A DNA stretch of 46,697 bases from Actinomycetota bacterium (lineage in GTDB: Bacteria; Actinomycetota; Actinomycetes; Nanopelagicales; Nanopelagicaceae). A program made the position numbers and the translations under genes. Below the pieces are notes generated by a model. That model ran no database searches. It was given only the letters and a program-made list of their open reading frames with translations, and was not told where the DNA came from. The stretch spans positions 1 through 46,697 of the forward strand of contig WLHB01000007.1 of NCBI GenBank assembly GCA_009702965.1, in the 5' to 3' direction. Every line of letters starts with the position of its first letter. Position 1 is the stretch's first letter. Positions 1 through 46,697 of this stretch are shown here, piece after piece.

Positions 1-1
1 C

Positions 2-517
2 AAGGTTCCTTCTCGTGGACTTATTGGTTTCCGTACCGAGTTCCTTACAGAAACTCGCGGTACAGGTTTACTCCACCACGTCTTTGATGGTTACGAGCCT
101 TGGTATGGCGACATTCGCACACGCGCAACAGGTTCACTTGTTTCAGATCGCATGGGAACAGTTACTTCATACGCTTTGTATGGAACACAAGATCGCGGAA
201 CAATCTTTGTTGAGCCAGGTGATGAGGTTTACGAAGGTATGGTTATCGGCGAGAACTCTCGCAGCGATGACATGGACGTTAACTGTGTTCGCGAAAAGAA
301 ACTTACCAACATGCGCGCATCAGGGACCGATGAATCAGAGCGTTTGATTCCACCTAAGAAGTTGAACATGGAAGGTGCTCTCGAATTCTGTCGCGAAGAT
401 GAATGCGTAGAGGTCACACCTGCTGTGGTTCGTATTCGTAAGGTTGTTCTCGACCAGAACGAGCGCGCACGTGCGACTTCTCGTCAGAAGAAGGCGAACC
501 TGGCTGCAGATAGCTAG
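2..517 (+). CDS. typA: GTP-binding protein TypA/BipA, C-terminal part (5' truncated by window)
   Basis: Only the C-terminal 171 codons are present; the frame is open from base 2 and stops at 515-517. The visible protein carries the conserved TypA/BipA segment beginning [15 protein letters not shown], then [15 protein letters not shown] and GMVIGEN, and ends in the basic tail typical of the family ([14 protein letters not shown]-like). TypA is a ribosome-associated translational GTPase involved in stress adaptation and 50S assembly. The GTPase domain would lie upstream of the window. The 55-bp gap to the next gene holds no clear terminator. Identification is firm from the C-terminal domain alone. 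Confidence 0.93.
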
Positions 518-572
518 GCCGTTTTCTCTGCAATCTGAGCCTTCTCAACCTTTGTCGGATGACTAGGGTTAA

Positions 573-3500
573 ATGGCGCCTATGAAGTTGATTAAAGAGC
601 CCATCTCTGTCGAACCTTTCGACTTTGATGGTGCCTCTCAATCAGTGATCGCCCACCGTGGTTCACCATTGTTAATTAAAGGTGCAGCGGGTTCGGGCAA
701 GACCACTCTTCTTATTGAATCTGCAATTGCTCGTATTCAAGAAGGCGCGCCATCAGATTCGATTCTCTTTCTCACCTATGGCCGTGAGAGCGCTTCACTT
801 ATTCGCGATGCAATTGCAATTCGTAGCAGTGCAACGGGATATGAACCACTCGCGCGAACATTTCACTCACTAGCTTTTTCGATTCTCAAGATGAAGAGCG
901 GTGATGATTACCGCGAACCGATTCTGTTATCAGGTGCTGAACAAGAGAAAATAATTGCTGACTTACTTGAAGGCGATGTCACCGACGGATATAGAGAGTG
1001 GCCACCAGAGCTACGCGATGGTGATGAGAAATTAGGTAACCCGCTACTTACTCGTGGATTCATTCGCGAACTTCGCGATCTGATGATGCGTGCAAATGAA
1101 CGGAAGATTTCACCACAAGAGTTAGCAACACGTGGGGGACAACTCGGTGAAAAATATTGGTCGCCAGCGGCTGCATTCTGGACCCGCTACGAAGGTGTGA
1201 TGGATTTGGCCGCATCTGGAGCTGGGGATGCCAAAGTTCGCATTGATCCTTCCGAATTGATTAATGCTGCGATTGCACATTTAAAGAACAGCCCAGAACT
1301 TCTTGCAACGCTCCGTAAATCTTTTGCCACAATCCTCATTGATGAGTTTCAAGAATCCGATCCAGCCCAACGCGAACTTCTCGCGCTGATTGCACCGAGT
1401 GATCTTCTGATCGCACTCGATAGCAAGAGCGCGGTGGGTAGATTCCGTGGCGCGGATCCAGATGGTGCCGACTTCGCAGCCCACTCACTCATCGGTGATC
1501 ACGGCATCGTGATCACACTTGAAAGCAACTTTAGAAATCCAGCAAAGCGCGATGCGGTGATGGCAGCGAGTGCGTCAGAAGAGGCTCATCTCATTGCCCA
1601 CCACTGCAAAAAAGCTCATCTACTCGATGGAATCCCGTATTCAGATATGGCGATTATTCTGCGATCGGGTGGTGCGGGTGCATCTGCCATTCGCAGGGCG
1701 TGCATGCAGGCATCAATTCCTACAGTGGGCGAGGTTGAAGCGCTCGGCAACAACGCTGCGATAGCACCGTTCCTATTGTTGGCGCGCATTGCAACTAATC
1801 CAAAGAAATTGACCTTAGCTGATGCTGAAGCGTTACTCACCAGCGAGTTTGGTGGAAGCGATGCGATCTCATTGCGCCGTATTCGCAGGTCGCTTCTGGC
1901 CTCACGTGGCGATGATGATCTTCGTACCGGTTCGACAATGTTGATCGATGCGCTTATCGATGGTGATATTCCCATTGCAGATGCACCTGAACTTAATCGA
2001 GTGCATGCACTTTTATCAGCAGCCCGTAAATCGCTCGCGCGCAAAAATCCAACGGTCCATGATCTCTTGTGGGCAATCTGGAATAACGCGGTGACAAGTG
2101 ATGGAAATAAAGTCAGTGATGCGTGGAGGGATGCAGCCCTTCGTGGAGGTTCTCGCGGCGCTGCCGCCGATCGTGATCTTGATGCAATGATCGTTCTCTT
2201 TGAAAGTGCTGCGCGATTTATTGAACGTTTTCCAGGTGCTGCGCCATCAGTGTTTCTTGACCAGATCAGCGAAGAATTCATTGCAGCAGATGTGATCACA
2301 GCTAAAGGTGTTCGCCCTGATGCGCTAGAAATCCTTACCGTTCATAGCGCTAAAGGTCGCCAATGGCCCTTTGTGATTATCGCTGGTGTGCAAGAAGGAA
2401 TCTGGCCCAACTTAAAGGTGCGTTCGACTCTTCTTGGCGCTGAACGCTTAGTCGAACGTGAACGTCATGGAGATCATCTACCTGATCGTGAACTACAAGC
2501 GATTACTGCATCATCTCTTCTTGAAGATGAACGACGTCTCTTTCATGTTGCACAGACTCGGGCTACATCTGATCTTCTGGTCACGGCAACTTCTCGCGAA
2601 GATGATGAACCATCGATTTTCTTCCATGAAATATATGAAGAAATACATGGTTTTGCAGCCGATTCACCGCAGGCAGCAAAGGCGCTTCCTGCCCGCCCAC
2701 TGACCGCTCCGGCGTTGGTGGCAACACTTCGCCGCAATTTAGCGTCAGAGAATTCCGACTCTGCCGCAGTGCTTCTTGCCACTCTCGCTGCATCAGGAAT
2801 TTCACTGGCTCAAAGTGAGAACTGGGTGGGTGCACGCGCACTATCAACTGATGCACCTGTAGTTAAAGAAGGTGATCCTGTCTATGTTTCTCCAAGTGGA
2901 GCCGAGACATTCACCGAATGCGGAGTGAAGTGGTTCCTTGAAAAAAGTGGTGGAACTAATGGTGACGGCGTTGCGCAGTTGCTGGGTTCTGCAATTCATG
3001 AGTTTGCTCGACTGAAAGTTGAAATTCCAGGAATCACACATGAGCAACTAGTAGAAAAGTTAGAAAGTTCTTGGTCACTTATCGATCAATCAAGTGGATG
3101 GCTTAGCGCAGCTGCCCTTAAGCGCGCTGAACGCATGCTTGAACGATTTGCTCAGTATCACAACGATATCGAAACCAAGAGCGATCGAAGTGTTGTTGGC
3201 GTTGAGATGGATTTCAATATCTCTTTTGGTAACGTCATTGTAAAAGGAAATGCTGATCGTCTTGAAGTCGATAGTGAAGGTAAGTACTTTGTCGTTGACT
3301 TTAAAACTGGAAAGTATCCAATTGGACATAAAGAGGCGCTGACTAACCTACAACTCGCTTGTTACCAGCTCGGTGTCATCATGGGTGGCTTTGGCGACAA
3401 ACTCAAAGGCAATGAGACCAGCGGTTCACACCTTGTCTTTCTTGCTCACGATACAAAAGAGGTCGCACTACGTCATCGCCCAGTAATTGATGCAGATGAG

Positions 3501-3638
3501 GTGCGTACACAACTATCAGTTATCGGTGCCGGGATGGGCGCTGCAACATTTACTGCAACAGTCAATGAGATGTGTCCACGATGTGTTGTTCGGTCATCGT
3601 GCCCGGTACAACCCGCAGGTCAGTCGGTGATTTCATGA
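573..3638 (+). CDS. adnA: AdnA-type helicase-nuclease subunit (UvrD/RecB-like)
   Basis: A 1021-aa protein with an N-terminal UvrD-like motor and a C-terminal RecB-type nuclease, the layout of AdnA of the actinobacterial double-strand-break resection machine AdnAB. Visible motifs: Walker A GAAGSGKTT at about residues 37-45, Walker B/motif II LIDEFQESD near 253, a helicase motif around TVHSAKGRQWPFV near 590, and the nuclease signature VVDFKTGK near 907. A Cys near 783 plus CPRCVVRSSC at about 1001-1010 gives the four-Cys pattern of an Fe-S-containing RecB/AddB nuclease. The stop overlaps the next start as ATGA at 3635-3638, so the two subunits are probably translated in a coupled way. A second ATG at 582 is an alternative start; no strong ribosome binding site separates them. 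Confidence 0.88.
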   Translation: MAPMKLIKEPISVEPFDFDGASQSVIAHRGSPLLIKGAAGSGKTTLLIESAIARIQEGAPSDSILFLTYGRESASLIRDAIAIRSSATGYEPLARTFHSLAFSILKMKSGDDYREPILLSGAEQEKIIADLLEGDVTDGYREWPPELRDGDEKLGNPLLTRGFIRELRDLMMRANERKISPQELATRGGQLGEKYWSPAAAFWTRYEGVMDLAASGAGDAKVRIDPSELINAAIAHLKNSPELLATLRKSFATILIDEFQESDPAQRELLALIAPSDLLIALDSKSAVGRFRGADPDGADFAAHSLIGDHGIVITLESNFRNPAKRDAVMAASASEEAHLIAHHCKKAHLLDGIPYSDMAIILRSGGAGASAIRRACMQASIPTVGEVEALGNNAAIAPFLLLARIATNPKKLTLADAEALLTSEFGGSDAISLRRIRRSLLASRGDDDLRTGSTMLIDALIDGDIPIADAPELNRVHALLSAARKSLARKNPTVHDLLWAIWNNAVTSDGNKVSDAWRDAALRGGSRGAAADRDLDAMIVLFESAARFIERFPGAAPSVFLDQISEEFIAADVITAKGVRPDALEILTVHSAKGRQWPFVIIAGVQEGIWPNLKVRSTLLGAERLVERERHGDHLPDRELQAITASSLLEDERRLFHVAQTRATSDLLVTATSREDDEPSIFFHEIYEEIHGFAADSPQAAKALPARPLTAPALVATLRRNLASENSDSAAVLLATLAASGISLAQSENWVGARALSTDAPVVKEGDPVYVSPSGAETFTECGVKWFLEKSGGTNGDGVAQLLGSAIHEFARLKVEIPGITHEQLVEKLESSWSLIDQSSGWLSAAALKRAERMLERFAQYHNDIETKSDRSVVGVEMDFNISFGNVIVKGNADRLEVDSEGKYFVVDFKTGKYPIGHKEALTNLQLACYQLGVIMGGFGDKLKGNETSGSHLVFLAHDTKEVALRHRPVIDADEVRTQLSVIGAGMGAATFTATVNEMCPRCVVRSSCPVQPAGQSVIS

Positions 3639-6600
3639 TTGAGAAATACTCACCACTTCAAGTCAGCGCCCTTATAAGGAGTGTGGATCCTAGCTTTTAC
3701 GACCCTACCCCCGAGCAGGCTGCCATCATCTCAATCGCTAGTAATCCATTTGAACCCGCTGTTGTAATTGCAGGTGCTGGTTCGGGTAAGACCGAGACAA
3801 TGGCATCTCGCGTGATTTATCTTGTTGCAAATGGTTTTGTAAAACCTGACCAGATCTTGGGTCTCACATTTACCCGTAAAGCAGCAAGTGAGCTCTCTGC
3901 TCGTATTCGCAAACGTCTTCGCCAATTGCAACTCGCAATGGAGAAAGCGGAGCTAGAGGTTCCATTTACAACTCTCGATACATCAGTGACCACATATCAC
4001 TCATATGCCGGTCGCTTACTCAGTGAACATGCGATCCGTTTTGGTATCGATGCTGATGCCCAACCTATGGGTGAAGCCGCGCTCTGGATGTCTGCCAATA
4101 CCTTGGTGAGTACATGGAACGATCCTGATTTTGTATATGAAGGCGCACTCAATACGGCTATTGATGATGTGATGGGGCTGGCATCTTTAGTACTTGAACA
4201 TCAGGTGCCACTGGAATCAATTCGCGCCGCCGATGAGCAAACGTTGGCTGAGCTCGCACAATTTTCTGGCGGACCAAATGATGAGGTCCGTGCTGTTTCA
4301 AAAACTGCTCGCCAAAGAATTGCGCTCTTGCCACTGGTTGAACGATTTATTGAAACGAGACGCAGCGAAGGTGATCTCTCCTTTGATGATCAGATGTCAC
4401 TCGCTGCAGATATCGCAATGAAGTTCCCAGATGTTGCAACGATCGAACGCGGTAAATACGCAGTTGTCTTACTCGATGAATATCAAGATACATCTCAATC
4501 ACAGGTACGTTTACTCTCTGCCCTCTTCGGTAATGGCCATCCTGTCACCGCCGTTGGCGATCCATGCCAATCGATCTATACCTGGCGCGGTGCATCTGCT
4601 GGCACCATCGGATCATTTAAAGATCACTTCCCTAAGGCGCCCGGCTCGAAAGGCCTTGAAATATATGAGTTATTAACCACCTTTAGAAATGATGAAGCAA
4701 TCCTTGAACTTGCCAATGAAATTTCGCAACAGGTGCGCTCACTCGGTGGTCTAGATGTTTCTGCACTTAAACCAAGGCCAGATGCCGGTAAGGGCGATCT
4801 CGTTGTGGGGCTCTTTGAAACTATGGAGGCTGAGGCAAATGCAATCGCTGAATACATTGAGCCGCATTGGAATAACCCAGAGCGTTTAATTGAAGATAGT
4901 AAAGTTCCAAAGAGCTTTGCCGTACTGGTACGAAAGCGTTCACAGATTCCCGCGATTCAAGGAGCGTTACGTAGCGCTGGGATTGAATGTGAAGTTGTTG
5001 GGCTAAGTGGACTTGTCCATGTTCCTGAGATTGCAGATATTGTTGCAATGCTCTCGATTATCGCCGATCCAGATGCTGGTGCATCGCTGATGCGCATGCT
5101 CACTGGTCCTCATATTGCTCTGGGGGCTGCCGATATTGCAGCACTTGGCGCATACTCACGCGCGCTTGCAAAGGAATCCTCGAGTGATAGCCGATCACTT
5201 GTAAAGAAAATTGTTGCAGGAAATCCAGATTCTGCAGAGGCTGATGATCAATTCCTTGGTTCACTCATTGATGCACTCGATGAGATCGCAAAGGCAGATA
5301 AATCTAAATTTAGTGAAGTTGGTTTCCAACGCCTCACCGAATTTGCCGCAGATCTCAGACGGCTTCGTTCTCGCTCTGCCGGAGCGATTACAGATCTCAT
5401 TGCAGAGATCGAGCGTTATCTCAACCTTGAAGTTGAAGTTCTCTTACGTGATGGCACTCGATCAGGTCGCAGACACATTGATCGCTTTATGGATGAGGCA
5501 TCTAAATTTGCCCGTAACGGCGCATCACTAAACGCTTTCTTGCAGTGGCTAGCAATTGCCAGCCGCGAAGAAGGTGGCCTTAAGGCAGGCGCTGCTGAAG
5601 TGAATTTTGATGCTGTACAGATACTTACAATTCATAGCGCAAAGGGCGCTGAATGGGACCTTGTCGCAGTACCAGGGTTAGCTCATGGCACATTCCCGAG
5701 TGATCACAAGGGAGATCCCGATAACTGGATCACCAATGAAAGACATATCCCCTTTGCTCTGAGCGGTGATGGTGGACAACTTCCGGTCTTCTCATGGAGC
5801 GGTGCCACATCTAATGCTGATGCTGGAAAAGCGGTAAAGAAATTTAAAGAACAGTGCAACACATTTAAAGAGCAGGAAGAGATTCGCCTTGGCTATGTCG
5901 CAATGACTCGCGCGAAGACACATCTGATCTGTACATCATCGTGGTGGCGCGATGGTCAGAAGAAAGTTCCGCCTTCATCAATTTTCGAGCAAGCACAATC
6001 TGTTGCAACTCGAGTCGGTCGCATCATCAACCTTGAGGATGCACCGATTGATGGTGAGAAGAATCCACTTCGCGAGAACCCTGCCAGTGCTACCTGGCCT
6101 CTTGATGCGCTAGGTGATCGCAGGCAACGCTTTGATGCAGAGGTCGCACTCGTTACATCAAAAGCACCGGTCTCTCTCGATACAGCGCTCTCTGATTCCA
6201 ACGATGAAGAGATCAGTTCATGGATTCGTGATAGCCAAGCAATAATTAATGAATTTGAGAATTACAAGAACGCTCTAGCAAGCGTGGCTCTGCCTCCTCG
6301 TATGGCGACATCAACGTTGATTGCACTCTATGAAGACCCACAGGCACTTGCACTCTCGATTCGACGTCCGATGCCACGAGCAAGTGATGAATTCTCTCGG
6401 CGCGGAACTGCCTTCCACTTATGGATCGAGAAGCATTTCAATATGCTCACCTTCTTTGATGATGAAGATTTCGATCTCCTTGAGCCGCTCGAAGCAGATC
6501 AGACCCTCGAAGAGTTAAAGAGTGCGTGGCTAGCAAGCACCTGGGCTGGGCGCACTCCTTATGCCGTTGAAGTTCCCTTTGAAACCGTCATTGCTGGCGT

Positions 6601-6865
6601 TCTTATTCGTGGCCGCATTGATGCTGTCTATAAAGAGGGCGATAGTTATGAAGTCATCGATTGGAAAACAGGGTCTAAAAAGCTAGGTAAATCAGCGGCA
6701 ATTCAATTGGCTGTCTATCGCCTAGCGTGGGCGACCTTGAAGAATGTTGAGCTAGAAAAAGTCAGCGCTGCATTCCACTATGTGCCAACCTCGATCACTG
6801 ATCGCCCTGCAGATCTGATGGGACGCGATGAACTTATTGCATTGCTAGAGCAGTTCAATTCTTAA
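3635..6865 (+). CDS. adnB: AdnB-type helicase-nuclease subunit
   Basis: A 1076-aa partner of AdnA. It has Walker A GAGSGKT at residues 47-53, motif Ia LTFTRKAASEL, motif II LLDEYQDTSQSQ, motif III VGDPCQSIYTWRGAS, motif V/VI regions TIHSAKGAEWDLV and LGYVAMTRAK, and a C-terminal RecB-like nuclease motif GRIDAVYKEGDSYEVIDWKTG. Unlike AdnA it lacks a C-terminal Cys cluster. The motor motifs are complete, consistent with AdnB being the translocating motor in mycobacteria (family knowledge). The start is set at 3635 because ATGA overlaps the adnA stop; the frame is open upstream to 3572 inside adnA, but that extension is unlikely. A 9-bp gap separates it from a convergent gene. Confidence 0.88.
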   Translation: MIEKYSPLQVSALIRSVDPSFYDPTPEQAAIISIASNPFEPAVVIAGAGSGKTETMASRVIYLVANGFVKPDQILGLTFTRKAASELSARIRKRLRQLQLAMEKAELEVPFTTLDTSVTTYHSYAGRLLSEHAIRFGIDADAQPMGEAALWMSANTLVSTWNDPDFVYEGALNTAIDDVMGLASLVLEHQVPLESIRAADEQTLAELAQFSGGPNDEVRAVSKTARQRIALLPLVERFIETRRSEGDLSFDDQMSLAADIAMKFPDVATIERGKYAVVLLDEYQDTSQSQVRLLSALFGNGHPVTAVGDPCQSIYTWRGASAGTIGSFKDHFPKAPGSKGLEIYELLTTFRNDEAILELANEISQQVRSLGGLDVSALKPRPDAGKGDLVVGLFETMEAEANAIAEYIEPHWNNPERLIEDSKVPKSFAVLVRKRSQIPAIQGALRSAGIECEVVGLSGLVHVPEIADIVAMLSIIADPDAGASLMRMLTGPHIALGAADIAALGAYSRALAKESSSDSRSLVKKIVAGNPDSAEADDQFLGSLIDALDEIAKADKSKFSEVGFQRLTEFAADLRRLRSRSAGAITDLIAEIERYLNLEVEVLLRDGTRSGRRHIDRFMDEASKFARNGASLNAFLQWLAIASREEGGLKAGAAEVNFDAVQILTIHSAKGAEWDLVAVPGLAHGTFPSDHKGDPDNWITNERHIPFALSGDGGQLPVFSWSGATSNADAGKAVKKFKEQCNTFKEQEEIRLGYVAMTRAKTHLICTSSWWRDGQKKVPPSSIFEQAQSVATRVGRIINLEDAPIDGEKNPLRENPASATWPLDALGDRRQRFDAEVALVTSKAPVSLDTALSDSNDEEISSWIRDSQAIINEFENYKNALASVALPPRMATSTLIALYEDPQALALSIRRPMPRASDEFSRRGTAFHLWIEKHFNMLTFFDDEDFDLLEPLEADQTLEELKSAWLASTWAGRTPYAVEVPFETVIAGVLIRGRIDAVYKEGDSYEVIDWKTGSKKLGKSAAIQLAVYRLAWATLKNVELEKVSAAFHYVPTSITDRPADLMGRDELIALLEQFNS

Positions 6866-6874
6866 TTCAACTGC

Positions 6875-7717
6875 TTACTTCAACTTCAGATCAACAGATA
6901 GCGGCAAGTGATCACTTACTCCAGTTGCAACGGTAGGAAGTTGCGTAGATTCCATGGCAGATCGAGTAAGAATGTAATCAAATTGAATTTTTGCTCCCCA
7001 ACTTGGATATGTTGCTTGGGTTGCTAGCGATCTCCACTTCGAGGCAACGACTGGCAAATTCTTTGGCAGGTTTAAATCCCCGACAATGATTGCCGTTGTA
7101 TTCATTTCTCTCTCTAGTTCAATTGCCCAACCCTTGATTGCGCGAAGTTGTTTGAGGTTATATCCCGGAACAAAGGACAGGTGTGTATTGATCACGGTAA
7201 TTCCATTTACCAAGGTTGCCGCAAGTGCTACACGAGGTTCATCACGAATATAGATTGGCCGGAGTTTTCCTGGATTTGCTTCATCACCTGGAACCAGAAG
7301 TGGCATACCAATGGGTGCGTTACCAAGATCTAGTCGATGCCACTTAGCTACTTCAATCTTTGAGGCGATGCCAATTCCATATCCACCTTGATTTGCTCCT
7401 TCATCCGTGCCTGAGCTATCGCTCTCAGTGATGATTTTTTGATCGTTTGCGTTAAGTTTTCGCCACTTTTCACCTGGTGTTCCAATAATGCACGGAGCAA
7501 ATGCAAAGTGCGGTGCACCAATACTCTGAGCAATCTTTGAAATTTGATTGACATCTGCAGTGCGTGCAAGTCGGTAATCACATTCTTGTACGGCAATCAG
7601 ATCGGGTGCTGGGTCGGTCGCAATTTTCTCGGCGGCCTGGGCTAGGGCAGCGCTATCGGCTACGGGGGTCGGCGGGATCGCCATTCCATGCAGGATATTC
7701 CACGAGGTAATGCGCAT
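6875..7717 (-). CDS. Endonuclease/exonuclease/phosphatase (EEP) family protein
   Basis: About 280 aa of the EEP (DNase I-like) fold. It starts MRITSWNILHG, the usual first strand with the metal-ligand Asn. It continues with IAVQECDYR (catalytic Glu), INTHLSF, VGDLNLP (Asp/Asn pair) and ends with GVSDHLPL (SDH motif), so all catalytic signatures are intact. No signal peptide is visible. The substrate cannot be told; the family contains nucleases, phosphodiesterases and lipid phosphatases. Its position among repair genes suggests nucleic acid, but that is inference. The start at 7717 is favoured over 7759 because a -10-like TAGCCT lies 7 nt upstream on the minus strand, as for leaderless genes nearby, and the longer form would overlap nudC. 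Confidence 0.8.
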   Translation of the reverse strand: MRITSWNILHGMAIPPTPVADSAALAQAAEKIATDPAPDLIAVQECDYRLARTADVNQISKIAQSIGAPHFAFAPCIIGTPGEKWRKLNANDQKIITESDSSGTDEGANQGGYGIGIASKIEVAKWHRLDLGNAPIGMPLLVPGDEANPGKLRPIYIRDEPRVALAATLVNGITVINTHLSFVPGYNLKQLRAIKGWAIELEREMNTTAIIVGDLNLPKNLPVVASKWRSLATQATYPSWGAKIQFDYILTRSAMESTQLPTVATGVSDHLPLSVDLKLK

Positions 7718-7724
7718 AGCGAGC

Positions 7725-7737
7725 AGGCTAGTACCGT
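7725..7737. promoter_or_regulatory. Back-to-back -10 boxes between the EEP gene and nudC
   Basis: In the 28-bp divergent gap, TAGCCT (minus strand, 7730-7725) lies 7 nt before the EEP ATG and TACCGT (plus, 7732-7737) lies 8 nt before the nudC ATG. This spacing predicts leaderless mRNAs from both. No -35 boxes were assigned. Confidence 0.45.
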
Positions 7738-7745
7738 TGCCCCTT

Positions 7746-8663
7746 ATGAGCGCGATCAATAGCCAACCATCACGGATCGACCGCGCCGGCCACCTGCGTG
7801 AAAACCAGGCAACTCTTGATCAGCTCTGGATGCGAGCCAAAATCCTTCAGATCGCACAGGGTCGGATACGAGCAGATGGATATCTAGGTGCAGATCAGGT
7901 CGCATCTCTGATTGCAGATGGTGAATTTAAGGAAGGCTCACGTTACTTTCTCGGTTTAGATGCAGTCTCTGGCGATCCATATTTTGCATGGGATACACGG
8001 TGGACAACTGCACGCACAGATGAAGAGATGAAGATTGGATTTACCACTCTTCGCGAAGTAGGCGCTGCTCTTTCAGATATAGATGTCGAGCTTGCATTGC
8101 ATGCTGTTGCATTAAGTAACTGGCACCAATCGCATCCTTGTTGTGCCAGGTGCGGAGCGCAGACTCGCGTTGATTTAGGCGGGGCAGTTCGTGTCTGCGA
8201 TGCAGATAAGAGCCAACATCATCCACGTACAGATAGCGCTGTCATCGTATTGGTGCGAGATAAAGATGATCGTATTCTTCTTGGACACCAACCAGTCTGG
8301 CCAGAAGGGCGATTCTCATGCTTTGCCGGATTTTTAGAACCTGGTGAAACATTTGAACAATGTGTTGCTCGTGAAGTCTTTGAAGAAGCTGGTGTTGCAG
8401 TTCGTGAGATTTCATATCTTGGTTCACAACCATGGCCATTCCCAGCATCGATCATGATTTCATTTGATGCAGTGACAGATTTTCCTGAAACTGCCCGCCC
8501 TGATGGCGCTGAGATCACTGAGGTGAAATGGTTTACTCGCGATCAACTTCGCGCAGAAGCAAAGGCAGGAACGCTATTGCTTCCACCTTCGATTTCAGTT
8601 GCTCGCAAAATGATTGAACGTTGGTTGGGTGAGACGGCCGTCGGTGGCGAAACATGGAGATAG
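7746..8663 (+). CDS. nudC: NAD(+)/NADH diphosphatase, Nudix family
   Basis: A 305-aa NudC-type Nudix hydrolase, which cleaves NAD(H) and NAD-capped RNA to NMN(H) and AMP. It has an N-terminal domain, a zinc-ribbon region HPCCARCGA...VCDADKSQHHPRTD, the Nudix box GFLEPGETFEQCVAREVFEEAG and the NudC-specific SQPWPFPAS motif after the box. In the zinc region the fourth Cys of the E. coli pattern is Asp (CDAD); from memory other actinobacterial NudC proteins show the same. The start at 7746 gives a -10-like TACCGT 8 nt upstream. The stop overlaps the uvrD2 start by 10 bp. The nudC-uvrD2 pairing also occurs in mycobacteria. Confidence 0.92.
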   Translation: MSAINSQPSRIDRAGHLRENQATLDQLWMRAKILQIAQGRIRADGYLGADQVASLIADGEFKEGSRYFLGLDAVSGDPYFAWDTRWTTARTDEEMKIGFTTLREVGAALSDIDVELALHAVALSNWHQSHPCCARCGAQTRVDLGGAVRVCDADKSQHHPRTDSAVIVLVRDKDDRILLGHQPVWPEGRFSCFAGFLEPGETFEQCVAREVFEEAGVAVREISYLGSQPWPFPASIMISFDAVTDFPETARPDGAEITEVKWFTRDQLRAEAKAGTLLLPPSISVARKMIERWLGETAVGGETWR

Positions 8664-10357
8664 TTCCCAAACTTGGGGGAGAACCAAGCCTACGCGGTGA
8701 CGAGATCCTCGCAGCACTCGATGATGATCAACGAGAAGTGGCTTTAGCAACACGTGGTCCTGTCTGTGTAATTGCAGGTGCTGGTACTGGAAAAACTCGC
8801 GCAATCACTCATCGCATCGCCTACGCCGCAGCGATTGGAACAATGGATCCCAGCAAAGTGTTGGCACTTACCTTTACTGCGCGCGCTGCAGGTGAGATGC
8901 GTACCCGTCTTCGTTCATTGGGCGTTCCCACTGTTGCTGCGCGCACAGTGCACTCGGCAGCGCTCAAGCAGCTGATCTATTTTTGGCCGACAGTCTTTGG
9001 CGGGCGTACCCCTGATTTAATGAATAGCAAGACTCCATTTCTTACTGAAGCGATCAACCGCGCTAATTTGTCGGGGGAGGTTCGCAGTACCTCTCGAGAA
9101 ACAATGAGAGATATTGCAACTGAGATTGAGTGGGCAAAGGTTTCACAGGTTGCACCGATTGATTACTTAGATCAGGTATCAGAGCGTTTAACCAAACCAC
9201 GCATTAAACCTGAACACATTGCTCAGATCTATGTGGCTTATGAAAGTCTCAAAAAGCAAGAAGTTGCGATTGATTTCGAAGATGTCTTACTTCTCACCTC
9301 GGCGATGCTTGAAGAAGAGCGAGCAGTGCGTGAGCGTGTACAGGATCAATACCGGTACTTCACAGTTGATGAGTATCAGGACATCTCACCAATTCAGCAG
9401 CGACTTATTAACGCATGGCTTGGAAGTCGAAAAGATATCTGCGTTGTAGGAGATCCGGCACAGACGATTTATTCATTCGCTGGGGCGACCCCAGTTTTCT
9501 TAAATACCTTCACACAACGTTTCCCAGAGGCGCAGGTAATCCGCCTCAGCACTGGATACAGATCAACACCAGAGATTACATTTGCTGCAAATGCGCTGCT
9601 GCGAACATCGTCAATGGGGCAAGAGCTCACCGCAAGTAATGACCATGGACATCGGCCCAGCGTTGATGGATTTAAAGATGAGACAGCAGAGATCGCAGGA
9701 ATTATTTCATCGATCACCGCACTGCTCAGCGATGGAACTGCGCCACAAGAGATTGCAATCTTGGCTCGTACCAATAGCCAACTCAAAGGTATGGAACGTG
9801 CCATGAATAGCAAAGGCCTTCCATATCAAGTGCGCAGTACCGAAAGATTCTTTGAGCGCCAAGATGTAAGAGATTTCCTCAAGCAAGTACGCCAAGCATC
9901 TGTAATTCCAACAGAAGGCGCTACATGGCTCGATGAATTGCGCACGATTGCTCAGCCATATTTAACAGGTGAAAGTATTGATGGAATTGCAGCTCTGCTT
10001 CATTTAGGACGCGAGCTCGATGACGATGAAGGATTCTCACCAAAGACTCTGCGCGGATTCTTACGTGAAGTCGAAGATCGCGTCACACAGAACAATCCAC
10101 CCACAATGCCAGTAGTCACTCTTGCAACTCTTCATGCTGCAAAGGGTCTTGAGTGGGAGCGAGTATTTCTGATCGGTGCATCAGAGGGAATTTTGCCTTT
10201 AGAAACTGGTTCAACCGGAACAACAGATGCGGTTATTTCAGAAGAGCGACGTTTGTTCTATGTTGGCATGACCCGCGCAAAGGTTGATCTTCACATCTCA
10301 TACCGCGGCCAACCATCTCGCTTCTTACGCGAATCTGGGTTACTCGCCAGTTCATAG
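8654..10357 (+). CDS. uvrD2: UvrD2-like superfamily 1 DNA helicase, short form
   Basis: A 567-aa SF1A helicase. Walker A AGAGTGKTR is at residues 41-49, followed by LTFTARAAGEM, motif II VDEYQDISPIQQ, motif III VVGDPAQTIYSFAGA, motif IV LSTGYRSTPEI, motif V TLHAAKGLEWERVFL and motif VI RLFYVGMTRAK. It ends about 35 residues after motif VI, so the C-terminal tetracysteine and HRDC regions of mycobacterial UvrD2 (about 700 aa) are absent. It overlaps nudC by 10 bp and is probably co-transcribed with it. The role is ATP-dependent 3'-5' unwinding in repair; whether this short form replaces UvrD2 or PcrA cannot be decided here. Confidence 0.88.
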   Translation: MEIVPKLGGEPSLRGDEILAALDDDQREVALATRGPVCVIAGAGTGKTRAITHRIAYAAAIGTMDPSKVLALTFTARAAGEMRTRLRSLGVPTVAARTVHSAALKQLIYFWPTVFGGRTPDLMNSKTPFLTEAINRANLSGEVRSTSRETMRDIATEIEWAKVSQVAPIDYLDQVSERLTKPRIKPEHIAQIYVAYESLKKQEVAIDFEDVLLLTSAMLEEERAVRERVQDQYRYFTVDEYQDISPIQQRLINAWLGSRKDICVVGDPAQTIYSFAGATPVFLNTFTQRFPEAQVIRLSTGYRSTPEITFAANALLRTSSMGQELTASNDHGHRPSVDGFKDETAEIAGIISSITALLSDGTAPQEIAILARTNSQLKGMERAMNSKGLPYQVRSTERFFERQDVRDFLKQVRQASVIPTEGATWLDELRTIAQPYLTGESIDGIAALLHLGRELDDDEGFSPKTLRGFLREVEDRVTQNNPPTMPVVTLATLHAAKGLEWERVFLIGASEGILPLETGSTGTTDAVISEERRLFYVGMTRAKVDLHISYRGQPSRFLRESGLLASS

Positions 10358-10405
10358 GCGTATGCGAGGGGTTATTCGCGGCCGCTTGCGCAGGAATTAA
10401 TTCAT

Positions 10406-10435
10406 TTGCACCAAGTGATATCGGTGCTCTACCCT
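10406..10435 (+). promoter_or_regulatory. Candidate WhiB7-type promoter for the whiB7 leader
   Basis: -35 TTGCAC (10406-10411), 18-bp spacer, -10 TACCCT (10430-10435). An AT-rich stretch (GAATTAATTCATT, about 10393-10405) lies directly upstream of the -35, as in WhiB7-activated promoters where the AT-hook binds. The predicted start of transcription is at the ATG of the leader ORF (10443). Confidence 0.55.
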
Positions 10436-10442
10436 TAGCGCT

Positions 10443-10622
10443 ATGTCCGTACAGGGAGTATCAACACAGGTAGCAGTTGCTGCCGCGATCTCTCATGCCC
10501 ATTCACATCTAGCCACAGCTGCCGCTAACAAGCGAACATCTTGGCCACGCGCATCAAAGCCAGCGTTTTACGCAGCTTTTTATGCCACAGCGGATGAGGC
10601 AACCGGAGGGTCAATCGAGTAA
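10443..10622 (+). CDS. Putative 59-aa leader ORF upstream of whiB7
   Basis: A small ORF of 59 codons (MSVQGVSTQVAVAAA..., ending GGSIE) whose ATG sits 7 nt after a -10 hexamer, predicting leaderless translation. It is Ala/His/Ser-rich in its first half and resembles no family I know. Its last codons contain 10592-10600, which can pair with the 5' arm of the terminator hairpin that follows. By analogy with the mycobacterial whiB7 leader, its translation state could decide whether transcription reads into whiB7. It could instead be a non-coding part of the leader. Confidence 0.5.
   Translation: MSVQGVSTQVAVAAAISHAHSHLATAAANKRTSWPRASKPAFYAAFYATADEATGGSIE
10592..10600 (+). promoter_or_regulatory. 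Candidate antiterminator arm
   Basis: GGATGAGGC pairs with GCCTCAAATCC at 10644-10654 (GAGGC with GCCTC, GGAT with ATCC, AA bulge). That pairing would use up the 5' arm of the terminator hairpin. It lies inside the last codons of the leader ORF, so a ribosome finishing the ORF would mask it. Confidence 0.45.
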
Positions 10623-10641
10623 ATCGATATAACCCACACAA

Positions 10642-10682
10642 GGGCCTCAAATCCGAAAAGGATTTAGAGGTCCTTTTTCTTT
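10642..10682 (+). terminator. Rho-independent terminator / attenuator before whiB7
   Basis: Arm 10642-10654 (GGGCCTCAAATCC) pairs with 10660-10673 (GGATTTAGAGGTCC) over 13 bp with one bulged A and a GAAAA loop, followed by TTTTTCTTT. It lies 20 nt after the leader ORF stop and 67 nt before whiB7, so it would stop most transcripts unless the antiterminator forms. Confidence 0.75.
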
Positions 10683-10708
10683 ATCCAAAGAAAATATCCA
10701 AAGAAAGT
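10683..10708. repeat. 13-bp tandem duplication
   Basis: ATCCAAAGAAAAT (10683-10695) is followed directly by ATCCAAAGAAAGT (10696-10708), 12/13 identical, between the attenuator and whiB7. Confidence 0.75.
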
Positions 10709-10749
10709 AACCAGAGAAAGATCGAGAGAGAAGAAAGAGGGTGAGAGCG

Positions 10750-11085
10750 ATGACCGTTCTCTTCAGTGAACTGCAACTACCAGGCTGGGCAGAGACCGGC
10801 GACAAGATTGGCTTAAGCGATGTGACATTTACATATGACGATGCCAAAGCTTTTACCTTGCCATGTCACACAGCAGATCCCGAACTCTTCTTCGCCGATG
10901 ATGACGGCGCAACAGCGGCTGCCAAGGCGCTCTGTGGTGGATGTCCGATGCGTAATGCCTGCCTCGATGGCGCACTTTCGCGTCAAGAGCCATGCGGAGT
11001 ATGGGGTGGACAGTTAATTGAAGATGGCGTGATTATTGAACGTCGTCGTCGTGCGGGTCGTCCACCGAAGGTCTCTGCCGCCTAA
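10750..11085 (+). CDS. whiB7: WhiB7-family redox-sensing transcription factor
   Basis: A 111-aa Wbl protein. Four Fe-S Cys are at residues 39, 62, 65 and 71 (C...LCGGCPMRNAC), followed by GVWGG (83-87), which contacts the sigma factor. The C-terminal basic motif RAGRPPK (101-107) is the AT-hook that separates WhiB7 from other WhiB proteins. An extra Cys at 82 precedes GVWGG, where WhiB7 usually has Trp. WhiB7 activates intrinsic antibiotic-resistance genes and itself. AGAGG at 10736-10740 is 9 nt before ATG 10750; a GTG at 10741 is the alternative start. The neighbourhood (uvrD2, ABC1 protein) matches the mycobacterial whiB7 locus, supporting orthology. Confidence 0.85.
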   Translation: MTVLFSELQLPGWAETGDKIGLSDVTFTYDDAKAFTLPCHTADPELFFADDDGATAAAKALCGGCPMRNACLDGALSRQEPCGVWGGQLIEDGVIIERRRRAGRPPKVSAA

Positions 11086-11114
11086 AGACGGTTGCTGCCT
11101 AAAGACGGTTGCTG
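11081..11114. repeat. 17-bp perfect tandem duplication at the whiB7 stop
   Basis: CCTAAAGACGGTTGCTG occurs twice in a row (11081-11097, 11098-11114). The first copy contains the whiB7 stop codon TAA (11083-11085). Confidence 0.95.
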
Positions 11115-11115
11115 C

Positions 11116-11952
11116 TTAAGTTTTGCGCTGACATCGTGGACAGAAATGTGACGAGCGTGCGCCAAGAACTATTCTCCTAATTGGCGCACCACAACGTGGA
11201 CACGGTTCATCTTCTCGCCCATACGCAGAAAGGGATTGATCGAAGAATCCACTCTCTCCATTGACATCAATGTAGAGATCGTCAAAAGAAGTGCCGCCCT
11301 GTGCAATTGCTTCTTGCATTACTTGCGTTGCACAATCAATGACAGCAGTGATCCTTTTTCTTGATAGTTCAGAAGTCAGTGATTCTGGATGCACCTTTGC
11401 TCGCCACAACGCTTCATCTGCATAGATATTTCCAACTCCCGACATGATTTCTTGATTTAACAAGGCAGTCTTAATTCGAACTCGGCGTTGCGCAAATTTT
11501 GTAATAGTCCCCTGATAATCGAAGCTGGGATCAAATGGGTCCAGGGCAATGTGTTGAGCAGAGCTCGGCACCCCATCGGTGAGCTGCTCTACTGAGAGCC
11601 AACCAAAGGTTCGTTGATCGTTAAATACAAGCTCACGACTGCGTAGAGATTTCTTCAGAGCGAATTGTGCACGTACATGTTTAGCTGCAGGTCTATCTTT
11701 CTGCGCAATAAGAAACTGCCCACTCATTCCAAGATGCGCTACCAATACAAATGGGCGATCAAGAGTTATCCAGAGGAACTTTCCACGGCGTCCAGTGCCG
11801 GTAATTCGAGCACCTTTAAGTGTTGATAGAGGGGCGATGGATTCAGCTTTGAGCGTGCGTGGATGAAGATCTAGCGCATCGACGATGCGATAGCCAGAGA
11901 TCAGATGGTGCAGACCTCGTCGAACAGTTTCTACTTCAGGAAGTTCAGGCAT
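11116..11952 (-). CDS. mutM: Formamidopyrimidine-DNA glycosylase (Fpg/MutM)
   Basis: A 278-aa bifunctional DNA glycosylase/AP lyase that removes 8-oxoguanine and FapyG. The N-terminus [14 protein letters not shown] supplies the catalytic Pro2 and Glu3. It also has GRRGKFL (the conserved Lys), the H2TH region SGVGNIYADEALW, and a C-terminal zinc finger CPRCGAPIRRIVLGARSSHFCPRC. All catalytic features are present and the length is normal. The start codon overlaps the stop of the DUF2256 gene (TAATG), so the two are co-transcribed. Confidence 0.96.
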   Translation of the reverse strand: MPELPEVETVRRGLHHLISGYRIVDALDLHPRTLKAESIAPLSTLKGARITGTGRRGKFLWITLDRPFVLVAHLGMSGQFLIAQKDRPAAKHVRAQFALKKSLRSRELVFNDQRTFGWLSVEQLTDGVPSSAQHIALDPFDPSFDYQGTITKFAQRRVRIKTALLNQEIMSGVGNIYADEALWRAKVHPESLTSELSRKRITAVIDCATQVMQEAIAQGGTSFDDLYIDVNGESGFFDQSLSAYGREDEPCPRCGAPIRRIVLGARSSHFCPRCQRKT

Positions 11953-12089
11953 TATTTTCCAGCCTTACATTTCTCCGAGCAGTACTTCACATTCTCCCAA
12001 TCGCGCGCCCACTTTTTGCGCCACTCAAATTCGCGTTCACAGCGCTGACAAACCTTGGGCGGGAAGCCATTTTTAGTCTTGGCTCGCAT
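11952..12089 (-). CDS. DUF2256 small zinc-binding protein
   Basis: A 45-aa ORF. The protein has CxxC ([10 protein letters not shown]), then [19 protein letters not shown], the DUF2256 signature of two CxxC-like zinc pairs around a Trp-rich core. The function is unknown. The ATG at 12089 has TAAACT six nt upstream on the minus strand (12101-12096), fitting a leaderless start. The stop overlaps the mutM ATG as TAATG. The coupling suggests a link to base-excision repair, but that is inference. Confidence 0.85.
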
Positions 12090-12140
12090 GGCGCGAGTTT
12101 AACTGCAAGAGTTCACAAGGCGCATCCGCAAGGTGCTGGA

Positions 12141-12146
12141 TAAACT
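12141..12146 (+). promoter_or_regulatory. -10 box of the lipoprotein gene (leaderless)
   Basis: TAAACT ends 6 nt before the ATG at 12153, so transcription should start at or next to the start codon. No good -35 is visible. Confidence 0.4.
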
Positions 12147-12152
12147 CGTGCG

Positions 12153-12593
12153 ATGAAAGCGCTACTGGCTGTCTGCCTTGCACTCATCACTCTAACTGGG
12201 TGTTCCCAGGCTGACACCTTTGGCGAGTTAGCAGATGGAGCATGTACCGATAGCCAAGGTCGCTTGGTTCAAAAGCATATTGGCGAACAAATTTCTGCTC
12301 TCTCTCGCGAAGATTGGGAGAGTGCATACTCATACGCATCCTCTGGATTTCGAGAAGTCGTAACTCTCGATCAGTTCATTCTTGTGATCGGTACTGAGTA
12401 TCAGATGCTGATAAATAACGAGGCCGTTGAATATGGCTCATGTACGGTTGATTCTGAAACCATACTCCAAGATGTACGCGTGACAAATAGGGAGATAGAT
12501 TTTCAACTAAAGTATGAATTATCCTATGTAGAGCAAACACTTGGGATTGAATCAGCGCTAGTAGCACTGGCTGATCCGCTGACAAATATCTAA
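12153..12593 (+). CDS. Lipoprotein with a DUF4864-like domain
   Basis: A 146-aa protein with a lipoprotein signal peptide: MKALLAVCLALITLTGC, lipobox LTGC with Cys17. It should therefore be anchored to the outer face of the membrane. The mature part has IGEQISALSREDWESAYSYASSGFREVVTLDQFILVI, which resembles DUF4864 (a cystatin/NTF2-like small domain of unknown role). The start is supported by a -10 hexamer placed for leaderless transcription. It converges on the ABC1 gene, with 28 bp between the stops containing a weak hairpin (AACCG-ctgt-CGGTT). Confidence 0.72.
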   Translation: MKALLAVCLALITLTGCSQADTFGELADGACTDSQGRLVQKHIGEQISALSREDWESAYSYASSGFREVVTLDQFILVIGTEYQMLINNEAVEYGSCTVDSETILQDVRVTNREIDFQLKYELSYVEQTLGIESALVALADPLTNI

Positions 12594-12621
12594 GAACCGC
12601 TGTCGGTTACGCCAGGTGAAG

Positions 12622-13959
12622 TTAATTCGTTACAGGTGAGATCTCTGGGAACCAGACAAGTGCTTCATCACGAAATGGTCCTTCTGCTTCAAGTTGGCAG
12701 AAGATTCCAGTGGTTCCCATTGTGACTCGATGAATCAAGACGTATTCCGCAGGAAGATTAAGTTGAAAGCCAATCTTTGCGGTGGGATTTCGTGGATCGC
12801 CCACGCGCGCACTTTGATCGCGTAACCACTCACGCGAGTATTTAAAGGTGGGAGTTCGTAGCGGTTCAACGAGCGGAACGAGAAATTCAAGTACTAATTC
12901 TGGATCGACATTTACTTCGGGGAGGATAAATCCATCCTTTTTGAAACCGTCGTACAGTGCTTGGGCGTTGTCATCGAGGGCGTGCTTCAGAAGGTTTTTA
13001 AAGGGTTCAGGGAAACCGTTTGGAAGTCGATTACATGCACCAAAATCTAAAACACCGATGCGTCCATCTTCAAGTAATCTGAAATTACCGGGATGTGGAT
13101 CTGCATGAAGTAACCCTGCGCGGTCTGGGCAGGTGAAGTGGAAGCGAGCAATACGTATTCCTGCAGCATCACGCTCTGCTTGTGTACCGCTCTTAATGAT
13201 CTGAGCCAGTGGCTTTCCATCTATCCATTGGCTGACTAATACCTTTGCAGTTGCATGCAGAACGAGCGGGATCGCGATATCAGGATCATTTTCGTAGGCG
13301 GCGTAGCAGGCGCGTTGTGCCTCTGCCTCGTAGAGATAATCGACCTCTTCAATAATGCGCGCGCGAAGTTCTTCCATCAGCGGCTTCATATCAATGCCCG
13401 GAAGAACAAGGCCGAAGATCTTTGAAAAACGTTGGATCTGATTGAGATCACTCACGAGCGCTTCAGCGGCTCCTGGATATTGAATCTTCACCGCGACATT
13501 TGTTCCATCACTCCACACAGCTCGATGAACCTGTCCAATGGAAGCTGATGCGGTTGCTTCATCTTCAAATGAGATAAAGAGATCGCGCCAATCTTCTCCG
13601 AGTTCCTTTGCCAATACTTTATGAACAACTTTGGCTGGAAGTGGTGGCGCCGACTCTTGCAACTTAGTCAATGTTTCACGGTATGGCTTTGCAAATTCTT
13701 CAGGAAGGGCTGCCTCAAAAACACTGAGCGCCTGCCCGAATTTCATCGCCCCACCTTTAAGTTCTCCTAGAACTTTAAAGAGTTGCTCAGCAGTCTTTTC
13801 TTGAATATCTGCAAGGACTACAGAAGATGATTGACCAACAAGTTGCTTACCAATTCCCAGAACGCCACGACCTGCAATACCGACAGGAATTGAAACCATG
13901 CGAGCAGAACGAGCACTCGTCGTACTCGGAATCTTTACATCTGCAGGTTTCTTGGCCAC
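12622..13959 (-). CDS. ABC1/UbiB-family atypical kinase-like protein
   Basis: A 445-aa ABC1 (AarF/UbiB/ADCK) protein. It contains the KxGQ motif (GGAMKFGQALS), an Ala-rich nucleotide loop region (DEATASASIGQVH), VAVKIQYPG (ATP-binding Lys), the catalytic-loop LLHADPHPGNF and the metal motif GVLDFGACN. In mycobacteria the homologue Rv3197 sits beside whiB7 and is linked to intrinsic drug resistance; the same arrangement is seen here. UbiB members are ATPases tied to prenyl-lipid biology, but this protein's substrate is unknown. It uses a GTG start at 13959. Confidence 0.87.
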   Translation of the reverse strand: MAKKPADVKIPSTTSARSARMVSIPVGIAGRGVLGIGKQLVGQSSSVVLADIQEKTAEQLFKVLGELKGGAMKFGQALSVFEAALPEEFAKPYRETLTKLQESAPPLPAKVVHKVLAKELGEDWRDLFISFEDEATASASIGQVHRAVWSDGTNVAVKIQYPGAAEALVSDLNQIQRFSKIFGLVLPGIDMKPLMEELRARIIEEVDYLYEAEAQRACYAAYENDPDIAIPLVLHATAKVLVSQWIDGKPLAQIIKSGTQAERDAAGIRIARFHFTCPDRAGLLHADPHPGNFRLLEDGRIGVLDFGACNRLPNGFPEPFKNLLKHALDDNAQALYDGFKKDGFILPEVNVDPELVLEFLVPLVEPLRTPTFKYSREWLRDQSARVGDPRNPTAKIGFQLNLPAEYVLIHRVTMGTTGIFCQLEAEGPFRDEALVWFPEISPVTN

Positions 13960-14030
13960 ACCCGTATCTTCTCTTCGATCTCACCTTTGCGCCAAATGAA
14001 AGTGGCAAAACAGGTGCGAGATGGGCAAGA

Positions 14031-15155
14031 TCACAACCAGTGGCAGCCGCATTCAGGATTTCGGCCAAGTGTGATCAATGAACTCTCACTCGGATTTAAG
14101 GTATCCACGGCCATATAGCCCCCGGTCAATTGACTTTCTCCTTGATCGATATGAGTCAGAAGAAATGAGGCGATTAAGCCGGCAAGATAATGTGCGGCAA
14201 AGACTGCAGGTTGTTGTATCTGTGGCGGTGTGCTGAGAGAGAACTTATCGGCAATAACACTTACACCGCCAAGAACGTGATCAATGGTGATATCTCGACA
14301 TCGCGTGCACGGTGTTTTTCCTGGCTCAACAATGGGTCCAAAAACAAGCTGTCCACCATCGAGTTGTGAGATGACGATATGTTCATGGCCAGATGCCATC
14401 CATTGGGCAAGAAGTAACGGATCTAATTGGCCAGTGTGAATCTTGATAAATCGCTCAGGTTCCTGACCGTCGAGTTCTTGTGCATTTTCATGGCTTTCAA
14501 TCGGAAAGAGAGACAGTTCTTTACCTAAATCATCCATGCGCTGTTTAAATCCAAGTCCCACATCTGTAGCCCGTATGAATCCAGCGCTGAGATCACTATC
14601 GGTAATTGTTGGAGAATCTGAACGAGAGCCGAGTGCAAAGTGAGTGTATGTCACACCGCTTGAGAGCAATATTCCATAGAGCAGAGTTGCGATTCTGTCG
14701 CTGCCGTAAATTTCAATTCTCACATTCTGTCGCGCATTGATAATTGAAACTCCCGAATCGTGCACACCAGGAAGTAATCGAGCATGTGACAACTCAGGTG
14801 CAACTCTTCTTTGCAATTGTGAGAATGCAGCATCGGGCAAGATGTCGCGACGTTTATGTTTTGCCACAGATTGATAACGGCTAGTGATTGCTAAAACTGA
14901 AGGAGAGGTTTCAAGAAACTCGTGCTCTTCTAAATTCCAGATGAGTTCACTGAGATCCTCTGGTGAAATTCCACACTCACTTGCGATATCGGCATCGATC
15001 TGACCGGCGAGCATTTCAAGAGCGCGCACATAACCGTTCTCTGTGATGGCAAAAGAGCTACGCGCTGTGCCACAGCGCAGACCAATGGGGGTGCGATAGA
15101 TATTGATTCCTTCTTTGAGGCGAAGGTGGGCGAGTGAGGTGGGTGTTGTTGTCAT
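14031..15155 (-). CDS. Orphan ThiF/E1-like, TOMM leader-binding-like protein
   Basis: About 374 aa resembling the degenerate E1-like (ThiF/ cyclodehydratase 'F/C') proteins of thiazole/oxazole peptide clusters. The N-terminal half is winged-helix-like. Near the middle VRIEIYGSDRIATLLYGILLSSGV looks like a Rossmann strand with a damaged GxGxxG. Later come QLVFGPIVEPGKTPCTRCRD and a terminal CGCHW, together the two Cys pairs of the E1 zinc site. No YcaO cyclodehydratase or precursor peptide lies nearby, so a classical TOMM role is unlikely. The start is uncertain: ATG 15155 (MTTTPTS) or ATG 15209, 18 codons earlier. It probably shares a transcript with the ABC1 gene. Confidence 0.6.
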   Translation of the reverse strand: MTTTPTSLAHLRLKEGINIYRTPIGLRCGTARSSFAITENGYVRALEMLAGQIDADIASECGISPEDLSELIWNLEEHEFLETSPSVLAITSRYQSVAKHKRRDILPDAAFSQLQRRVAPELSHARLLPGVHDSGVSIINARQNVRIEIYGSDRIATLLYGILLSSGVTYTHFALGSRSDSPTITDSDLSAGFIRATDVGLGFKQRMDDLGKELSLFPIESHENAQELDGQEPERFIKIHTGQLDPLLLAQWMASGHEHIVISQLDGGQLVFGPIVEPGKTPCTRCRDITIDHVLGGVSVIADKFSLSTPPQIQQPAVFAAHYLAGLIASFLLTHIDQGESQLTGGYMAVDTLNPSESSLITLGRNPECGCHWL

Positions 15156-15244
15156 AACGCGAAGAGTTCCAGCGAGGTGGATACCGACCTGCGAGCGCCT
15201 CCACACCATCGCGCCGATAGAGCGCTCTGGCTACTTCCTGTGTA

Positions 15245-15282
15245 GAAAAAAATTCACCCCGTATCAGTGATACGGGGTGAAT
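15245..15282 (-). terminator. Strong terminator (minus strand) after the DUF5679 gene
   Basis: ATTCACCCCGTATCA (15252-15266) and TGATACGGGGTGAAT (15268-15282) are perfect 15-nt complements. On the minus strand the hairpin is followed by seven Ts (complement of A 15245-15251). Confidence 0.88.
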
Positions 15283-15363
15283 CCAGTAGATCTAATTTCT
15301 ACTCACCAATTCCTGCTAATGAAAGCGTGACTGTGGCTAGTAGTTATGGTGCGGGTGTTAACT

Positions 15364-15397
15364 CTTGCGAGTTACTGTCCCTCGCGAGTTACTGCGC
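15364..15397. repeat. 17-bp tandem duplication at the DUF5679 stop
   Basis: CTTGCGAGTTACTGTCC (15364-15380) and CTCGCGAGTTACTGCGC (15381-15397) match at 14/17. The stop codon of the minus-strand gene (15389-15391) is inside the second copy and is duplicated in the first. Period and position echo the repeat at the whiB7 stop. Confidence 0.8.
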
Positions 15398-15559
15398 CTT
15401 ACCGAGAATTCGGTTGACCGTTGTTCCGCATACTGGGCACTTGCCCTTTGCCATGCGGCGACCTGAATCCGAAATGTGAACCATGCCTTCGAAGTCGCGC
15501 TTCGCTTTGCACTTCACACAGTAGGCATCACCCTTGTAAGCCTCGTTTGTCTCTGCCAT
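15389..15559 (-). CDS. DUF5679 small zinc-ribbon protein
   Basis: A 56-aa protein. It reads MAETNEAYKGDAYCVKCK, then RDFEGMVHISDSGRRMAKG and KCPVCGTTVNRILGKA, with CVKC and CPVC forming a zinc ribbon. This is the DUF5679 family, very common in Actinobacteria and of unknown function. An excellent Shine-Dalgarno AGGAGG lies 7-8 nt upstream of the ATG. The strong minus-strand terminator at 15245-15282 ends its transcript, so it is a single-gene unit. Confidence 0.88.
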   Translation of the reverse strand: MAETNEAYKGDAYCVKCKAKRDFEGMVHISDSGRRMAKGKCPVCGTTVNRILGKAQ

Positions 15560-15655
15560 TTTCTAGCCTCCTATCGACGTATGCGCTAGGAGCGCACTCG
15601 TTCAGGCTTGACGATACTCCCGCTCACGCTCAAAGTGGGCGCTATCCGCAGGGTT

Positions 15656-16246
15656 TTATCCCAGTTTCTTCAGCTCGACAGGGGCGGCCAGGGCCCGTTC
15701 TGCCGCTTCATAGCCATCGAGAAAGGCGCTAGCGAGCTCGCTATCGGGGAATCGGGCCAAAATAGAGGTGAATTCCTCGCCATGATCGCTATGGGCGAGG
15801 TGGATAGCCTCGTGGAAGAGGACATAGTCGAGGGCGTAATCAGGGGCGAGCCGAAGGCGATCGGAGATGCGGATTGTGCGATCCACGCTCGTACATGAGC
15901 CCCAGCGCTCGCGCATTGAGCGCCAGGTGACGCTCTGAGGGCGCTCGAGGATCTCAGGGGCGAATTCGGTGAGGAGGCTATCGATCCTTTCAGCCAGCGC
16001 GCTCTCAGTCGGAGTCTTAGCTGCTTCCTGGCTTCGGATCTTGGCGATCATCTCAGGGACCATGGCGCGCTCATCAGCCTTACTCATGCTCGCCGGGATA
16101 GAGATCACGATGCGCCCACCTTGGCGGTAGGCCGAGAGATGACGTTTACGCCGTTTGGATCGGATGACGATGATCTCACCCTCACCGATTCCTGGCAGGG
16201 TCGCTTCAGTATCGTCGACCTGACCCCCGTCGAGTTGGCTATCCAT
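15656..16246 (-). CDS. YgjP-like (DUF45) zinc metallopeptidase-domain protein
   Basis: A 196-aa protein of the YgjP/DUF45 family. The signature runs from MRERWGSCTSVDRTIRISDRL to LDYVLFHEAIHLAHSDHGEEF, giving HEAIH plus a third His, the zinc site expected of this group. It has no signal peptide. In some genomes YgjP-like proteins act with type I restriction systems; none is seen here. The ATG at 16246 has TACTTT six nt upstream on the minus strand, fitting leaderless transcription. GC content is unusually high: sample lines give about 57-63% against about 40% in a sampled neighbouring line, suggesting transfer or different codon pressure. Confidence 0.85.
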   Translation of the reverse strand: MDSQLDGGQVDDTEATLPGIGEGEIIVIRSKRRKRHLSAYRQGGRIVISIPASMSKADERAMVPEMIAKIRSQEAAKTPTESALAERIDSLLTEFAPEILERPQSVTWRSMRERWGSCTSVDRTIRISDRLRLAPDYALDYVLFHEAIHLAHSDHGEEFTSILARFPDSELASAFLDGYEAAERALAAPVELKKLG

Positions 16247-16292
16247 ATTCTAAAAGTACTGCCCCTTGCAGAGTAATTCTGGATGAAATGTG

Positions 16293-16323
16293 AAAACCTC
16301 AAGTACGTGTTGAGGTTTTTTTG
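16293..16323. terminator. Hairpin terminator, possibly bidirectional
   Basis: AAAACCTCAA (16293-16302) pairs with TTGAGGTTTT (16310-16319) around a 7-nt loop. On plus it is followed by a T run to 16323; on minus by TTTTC. No plus gene lies upstream, so its likeliest job is ending the minus transcript from the DUF2342 gene before the ygjP promoter. Confidence 0.65.
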
Positions 16324-16414
16324 TTATTCGTCGCCATTGCATAGTAAAAAAAGATATAAATGTCAACGCGTGGAGCATTTGATTTGCTGGCTCGTTCGTC
16401 GTACTTTTCGCATA

Positions 16415-16486
16415 CGAAGTCCTCGGATAACCGTTCTATATCTGCAAGGGGAAGGCAGATATTGGAATGTGCGGCCGGGGACTTCG
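16415..16486. other. Long nested inverted repeat; candidate structured RNA
   Basis: In a 275-bp gene-free gap (16247-16521). The outer arms CGAAGTCCTCGG (16415-16426) and CCGGGGACTTCG (16475-16486) pair over 12 bp with one G-U. Inside, CCG (16431-16433) pairs with CGG (16472-16474), TTC (16434-16436) with GAA (16465-16467), and ATATCTGC (16438-16445) with GCAGATAT (16455-16462) around loop AAGGGGAAG. No T run follows on either strand, so it is not a classic terminator. I do not recognise it as a known RNA family. It could be a 3'-UTR element or small RNA on minus, a separate RNA on plus, or a cruciform site. Confidence 0.55.
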
Positions 16487-16521
16487 CTTTTATTTGCGCA
16501 GATAAATCACGTCAGCGAGTT

Positions 16522-17940
16522 TTAAATCAACCCACTCAAGTCATCGGGAACGGTGCTCGAGGCGATGAATGCCTTTGGATCTTTTAAGTCATCTGCACTG
16601 GGAAGTATTCCTGCCCAGAGTGCATCACGACTTTCAATCTGGCTCTCTTCGCGGATGGTTCGCCAGAAAGCGCTCGCCTCACGAGTAAGTCGTGGAGAAA
16701 CTTCAAGACCCAATAGCGTTGCAAAGAGTTGATGCGCAGGAGTCGACGATGCGCGCCTGCGACGTTGTGTCTCGCGGAGCGCTTCGATATTTGGCATGCG
16801 ATCACCGGCGGCGGTAACTAGAACATCATCTGTCCAGCCATCGATAAGTGCCAGCACAGTCTCGAGTTTTTCTAAAGCAGCTTTCTGCTGTGGTGATTCC
16901 TCCGGTGAGAAAATTCCATTGTTCAATTCAATCGAGAGATTGACTTGCCCTTCAATAGGTTGCGATGGATCAAATCCACTCATCGCTTCCTCTGCCTGAC
17001 GTTGAATTGCATCAAGATCAATACGAATTCCACGGCCATATTCAGTGATGGTGCTCTGAATATATGAAACGAGCCATGGGTTATGGGCGAAGAGACGAGC
17101 TACTGCGCCTTCGCGAAGTGCATGAAAGAGATAGACCTCTGATTGAGGAATTTCAAGATCTGCAGACCATGCTGCAATGTTTTCAGGAATGAGCACTGGA
17201 CGTGGGGGATCAAGGATTGGCAAGCCCGCATCGTGCGCACCGGTAACTGTTGAGGCTAGCGCGCCGATTGATTGCCCCAGTTGAGTTGCCACCATGGATG
17301 AAATAAATCCACGAAGTAATCCACCAATTGCATCAAGAGGGATAGGGCTCTCTTGATCCTGATCAAGCTCTTGCGCCTGTGAAGCCTGCGCCAGAAGATC
17401 GGCCATCGCTTCAAGTAGCCCTTTTGCCAAAGGAGCAATATCTCGGTGCCATCCGTTGATCGTGAGGTCGATCCAATCTGCGCGATTAACTGCAGATGGC
17501 GAAGATGACAAGAGCGCAGAAGGAAATGATGTGGCCTCATTAAGCCAGACCTCAGAGATTTCATAGGCACTTGATACAACGCTTTGATCCCGAGTGCTCA
17601 ATGGCAGAAATCCATGTGCTGTAATAAACTTCTTTGCAGTTTCGCGCACAGTTTTTATCGGCAGTGGATCCGCCGGTGTATTTCCGGCCGGACCAAATCC
17701 GGGAAATGCTCCTGCACCAGCCATGCCGGAAAAGAGTGCTGAAAGATTCTCACTCGTCATCGCTTGCATGTTTTCCATGTTCTCGACAGGAATTCCTAAT
17801 TTTTCAAATTGCTCGCGCATCTGCTCTTGTATAGCGCGAAGAATTTCACTGAAATCTTCAGGGCCATTATTATCTTGAGAGCCATCCGAACTTCCATCAT
17901 CGGAACCATTTCCAGGTGGGGTAAAACCAAAAGGTGACAC
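16522..17940 (-). CDS. DUF2342 / putative zinc-dependent metalloprotease-like protein
   Basis: A 472-aa protein of the actinobacterial DUF2342 family (homologue of mycobacterial Rv3195, from memory). The N-terminus is Gly/Ser/Asp-rich and disordered, followed by a helical domain with NRADWIDLTINGWHRDIAPL. Then come SSMVATQLGQSIGALASTVTG and the signature EVYLFHALREGAVARLFAHNPWL. Annotation pipelines call it a zinc-dependent metalloprotease or an F420-associated protein; neither role can be shown here, since the expected HExxH is replaced by HALRE. The start is GTG 17940, divergent from a small membrane gene across 170 bp. Confidence 0.75.
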   Translation of the reverse strand: MSPFGFTPPGNGSDDGSSDGSQDNNGPEDFSEILRAIQEQMREQFEKLGIPVENMENMQAMTSENLSALFSGMAGAGAFPGFGPAGNTPADPLPIKTVRETAKKFITAHGFLPLSTRDQSVVSSAYEISEVWLNEATSFPSALLSSSPSAVNRADWIDLTINGWHRDIAPLAKGLLEAMADLLAQASQAQELDQDQESPIPLDAIGGLLRGFISSMVATQLGQSIGALASTVTGAHDAGLPILDPPRPVLIPENIAAWSADLEIPQSEVYLFHALREGAVARLFAHNPWLVSYIQSTITEYGRGIRIDLDAIQRQAEEAMSGFDPSQPIEGQVNLSIELNNGIFSPEESPQQKAALEKLETVLALIDGWTDDVLVTAAGDRMPNIEALRETQRRRRASSTPAHQLFATLLGLEVSPRLTREASAFWRTIREESQIESRDALWAGILPSADDLKDPKAFIASSTVPDDLSGLI

Positions 17941-17977
17941 TGCTTCTACCCAGACCTTTCTGCTATCAATCTACGGC

Positions 17978-18015
17978 GGAGACTTCTACTGTGGAGACTT
18001 CTGTTGTCGAGACTT
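17978..18015. repeat. 15-bp tandem repeat in the divergent gap
   Basis: GGAGACTTCTACTGT (17978-17992) and GGAGACTTCTGTTGT (17993-18007), then a partial third copy CGAGACTT (18008-18015). It lies between the DUF2342 gene and the plus-strand genes. Confidence 0.8.
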
Positions 18016-18098
18016 TAAGTAGAACACATAGAGAGCGAAATTTCTTCCCCGCTTCCCCTACCTTTTTTGAATAGAAGTGCGGAGGGTGATTTTGCGAC

Positions 18099-18104
18099 TA
18101 GGCT
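18099..18104 (+). promoter_or_regulatory. -10 box for the 18111 operon (leaderless)
   Basis: TAGGCT ends 6 nt before ATG 18111, predicting transcription from the start codon of the three-gene run that ends with the UPF0182 gene. Confidence 0.4.
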
Positions 18105-18110
18105 TACCCC

Positions 18111-18389
18111 ATGTCGAATGCATTCCTTGCTCTCATCTGGTGGGTCATCCCCGCTGGGGCCTTGATCGGCGCGCTTGGATATGTCCTCTGGGTGACTCAA
18201 TTTAAAGACCGATACGAAACTCAAACATCGCGATCGGTCGACCAGTTTCAGAGATTCCAGGGCGCTTTCAATCAAGCCCAGGTGGTAAATGTGGATGATT
18301 CCAAAAATGGTCTAGCTAGAGAAGTTGGGAAGAATAGAGAAGATGGCTTAGGTCGAAAAGATGCATCGCAACGAGGAGAAGAAAAATAA
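18111..18389 (+). CDS. Small single-pass membrane protein, unknown function
   Basis: A 92-aa protein with one N-terminal membrane helix (LALIWWVIPAGALIGALGYVLWV, about residues 6-28) and a charged, probably cytoplasmic tail. I do not recognise the family. It is the first gene of a tight run with the Lon-like protease and the UPF0182 protein, so a membrane role shared with them is plausible. Its TAA (18387-18389) touches the probable start of the next gene, and a GAGGAG ribosome binding site for that gene lies inside its last codons (about 18373-18378). Confidence 0.7.
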   Translation: MSNAFLALIWWVIPAGALIGALGYVLWVTQFKDRYETQTSRSVDQFQRFQGAFNQAQVVNVDDSKNGLAREVGKNREDGLGRKDASQRGEEK

Positions 18390-19180
18390 TCCGCGGCCTT
18401 AAGTTCTCTCCTCTGCCGAGATTATCTACTGTTCTTATCTACGCTTTCTTTATCGGTGCTTTTCTCTCTCCATTGCAATACGTTGCCATCGCCCCCGGCA
18501 CACCGCAGGGAATCTTTCCTGAAATCGTAAAGGTAAATTCAAAGGGTGAAGCAGATGCATTTCCTATCGATGGCCAGTTCTATCTTTTAACGATACGCGT
18601 GACCTCACCAGGTTCATACCTTTCAGGTGTTGAAGGGCTCTATCGCTGGGCACGCACTGATCAAGTGCTTCTACCAAGCAGCGTTATCTATCCACCAGGC
18701 ATTACTTCTGAGGAAGAAGAGAAGCTCTCCAACGAAGAGATGAAAGGCTCGCAGGATTTTGCGCGGTCGGTGGCGCTGGGTTATCTCGTAAAGAATTATC
18801 CAAATGGTGGCTATGAAAAGTTAACTCCAAAAGATCTTTCGATTGATGTCGAAAAAGTTGGTGGGCCAAGTGGAGGAATGATCTTCACACTCGCCATTAT
18901 CGAATTGTTAACGAAAGAAAATCTACTGAACGGCCGCACGGTGGCTGGAACTGGAACGATTGCAGAAGATGGAACCATCGGTCCGATCGGAGGGATCGAG
19001 GAGAAGCTTGTCGCCGCCAAAAGGGCGGGCGTTGACCTTTTCCTAGCCCCTAAGGAGAACTGTTCAGAACTTTCTTCTATACCTGAGGGCATCACAGTGG
19101 CTGCGGTGGGGACTATTGATGAGGCTGTGGCAGCGCTGAGTTCATCGACACCGAAAGGTTGCGATAGTTTAGGCGCATGA
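18389..19180 (+). CDS. Membrane-anchored Lon-like (S16) protease lacking the PDZ domain
   Basis: About 263 aa, related to YlbL/Rv3194c. The S16 domain is clear: catalytic Ser in GGPSGGMIF, then AGTGTIAEDGTIGPIGGIEEKLVAAK with the catalytic Lys in EEKL, then FLAPKENC. Upstream in frame, a membrane helix (TVLIYAFFIGAFLSPLQYV) is encoded at 18428-18484 with no ATG or GTG before it. Only TTG 18473 is a normal start, and it would remove the anchor. GAGGAG at about 18373-18378 points to ATA 18386 or ATC 18389 as a non-canonical start (CTG 18413 is another option). The PDZ segment between SQDFARSVALGYLV and the S16 core is missing. The stop overlaps the UPF0182 start (ATGA). Confidence 0.75.
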   Translation: MRGLKFSPLPRLSTVLIYAFFIGAFLSPLQYVAIAPGTPQGIFPEIVKVNSKGEADAFPIDGQFYLLTIRVTSPGSYLSGVEGLYRWARTDQVLLPSSVIYPPGITSEEEEKLSNEEMKGSQDFARSVALGYLVKNYPNGGYEKLTPKDLSIDVEKVGGPSGGMIFTLAIIELLTKENLLNGRTVAGTGTIAEDGTIGPIGGIEEKLVAAKRAGVDLFLAPKENCSELSSIPEGITVAAVGTIDEAVAALSSSTPKGCDSLGA

Positions 19181-21978
19181 ATCAACTGCGCAAACCCCTG
19201 AATATCACCCTCGGTGTCCTTGTTCTTCTTGGAGCGGTCATCGTCTCTTCAAGTGGATTTTATATCGATTGGCTCTGGTTTAAATCTGTTGGCTTTACAG
19301 AGGTCTGGAGCACAATTCTTGTCACAAAGATTGTCCTCTTTGTTGTTGTTGGCCTCGTTACTTCGCTCTTCATCTCAGCAAACATCTACATCGCATATAA
19401 GAAGCGTCCTCTATATGTTCCGCTCTCAGTTGAAGCAGACAATCTAGAACGTTATCGCGCACAGTTAGAGCCAATTCGTAAATGGGTATTTCTTGCTATC
19501 GCTGGCGTGCTTATCTACTTTGGTGGAACATCAGGATCAGTCTTCTGGTCAACCTGGCTCCAGTTTAGAAATGCGACATCATTTGGTGTTACCGATCCAC
19601 AATTTGGTCTCGATATCTCATTCTTTGCATTTAAGTTACCTATGTACCAAGCACTTATCGGTTGGGGAATCTCACTTACCGTTATTGCAATCTTGGCGGC
19701 AGTCGGCGTTCACTATCTCTACGGTGGAATTCGTCCGCAAGCACAGTCAGAGCGCACAACAGGTGCTGCCCGTCTTCAGATTTCCGTCCTTCTAGGAATG
19801 TTCGTTCTCCTCAAGGCGGTTGCTTACTGGTACGACCGTTATGCATTAGCCCTTAAAGAGAATGCCCTCATCACAGGAATGACTTACAGTGATGTCAACG
19901 CACTATTGCCAGCCAAGGCAATTCTTGCGGCAATTGCAGTGATTTGCGCCTTGCTCTTCTTTGCAAGCATCTTTACTCGTTCATGGCTACTTCCAACGGC
20001 CGGTACAGCCCTTCTTGTGATTTCATCAGTGCTAATCGCAGGTCTTTATCCAGCGGCGGTTCAACAATTTCAGGTAAAGCCTTCTGAATCATCAAAGGAA
20101 GCGCCATATATTCAGCGCAATATTGATGCCACCCGAGTTGCATATGGCATTGATACCGTTGATGTTCAAAACTATGACGCAACTCTTACTACCAATGCGG
20201 GTCAGCTTGCAGATGATGCAGCGACCATTGCAAATATTCGACTCATGGATCCGAATGTTCTCTCTGCAACATTCCGCCAGCTTCAGCAGTTGAAGCCGTA
20301 CTACGCATTCCCAGATTCACTCGATGTTGATAGATATAAAGTCAATGGAGTTTCGCGCGACACAATTGTCGCTGTTCGCGAACTCAGCATTGAAGGTAAT
20401 CCAAGTCGTAACTGGATCAACGATCACCTTGTTTACACACACGGCTTTGGTTTTGTTGCAGCCTTTGGTAACTCTCGCGATGCTGATGGAAAGCCAACCT
20501 TTGCTGTTGGAGATCTTCCATCAACTAAGGGGCTTGGTGAATTCCAGCCACGCATTTACTTCGGTGAGAACACACCTGATTACTCAATCATCGGTGGCGT
20601 GAAAACTGACACACCAGTTGAGTTTGACTACCCAGATGATTCTTCGGCCAATGGACAGCGCAATTACACCTACACAGGTAAGGGTGGCGTTCCAGTCGGA
20701 AGCGTCTTTAATAAACTTCTCTTTGCAATCAAGTATCAGGAACAGCGCATCTTGCTCTCAAGCCTGATCAACAAGGATTCGAAGATTATCTTTGAGCGCA
20801 ATCCTCGCGATCGCGTCGCCAAGGTTGCTCCATGGTTAACTCTCGATGGAGATCCATACCCAGCAATTGTTGATGGACGCATTCAGTGGATTGTTGATGC
20901 CTACACAACAAGTTCTAGCTATCCATATTCACAGACGACAGGGCTCTCTACTGCAACCTCTGATGCGCTCACAGCTAATTCAACTTCTGTGACAGCACAA
21001 GCAAACCGAAATGTGAATTACATTCGCAACTCGGTCAAGGCGACAGTTGATGCATATGACGGCACCGTTACTTTGTATCAGTGGGATGAGAAGGATCCAG
21101 TCCTTGCAACATGGATGAAGGTTTTCCCTGGCTCTGTCACCCCGAAGAGCAAGATGTCTGCAGAACTTCTTGCTCATGTGCGCTACCCAGCTGATCTCTT
21201 CAGAGTTCAACGCGATGTGTTGAGTTCATACCATGTGAAGACTGCGGGAGCTTTCTACGGTGGTCAGGATTTCTGGCGCGTTCCACGTGACCCATCAACA
21301 TTTGGTGGCAACGCTGCTGCGCAGCCTCCATATTATTTAACGCTGCAGATGCCTGGTGCAGAGACACCTGCATTCTCATTGACAACACCATTTGTGCCTC
21401 GCGGTGGTCGTGAGAACTTGTCAGCATTTGCAGTCGCAAATTCTGATGCAGGCCCTAACTACGGAAAAATTACCGTCTTGCAATTGCCACGTAGTACAAA
21501 CGTTGCGGGACCATCACAGGTTGCCTCAAACTTTGAAGCAAAACCTGAAGTTGCGAATTCACTCTCGCTCCTTCGCCAAGGTGGCTCTGATGTAGTGCTT
21601 GGAAGCTTGCTTACACTTCCTGTAGGTAACGGACTTCTCTACGTTCAGCCTGTCTACGTGCGTGCAACATCAAATGCTGCGGCATATCCACTCTTACAGA
21701 AAGTTCTCGTCTCATTCGGAGATCAAATTGGTTTTGATGACACCCTTAAGGGCGCACTCGATCAAGTCTTCGGTGGAAACTCAGGAACTCAATCCGGTGG
21801 CGGTGATGTGAACTCTGGTGGATCTTCATCAGATGTTTCAAGTGCAATCGCGAGTGCAATTTCTGCTTATCAAGATGGATTAGCTGCTCTGGCAAAGGGA
21901 GATTTCGCTGCATACGATCGTGCGCAGAAGAGATTGAAATCTGCCCTCGATGCTGCTGCAAATGCGCAGAAGCAGTAG
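19177..21978 (+). CDS. UPF0182 family large membrane protein
   Basis: A 933-aa UPF0182 protein (Rv3193c-like). The first 300 or so residues hold about seven membrane helices, beginning ITLGVLVLLGAVIVSSSGFYIDWLWF. A large extracytoplasmic region follows, with conserved TLTTNAGQLADDAATIANIRLMDPN, QLQQLKPYYAFPDSLDVDRY and GVSRDTIVAVRELS. The C-terminal tail is Gly/Ser-rich, followed by a short helical segment. The function is unknown. It overlaps the S16 protease stop by 4 bp, a pairing kept in other Actinobacteria, so the protease may act on or with it (inference). Confidence 0.92.
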   Translation: MNQLRKPLNITLGVLVLLGAVIVSSSGFYIDWLWFKSVGFTEVWSTILVTKIVLFVVVGLVTSLFISANIYIAYKKRPLYVPLSVEADNLERYRAQLEPIRKWVFLAIAGVLIYFGGTSGSVFWSTWLQFRNATSFGVTDPQFGLDISFFAFKLPMYQALIGWGISLTVIAILAAVGVHYLYGGIRPQAQSERTTGAARLQISVLLGMFVLLKAVAYWYDRYALALKENALITGMTYSDVNALLPAKAILAAIAVICALLFFASIFTRSWLLPTAGTALLVISSVLIAGLYPAAVQQFQVKPSESSKEAPYIQRNIDATRVAYGIDTVDVQNYDATLTTNAGQLADDAATIANIRLMDPNVLSATFRQLQQLKPYYAFPDSLDVDRYKVNGVSRDTIVAVRELSIEGNPSRNWINDHLVYTHGFGFVAAFGNSRDADGKPTFAVGDLPSTKGLGEFQPRIYFGENTPDYSIIGGVKTDTPVEFDYPDDSSANGQRNYTYTGKGGVPVGSVFNKLLFAIKYQEQRILLSSLINKDSKIIFERNPRDRVAKVAPWLTLDGDPYPAIVDGRIQWIVDAYTTSSSYPYSQTTGLSTATSDALTANSTSVTAQANRNVNYIRNSVKATVDAYDGTVTLYQWDEKDPVLATWMKVFPGSVTPKSKMSAELLAHVRYPADLFRVQRDVLSSYHVKTAGAFYGGQDFWRVPRDPSTFGGNAAAQPPYYLTLQMPGAETPAFSLTTPFVPRGGRENLSAFAVANSDAGPNYGKITVLQLPRSTNVAGPSQVASNFEAKPEVANSLSLLRQGGSDVVLGSLLTLPVGNGLLYVQPVYVRATSNAAAYPLLQKVLVSFGDQIGFDDTLKGALDQVFGGNSGTQSGGGDVNSGGSSSDVSSAIASAISAYQDGLAALAKGDFAAYDRAQKRLKSALDAAANAQKQ

Positions 21979-22000
21979 TTAATTCTTCTCAATTTGGTGG

Positions 22001-22029
22001 TTGACCCCGCGGCGATTAAGATTGATCTA
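22001..22029 (+). promoter_or_regulatory. Possible tRNA promoter
   Basis: -35 TTGACC (22001-22006), 17-bp spacer, weak -10-like GATCTA (22024-22029), just upstream of the tRNA 5' end. The -35 is good, the -10 is poor. Confidence 0.3.
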
Positions 22030-22033
22030 CCGA

Positions 22034-22110
<77 letters not shown>

Positions 22111-22120
22111 ATCACATAAG

Positions 22121-22150
22121 AAATAGCGCCGAAAGGCGCTATTTCTTTTT
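22121..22150 (+). terminator. Terminator after the initiator tRNA
   Basis: AAATAGCGCC (22121-22130), loop GAAA, GGCGCTATTT (22135-22144), then CTTTTTG. A perfect 10-bp stem with a GAAA tetraloop. Confidence 0.92.
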
Positions 22151-22241
22151 GCTTTCTCAGATTGATTTACAAGGCTTCAAACCTTTGCTCACAAGATTCT
22201 CATCCTTGCCTCTCTTTGTTACATATCGAGCAGTCTCTTAC

Positions 22242-22247
22242 TAGGAT
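22242..22247 (+). promoter_or_regulatory. -10 box of the SOUL gene (leaderless)
   Basis: TAGGAT ends 6 nt before ATG 22254, the same spacing as at other starts in this window. Confidence 0.45.
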
Positions 22248-22253
22248 TTAACT

Positions 22254-22787
22254 ATGACCCAAAGACAAGAGTTTCGAGTTATTCAAAAGTATCCTTCTTT
22301 TGAAGTCCGTGAATATCAGCCATGCGTTCTCGCTGAAGTGAAAATCTCGGCGCGCTACTCTGAAGCAACGGGCACAGCATTCGGGCATCTCATCAGATAC
22401 ATTTCTAAAGGCAACCGCACCGAAGAAAAAATCGCAATGACTGCTCCGGTAATTGCGGCCCAGAAAGCCGACAAGGCGCATGACAACGAATGGTATGTCT
22501 CCTTCGTAATGCCATCGGGAAGCACCTTTGGCCACCTACCTGATCCGAGTGATCCACGTGTTGTTCTGCGCGAGCTAGAGAGCGAAACGTGTATAGCCTC
22601 CTCATTCCGAGGTCGTGCTACCGAAGAGCTATCAGAGAAGAAGATCAGCGAGCTACGAAAAGCAGCCGCACAGGTCAACCTTGCTTTGTCGGATGAAACA
22701 AGAATCTGTCGATTTGATCCACCATTTAAGCCAGGCTTCTTGCAATATAACGAGATAGTTATTCCAGTTTATTCACCAAATCTTTGA
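22254..22787 (+). CDS. SOUL/HBP family heme-binding-like protein
   Basis: A 177-aa SOUL-domain protein. Typical segments are YPSFEVREYQPCVLAEV at the N-terminus, AFGHLIRYISKGN, KIAMTAPVI, YVSFVMPSGSTFGHLPDP and a C-terminal FLQYNEIVIPV. Eukaryotic and some bacterial members bind heme or tetrapyrroles; the bacterial role is not settled. No signal peptide, so cytoplasmic. The gene stands alone between the tRNA terminator and a small ORF that has its own -10 box. Confidence 0.9.
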   Translation: MTQRQEFRVIQKYPSFEVREYQPCVLAEVKISARYSEATGTAFGHLIRYISKGNRTEEKIAMTAPVIAAQKADKAHDNEWYVSFVMPSGSTFGHLPDPSDPRVVLRELESETCIASSFRGRATEELSEKKISELRKAAAQVNLALSDETRICRFDPPFKPGFLQYNEIVIPVYSPNL

Positions 22788-22796
22788 TGATTTTGC

Positions 22797-22802
22797 TAAT
22801 CT
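22797..22802 (+). promoter_or_regulatory. -10 box of the 64-aa gene (leaderless)
   Basis: TAATCT ends 6 nt before ATG 22809. This supports the small ORF as a real gene. Confidence 0.4.
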
Positions 22803-22808
22803 TTCATC

Positions 22809-23003
22809 ATGTGGCTGACCAAAAAGATTAAGCAAATCTTTCTAAAGAAACCTCGTAGCAATTTCTCAGAGTCAAGGCTTGATCCTAATGACAATGCGTA
22901 TAGGCGTATGCAATTCGAGATGAGAGAAGCAGGCGGATTGAACGGAGAACTCATGCGGAGAGCCGCTAATTTTACAAATCCAAAGCGACTGGATGAAGAG
23001 TAG
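22809..23003 (+). CDS. Hypothetical 64-aa basic protein
   Basis: Starts MWLTKKIKQIFLKKP and ends ANFTNPKRLDEE. It is highly charged with no membrane helix and no family I recognise. It is considered real because a -10 hexamer lies at leaderless spacing, it has room between genes and it lies on no other gene. The following 137 bp to the end of the convergent ATPase gene holds only a short direct repeat (ATTCAAGG, 19 bp apart) and no convincing gene. Confidence 0.5.
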   Translation: MWLTKKIKQIFLKKPRSNFSESRLDPNDNAYRRMQFEMREAGGLNGELMRRAANFTNPKRLDEE

Positions 23004-23140
23004 ATTCTAAGTTAATAGCTCTGGCAGATACGTCCACTATTCAAGGATTTGAACCACATTCAAGGTTTAGATATGGAATTCAGATTTGCTTACATAAGTT
23101 GGTTACGAAGGACTCGACTGCCCGATCCGGTGGCTAAGAG

Positions 23141-25474
23141 TTATCGAATACGAAGCGAGTTTGTAACGACAAGGAGTGAGCTCAGCGCCATTGCAGCCGC
23201 GGCATACATGGGTGTTAACGCGCCAGCGATGGCAATTGGAATGCCGATGACGTTATAGGCAAAGGCCCAACCCAGATTTATTTTGATGATTCGCAGCGTT
23301 TTCGTGGCCAATGCGAGTGAACTGACAACACCCATTAGATCCTTGCCCATCAAGGTGATGTCGGCGCTACCAATTGCTGAGTCGGTTCCTGTTCCCATCG
23401 CGATACTTAAATCGGCAGCGGCTAGCGCTGCGGCATCGTTAATGCCATCGCCAACCATGAGCACTGTCTTTGAGTCTTTCTTGAAATCTTCGACAACACG
23501 TAATTTGCGATCAGGCAAAGTGTTGGCAATAACGTTACTTGCAGGAATTCCAACAAGAGAGGCGATGTGACGAGCGCTCTCTTGATTGTCTCCGGTGACT
23601 AACCATGGAGTGATTCCACGAGCATTAAGTGCAGAGATCGTTGCTTCTGCGTCATCTTTAACAACATCAGAGGTTGTAAATAGAGCGAGTGCAACACCAT
23701 CCCAGGCAAGTACTGAAACGCTTTCACCGCGGCTACGGGCTTTCTCAATACCTTCAGAGATCTGAGGATCAAAAGGAACGGAGCTATGTGCAATCGCCTC
23801 TGGGGTTCCAATAAGAACGAGCGGTGAGAATGAGCCACACTCAACTCGTCCTCCAACGCCTGAACCAGGAGTCTGAATAAAATCGGTAAGAGGCAAGATC
23901 TTCGCACCACGTGAAAGAGAATGAGATGCGATCGCCTTTGCAATCGGATGATCATTTGCATTTTCAAGAGTCAGCGCTGTTGAGAGAATCATCTGCTCAT
24001 TGATAATCGCTGAAATTTCATTTCCGAGCACTTTTTGAGCCGACGTTGGAATCAGAACATCGCCAACTTTCATTACACCAGTGGTCAGAGTTCCTGTCTT
24101 ATCAAAAATCGCAACATTTACGGCGCGAGCAAGCTCTAGGACGTGTGGTTTACGTAAGACGATTCCGCGAGAAGCACCGCGACCTGATGCCACAACAAGT
24201 GCCACCGGCGTTGCTAATCCGAGAGCGCATGGACAGGCAATAACAAGAACGGTGATTGCTACAGAAATCGATGTCGAGAGAGAACGGCCATCGCCGCCAT
24301 TGAGGGCGCTATCGAGGTAGTAATACCAGAGAAAGAATGTTCCGATTGAAACGAGTGTGACTATTGGAACAAAAACCGCTGAAATTCGATCTGCTAGACG
24401 CTGAATTGGCGCTTTAGCACTTTGTGCTTCGACAACCATTGCAGTGATTCGGGCTAGTTCAGTATCGCTACCAATGCGAGTGGCCTTAACGATAATGCGA
24501 CCATTGTTATTCATCGATGCACCGATAACGCGTGAGCCTGGTGACACATCGACAGGGACAGACTCTCCTGTAAGCATTGAATTATCGACGGAAGAGTTAC
24601 CAGAAATCACAACACCATCTGTTGCGATACGAGCACCTGGCTTTACGACGAATTCATCACCTAAGACCAAATGCTCAATAGGAATGAGAACTTCTAAACC
24701 GCTGCGAAGGACTGTCACTTCTTTTGCGTGCAGAGATAGAAGTGAGGTGAGGGCGCTACTAGCACGATGCTTAGCACGCGATTCTAGAAAACGACCCAAG
24801 ATTACGAAGAGAAGAACACCAGCGGCAACTTCTGTATACACATCTCCATCACCCGTTGCATTTGCATAGATAGACCATGTGAAGGCTGCGAAGGAGCCAA
24901 GTGAAATCAAGGTATCCATTGTTGGATGTTTGATGTTTCGGATTGCGGCGCGGTGAATTGGCCATGCAACAAAGAGAATCAGGGGAGTAGTTAAACCAAT
25001 AACAACCCATGCTGTAGGTGAATAAAGTGGATGTGGGATTGAGAGGAGATCAAGGAGATCGTGAATCTGCATATCGATCCACATATGCCAATCCATCACC
25101 ATTGAGATAGCAATCGCAGGAACCCCAAAGAGGATCGCCCAGATAAGAGCTCGTGTTGATTTTCGATTGGCAAGTGCTGGCCCCTGACTATCTGCCATCA
25201 AGGTCGCGCCATATCCAGCGGATTTAATCTTTGAAATAATCACATCGGTAGGTAACTCTTCTGGCGCAAGAACGTGAACAGTCTCACTCGCGAAATTTAC
25301 TGAGGCGCGAACACCAGCGACGGAATTGAGTGCTCGCTCAACCGAAGCCACACATGATGAACATGTCATACCTGTTACTGAGTATGTTGTTGCAATCAGG
25401 ATTGCTTTATCTAAGTCAATTGAAACCTCAGGTTCACGATGGCGCATGAGATCGATTGAAATATCTTCAGCCAT
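23141..25474 (-). CDS. copA: Copper-type heavy-metal P1B ATPase
   Basis: A 777-aa P1B ATPase. One N-terminal HMA domain carries the metal site GMTCSSC (about residues 35-41). The transmembrane metal motif CPCALGLATP identifies the Cu(I)/Ag(I) class. It also has the phosphorylation site DKTGTLTTG, TGES (LTGESVPVD), HPIAKAI (the HP dipeptide) and the hinge MVGDGINDAAAL. It should export copper across the cytoplasmic membrane. The start lies 8 bp inside the hisN 3' end, so the two are co-transcribed, an unusual pairing of metal export with histidine biosynthesis. No copper sensor or CopZ is nearby. Confidence 0.92.
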   Translation of the reverse strand: MAEDISIDLMRHREPEVSIDLDKAILIATTYSVTGMTCSSCVASVERALNSVAGVRASVNFASETVHVLAPEELPTDVIISKIKSAGYGATLMADSQGPALANRKSTRALIWAILFGVPAIAISMVMDWHMWIDMQIHDLLDLLSIPHPLYSPTAWVVIGLTTPLILFVAWPIHRAAIRNIKHPTMDTLISLGSFAAFTWSIYANATGDGDVYTEVAAGVLLFVILGRFLESRAKHRASSALTSLLSLHAKEVTVLRSGLEVLIPIEHLVLGDEFVVKPGARIATDGVVISGNSSVDNSMLTGESVPVDVSPGSRVIGASMNNNGRIIVKATRIGSDTELARITAMVVEAQSAKAPIQRLADRISAVFVPIVTLVSIGTFFLWYYYLDSALNGGDGRSLSTSISVAITVLVIACPCALGLATPVALVVASGRGASRGIVLRKPHVLELARAVNVAIFDKTGTLTTGVMKVGDVLIPTSAQKVLGNEISAIINEQMILSTALTLENANDHPIAKAIASHSLSRGAKILPLTDFIQTPGSGVGGRVECGSFSPLVLIGTPEAIAHSSVPFDPQISEGIEKARSRGESVSVLAWDGVALALFTTSDVVKDDAEATISALNARGITPWLVTGDNQESARHIASLVGIPASNVIANTLPDRKLRVVEDFKKDSKTVLMVGDGINDAAALAAADLSIAMGTGTDSAIGSADITLMGKDLMGVVSSLALATKTLRIIKINLGWAFAYNVIGIPIAIAGALTPMYAAAAMALSSLLVVTNSLRIR

Positions 25475-26306
25475 TGTTATTTTCCTTTAGATTGAGAGCG
25501 GATAGTACTTGAGTATGTATTTTTGAATTAGATGAGATTGCATTTGGACCAAATGGTCCATCAGCGCCGTCGAGTGAGGTAAATCGACCACCGGCTTCTG
25601 TCACGATTAAATCTAACGCTGCCATATCCCAGAGCGCTAACGATGGTTCGATCGCTGCATCTACTGCGCCTTCAGCGACGAGCATGTGAGACCAGAAATC
25701 TCCGACACCACGTGTTCGCCATGCGCTATCAAGAAGAGTTTCAAAGGCGTTACGGCGATCGCCCCAACCTTGGAAATCTGAGTACGCAATCGAAGCGTCG
25801 GCGATTGTTTGCACACCTGACACATGTAGAGGTCGTGGTGGTGTCGAATTTTCTAGTATGTAAGCGCCATGACCGCGAGTGGCATACCAACGGCGATAAA
25901 GAGCTGGAGATGAAACAACGCTCACAACAACCTGACCGTCTACAACAAGTGCGATCAGCGTTGCCCACGTTGGAACACCACGAAGAAAATTCTTAGTGCC
26001 ATCAATGGGATCAATTACCCAATAGCGATTGAGGCTATCTGCAGACGATCGAGAATCACCAAACTCTTCACCAACAATTGTGTCGGTAGGGTACTTGGTG
26101 GCAATAGCACTACGTATGGCTTCTTCAACGGCACGATCAGCATCTGTTACTGGAGTGTTATCTGGCTTTGTTGTGATCTTTAAATCTAAGGCACGATAGC
26201 GCGAGAGCGAAATAACATCGGCTTGATCTGCCAGTGAGAGTGCGAAGGTAAGTTCATCTGCAAAGCTGGAAGAGTTTCCGCCCATGTTATTTCCTGCCCC
26301 ACTCAT
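25467..26306 (-). CDS. hisN: Histidinol-phosphatase (inositol monophosphatase family)
   Basis: A 279-aa IMPase-fold phosphatase. Metal-binding motifs are VGEEFG (Glu), WVIDPIDGTKNFLRG (Asp-Pro-Ile-Asp) and WDMAALDLIVTEAGG. Actinobacterial HisN proteins of this type carry out the histidinol-phosphate dephosphorylation step of histidine synthesis; assignment over inositol monophosphatase is by resemblance. TAGAAT lies 6 nt before ATG 26306 on the minus strand (26318-26313), giving a leaderless start. A second ATG 7 codons later is possible. It overlaps copA downstream. Confidence 0.8.
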   Translation of the reverse strand: MSGAGNNMGGNSSSFADELTFALSLADQADVISLSRYRALDLKITTKPDNTPVTDADRAVEEAIRSAIATKYPTDTIVGEEFGDSRSSADSLNRYWVIDPIDGTKNFLRGVPTWATLIALVVDGQVVVSVVSSPALYRRWYATRGHGAYILENSTPPRPLHVSGVQTIADASIAYSDFQGWGDRRNAFETLLDSAWRTRGVGDFWSHMLVAEGAVDAAIEPSLALWDMAALDLIVTEAGGRFTSLDGADGPFGPNAISSNSKIHTQVLSALNLKENNNG

Positions 26307-26312
26307 AGCCCG

Positions 26313-26318
26313 ATTCTA
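26313..26318 (-). promoter_or_regulatory. -10 box of hisN (leaderless)
   Basis: TAGAAT on the minus strand, 6 nt before the ATG at 26306. Confidence 0.45.
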
Positions 26319-26332
26319 TCTTCGCTATGTAC

Positions 26333-27364
26333 TTACTCGCTCAGCGTAGGGTTCTTATCCTTGAGCTCTAAGAGTGACCTTAGACTCGTTACGCGTGTCA
26401 TCCGCTCTTGATCAATAACACCTGCAGGTGCAACCCATTCGTTGAGGCGACAACTTGGCTCATAGTGAGTGCAGTGAGGCAGACAACCCTGGGTGATCTC
26501 TGCGATATCTGCAAAGGCTGCAATGATTCGATTTGAGTCAAGATGAGCAAGACCGAAGGCTCTAATTCCCGGTGTATCAATAATCCAACCATCATGGCTC
26601 TTCAGTTCAGATGAGAGTGGAAGGGCTATCGCACTTGATGAGGTGTGACGCCCACGTCCGGTCACAGTATTAACAATGCCTGTTATCCGTCCAGCATGGG
26701 GAACGAGAGCGTTAATGAGAGTTGATTTTCCAACGCCTGAGTGTCCAACTAAGACAGAAGTTTTTCCAGTAAGGACCTCTTTAATAATTGAAAGGCTCGC
26801 CTCTTGTGAATCTGCCTTTGATGACGAGGTTAAAATCGTGACACCAAGTTTTCTGTACTCTTCAACAAAATCAGGTAACGGTGCTAAATCTGTCTTTGTC
26901 ATGAGAAGTATTGGTGTGATGCTTTCGTGAAAGGCGCAGACTAAGAAGCGATCAATGAGCCCACGACGTGGCTCTGGATTTGTTACTGCAGCAACAATAA
27001 CGAGCTGATCAATATTGGCAACAATTGTTCGCTCCACTTGTGCAGCATCATCGACGGTGCGACTCAATGAGTTACGACGTGGTTCAACTGAAACTATTCG
27101 GGCAAGACTTCCATCGCTTCCACTCACATCACCAACGAGCTTTACACGATCTCCCACAACTACTGATTTTGGTCCTAATTCACGGGCCTTCATCGCAGTC
27201 ACAATGACTGCATCATCTGTGATGCAGGTTGTTCGACCACGATCCACTGTTGTTACAAGTGCAAATATGGCATCAGCATGAGCAGGTCGATCTTTACTAC
27301 GCGGGCGCGTACTTCGTGCTGGCCTGATCCGCGCATCGGATTCATCATATGAATACGGGGTCAT
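26333..27364 (-). CDS. rsgA: Ribosome small-subunit GTPase RsgA (YjeQ)
   Basis: A 343-aa circularly permuted GTPase that matures the 30S subunit. OB-fold region GDRVKLVGD...; G4 motif TKTD (LLMTKTDL) precedes G1 GHSGVGKSTLIN, which is the permutation. Then come G3 DTPG (IIDTPGIRAFG) and the C-terminal zinc region CLPHCTHYEPSCRL. The start overlaps the aroA stop by 4 bp. The aroA-rsgA pair beside SRAP and the SigR-type sigma gene is also the order in mycobacteria (from memory). Confidence 0.95.
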   Translation of the reverse strand: MTPYSYDESDARIRPARSTRPRSKDRPAHADAIFALVTTVDRGRTTCITDDAVIVTAMKARELGPKSVVVGDRVKLVGDVSGSDGSLARIVSVEPRRNSLSRTVDDAAQVERTIVANIDQLVIVAAVTNPEPRRGLIDRFLVCAFHESITPILLMTKTDLAPLPDFVEEYRKLGVTILTSSSKADSQEASLSIIKEVLTGKTSVLVGHSGVGKSTLINALVPHAGRITGIVNTVTGRGRHTSSSAIALPLSSELKSHDGWIIDTPGIRAFGLAHLDSNRIIAAFADIAEITQGCLPHCTHYEPSCRLNEWVAPAGVIDQERMTRVTSLRSLLELKDKNPTLSE

Positions 27365-28653
27365 GAAAGAAGACTCATCCAGAGCCCTGGAAAATCAGGA
27401 AGTGTTTTCTTGGTAGTTGCTATGTTTTCAACAGATATATCGCGGACAACTAAGCCAATAACTGCCCCTGCGGTAGCCAATCGGTGGTCCTCATATGTAT
27501 GAAAGAGCCCACCATGAAGTGAACCCTGCGTTGGATCGATAAATAAGCTTGTCTCATCTTCACTTACCTTGCTGCCAATTGAGTTCAACTCTGTGGTGAG
27601 TGCGGCTAAGCGATCTGTTTCATGAAGGCGAAGGTGCCCGATACCGCGAAGGTGTGATGGTGAATCTGCCAGAGCAGCTACTGCTGCAATCGATGGTGTT
27701 AATTCGCCAACATCGTGGAGGTCAATATCAATTCCTTTAATTGATGATCCGCCAACTAAAGTCAATCCCTGGTCGTTAAGTTCGCAGGTAGAGCCCATAC
27801 GAGTAAATATCTCACGTAACTGATCACCAGGTTGATTTGTCTTTTGTGGCCAATCAGAAATTGTGACGCGACCTCCACAGACCATAGCGAGTGAGAGAAA
27901 CGGCGCAGCATTTGATAGATCTGGCTCAATTGTTAAATCCAAACCATGCAATGGCCCTGGTGCAACGCTCCATCGCTGTGCATCGGTATCGACGGTAACA
28001 ACTGCACCGAAATCTCGCAGCATTGAAACTGTCATATCTATATGTGGCATAGATGGAAGTGCTGGCCCTGAATGAGTGACAGAGATTCCATTGACCATGC
28101 TTGGACCAATGAGCAATAGCGCAGATAAAAACTGACTTGATTTGCTGGCATCGATTGTGATCGCACCGCCAGGAATTTCTCCACTTCCAGTCATCTTCAT
28201 CGGCAAGCGATATTTACCACCGTGATCAATAACAATTCCAAGCTCTTCTAGCGCACTGATAACTGGCCCTAACGGTCTTTCATATGAGCGAGCATCACCA
28301 TCGAAAGAGACTTCACCGTGAGCAAGTGCTGCAAGTGGCGGAAGAAAGCGCATCACTGTTCCAGCATTTCCAACATCAATTGTTGCTGGACCCTTCAGGG
28401 GCTGCGGAGTGATCACCCAATTTCCAGAGCCATCATCTGTAATTGAGGTGCCAAGTGCCTTAAGGCCATCGACCATTAATTGGGTATCGCGTGATTGCAG
28501 TGGTTTACGTAGGGTTGATGGGGATTGAGCCTGCGCGGCAAGAATCAATGCGCGATTAGTAACTGACTTTGATCCGGGAATGCTTACGACGATATCGACC
28601 TCCTTGCGCCCGCGATAAATCGCAGGCCACGGTGACGATGTCGTTGATTCCAT
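27361..28653 (-). CDS. aroA: 3-phosphoshikimate 1-carboxyvinyltransferase (EPSP synthase)
   Basis: A 430-aa EPSP synthase, sixth step of the shikimate pathway (S3P + PEP to EPSP). It has PGSKSVTNRALILAA near the N-terminus, the LFGNAGTxxR-like GNAGTVMRFLPPLA, DGDARSYERPLGPV, SSQFLSALLL, and the C-terminal RLHETDRLAAL and YEDHRLATAGAV. The Gly of GNAGT is retained. ATG 28653 has TAGACT six nt upstream (minus), predicting leaderless transcription from a 32-bp gap shared with the divergent SRAP gene. Confidence 0.96.
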   Translation of the reverse strand: MESTTSSPWPAIYRGRKEVDIVVSIPGSKSVTNRALILAAQAQSPSTLRKPLQSRDTQLMVDGLKALGTSITDDGSGNWVITPQPLKGPATIDVGNAGTVMRFLPPLAALAHGEVSFDGDARSYERPLGPVISALEELGIVIDHGGKYRLPMKMTGSGEIPGGAITIDASKSSQFLSALLLIGPSMVNGISVTHSGPALPSMPHIDMTVSMLRDFGAVVTVDTDAQRWSVAPGPLHGLDLTIEPDLSNAAPFLSLAMVCGGRVTISDWPQKTNQPGDQLREIFTRMGSTCELNDQGLTLVGGSSIKGIDIDLHDVGELTPSIAAVAALADSPSHLRGIGHLRLHETDRLAALTTELNSIGSKVSEDETSLFIDPTQGSLHGGLFHTYEDHRLATAGAVIGLVVRDISVENIATTKKTLPDFPGLWMSLLS

Positions 28654-28659
28654 TCGTAC

Positions 28660-28678
28660 AGTCTACCCGTCGTAGACT
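28660..28678. promoter_or_regulatory. Mirror-image -10 boxes of aroA and the SRAP gene
   Basis: TAGACT on minus (28665-28660), 6 nt before the aroA ATG, and TAGACT on plus (28673-28678), 7 nt before the SRAP GTG. Together they form the perfect inverted repeat GTCTAC-N5-GTAGAC (28661-28677). Each -35 would fall in or at the start of the opposite gene. Confidence 0.55.
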
Positions 28679-28685
28679 TACAGCC

Positions 28686-29408
28686 GTGTGTGGTCGTTAT
28701 GCAAGAACTCAGGGTGCTGATGACATCATCTCTGCCTTTGATATCAATTCCAACGAAGTAGATGGCTCGCTCCCACTTAATTGGAATATCGCTCCAACAA
28801 ATGAGATTTACATTATTCGCGGAGAGATGACCCTTGCAACTGCATCGTGGGGATTGATTGCGCCATGGTCGCTTGATCCGACGGCGGCGCGAACATCACA
28901 ATCACATGCCATAAATGCCAGAAGTGAATCCATTTTTGAGAAGCCAACCTTTAGAGATGCTTTCCGCAGAACACGCTGCATTATTCCGGTGAATGGATAT
29001 TACGAATGGGCCACGGCCCTCGGGAAGTATTCGCCGAAGCAACCTTTCTATATGAGCCCTGATCCAAAGATATGGGGGTCAGTATTTTCTGTAGCAGGAA
29101 TCTGGAGCAGATGGATTTCACCAACAGGCGAGCAGATTGATAGCGCATCAATCATTACTCGTGAGGCAGTTGGTGAACTAGCGACAATCCATAGTCGTAT
29201 GCCCGTGATGCTTCCTAGAGACCGTTGGAAAAATTGGCTAGACCAAGAACAGACCGACCTGAACGATCTCCGTAATCTCATGGTCGTTGATCGCCCGGAT
29301 CACGGAATTCTCATTGACCCAGTCTCCACCCGTGTCAATCTTGTTGCCAACAATGGAGCGGATCTGATTACCCCCATCACTCTTGGCGAACCGACAACAC
29401 TCTTTTAA
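28686..29408 (+). CDS. SRAP (YedK/HMCES) abasic-site DNA-crosslinking protein
   Basis: A 240-aa SRAP domain protein, which forms a covalent bond with abasic sites in single-stranded DNA through an N-terminal Cys. The start is GTG 28686, giving MCGRYAR; Cys2 becomes the catalytic N-terminus after Met removal, which fixes the start firmly. Other active-site motifs are NARSES, RCIIPVNGYYEWA (Glu) and IHSRMPVML (His). It is divergent from aroA with only 32 bp between, and upstream of sigR, so it may be part of a stress response. Confidence 0.93.
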   Translation: MCGRYARTQGADDIISAFDINSNEVDGSLPLNWNIAPTNEIYIIRGEMTLATASWGLIAPWSLDPTAARTSQSHAINARSESIFEKPTFRDAFRRTRCIIPVNGYYEWATALGKYSPKQPFYMSPDPKIWGSVFSVAGIWSRWISPTGEQIDSASIITREAVGELATIHSRMPVMLPRDRWKNWLDQEQTDLNDLRNLMVVDRPDHGILIDPVSTRVNLVANNGADLITPITLGEPTTLF

Positions 29409-29448
29409 CCACCTTCCGTCTCGATGCGATTTTTCTCTGATGCTGAGA

Positions 29449-29454
29449 TAGCCT
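29449..29454 (+). promoter_or_regulatory. -10 box of sigR (leaderless)
   Basis: TAGCCT ends 7 nt before ATG 29462. No SigR-type GGAAT/GTT promoter is visible in the 53-bp gap. Confidence 0.4.
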
Positions 29455-29461
29455 AGAAGCA

Positions 29462-30088
29462 ATGACATCAAAGGATTTAGTTCTAGAAAGCGCCGCTGAC
29501 CGAACGCTTCGGTTTGAGCGAGACGCTCTTGTCTTCATGGATCAGCTATATGCAGCTGCTCTGCGATATACAAAAAATCCAGAGGATGCACGCGATCTTG
29601 TACAAGACACATATATCAAAGCCTTTACTTCATTTCATCAATTTGAAGAAGGAACAAATTTAAGAGCATGGCTCTATCGAGTGCTCACAACAACATTTAT
29701 TAACTCGTATCGCAAAAAGCAACGCCAGCCTCTGATTGCTAATAATGAATTAGAAGATTGGCAGATTGATCGTGCACAAAGCCACACGAGCGATCTTGGA
29801 AAGTCCGCCGAGGTTGAAGCGCTGGAAAATTTACCTGATAGCGATATTAAGAATGCGCTACAAGAGTTACCTGATGAATTTCGAATGGCTGTCTACTTAG
29901 CCGATGTTGAAGGTTTCTCCTATAAAGAGATTGCAGAAATTATTGATATCCCAGCCGGCACCGTGATGTCGCGTCTACATCGTGGTCGCAAATTACTGCG
30001 CGAGAAATTAGCGGACTATGCGCGCGAGCTCGGGTACACAGTTGATTCAGATAAAAAGAAGTCACCTGATAAGGAGGTGAACTCATGA
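29462..30088 (+). CDS. sigR: SigR/SigH-type ECF RNA polymerase sigma factor
   Basis: A 208-aa ECF sigma factor. Region 2 has [23 protein letters not shown] and [24 protein letters not shown]. Region 4 has [52 protein letters not shown]. The RKKQRQP segment and the partner ZAS anti-sigma are typical of the thiol-oxidative-stress sigma SigR (Streptomyces) / SigH (mycobacteria). It is coupled to the anti-sigma gene by ATGA at 30085-30088. The ribosome binding site AAGGAGGTG inside its 3' end (about 30070-30078) serves rsrA. Confidence 0.93.
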
Positions 30089-30543
30089 CATCTTTCGGCG
30101 CAGAACAGATGAGTTGCCCTGAGGTGCTCGCCTCACTTGTCTTTATCATCGAAGACGCTATCGATCAGGTTGAACGACCAGATCAGGTCAGAGGTCATAT
30201 TGATATCTGCCCTCAATGCTCTCGTCAATTAGAGCATGAACTTCTTACCCACACATTCTTAATGGATGCCTTGCGCAGGTCATGCGTTGAGAAAGCGCCA
30301 GCAAGTCTCTATGAAAGCATTCATAGCCAATTGATCAATAATCAATTATTTGGAGGCCAGGAAAGTACTGAAGTCGTGACCACATACTCAATGACTGAGA
30401 TTTCAATAGAAATAGATGAGTTTGGAAATGTTGAGCATCGCGAGATTCAGATCGAGCAAACACATATTCAACAGACACATATTCAACAGACACATATTCA
30501 AGAAACTAACAGTGATGATGGTATGCCAGGAGAAAAGCCGTAA
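30085..30543 (+). CDS. rsrA: RsrA-like zinc anti-sigma factor with a repeat-bearing C-terminal extension
   Basis: A 152-aa protein whose first 95 or so residues match the ZAS fold of RsrA: Cys in MSCPEV, then HIDICPQC (HxxxCxxC zinc motif), and a further Cys in RRSCVEK. It should bind and inhibit the SigR protein encoded just upstream, releasing it when oxidised. Family members are about 100 aa; here about 50 extra residues follow, rich in Glu/Thr/Ile and including three copies of a 5-residue repeat (HIQQT). The start overlaps sigR (ATGA); the stop overlaps the next ATG (TAATG). Confidence 0.82.
30461..30505 (+). repeat. 15-bp in-frame tandem repeat in rsrA
   Basis: CACATATTCAACAGA (30461-30475) is repeated exactly at 30476-30490, with a third diverged copy at 30491-30505. 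It encodes [15 protein letters not shown]. The 15-bp period keeps the frame if copies are gained or lost. Confidence 0.92.
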
Positions 30544-30950
30544 TGAAACCCGCAGAGGAAGTCATCGGAGCAGTTGGGCTTTCAACAATGGTGGTCAGAC
30601 CCGGCGACACATGTGTTGCGATGGGAATTTCTGATTTACCGATATTGGCTAGTTCTCACATCATGCACTCAATGGAGAGCGCTACCGTTGCAGCTCTGAC
30701 TGATTATCTAGAATCTGGTGAGACAACAATTGTTGAAAACTTTGAGATTACAAATCTTGATTCTGTAGGAATTGGCTCTGAAGTCAGATGTACTGCTCGC
30801 TGTATTGAAGTGGAGGGGCGCGAGTTAACTTTCCTCTGCGATCTCTATGAAGGTGAGCGACATATAGCTCAAGGAGTTATCAAGAGAAAGGCGGTGGAGC
30901 GAGTTTCTTACCTCGCACGCACCGCCGCTCAATCTCTATTAACTAATTAA
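30543..30950 (+). CDS. FlK-type hotdog thioesterase
   Basis: A 135-aa hotdog-fold protein of the fluoroacetyl-CoA thioesterase (FlK)-like family. Recognisable features are LPILASSHIMHSMESATVAALTDYLESGETTIVENFEITNLD, then GSEVRCTARCIEVEGRELTFLCDLYEGERHIAQGVIKR. The FlK Thr/Glu/His active-site layout is plausible, but the substrate cannot be inferred; housekeeping members hydrolyse short acyl-CoAs. The ATG overlaps the anti-sigma stop (TAATG), making it the third gene of the sigR operon. It converges directly on sodN: its last base is 30950 and the sodN stop begins at 30951. Confidence 0.82.
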   Translation: MKPAEEVIGAVGLSTMVVRPGDTCVAMGISDLPILASSHIMHSMESATVAALTDYLESGETTIVENFEITNLDSVGIGSEVRCTARCIEVEGRELTFLCDLYEGERHIAQGVIKRKAVERVSYLARTAAQSLLTN

Positions 30951-31346
30951 TTACTTCTTTGTGGCCCAGAAGATCTCAGCAATTTCATCGATCTTTGCGA
31001 TCAATGAATCTGCAACTGCAACATCTTGAGTTCCCTTTGTTCCTGCAGCACCTGCAAGTTTTGTTGCTTCATTAAATAGTGAGTGCAACTGTGGGTATGC
31101 CTCGAAGTGAGGAGCCTTGAAGTAATCAGTCCAGAGAACCCAGAGGTGCTCTTTGACAGCATGTGAACGCTCTTCTTTGATTGCAACGGAGCGTGAACGG
31201 AAATCAGCATCAGGGTTGGCGGCATATTTCTCCATGCACGCTTTCACTGAGAGGGCTTCAATGCGTGCCTGAGCAGGGTCATAGACCCCACAAGGAAGGT
31301 CGCAATGTGCGTAAACGGTTAATGTCGGCTTAAAGAATTTTTTCAT
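30951..31346 (-). CDS. sodN: Nickel-type superoxide dismutase
   Basis: 131 aa. A 13-residue pro-sequence (MKKFFKPTLTVYA) is followed by the Ni-hook HCDLPCGVY at the mature N-terminus: His1, Cys2 and Cys6 bind nickel after the pro-sequence is cut. The rest matches the four-helix-bundle subunit (DPAQARIEALSV, EERSHAVKEHLWVLWTDYF). It dismutates superoxide in the cytoplasm. The start is ATG 31346, with -10-like TAGTCT (31359-31354 minus) 7 nt upstream. It is divergent from sodX, its maturation protease. Confidence 0.96.
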   Translation of the reverse strand: MKKFFKPTLTVYAHCDLPCGVYDPAQARIEALSVKACMEKYAANPDADFRSRSVAIKEERSHAVKEHLWVLWTDYFKAPHFEAYPQLHSLFNEATKLAGAAGTKGTQDVAVADSLIAKIDEIAEIFWATKK

Positions 31347-31352
31347 GTATGT

Positions 31353-31359
31353 CAGACTA
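31353..31359. promoter_or_regulatory. Overlapping divergent -10 boxes of sodN and sodX
   Basis: Minus TAGTCT (31359-31354) lies 7 nt before the sodN ATG. Plus CAGACT (31353-31358) lies 7 nt before GTG 31366 of sodX. The two boxes overlap, so simultaneous firing is unlikely. Confidence 0.4.
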
Positions 31360-31365
31360 CATTGC

Positions 31366-31686
31366 GTGAGACTTTTTAGCACGGTAAACGTTGAGGGCCC
31401 TTCAATGGCCCCGACCTTTATTCCAGGTGATCAACTCTATGTCCGTTGGTTCTCACGTAAGGGAGCAAAGGCATCCGCTCTGGCGGTGAATAGCATCGTG
31501 ATTCTTGAGCGAGATGAGCAGCCGGGGGTGTTCTACATCAAGCGAATCACACAAATTGCCGCGGAAGGAATCTGGGTCAAGAGCGATAACCCCAAAGGTA
31601 CTGATTCAACGACGTGGGGTTGGCTTCCACCACATGCGGTCAAAGCTAAGTATCTCTTTCGCACCAAGAAAGCACCGCGCGACTGA
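31366..31686 (+). CDS. sodX: Nickel SOD maturation protease (S24/S26 signal-peptidase-like)
   Basis: 106 aa with the signal-peptidase-like catalytic pair: Ser in VEGPSMAPTF and Lys in VFYIKRITQ, followed by VKSDNPKGTDSTTWGWLP. SodX removes the pro-sequence of SodN to expose the nickel hook. GTG 31366 is chosen because a -10-like box is spaced for leaderless transcription. ATG 31345 is possible, but its first bases would overlap the sodN start codon (CATG at 31344-31347). There is no membrane helix, unlike true signal peptidase I. Confidence 0.9.
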   Translation: MRLFSTVNVEGPSMAPTFIPGDQLYVRWFSRKGAKASALAVNSIVILERDEQPGVFYIKRITQIAAEGIWVKSDNPKGTDSTTWGWLPPHAVKAKYLFRTKKAPRD

Positions 31687-31698
31687 ACTAATAACCCT

Positions 31699-31726
31699 TA
31701 ATTAGCAAGAGGTAATTAGCTCAGGC
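31699..31726. repeat. 14-bp imperfect tandem duplication between sodX and kgd
   Basis: TAATTAGCAAGAGG (31699-31712) and TAATTAGCTCAGGC (31713-31726). The first 8 bases are identical and the tails diverge; weaker 14-bp echoes continue towards 31754. Confidence 0.5.
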
Positions 31727-31753
31727 AATTTAGCGCTAGTTAAGCATCGAGAG

Positions 31754-34700
31754 TTAACGAGTAAAGGCCTCAACCATTAAAGCTTTTGCCTCTTCTTCGT
31801 GCAAATGATGATTTCCTGTCGCAGGAGATGCGGTCGCACGTCGTGAAACTCGGCGAAGTGTTCGCGAACCAAATCCATGACCACCATGTGCCTCAGATGT
31901 TCGAAGTGCAATGTGTGACCAAGGACCCTGGTTTGCAGGTTCATCTTGTACCCAGAGCAAGTTCGCTTGTGGGTGTGCATCTGCAACTTCACGCATCTGA
32001 TCAATTGGAAGTGGGAATAGAAGTTCAACGCGAGCAATCGCAGTGGTGTGCTCTCCTAGTCGATCACGTTCTGCAACGAGATCGTGATAAATCTTTCCTG
32101 AACAGAAGATGAGGCGTGTTGCATTTGAAACTTTCTCATCTGCAATCACTGGGCGGAAGGTTCCTGAAGTGAAATCACTGAGTGAAGAGGCAGCAGCCTT
32201 CAGACGCAACATTGACTTTGGTGTGAAGATAACCATTGGTCGACGTGTTGGATTGGCCATATGCCAGCGTAATAAGTGGAAATATGACGCTGGGCTCGAA
32301 GGTTGAGCAACAGTCATATTCTGCTCAGCGCACAACTGCAGATAACGCTCAATACGCGCAGATGAGTGGTCAGGACCTTGTCCTTCATAGCCGTGCGGAA
32401 GCAAAAGCACAACTGATGAACGCTCGCCCCACTTTTGTAGAGAGGATGAGATGAACTCATCAATAATTGTCTGCGCTCCATTGCTGAAGTCACCAAATTG
32501 GCCTTCCCACATCACAAGCGCTTCAGGACGAACAACTGAGTATCCGTACTCAAAGCCCATCGCTGCATACTCTGAAAGGAGAGAATCGACTACAAAGAAT
32601 TGATTCTCATCTGTGATTAACGAGCGAAGCGGTGTCCATTCGCTGCCATTTTCTTTATCAATGACGACTGCATGGCGATTACTAAATGTTCCACGACGTG
32701 AATCTTGTCCGGCAAGACGAATCGGGTGACCCGCTTTTAGGAGTGAACCAAAGGCAAGTAATTCACCCATCGACCAATCTATAGTCGCATCATTGAGCAT
32801 CTCCACACGCTTTTGCAATTGTGGAAGAAGCTTTGGATGCACACTGAAACCTTCTGGCACTGCTACCTGAGTTGCTGCGATTTCACGGGCAAGTGCTTCA
32901 GTGATTGCAGTAGGTACAGCATCGGCTTCAAGCGCAACTGGTGGTTTGAAATTTTCGTCATGTTCTGGCTCATGATTATTCACAGATGCAAATACCGCTT
33001 CGAGCTGGCTCTGATAATCAACTGCGATCTCTTCTGCCTCTTGTGGCGTGATATCACCGCGACCAACAAGTGCTTCTGTATAGAGCGTACGAGTTGAGCG
33101 CTTTGCATCAATGAGTTTGTACATCATTGGCTGGGTAAAGCTTGGCTCGTCACCTTCGTTATGTCCACGACGTCGGTAACAGACCATGTCGATGACAACA
33201 TCTTTGTGGAACGCCTGGCGATATTCAAAAGCAATCTGAGCAACGCGAACACATGCTTCAGGATCATCACCATTGACGTGGAAAACAGGGGCTGAAATTA
33301 TCTTGGCCATATCTGTTGAATACGTTGATGAGCGCGATGCGTGTGGTGAGGTGGTGAATCCAACTTGGTTATTAATAACGATATGGATAGTTCCACCAGT
33401 GCGATATCCGCGCAATTGTGAAAGCTGAAGTACTTCTGCGTTCACACCTTGGCCAGCAAATGATGCATCTCCATGGAGGAGGATCGGCAAGACCGAGTAA
33501 GCATCTTTAATGTTGAGTCGATCCTGCTTGGCTCGAACAATTCCCTCAAGAACTGGGTTAACAGCTTCAAGGTGTGAAGGGTTTGCCGCGAGATAGATCT
33601 TTGTTGTGGCACCGGATTCTGCGGTGAATACACCTTCAGTTCCTAGGTGATACTTCACATCTCCAGATCCGTGAACTTCATTCTCTGCATAATGGCCTTG
33701 GAACTCTTGAAAGATTTGGCCATATGACTTTCCAGCAATATTTGCCAACATATTCAAGCGACCGCGGTGTGGCATTCCAATACATACTTCGTCTAAACCG
33801 CGTTCGGCGGCAGCAGAGATGATTGCATCAGTGAGTGGAATTACTGACTCGCCACCTTCGAGAGAGAAGCGCTTTTGGCCAACAAACTTTGTTTGCAAGA
33901 AAGATTCAAATGCTTCTGCGCTATTGAGTTTGCGCAAAATACGTAACTGTTCATCGCGCTCTGGCTTTGTAAAGCCAATCTCGACATGCTCCTGAATCCA
34001 TTTACGCTCTTGTGGATCGGCGATATACATATATTCAACGCCAACGGAACGGCAGTATGAATCGCGCAAGATTCCAAGAATCGTACGGAGTTTCATAAAC
34101 TTCTTTCCACCAAAACCACCGGTAGCAAATTCACGATCAAGATCCCAGAGAGTCAGGCCGTGTGTAACAACATCTAGATCTGGATGTGAGCGCTGTAAGT
34201 ATTCAAGCGGATCAACATCTGCCATGAGGTGGCCATATGTGCGGTATGCATGAATCAATTGTTGAACGCGAGCAGTCTTATTGATCTCTTCATCGCGTGA
34301 GAAATCGAAATCTGATGCCCAGCGAATTGGCTGGTATGGAATACGAAGTGCGGTGAAGATTTCATCGTAGAAATTCTCAGAGCCCAACAAGAGTTCATGA
34401 AGTCGGCGCAAGAAATCACCAGAGGTAGCACCCTGAATAATTCGGTGATCGTAGGTGCTCGTTAAAGTAATTACCTTGCTAATGGCGTTACGGGCAATCG
34501 TTTCATCGCTGGCACCAGCAAACTCGGCTGGATAATCCATCGCGCCGACACCAATAATCAGGCCCTGACCTTGAACAAGGCGTGGAACAGAGTGCACCGT
34601 GCCGATAGTTCCTGGGTTTGTGAGAGAGACAGTAGTTCCCGCAAAATCTTCAACTGTGAGAGTTCCACCGCGCGCTTTTGCAACGGTTGATTCATATGAT

Positions 34701-35497
34701 GCCCAGAACTGGCCGAAGTCGAGCGCTTCACAGCCCTTAATTGATGGCACTAATAATTGACGTGATCCATCTGGCTTTGCAAGATCGATAGCAATTCCGA
34801 GGTTGATATGTGATGGACGACCGATAGCTGGTTTACCGTCTAACTCAGTAAAGAAGGTATTCATCTCAGGCATCTGGCGGAGCGCTTTGATCATTGCATA
34901 CGCGATGATGTGGGTAAATGAAACTTTGCCACCGCGACCGCGCTTTAAATGATTATTAATTACTGTGCGATTATCAATCATCAACTTCGCAGGGATTGCG
35001 CGAACTGATGTTGCAGTCGGAACTGTGAGCGAACCTTCCATGCTGGCAACTACGCGACTAGCAACTCCGCGCAAAGGTTCAACAGTTGCATCTGATGGAG
35101 TAGCAAGAACAGGCGCTGGTGTGTGAACAACCTGCGCAGGAGTTGGCTGTGTTGAGACAACGGGAGTTGATACAACTGGTGCTGGTGCAACTGGTGATGG
35201 TGCAACTGGTGCAGCCGCAACGGGAGTTGGTTGTGCTGGTGCAACTGGTGCTGGTGCAACAGATGTCGCTGCAGCCTGTGCCGACTTCGGAATCGGTGGA
35301 GTTCCAGCTTTAGGCGCCGTGGACCCCGCCACTGGTGTAGTGACTGCTGTTGCTGTTGAGGTAGTTGTCGAACGTGTTTTAAAGTATTCAATCCACTCTG
35401 GTGTTACTGAAGATGGATCGCTCTGATAGCGCTCAAACATCTCTTCAACGAGCCAATCATTAGCTCCGAAATCTTGACCTGGTTGCGTAGCCGACAC
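31754..35497 (-). CDS. kgd: Multifunctional 2-oxoglutarate metabolism enzyme (Kgd/OdhA)
   Basis: A 1247-aa actinobacterial fusion of an E2-like acyltransferase domain to the thiamine-diphosphate E1 of 2-oxoglutarate dehydrogenase. The N-terminus DWLVEEMFERYQSDPSSV is the E1 leader helix. An Ala/Pro/Val/Gln linker follows (about 45-135), then the E2-like catalytic core with TYDHRIIQGATSGDFL, then E1 with GMPHRGRLNML, the ThDP region HGDASFAGQGVN and CYRRRGHNEGDEPSFTQP. A lipoyl domain is absent, as usual for this family. It feeds the TCA cycle and, by decarboxylation, succinate semialdehyde. GTG 35497 has AAGGAG 9 nt upstream. Confidence 0.96.
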   Translation of the reverse strand: MSATQPGQDFGANDWLVEEMFERYQSDPSSVTPEWIEYFKTRSTTTSTATAVTTPVAGSTAPKAGTPPIPKSAQAAATSVAPAPVAPAQPTPVAAAPVAPSPVAPAPVVSTPVVSTQPTPAQVVHTPAPVLATPSDATVEPLRGVASRVVASMEGSLTVPTATSVRAIPAKLMIDNRTVINNHLKRGRGGKVSFTHIIAYAMIKALRQMPEMNTFFTELDGKPAIGRPSHINLGIAIDLAKPDGSRQLLVPSIKGCEALDFGQFWASYESTVAKARGGTLTVEDFAGTTVSLTNPGTIGTVHSVPRLVQGQGLIIGVGAMDYPAEFAGASDETIARNAISKVITLTSTYDHRIIQGATSGDFLRRLHELLLGSENFYDEIFTALRIPYQPIRWASDFDFSRDEEINKTARVQQLIHAYRTYGHLMADVDPLEYLQRSHPDLDVVTHGLTLWDLDREFATGGFGGKKFMKLRTILGILRDSYCRSVGVEYMYIADPQERKWIQEHVEIGFTKPERDEQLRILRKLNSAEAFESFLQTKFVGQKRFSLEGGESVIPLTDAIISAAAERGLDEVCIGMPHRGRLNMLANIAGKSYGQIFQEFQGHYAENEVHGSGDVKYHLGTEGVFTAESGATTKIYLAANPSHLEAVNPVLEGIVRAKQDRLNIKDAYSVLPILLHGDASFAGQGVNAEVLQLSQLRGYRTGGTIHIVINNQVGFTTSPHASRSSTYSTDMAKIISAPVFHVNGDDPEACVRVAQIAFEYRQAFHKDVVIDMVCYRRRGHNEGDEPSFTQPMMYKLIDAKRSTRTLYTEALVGRGDITPQEAEEIAVDYQSQLEAVFASVNNHEPEHDENFKPPVALEADAVPTAITEALAREIAATQVAVPEGFSVHPKLLPQLQKRVEMLNDATIDWSMGELLAFGSLLKAGHPIRLAGQDSRRGTFSNRHAVVIDKENGSEWTPLRSLITDENQFFVVDSLLSEYAAMGFEYGYSVVRPEALVMWEGQFGDFSNGAQTIIDEFISSSLQKWGERSSVVLLLPHGYEGQGPDHSSARIERYLQLCAEQNMTVAQPSSPASYFHLLRWHMANPTRRPMVIFTPKSMLRLKAAASSLSDFTSGTFRPVIADEKVSNATRLIFCSGKIYHDLVAERDRLGEHTTAIARVELLFPLPIDQMREVADAHPQANLLWVQDEPANQGPWSHIALRTSEAHGGHGFGSRTLRRVSRRATASPATGNHHLHEEEAKALMVEAFTR

Positions 35498-35625
35498 TGG
35501 CGCGCTCCTTATAGATAAGTGAAAACGATTTGTCCTATGCCTAAGACTATCGGCTCAAGCCAGCCTCAGAAATCCTTGAAATGGCGAGATAGCGCACACT
35601 CCACCTGAATCGCCCGAGTCATACC

Positions 35626-35639
35626 GAGGCGATCGCCTC
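35626..35639. promoter_or_regulatory. Perfect 14-bp palindrome in the kgd/SDR divergent gap
   Basis: GAGGCGATCGCCTC is its own reverse complement and sits in the 185-bp gap between the kgd GTG and the SDR leader ORF. It could be an operator for either gene; no partner regulator is apparent. The rest of this gap shows no gene. Confidence 0.35.
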
Positions 35640-35682
35640 AGATCCACCGATCCCACGAACCTCAGCCCGCCAGGGGGAGAAA

Positions 35683-35727
35683 ATGAAGATGCGAAACCAT
35701 CGCCTAGTTGGGAGAGTTCGCATATGA
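35683..35727 (+). CDS. 14-codon leader ORF coupled to the SDR gene
   Basis: ATG 35683 follows a strong Shine-Dalgarno (GGGGGAG, about 35673-35679). It encodes MKMRNHRLVGRVRI, and its TGA (35725-35727) overlaps the SDR ATG as ATGA at 35724-35727. The peptide is short and basic, with four Arg and two Val. The layout is that of a translationally coupled leader peptide; whether it senses anything is unknown. Confidence 0.5.
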   Translation: MKMRNHRLVGRVRI

Positions 35728-36518
35728 GCATTCCTGATTCCGCAGCGTCGCAGCAGCCACCTGCCGCACCTCACGCAATTGTCACAGGTGGAAGCAGAGG
35801 GCTCGGCTTTGAAGTGGCTCGCGGATTGGCAGCCCAGGGATGTCACCTGTCGTTGATTGCAAAGGATCCGCAAGGTTTAGAACAAGCTCGCCAAAAGTTA
35901 GTTACAGAATTTCCTCAATGCACGGTTTCAACTTTTGCCATAGATTTCGAAGTAACAACACCAGCTGCGCTAGATCGCGCTCGTCAGCAACTCTCTGAAA
36001 TCAGAAGTTCAACCAATACTCCTACCGCACTCGTTATTGCACATGCGGTGATGAGCGAGAAAATGTCAAAGACTTTGCGAACAACTGATGCAGAGTGGCG
36101 CCGAGTAATGGCGATTAATCTTGATTCAACATTTATGGTTGTAAATGAACTTGTTCCTCCGATGGCAGATGCTCGCAATGGACGAGTTGTCATCTTCTCA
36201 GCATGTCTTGGTCGCATGTCCGGTCCCGGAAATGCTGGTGGATTAGCGCCGTATCGAATTAGCAAGGCGGGAGTGAATGCACTGGTACGAAACCTTGCAC
36301 ATGAAACCGGACTAGGCGCACGAGGATTACTTGTTGATGCAATCTGTCCGAACCATTCACGAACAGATATGGGTGGACCTGATGCACTTCGCAGTGCTGA
36401 AGAAGGTGCCGAGACTGCACTCTGGTTACTTGGGCGCACCTTTGATTCACAGAGCGAGAATGAGATTGAGAAAACTACTGGCGTGCTATGGGAAGATCAC
36501 CAGATCGTTCCTTGGTAA
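35724..36518 (+). CDS. Short-chain dehydrogenase/reductase
   Basis: A 264-aa classical SDR. NAD(P)-binding TGGSRGLGFEVARGLA (about residues 20-36), LVIAHAV where NNAG is usual, MAINLDSTFMVV, catalytic Ser in VVIFSACLGRMS and YRISKAGVNALVRNLA (YxxxK). The substrate is unknown, and the altered NAG motif makes a pathway guess unsafe. It is preceded by a coupled 14-codon leader ORF; GGGAGAG lies about 9 nt before its own ATG. Divergent from kgd. Confidence 0.88.
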   Translation: MSIPDSAASQQPPAAPHAIVTGGSRGLGFEVARGLAAQGCHLSLIAKDPQGLEQARQKLVTEFPQCTVSTFAIDFEVTTPAALDRARQQLSEIRSSTNTPTALVIAHAVMSEKMSKTLRTTDAEWRRVMAINLDSTFMVVNELVPPMADARNGRVVIFSACLGRMSGPGNAGGLAPYRISKAGVNALVRNLAHETGLGARGLLVDAICPNHSRTDMGGPDALRSAEEGAETALWLLGRTFDSQSENEIEKTTGVLWEDHQIVPW

Positions 36519-36540
36519 CTCCCAGCCCATCAGTTATCCT
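36512..36540 (+). promoter_or_regulatory. Promoter of the DinB-family gene
   Basis: -35 TTGGTA (36512-36517), 17-bp spacer, -10 TATCCT (36535-36540). ATG 36548 is 7 nt after the -10, so the mRNA should be leaderless. The best complete promoter in the window; the -35 overlaps the SDR stop region. Confidence 0.6.
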
Positions 36541-36547
36541 CAGCGGC

Positions 36548-37069
36548 ATGACAATCACAGTTGCACGCTTACTTCGCCACATGGCGTGGGCTAACCAAGA
36601 GACCATTAAGCACCTTCAGACTTTGCCAGAAGAGAGCCTGAAAGCGTATGCAACTAATCCTGAATGGTTTGTCGCAGAGATTGCACATCACATTGTTGAT
36701 TCCGCAGATCATTACGTCCTATCGATTACTGGCCAAATAGCCATCACAGGTAAGGACGATCCATGTATCGCAGATATTGAAAAGATTAGCGATCTGGCGC
36801 GACTTGCAGAGCAAGCAGCAATCGCTGATCGCATGCTTGTCGCTGCTGCCGATTTAGAGGACACCTGGCTTGATCTTGAAAATGACAATGGCAAGTTCCA
36901 GAGATTGCGTTCGACTGTTCTTTCTCAGGCTATTCACCATGCAACTGAGCACCGCGCACATATTGCCAGCGCTCTAGAAGCTAAAGGCTTTGAACCGATT
37001 AATCTTGATGATATTTCACTCTGGGATTATGAGGTTTACGAGACGGCGAATGGGCTGAGAGATAAGTAA
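36548..37069 (+). CDS. DinB-family putative metal-dependent protein
   Basis: 173 aa with the DinB/YfiT-like four-helix pattern: an N-terminal helix LLRHMAWANQETIKHL, EIAHHIVDSADHYV (first His cluster) and LSQAIHHATEHRAHIASALEAKGFEP (two more metal-binding His). Family members are metal-binding enzymes, several being thiol transferases using mycothiol or bacillithiol. In an actinobacterium a mycothiol link is plausible but unproven. The start is fixed by the promoter at 36512-36540. Confidence 0.82.
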   Translation: MTITVARLLRHMAWANQETIKHLQTLPEESLKAYATNPEWFVAEIAHHIVDSADHYVLSITGQIAITGKDDPCIADIEKISDLARLAEQAAIADRMLVAAADLEDTWLDLENDNGKFQRLRSTVLSQAIHHATEHRAHIASALEAKGFEPINLDDISLWDYEVYETANGLRDK

Positions 37070-37072
37070 AAG

Positions 37073-37456
37073 TTACGCTGCTTTATTCTCTCGCGAGGCA
37101 ATTGTTAAAACCATGAATAAAGTAGATACGGCGAGTATTCCAATTGGAATTGCTAGGTAGTAGACAGCACCCTCAAATTGATACTTAACAACTCCAAGTG
37201 CGATGAGATTGGCAAGAACTGCTGGAGCTTTACCGTAATTCTTGCCATCCTTATATCCGCGACCACATTGGATAAGACCTAATCCACCAACAATGCAGAA
37301 GAGAACAACCCCGAGCAATGGAAGAATCTCTCGATTTTCGTGGGTAAATCCGAGAACAACCATCCACGCACCTAGCGCTAGCACTACGCCACCTTCAATG
37401 AAGAGAAGGGTTGCAGCGATTGATCGCCGATCGTACTTCCGAGATGGTGCACTCAT
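37073..37456 (-). CDS. Small four-helix membrane protein, unknown function
   Basis: 127 aa with four hydrophobic segments: SIAATLLFIEGGVVLALGAWMVVLG, LLGVVLFCIVGGLGLIQ, LANLIALGVVKYQ and YLAIPIGILAVSTLFMVLTIA. A short basic N-terminus MSAPSRKYDRR suggests an N-in topology. I recognise no family. TAGTCT lies 7 nt before the ATG on the minus strand (37469-37464), giving a leaderless start. It converges on dinB with 3 bp between stops. Confidence 0.75.
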   Translation of the reverse strand: MSAPSRKYDRRSIAATLLFIEGGVVLALGAWMVVLGFTHENREILPLLGVVLFCIVGGLGLIQCGRGYKDGKNYGKAPAVLANLIALGVVKYQFEGAVYYLAIPIGILAVSTLFMVLTIASRENKAA

Positions 37457-37501
37457 GCGAACAAGACTATCGCTTCATTCCACACTAGGGATGGCTCTCG
37501 C

Positions 37502-37930
37502 TTGAGCGACAATCCAGAGTTTTCACACAGCCCTGATTTTTCACATAATGGCATTCGCGATGATTTAACCCACTCTGTTGCTCCACCGCTTTTCTACCTT
37601 CATGTTGATCGGATGATTGCAGGGTGCATGCGTAATGGTCATCCTTTCTCCCTGATTGACTTCACTCTTCCAAGTGATGGCACTTCTCAGCAGGTTCTCG
37701 ACCTTGCACATTCAATATCTTTATCGATGCGAAAAGAAGATCTCTGTGGACGATTGGGGCGATATCAATTCAACGTTGCACTAGGGGGAGACATCCGTGC
37801 TGGGCAAGAGCTTTGTAAACGTGTCCGCGCAAGCCTTCTCTCTGAAGTCACGACACATAGCGCACAGTGGGAGAAGGGCGAAAGTGCCCTTGATCTCTTT
37901 TATCGCCTAGATCAACTCTCTGAAATTTAA
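37502..37930 (+). CDS. Degenerate GGDEF-domain-like protein
   Basis: 142 aa. About residues 33-120 follow the diguanylate cyclase pattern: FYLHVDRMIAGCMRNGHPFSLIDFTLP, QQVLDLAHSISLSMRKEDLCGRLGRYQFNVALGG and CKRVRASLL, where the signature GGDEF reads GRYQF. Metal-binding Asp residues are also missing, so it should not make c-di-GMP; it may bind a nucleotide or a partner. The start is TTG 37502, since no ATG or GTG fits. It lies directly upstream of the Tad pilus genes, which suggests a regulatory role in pilus assembly (inference). Confidence 0.6.
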   Translation: MSDNPEFSHSPDFSHNGIRDDLTHSVAPPLFYLHVDRMIAGCMRNGHPFSLIDFTLPSDGTSQQVLDLAHSISLSMRKEDLCGRLGRYQFNVALGGDIRAGQELCKRVRASLLSEVTTHSAQWEKGESALDLFYRLDQLSEI

Positions 37931-38056
37931 GTGTGAACATGATCTGATTGAAAGAGTTGATGTGAGGGCTGCTGTATAGCTTTACGGTTTTAAAAGTTAC
38001 CCACAGATTTGCTTTTACTTGGGCCGATTGTCGGTAAGGAATCTACCTTCGCCCAC

Positions 38057-39136
38057 ATGGAAACTCTTCAGTCACCAATTATTCCAACTCGAGCCAGTGA
38101 ATACGTTCCGATCCAGGTTACGATCGAAAAAATGGATATTGATGTGACTTACGGTCCAATTTCAGATTTCATGAAAGACGCTACGGTGGAGGAGATTTGG
38201 ATCAACTCACCCGAACGGGTATTTGTCGCACGTGGTGGTAAAAGTGAGTTAACAAATTTGGTTTTAACTCATTCAGATGTAAAACAACTTGTTGACCGAA
38301 TTCTTATGTGGAGCGGACGTCGAATTGACTTATCTTCACCTTTTGTTGACGCACAACTTCCCGATGGAAGCCGCCTTCATGTCGTAATTCCTGAAATTAC
38401 CGCAGAACACTGGTGCATAAATATCAGAAAGCACCTACATCGCTCACTTGGGCTTATCGATTTAGCCAATAGGGGAATGATGACCGCTGAAATATCCTCC
38501 CTTCTCACGCGATCTGTTAAATCAGGAATGAATATTCTTGTTTCCGGTGGCACACAGTCTGGGAAAACTACGCTACTTAATGCTCTTGTTTCACAAGCAC
38601 CAGTGCAAGAACGAGTCATCACAATTGAAGAAGTCTTTGAACTGAAGCCTCAACTTCCTGATGTTGTTGCCATGCAAGTGCGGACTCCCAACCTTCAAGG
38701 TGATGGAGAGATCCCAATGCGCAGATTAATAAAAGAGGCGTTACGTATGCGGCCTTCGCGAATCATCGTAGGTGAAGTTCGTGAAGCAGAAGCACTCGAT
38801 CTTCTCATTGCGTTGAACTCAGGGCTGCCTGGAATGGGGACGATTCATGCTAACTCTGCAAAAGATGCGGTAATCAAATTACAGACATTGCCACTCTTAG
38901 CTGGTGAAAACATCTCGCACAAATTTATTGCACCAACAGTGGCCTCTGCATTAGATCTCATTGTGCAAGTAAAACTTGAGAGTGATGGCAACCGACGAAT
39001 CCATGAAGTTTCCTGGGTCACTGGACGCTTTGAACATGATCGCGCAGAAATTGAGTCACTCTGGAAATGGAACGGAAATGAATACATTCGCGGCATAGCA
39101 ACTGATTTCCCTCTCGAGAATTGGTGGAAAGGGTGA
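38057..39136 (+). CDS. tadA: Tad pilus assembly ATPase TadA (CpaF)
   Basis: A 359-aa secretion ATPase of the TadA/CpaF family. It has the N-terminal YGPISDFMKDATVEEIWINSPERVFV, then Walker A SGGTQSGKTT (164-172), Asp-box ITIEEVFEL, and Walker B region RIIVGEVREAEALDLLIALNSGLPGMGTIHAN. It powers pilin polymerisation at the inner face of the membrane. ATG 38057 is preferred; TTG 38009 in the same frame is possible. The stop overlaps tadB as TGATG. The 126-bp gap upstream probably holds the operon promoter, but I could not define it. Confidence 0.92.
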   Translation: METLQSPIIPTRASEYVPIQVTIEKMDIDVTYGPISDFMKDATVEEIWINSPERVFVARGGKSELTNLVLTHSDVKQLVDRILMWSGRRIDLSSPFVDAQLPDGSRLHVVIPEITAEHWCINIRKHLHRSLGLIDLANRGMMTAEISSLLTRSVKSGMNILVSGGTQSGKTTLLNALVSQAPVQERVITIEEVFELKPQLPDVVAMQVRTPNLQGDGEIPMRRLIKEALRMRPSRIIVGEVREAEALDLLIALNSGLPGMGTIHANSAKDAVIKLQTLPLLAGENISHKFIAPTVASALDLIVQVKLESDGNRRIHEVSWVTGRFEHDRAEIESLWKWNGNEYIRGIATDFPLENWWKG

Positions 39137-39858
39137 TGAAAAGCGTACGACGTAGTGCTCCTTTCCTAGCATCTGGCCCTCTCACTTTTCTCGCGATCTA
39201 TCTACTCACCGCCTCAACACTCTTTGCTTTGGCTTTTTCACTTCTCGTCCTCGCCTTTACCTATGTGATTGTTAAGAGTCGAAGCGGAAAACTTGAGTTA
39301 GAGATTGCATCGTCCTGGCCGGAGGTAATCGACCATCTCATCTCTGGAATTCAATCAGGCATGTCTCTCACCGAAGCGTTGACTGAGCTATCGGTGAGAG
39401 GGCCAGAGGTCATGCGTCCGCTTTTCACAGCATTTAAGCGACAGATCATCGAAGATGGTGATTTTGATCGTGCCATTACAAACCTCTCTGAGAAGTTTGG
39501 AAGCCATGCAAGCGATCAAATCTTCCAAGCTCTTCTGATTTCAAAGTCTCTTGGTGGCAGTCAGCTGCTTACTATTTTAAGAACTCTTGGAAATTTCTTA
39601 AGACAGGATTTAGCGCTGCGCAACGAGATTGCCGTTAAACAGTCATGGATCAAGAACTCTGCTCACTTATCATCTGCGGCTCCTTGGTTGCTCTTACTTC
39701 TTCTAGCAATGCAGCCCACCACCGTTGCAGCATTTACTACTCCCACGGGTGCGGGAATTCTCTTGCTTGGCTTGTCATTAACGGCACTTGCCTACATTTG
39801 GATGTCGTATCTCAGTCGTCTACCTTCCGTTCCACGTGTTTTCGGAGCAAACAAATGA
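39136..39858 (+). CDS. tadB: Tad pilus inner-membrane platform protein TadB
   Basis: 240 aa with the T2SSF domain: SSWPEVIDHLISGIQSGMSLTEALTELSVRGP, FDRAITNLSEKFGSHASDQIFQALLISKSLGGSQLLTILRTLGNFLRQD. Two N-terminal and two C-terminal hydrophobic segments are visible. It should form the platform with TadC. ATG 39136 overlaps the tadA stop (TGATG); the stop overlaps the tadC start (ATGA, 39855-39858). Confidence 0.88.
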   Translation: MKSVRRSAPFLASGPLTFLAIYLLTASTLFALAFSLLVLAFTYVIVKSRSGKLELEIASSWPEVIDHLISGIQSGMSLTEALTELSVRGPEVMRPLFTAFKRQIIEDGDFDRAITNLSEKFGSHASDQIFQALLISKSLGGSQLLTILRTLGNFLRQDLALRNEIAVKQSWIKNSAHLSSAAPWLLLLLLAMQPTTVAAFTTPTGAGILLLGLSLTALAYIWMSYLSRLPSVPRVFGANK

Positions 39859-40646
39859 ATCCGATACTTATCTCATTACCTCTTTCACTACTAGCGGCAA
39901 TTCTCATCATTCTTGGTGACAACCCATCACGAGAGTTTCGGGCCCTCGCCGGAACCACGAGAGATCGATCTTTAGTGAGATCTCGACTCAGCGAACTTGG
40001 ACGTCACACCCAATCGGATTATGAAGAGTTTCGCTACCTCCAAATTCTCTACGTCGGAATCAGCACACTTGTTCTTTTGACACTCTTCTTACTCAGGGGA
40101 ACTTCAATAGGAGTAATCGCACTGTTGTGCGCAGTTGGTGGTGGTCTCACCTACCTGATGATGGATCGCAATCTCACTTCAGAAGTGAAGAAACAGCGCA
40201 GTGTGATCGAGGCTGAATTTCCTGCAATCATTGAGATGCTCACATTGGCAATCTCTGCTGGAGAGTCACCATTGACAGCGTTGAAGCGTATTGCTGAAAA
40301 TTCTCACGGTAATTTGAGTCGTAGATTCAGGGAAGTAATTTCTAGAGTCCATCAGGGAATTGCTTTTCATGCCTCGCTAGATCTGATGGGCCGGGATCTA
40401 AATTCTCCAATAGTCCGCCGCTTCATTGATTCTCTTGTAAATGCAATGGTGCGTGGTGCCCCAATTACAGAGGTTCTCACTCGTCATGCCCAGGAAGCAC
40501 GCGAGCATCAACGCAATCGAATTCTTGCTGCTGCGGGTAAGGCTGAGATTTCAATGATGATTCCAGTGGTTTTTCTCATTCTGCCAATCTCGATTCTCTT
40601 CGCATTATGGCCATCTTTAACAAATCTCAACTTGTTCGCTTCCTAA
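39855..40646 (+). CDS. tadC: Tad pilus inner-membrane platform protein TadC
   Basis: 263 aa, second T2SSF protein. N-terminal helix MNPILISLPLSLLAAILIILG, a pair of helices (LYVGISTLVLLTLFLL, GVIALLCAVGGGLTYLMM), then IEAEFPAIIEMLTLAISAGESPLTALKRIAENSHGNLSRRFREV and a C-terminal helix MIPVVFLILPISILFALWP. The ATGA overlap with tadB sets the start. 67 bp separate it from the pilin candidate. Confidence 0.88.
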   Translation: MNPILISLPLSLLAAILIILGDNPSREFRALAGTTRDRSLVRSRLSELGRHTQSDYEEFRYLQILYVGISTLVLLTLFLLRGTSIGVIALLCAVGGGLTYLMMDRNLTSEVKKQRSVIEAEFPAIIEMLTLAISAGESPLTALKRIAENSHGNLSRRFREVISRVHQGIAFHASLDLMGRDLNSPIVRRFIDSLVNAMVRGAPITEVLTRHAQEAREHQRNRILAAAGKAEISMMIPVVFLILPISILFALWPSLTNLNLFAS

Positions 40647-40713
40647 GTAAAAGTCTTTAGAAGTGCCCAGGGAAATCCATCATCAACTACTACCGATAAA
40701 GAAAGAAGAGAAA

Positions 40714-41124
40714 ATGAGCACCCAGTCACCAATAAGCACCGAGTCACCAACAAGCACAGAGTCACCAACAAGCACAGAGTCACCAATAAGCACAGAGTCA
40801 CCAACAAGCACAGAGTCACCAACAAGCACAGAGTCACCAATAAGCACAGAGTCACCAACAAGCACAGAGTCACTCCTTAATTCATTAAGGGATGTAGCGC
40901 TCAACACCGAAATCTGGCTTGGTGATCAAGTACTTTCGATGAACACAGCTTTCCAAGAGAGCGCTTTTGTTAAAAATCTCAAGGAAGAGCGAGGAGATGT
41001 TCCGGGATGGGTGCTCGTCGTTCTTATGACAACCGGACTTGTAACCGCAATCTGGACAATTGCTGCGCCTCGACTATCTGCCATCCTCAAGAACTCACTT
41101 GATGCAATGAATGGTGTTCGCTGA
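40714..41124 (+). CDS. Candidate Tad pilin with a repeat-rich N-terminal prefix
   Basis: 136 aa. Residues 2-55 are nine 6-residue units (STESPT/STESPI). A linker NSLRDVALNTEIWLGDQVLS follows, then KEERGDVPGWVLVVLMTTGLVTAIW (88-113), which looks like a class III prepilin site (charged residues then Gly, here ERG|D) and hydrophobic stem. A short tail ends in NSLDAMNGVR. True Flp pilins are about 50-70 aa with a short leader, so a 94-residue leader is odd. If the peptidase cuts after Gly94 the repeats are discarded; if not, they are displayed. GAAGAG precedes ATG 40714. It lies between tadC and pseudopilins. Confidence 0.65.
   Translation: MSTQSPISTESPTSTESPTSTESPISTESPTSTESPTSTESPISTESPTSTESLLNSLRDVALNTEIWLGDQVLSMNTAFQESAFVKNLKEERGDVPGWVLVVLMTTGLVTAIWTIAAPRLSAILKNSLDAMNGVR
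40717..40878 (+). repeat. Nine tandem 18-bp units in the pilin candidate
   Basis: The consensus AGCACAGAGTCACCAAYA is repeated nine times with a 54-bp higher-order period (T, T, I variants of the sixth codon). Several units are identical, a sign of recent expansion. The 18-bp length keeps the frame, so copy number can vary without loss of the protein. Confidence 0.96.
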
Positions 41125-41481
41125 GTGAAGATCAGAGAAGCAGTTACTGATGAGCGAGGGAACGTGGAGAGCTCTCTCACCTTAATCCCTCTCATCTTCC
41201 TCTTTCTCTTGGCCATGCAACTCATTCTTGCAATCAGCATGCGCGATGCTGACGCGCTGGCGGCAGCGGATCAGGCTTCAATTCGTGCAATCTCTGGAAA
41301 TTTTGCCGCAGCCGATCGAGAGCTCACCCTTGATTCACCTGATCGATTTTCAAATATTTCGCTTCTCATCGCTACTCACACTCGCAAGATTCCCCACCTA
41401 CTGCCTGGCCTCACTCAACTTTTGGGACGCGAACTTCAAACTGATGGGAAAGGTGTGGCAATCATTGAAAATACACGATAA
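41125..41481 (+). CDS. TadE-like pseudopilin 1
   Basis: 118 aa. GTG 41125 directly follows the pilin stop. The N-terminus MKIREAVTDERGNVESSLTLIPLIFLFLLAMQLILAI is a class III prepilin leader (DERG|NVESS, with Glu at about +3) and hydrophobic stem. The remainder is a short soluble domain. It is probably a minor pilin that helps start or anchor the Tad filament. There is no similarity I can name beyond the stem. Confidence 0.7.
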   Translation: MKIREAVTDERGNVESSLTLIPLIFLFLLAMQLILAISMRDADALAAADQASIRAISGNFAAADRELTLDSPDRFSNISLLIATHTRKIPHLLPGLTQLLGRELQTDGKGVAIIENTR

Positions 41482-41560
41482 AAGATTAGAAAAGGTGTCA
41501 GGAATTTTGTGTGATGTTAATGCTAGTGAGAAAGCACGTAATCCTCGCTTGAGGTCGTAT

Positions 41561-41965
41561 GTGAGGAGTATCAAGGGTGAGAGAGGAAGTGCATCTGTCG
41601 AATTTGTACTACTCGCGCTTCCACTGTTTATTCCAATCTTTATCTTTCTGAATCAATTTTCTAACCTGAGTTCTCAAGAGATGGCGTTACAAACCTTAGC
41701 CCGAGAGAGTGTCCGTGCATTTGTTGAAAGTGATAGCGATCAATCCGGTGGAGCCCTCGTCAATCAAGTGATAATTCAAGGGGGTGCCAAACTGGGATTA
41801 AAAGCAGATGAGATCTCTGAGATTGAAACTGAGATCAATTGCAGTACGACACCCTGTCATCTTTCCAATAGCAGGGTTCGCATCACATTAACTCTGGAAT
41901 CAGGAAACGGTGGAAGAGTTGTCCAAGCATCAGCTCAACAGTATTTCTCACCTTGGAGTAATTGA
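41561..41965 (+). CDS. TadE-like pseudopilin 2
   Basis: 134 aa from GTG 41561: MRSIKGERGSASVEFVLLALPLFIPIFIFLNQF, a short leader with GERG|SASVEF (Glu at +5) and a membrane stem, the classical TadE start. GAGG lies 7 nt upstream. A longer form from GTG 41495 is possible. The body has two Cys (NCSTTPCHL) that could form a disulfide outside the cell. The stop overlaps the next ATG (TGATG). Confidence 0.75.
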   Translation: MRSIKGERGSASVEFVLLALPLFIPIFIFLNQFSNLSSQEMALQTLARESVRAFVESDSDQSGGALVNQVIIQGGAKLGLKADEISEIETEINCSTTPCHLSNSRVRITLTLESGNGGRVVQASAQQYFSPWSN

Positions 41966-42522
41966 TGCTAAAGAGGATTCAGCGGATATGTAATTCAATC
42001 AAAGATGACCGAGGTTCAATATCTGTTCTCACTATCGCTCTTTTCCTTCTCACAATCTGCCTCGTCATGATTACAACAAATATTGCAACTGTCACAATTG
42101 CGAAGCGGAATCTCACGCAAAGTGCCGAGTCAGTTGCCCAACGCGGAGCACATTTTTTGGATGAGGAGGCATATTACACAGGCAAGTTCAACGCAATAAC
42201 TAATGTTCAGAATCTCTTTGGTCATGGCCCTGAAGACCCAGGTGTTCCAATTGATTGCGATCAAGCAATGAAAGGAATCTCAGAAGCACTTGGTGATCTT
42301 GCACGCGATAGCAAGATTCTGATTCAAAAAGGCGTACACCACTTACAAGTTTCAGAGGTAGGTTGCGATGGAAGAGATATCAAGGTCTCGCTTACGGCGC
42401 ATGTTGATCTTCCTTTTCAGCTGCCATTTCTAAAGCTAGATAGCGTGAAATTGGAATCTTCAGCAACGACCTTTAACCAGCGCAATAACGGTTTCTACCT
42501 CTTCGGTTATCGCTTTTCCTGA
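41965..42522 (+). CDS. TadE/TadG-like pseudopilin 3
   Basis: 185 aa. MLKRIQRICNSIKDDRGSISVLTIALFLLTICLVMITTNIATVTIAKRNLTQSAESVAQRGA: a DDRG|SISVL processing site, a hydrophobic stem and the TadG-like 'RNLTQSAESVA' helix seen in Flp-family minor pilins. GGAG lies 8 nt before ATG 41965. It ends the Tad cluster. No CpaB, TadZ, secretin or prepilin peptidase is in the window; monoderms lack the secretin, and the peptidase must be elsewhere. Confidence 0.72.
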   Translation: MLKRIQRICNSIKDDRGSISVLTIALFLLTICLVMITTNIATVTIAKRNLTQSAESVAQRGAHFLDEEAYYTGKFNAITNVQNLFGHGPEDPGVPIDCDQAMKGISEALGDLARDSKILIQKGVHHLQVSEVGCDGRDIKVSLTAHVDLPFQLPFLKLDSVKLESSATTFNQRNNGFYLFGYRFS

Positions 42523-42537
42523 GTTATAAGAAACACC

Positions 42538-42571
42538 GAGGGAGAAGAAAGATTGAGGGAGAGGAAAGATT
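42538..42571. repeat. 17-bp tandem duplication after the Tad locus
   Basis: GAGGGAGAAGAAAGATT (42538-42554) and GAGGGAGAGGAAAGATT (42555-42571), 16/17 identical, in the 100-bp gap before prfB. Confidence 0.92.
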
Positions 42572-42610
42572 GAGTTAAACGGTAGAAATAGTGGGGTCAG
42601 TTTATTTGGG

Positions 42611-42616
42611 TATCCT
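42611..42616 (+). promoter_or_regulatory. -10 box of prfB (leaderless)
   Basis: TATCCT ends 6 nt before ATG 42623, the same hexamer as in the dinB promoter. No -35 was found at the usual distance. Confidence 0.45.
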
Positions 42617-42622
42617 TTCCTC

Positions 42623-43729
42623 ATGGCCCGCGAATATAACCTCGAGATTGCTGAGATTGACGCGACCCTAGTTTCAATTGAAAAGGTTCTGGATCTTCCA
42701 AAACTTGAAGCAGAAGCAGTTGAGCTCGAAGCCCAAGCAGGCGTCCCCAACCTTTGGGATGATCCAGAGAAGGCACAGGCAGTTACGAGCAAGTTATCTA
42801 GAGTGCAATCGACAATTACGCGACTGAAATCTCTGCGCCGTCGCGTTGAAGATTTACCCGTTCTCTTCGAGTTAGCTGCCGATGAACCAGATGGTTCTGG
42901 CCTGCGCGATGCTGAGATCGAATTAGATGCAACCGTTAAAGCGATTAGCGAACTCGAAGTAACGACACTCCTCAATGGCGAATATGACGATCGCGATGCG
43001 CTGATCACAATTCGCTCTGAGGCTGGAGGCGTAGAGGCTGCAGACTGGGCTGAGATGCTCATGCGCATGTACTTGCGATACTGCGAACGCCACGAACATA
43101 AAGTTGATGTTCTGGAAACATCGTATGCCGAAGAGGCTGGAATTAAGTCAACAACGTTTCGCGTGAGTTCACCTTATGCCTATGGAACACTTTCAGTTGA
43201 GCAAGGAACTCATCGCTTAGTTCGTATCTCTCCATTTGATTCACAATCACGTAGACACACTTCTTTCGCAGGAGTCGAAGTTGTTCCAGTTGTGGAACAG
43301 AGTGATCACATTGAGATTGATGAGAAAGAGATTCGTGTAGATGTGTATCGCTCATCAGGTCCAGGTGGACAGGGTGTAAATACGACGGACTCAGCAGTTC
43401 GTCTGACCCACATACCAACAGGGATTGTTGTCTCTTGTCAGAACGAACGTTCACAGATTCAAAATAAAGCAACAGCAATGGCTGTCTTGCAATCAAAGTT
43501 ACTTGAACGCCGTCGCCAAGAAGAGCAAGCGAAAATCAACGCTCTTAAAGGTGATAACTCAGGTTCATGGGGAAATCAGATGCGCTCTTATGTGCTTGCG
43601 CCTTATCAAATGGTGAAAGACCTTCGAAATAATCATGAAACCGGCAACACATCTGCAGTTCTCAATGGAGAGATTGACGATTTCATCGAAGCTGGCATTC
43701 GTTGGCGTCGTTCTCAAACAACGCAATAA
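42623..43729 (+). CDS. prfB: Peptide chain release factor 2
   Basis: A 368-aa RF2, which ends translation at UGA and UAA. GGQ loop [20 protein letters not shown], and the RF2 stop-recognition SPF motif in [20 protein letters not shown]. The reading frame is uninterrupted, so the programmed +1 frameshift of many bacterial prfB genes is absent. The start is supported by a -10 hexamer at leaderless distance. The stop is followed by a possible nested hairpin (AAATCTC 43728-43734 with GAGATTT 43772-43778). Confidence 0.96.
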
Positions 43730-44045
43730 ATCTCACTGATCTGCCTTCCTTTGTAGATCTGACTCCTTGCAGAGATTTCGCTACCTTCACTCATCTCGCC
43801 CACACTCACACTTGACGTATCTCACTAGTTTTACCCAGCAGAGTGGACCCAATTTCTATCTAAAGTCGGGTCTACCTGCGCTCAAATCCCGCATACTTCA
43901 CCCTTGTTCCATAAACTAGGCACAGTACGGAGACGATGGGGCCTCACAGCCCCGTGATCCAAAGGTCTTGAGTTCTGCATTGAGCTTGAGCACCAACGGT
44001 TCGGGCGCAAGCCCTTCCTATGGAAATGGCATAGAGGAGAAGCAG
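43730..44045 (+). other. 316-bp gap upstream of ftsE
   Basis: No convincing gene. It holds a weak hairpin after prfB, a G/C hairpin (GGGGC-N6-GCCCC, about 43938-43953), and a GGGC-GCAA-GCCC stem with a GNRA-type loop about 35 nt before ftsE. An in-frame TTG at 43968 would extend FtsE by 26 residues, but the ribosome binding site favours ATG 44046. These stems could form a short ftsE leader structure. Confidence 0.4.
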
Positions 44046-44735
44046 ATGATTCGCTTTGAGAATGTAACAAAGACCTATCCGGGTCAAGAGCGCCCTGCAC
44101 TCGATTCAGTCAACCTCGAAATTGTAAAAGGCGAGTTCGTCTTCCTTGTCGGTGCTTCTGGTTCTGGTAAGTCAACATTTCTCCGCCTCATTCTCCGTGA
44201 GGAGAAGCCATCTACCGGTGTCATTCATGTTGCAGGAAAAGATCTGGGCAAACTTTCTAACCACAAGATCCCAGAGCTGCGTCGCCAACTGGGCACGGTA
44301 TTCCAAGATTTTAGACTTCTCCCAAATAAGACGATCACGGAGAACATTGCATTTGCTCTCCATGTACTTGGGTACTCCAAGAAAGAGATTAACCGAGAAG
44401 TACCCGAAGTACTTGAGCTCATTGGCCTTGAAGATAAAGGCGATCGACTTCCAAACCAGCTCTCAGGTGGTGAACAACAGCGCGTAGCGATCGCACGTGC
44501 TTATGTGACAAAACCAGCGATTATTATCGCTGATGAGCCAACTGGAAACCTTGATCCTGCTCTCTCAGTTGGAATTATGAAGTTGCTCGATCGGATTAAC
44601 CGCGAAGGTACAACTGTCTTGATGGCTACACACGATTCCGGAATTGTTGATCAAATGCGTAAGCGCGTGATTGAGCTTGATGGCGGACACGTGATTCGTG
44701 ATCAGGTTCGCGGCGTTTATGGATATACCGGGTAA
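44046..44735 (+). CDS. ftsE: Cell-division ABC transporter ATPase FtsE
   Basis: A 229-aa ABC ATPase. [13 protein letters not shown] start, Walker [11 protein letters not shown]-loop [21 protein letters not shown], signature [14 protein letters not shown], Walker [13 protein letters not shown] and H-loop ATHDSGIV. With FtsX it forms the complex that activates peptidoglycan hydrolases at the septum. GAGGAG lies about 7 nt before the ATG. It is followed by ftsX after 22 bp. Confidence 0.96.
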
Positions 44736-44757
44736 CGGTTAAGGAAAGAGGAGAGAG

Positions 44758-45660
44758 ATGCGCGCAGGCTTTTTACTGAGTGAAGTTCGAATTGGGCTTC
44801 GCCGTAACCTTACGATGACATTCGCTGTTGTAGTGACAACAGCGATCTCACTTTCTCTACTCGGTATTGGTCTCCTCTCGAATGCTCAAGTCAGTGCCAT
44901 GAAAGATTATTGGTATGACAAGATTGAAGTATCAGTATTTCTCTGCGGCCCATTATCTGAATCGCCATCTTGTTCTGGTGGAGTAGTAACAGATGAGCAG
45001 CGCACAACAATTAAGGCAGATTTAGATTTACTGCCTGTAGTTCAGAGCGTTTATTACGAGAGCCAGGCAGAGGCTTTTTCACGTTTCCAAGAACGCTTTA
45101 AAGATTCAGCAATCGCTCAGAATGTGACTGCAAATCAGCTCCCTGAATCATTTCGCGTCAAACTAGAAGATCCAACGCAGTTTGCTGTCGTTGTCTCAGC
45201 CTTTTCTGGTCGCCCCGGTGTGGATGTAGTGCAAGACCAGCGCTCAATTCTTGAGAAGTTCTTCAAACTGCTAGAGGTGTTACGTAACGGCGCAATCGCA
45301 GTCGGATTAGCTTCGGTGTTTACTGCAGCGCTTCTGATTTCAAACACATTGCGTATCGCGGCCTTCAATCGACGTCGTGAAACTGGAGTGATGAAACTCG
45401 TAGGTGCTTCATCATTCTCGATTCAGTTACCGTTTCTTCTCGAGGGGATAATCTCGGCGATCATTGGCTGGGGACTTGCAACTGGCTTGCTCGCAGGACT
45501 CAAACAAGTAATTGATACCAATGTTGCTCCGCTGCTCACATTTACTCGATTCTTCGGGTGGAATGAAGTGTGGGTAGCATCCGCTTGGTTGTTGCTCACC
45601 GGACTTGTCGTTTCAACCCTTGCATCATTAATTACGCTTCGCCGTTACCTCAAGGTCTAA
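44758..45660 (+). CDS. ftsX: Cell-division protein FtsX
   Basis: A 300-aa permease-like protein with four membrane helices. Helix 1 is FAVVVTTAISLSLLGIGLL; an extracytoplasmic domain (about 45-170) containing two Cys follows (FLCGPLSESPSCSGG, probable disulfide). Helices 2-4 come after LLEVLRNGAIAVGLASVFTAALLISN. The conserved RRRETGVMKLVGASSFSIQLPFLLEG is present. It transmits FtsE ATP hydrolysis to cell-wall hydrolases outside. AGAGGAGAG precedes the ATG. Confidence 0.95.
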   Translation: MRAGFLLSEVRIGLRRNLTMTFAVVVTTAISLSLLGIGLLSNAQVSAMKDYWYDKIEVSVFLCGPLSESPSCSGGVVTDEQRTTIKADLDLLPVVQSVYYESQAEAFSRFQERFKDSAIAQNVTANQLPESFRVKLEDPTQFAVVVSAFSGRPGVDVVQDQRSILEKFFKLLEVLRNGAIAVGLASVFTAALLISNTLRIAAFNRRRETGVMKLVGASSFSIQLPFLLEGIISAIIGWGLATGLLAGLKQVIDTNVAPLLTFTRFFGWNEVWVASAWLLLTGLVVSTLASLITLRRYLKV

Positions 45661-45700
45661 GGCGCTAGGACAGGCTCCGAGGTTTTAGATCTAAGGTTGA

Positions 45701-45756
45701 GGTCTTAGAGTTAAGGTCTTGAAGTTAAGGTCTTGGGAACTAGGTCGAAAGGTATA
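45701..45756. repeat. Four degenerate 14-bp units between ftsX and smpB
   Basis: GGTCTTAGAGTTAA, GGTCTTGAAGTTAA, GGTCTTGGGAACTA and GGTCGAAAGGTATA in succession. The first two match at 12/14; divergence increases downstream. Similar but weaker units precede it, from about 45680. Confidence 0.85.
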
Positions 45757-45770
45757 GGTGTCGTAGCGCA

Positions 45771-46250
45771 ATGGTTAAAGAAGTTGGCAGAAAACTGATA
45801 GCGCAAAATAAAAAAGCGCGCCATGATTATTCGATCGAAGATGTGTATGAATGTGGAATTGTCCTCACCGGCACCGAAGTAAAGTCATTGCGCGCAGGTC
45901 GGGCTTCACTTATTGATGGATATGCACATGTGAGTAATGGAGAGCTGTGGCTCAGTGGTGTGCATATTCCGGAGTACACAGAAGGAACATGGAATAACCA
46001 CACACCACGCCGCGAACGTAAGTTACTCGTTCATCTCCAGGAGCTACGTAGATTGCATGCGCTCACAAAAGAGGGCGGAATAACTCTGATTCCACTTCAG
46101 TTGTACTTTAAGGATGGAAAAGCAAAGATTGAAGTTGCAGTCGCTCGCGGAAAGAAAGCTCATGATAAGCGCGCGGCATTGAAAGAACGCCAAGATTCAC
46201 GCGAAGTGGAACGCGAAGTTTCACGCCGCAAGACCGGCAAAGACTTCTAA
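45771..46250 (+). CDS. smpB: SsrA-binding protein SmpB
   Basis: A 159-aa SmpB. It has [47 protein letters not shown], then [24 protein letters not shown], and a basic C-terminal tail ([23 protein letters not shown]) that enters the mRNA channel. It delivers tmRNA to stalled ribosomes, and the tmRNA gene begins 237 bp downstream. The start is ATG 45771 without a clear ribosome binding site, directly after the 14-bp repeat array. Confidence 0.96.
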
Positions 46251-46487
46251 TTTCCTCCCACTAGGTAAATTTCTATGGCGATCATCCGTGGAGCCCACAA
46301 GTAACTCATTGCGGTAGAGATGCTCTTCCTCCACGCTTAATCCACGGTGCAGAAAGGGAATTTTCGTGTTGTCGGCGAGGTTCTATACACTTAGAACACA
46401 ACTACATAGTGGCATTGCATAACAGTCGACACTTCACGGATCACAAAGGTGAATCATTGAGATGGCGATAATGCTTTCCACACCCAT
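46251..46487 (+). other. 237-bp gap between smpB and ssrA
   Basis: No gene seen. It contains an inverted repeat GTTCTA-N6-TAGAAC (46380-46397), a possible operator that does not match the actinobacterial LexA box. A -10-like GATAAT (46467-46472) lies about 15 nt upstream of the tmRNA 5' end and may be the ssrA promoter; no good -35 was found. Confidence 0.35.
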
Positions 46488-46697
46488 GGGGGTGAACGGT
46501 CTCGACTTTGGTTGTTGAGATAGGGGAAGCGGGCCGAGGAAGCCAGGATGATCTCGTAAACCAATAACCTGTGCAAAAAATAATCGTCAGTACAACTGCC
46601 GATGATCTCACCCTTGCTGCCTAAGCAAGCTCTGTGATCCGTTAGCCCAGACTCGCCTTCGATCTGGGACCTAGCGCCGCTAGAGGGCTCTTCCAGA
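46488..46697 (+). ncRNA. ssrA: Transfer-messenger RNA (tmRNA), 3' truncated by window
   Basis: The 5' end GGGGGTGAACGGTCTCGACTT matches the actinobacterial tmRNA start (acceptor strand plus D-loop-like part). The tag-coding part ends CTTGCTGCCTAAGCAAG, the usual hairpin holding the stop. Aligned to the mycobacterial tmRNA (from memory), AAATAATC precedes the resume codon GTC at 46586-46588, giving a 12-codon tag VSTTADDLTLAA with stop at 46622-46624. A Val resume codon and LTLAA instead of YALAA are unusual. The pseudoknots and the tRNA-like 3' end continue beyond the window. Confidence 0.92.

Follow-up and report, generated by a model that had tools for sequence, protein, structure and literature searches.

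A probable ribosome-mediated transcription attenuator in front of whiB7 in a relative of Candidatus Planktophila

Among the regulators of intrinsic resistance in Actinobacteria WhiB7 has a major part, and the uORF attenuators of whiB7 and wblC were reportedly studied by Burian and Thompson in 2018 and by Lee in 2022. Small-genome freshwater actinobacteria are thought to have shed much of their regulation; in those described here the whole whiB7 device appears to have been kept. Passages of five papers describe the attenuation mechanism of whiB7/wblC in mycobacteria and Streptomyces (PMC4128351, PMC13236596, PMC11550727, PMC10727445, PMC13393426). In M. tuberculosis, according to an excerpt of a further study, linezolid lowered downstream transcription, with whiB7 as a notable exception (PMC10937400).

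The segment 10393-10750 of the DNA analysed here (the window, 46,697 nucleotides) very probably controls whiB7 as a ribosome-mediated transcription attenuator like those described for whiB7/wblC. The mechanism itself is already known. For this lineage the attenuator is new in that no report was found: a literature search returned no paper joining Planktophila and whiB7, and among the matches listed for Nanopelagicales, attenuation and whiB none was on this subject by its title. Two additions to the known mechanism seem worth testing, namely a sensing zone rich in Ala/Ser/Thr and a conserved predicted hairpin around the whiB7 start codon.

Promoter and uORF of the whiB7 locus

The host is a relative of Candidatus Planktophila, which accounted for 7 of the 70 related loci from named records; two of the 7 lie on complete chromosomes, those of P. 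versatilis and P. lacus. Its genome is represented by a 1.12-Mb assembly of 60 contigs that is 76% complete. A WhiB7 ortholog lies downstream of the leader, as in the whiB7/wblC attenuators (ATG at 10750); among solved structures its product matched WhiB7 best (7kif, 1e-21, compared with 6e-10 for the top WhiB protein other than WhiB7). Neighbouring genes encode a NUDIX/NADH-pyrophosphatase, a UvrD helicase, an Fpg-type glycosylase, a DUF2256 protein and an ABC1 kinase, and the order nudC-uvrD2-whiB7-ABC1 is presumably also that of mycobacteria. The features of the locus are listed in Table 1.

Table 1. Positions of the features of the whiB7 locus in the window
Feature	Position	Strand	Basis
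nudC-like and uvrD2-like neighbours	7710..10357	+	neighbour annotation
AT-rich block (TAATT-N3-TTGC), putative WhiB7 autoregulatory site	10392..10405	+	read in sequence; relatives; pattern search
Promoter TTGCAC-18 nt-TACCCT	10406..10435	+	read in sequence; same spacer in genus loci
59-codon uORF	10443..10622	+	sequence reading; pN/pS 0.41 in frame
Predicted sensing zone, codons 2 to -14, 49% Ala/Ser/Thr	10446..10580	+	stepwise folding, composition
Antiterminator 5' element GGATGAGGC, inside uORF	10592..10600	+	complementarity, folds
Stop-codon hairpin ATCGA-GTAAA-TCGAT, apical part of antiterminator	10614..10628	+	folds of distinct leaders
Intrinsic terminator hairpin and U tract	10640..10682	+	-21.7 kcal/mol, z -5.2
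Predicted whiB7 start-codon hairpin GAGAGCG-ATGAC-CGTTCTC	10743..10761	+	151-nt fold; arm conservation
whiB7 coding sequence, 111 aa	10750..11085	+	Pfam Whib 4e-16; closest solved structure WhiB7

In a survey of the genus (assemblies of 0.6-1.8 Mb) whiB7 was matched in 105 of 135 genomes, with 108 matches in total, and the upstream DNA was taken for 100 loci. Three assemblies (G030, G113 and G116) had two whiB7 matches each on separate contigs and are perhaps strain mixtures. Two genomes of the family that are more than 90% complete (G142 and G147) had no whiB7 match at E 1e-15, which may reflect losses.

The promoter described in the initial annotation was read directly in the sequence, with the -35 element TTGCAC at 10406-10411, the -10 element TACCCT at 10430-10435, an 18-nt spacer, and the AT-rich AATTAATTCAT immediately 5' of the -35. 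A simple consensus scan of the window missed both promoter and terminator; the former departs from the E. coli type, and the stem of the latter is bulged. The window leader matched no Rfam family at the gathering threshold (two chance microRNA matches below it had E values of 1.2 and 2.5), so that it was not assigned to the T-box or riboswitch leaders and the case rests on comparison. The promoter pattern (TAATT-N3-TTGC, 18 nt, TACCCT, with some freedom in the -35 and -10) was matched in 79 of 96 genus loci; 8 of the 17 misses have less than 300 nt upstream. Relatives keep the AT-rich block and its spacing, and the 18-nt spacer fitted all 79 matched loci (17-19 nt were permitted and 18 was tried first). 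Part of a study on Streptomyces places WblC binding 3 nt upstream of the -35 (PMC7157823). An AT-rich site at the same distance was found here, and WhiB7 may bind this block and control its own promoter. Searched in 7 genomes, the strict pattern found whiB7 in all seven and just 5 stray sites, from which no WhiB7 regulon could be read; a relaxed pattern gave 57 sites compared with 69 in the control (12 genomes) and was thus not above the control.

The 59-codon ORF begins, as noted earlier, at the predicted transcription start. Its ATG (10443-10445) lies about 7-8 nt past the -10 box and is the sole ATG/GTG/TTG/CTG of that open frame, which ends with the stop codon at 10620-10622. Because the ATG is so close to the -10, there is no room for a 5' leader with a Shine-Dalgarno site, and the window uORF does not belong to the Shine-Dalgarno-led mycobacterial subtype. 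The initial annotation had regarded this leaderless layout as a twist on the known arrangement; the layout is real, but it is a lineage state found in only 6 of the 79 promoter-matched genus loci, namely the window with its two nearest relatives (L001, L004, L005) and a second clade (L068, L072, L077). In 72 of the remaining 73 loci the start lies farther downstream with a Shine-Dalgarno-like site (L060 is the exception). Across the family, an in-frame ATG 6-9 nt after the -10 was present in 15 of 48 promoter-matched loci, from five further genera, and by this reading of the sequences the leaderless start is a lineage state that recurs in the family. As the layout is scattered over clades and genera, leaderless initiation has apparently been gained and lost with the other features retained, and close relatives offer both leaderless and Shine-Dalgarno-led forms for comparison.

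The uORF is coding, as judged from a pN/pS of 0.41 in frame, where the two remaining frames gave 1.0 and 1.27 (375 related pairs, which are not independent). This conservation of the reading frame, one of the cross-genome checks proposed at the outset, argues for a translated uORF in the leader as in the whiB7/wblC attenuators. The layout, in which an ORF carrying an FYA-type motif stops just 5' of a T-rich hairpin, was found in 96 of 100 genus loci, and in the other four contig ends leave only 16, 28, 52 and 131 nt upstream. Since the FYA motif was used to find the uORFs, its presence is not independent evidence; a stricter peptide motif missed 11 of the 100 loci and a looser one 4. The length, at first thought to be long for an attenuator peptide, is ordinary, with 48-63 aa and a median of 52 in 86 genus loci. 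Mycobacterium sp. E740 has a Shine-Dalgarno-led uORF of 54 aa, 20 of them Ala, and a hairpin 26 nt past the stop.

The uORF and terminator were called automatically in 44 of 53 loci of the family; 7 of the 9 misses were inspected by eye, and all 7 had a GC-rich hairpin with a T run. In the class, a GGCC-type hairpin preceded whiB7 in 49 of 52 loci, compared with a mean of 1.7 and a maximum of 5 in 20 shuffles and with 2 of 51 in DNA farther upstream. The uORF was callable by its C-terminus in only 15 class loci.

The strongly conserved C-terminus AFYAxFYA of the genus and the purifying selection on the uORF would also be expected of a small protein with its own job, which the terminator merely insulates from whiB7. 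The conserved C-terminus, however, abuts and overlaps the antiterminator region, while the N-terminal part is variable and the peptide had no match in Pfam or NCBIfam, and such a protein is very unlikely. As the loci were selected by the presence of whiB7, the uORF survey covers whiB7 loci.

Terminator, antiterminator and timing of the switch

An intrinsic terminator lies between the uORF and whiB7, as in the whiB7/wblC attenuators. Its stem joins 10640-10654 to 10660-10675 by 15 pairs with one bulged A and is followed by TTTTTCTTT; the hairpin and U tract had been recognised before, but with a stem of 13 bp. None of 200 shuffles was as stable as the window terminator. The 96 genus loci with the layout reduce to 76 distinct leaders, and the median stability of their terminators was -21.3 kcal/mol. 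The spacer from the terminator to whiB7 (10683-10749) is strikingly A/G-rich, as it is in many relatives.

The complementarity reported between the last codons of the uORF and the terminator arm was confirmed: GGATGAGGC (10592-10600) can form 9 pairs, with a 2-nt bulge, with GCCTCAAATCC (10644-10654). In folds of the nascent RNA the uORF paired with no fewer than 6 nt of the terminator arm in all 76 distinct leaders. The antiterminator, folded from the last 45 nt of the uORF and the RNA that follows as far as the terminator loop, had a median of -31.1 kcal/mol compared with -19.4 kcal/mol for synonymous recodings (200 per leader), and in 55 of the 76 leaders at most 10 of the 200 recodings were equally stable. 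The window antiterminator is among the weaker ones and exceeds its own recodings only moderately (-22.3 kcal/mol, 23 of 200 recodings equally stable; 11 of the 76 leaders fared worse), and 1 of 200 dinucleotide shuffles was equally stable. The 5' arms of the terminators contain 42 unpaired bases in 41 leaders, and in the antiterminator 40 of these find a partner in the uORF; on the sequences compared this would be hard to explain without an antiterminator. A stem of at least 4 bp with the stop codon in its loop was present in 75 of the 76 distinct leaders, with pairs that had changed and still matched; singly this hairpin is weak, and on average 12% of shuffles reached an equal stem.

Relatives lacking both the complement and the ORF had been named in advance as evidence against an attenuator; the comparison found ORF and terminator in 96 loci and the complement in 76 leaders. 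Layout and pairing together support the attenuator first proposed from the window, and its parts, coding constraint and mutually exclusive pairings are conserved at the level of sequence. A search for co-varying arms had also been suggested. In the L068 clade the uORF and the terminator arm had changed together, with -14.3 kcal/mol for the clade's own pairing compared with -8.4 to -13.3 kcal/mol with the arms of other clades, but among the 10 arm groups the own arm gave the strongest pairing in only 2. Owing to misaligned arms, RNAalifold found no consensus pairs in a MAFFT alignment, and it was replaced by folds of single sequences and arm exchange.

The position at which a stalled ribosome would act was estimated by walking a ribosome along the uORF and folding the RNA made as far as the terminator loop in 83 leaders. 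With the P site at codon -15 or earlier, a median share of at least 0.70 of the arm bases was paired with the uORF; this share fell to 0.50 at codon -14 and to 0.36 at -13, and it was 0 at codon -9 and beyond. When no ribosome was present, 81 of the 83 leaders reached a share of 0.4. The folding predicts read-through when a lagging ribosome is still 5' of about codon -14. At equilibrium with the 3' arm included, the median probability of the terminator was at least 0.86 at every stall position, although single leaders fell below 0.3 at a few positions, and without a ribosome it was at least 0.5 in 79 of the 83 leaders. Switching at equilibrium was thus ruled out, as the terminator wins once the 3' arm is present, and the switch must therefore be kinetic, as in transcription attenuators. 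The uORF end and the terminator arm share the antiterminator as in the whiB7/wblC attenuators, with the terminator favoured at equilibrium.

In the mechanism proposed, RNA polymerase would start at about 10443 and ribosomes would translate the 59-codon uORF from the 5' end of the RNA. A ribosome keeping pace would cover the last 13 codons or so and hide GGATGAGGC, so that the terminator forms and stops transcription. Should a drug or starvation slow or arrest translation upstream, the last codons would pair with the 5' arm of the terminator before the 3' arm is made. This antiterminator would let the polymerase read through, and the WhiB7 produced would then boost its own promoter. By analogy with the known systems, whiB7 of the window would be induced by antibiotics.

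Composition of the uORF peptide and candidate inputs

The 69 distinct genus uORFs are rich in Ala (22.0%, compared with 10.1% in 31 window ORFs), Thr (12.6 and 6.2%) and Ser (11.2 and 8.2%) and poor in Leu (1.5 and 10.0%), Asp (1.0 and 5.5%) and Glu (2.2 and 6.1%). Within the sensing zone of about 45 codons, Ala, Ser and Thr made up 50.4% in the genus, compared with 35.2% in the last 13 codons and 24% in the remaining proteins of the window. The zone of the window itself reached 49%, a richness matched by 93 of 10,502 stretches taken from window proteins. The zone was richer in these residues than its neighbours, which were one or two proteins per locus, in all 10 other genera and all 11 class families with called uORFs. 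Glu and Leu were strongly depleted in the genus, family and class uORFs (Leu mildly in the class), and Asp in those of the genus and family.

The bias sits at codon position 2, where C amounted to 56% compared with 27% in uvrD2, the sole gene compared; at positions 1 and 3 it was not raised (18 and 24%, and 22 and 21%, for zone and uvrD2 respectively). A cause at the RNA level was rejected, as the C excess is limited to codon position 2. Some nucleotide-level bias remains, since UCN codons made up 92% of the Ser codons (462 of 500) compared with 72% in window ORFs (701 of 978).

A tentative interpretation is that the uORF is a broad drug sensor coded in the peptide, with the first 45 codons or so selected at the amino-acid level, half of them Ala/Ser/Thr and nearly free of Asp, Glu and Leu. 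Arrest anywhere in this zone would free the antiterminator. In the window lineage the sensor would be combined with leaderless initiation, and a second gate would follow downstream, the whiB7 start codon in a hairpin loop. The macrolide-type arrest motif is K/R-x-K/R. As a sensor element this motif was not supported, with 0 occurrences in the sensing zones of the 69 genus uORFs compared with 22.8 in shuffles; its absence speaks against a sensor for every drug class. It occurred 3 times compared with 14.0 in shuffles in 41 family uORFs and 14 times compared with 6.1 in 15 class uORFs, the sequences being related. Parts of two papers bear on the sensor. Phenicols and oxazolidinones arrest ribosomes at these residues; arrest by chloramphenicol and linezolid was strongest with a penultimate Ala and weaker with Ser or Thr (PMC8987054), and the E. 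coli uORF toiL was unresponsive to chloramphenicol, as its authors suggest, for want of Ala/Ser/Thr (PMC12121999). By analogy, such arrest might also act on the whiB7 uORF; a literature search for whiB7 with Ala codons had whiB7 in none of the matches listed. The same source on toiL states that drug-stalled ribosomes inside the whiB7 uORF have not yet been tested (PMC12121999). The Ala/Ser/Thr zone, from about codon 2 to -14, provides a falsifiable rule for the sensing of so many translation inhibitors.

The richness may alternatively reflect alanine sensing, or a featureless cheap peptide. With alanine sensing the attenuator would be the same and its main natural input a shortage of amino acids, chiefly alanine, in which low charged tRNA-Ala slows the Ala-rich codons. 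Ala occupies 16 of the 59 codons of the window uORF and is raised in the genus as well, and mycobacterial whiB7 answers alanine starvation (Poulton 2024, as cited in passages of PMC10727445, PMC13370626 and PMC13236596). However, Ser is raised too and Thr about 2-fold at the level of genus, family and class, no run of Ala codons in the window uORF exceeds 3, and whiB7 is not a biosynthetic gene. Alanine as the main input is possible but doubtful. With a regulator gene downstream and so short an Ala run, the leader does not fall among the trp-type attenuators of amino-acid biosynthesis.

The whiB7 start codon and comparison with described attenuators

The whiB7 start codon lies inside an inverted repeat, flanked by GAGRRC and GTTCTC, that could form a 7-bp hairpin. 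The GAGRRC arm was present in 97 of 100 genus loci and GTTCTC, which is codons 3-4 of whiB7, in all 100; in the rest of whiB7 GTT made up 102 of 531 Val codons and CTC 239 of 895 Leu codons. In the family, GTTCTC occurred in 33 of 34 loci with the full arm compared with 5 of 15 without it (49 of 53 loci scored, kinship uncorrected). The arms were mostly lost together in other genera. Random upstream shuffles reached the stem length 30% of the time. The median stability was -6.2 kcal/mol, with a median of 5 in 100 synonymous recodings equally stable (at most 5 in 33 of 63 leaders), and the hairpin was present in the 151-nt window fold while a 55-nt fold preferred a different pairing. The case for this hairpin leans on conservation. 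A shared DNA operator was considered, and the repeat showed no clear excess over the control elsewhere in 12 genomes. The predicted hairpin may form a translational layer on whiB7 in addition to the attenuator.

This hairpin would also suit a control of whiB7 that is Rho-dependent or purely translational, with the terminator hairpin incidental. A rut site is C-rich, however, while the C-richness of the zone is confined to codon position 2, and the strong intrinsic terminator and U tract are conserved with an arm that pairs alternatively with the uORF. Such control is highly improbable, and attenuation through the intrinsic terminator is the preferred reading.

Leaderless polycysteine attenuator uORFs were reportedly described in mycobacteria by Canestrari and are said to sense one amino acid through a run of Cys codons. 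The window shares with them a leaderless uORF as attenuator, but contains no run of Cys codons. It also resembles the E. coli topAI uORF toiL, described in part of PMC12121999, in that a single uORF senses several classes of ribosome drugs, as is proposed here. According to the same text, toiL controls translation and thereby Rho-dependent termination, whereas the window has an intrinsic terminator, and toiL is without Ala, Ser and Thr codons, in which the window uORF is rich (PMC12121999).

The closest likeness is to the whiB7/wblC attenuators, with WhiB7 downstream, an own promoter with an AT-rich block, a uORF and an intrinsic terminator after its stop, and, as a passage of PMC10727445 has it, an antiterminator formed from overlapping uORF and terminator sequences. 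The distance from the uORF stop to the terminator is 20 nt here compared with 26 nt in Mycobacterium sp. E740. The start is leaderless here, whereas the mycobacterial uORF has a Shine-Dalgarno site (E740, and an excerpt of PMC4128351). In contrast to the mycobacterial and Streptomyces systems the window has the AFYAxFYA C-terminus and low-GC arms, and its inverted repeat at the whiB7 start codon was not seen in the E740 locus.
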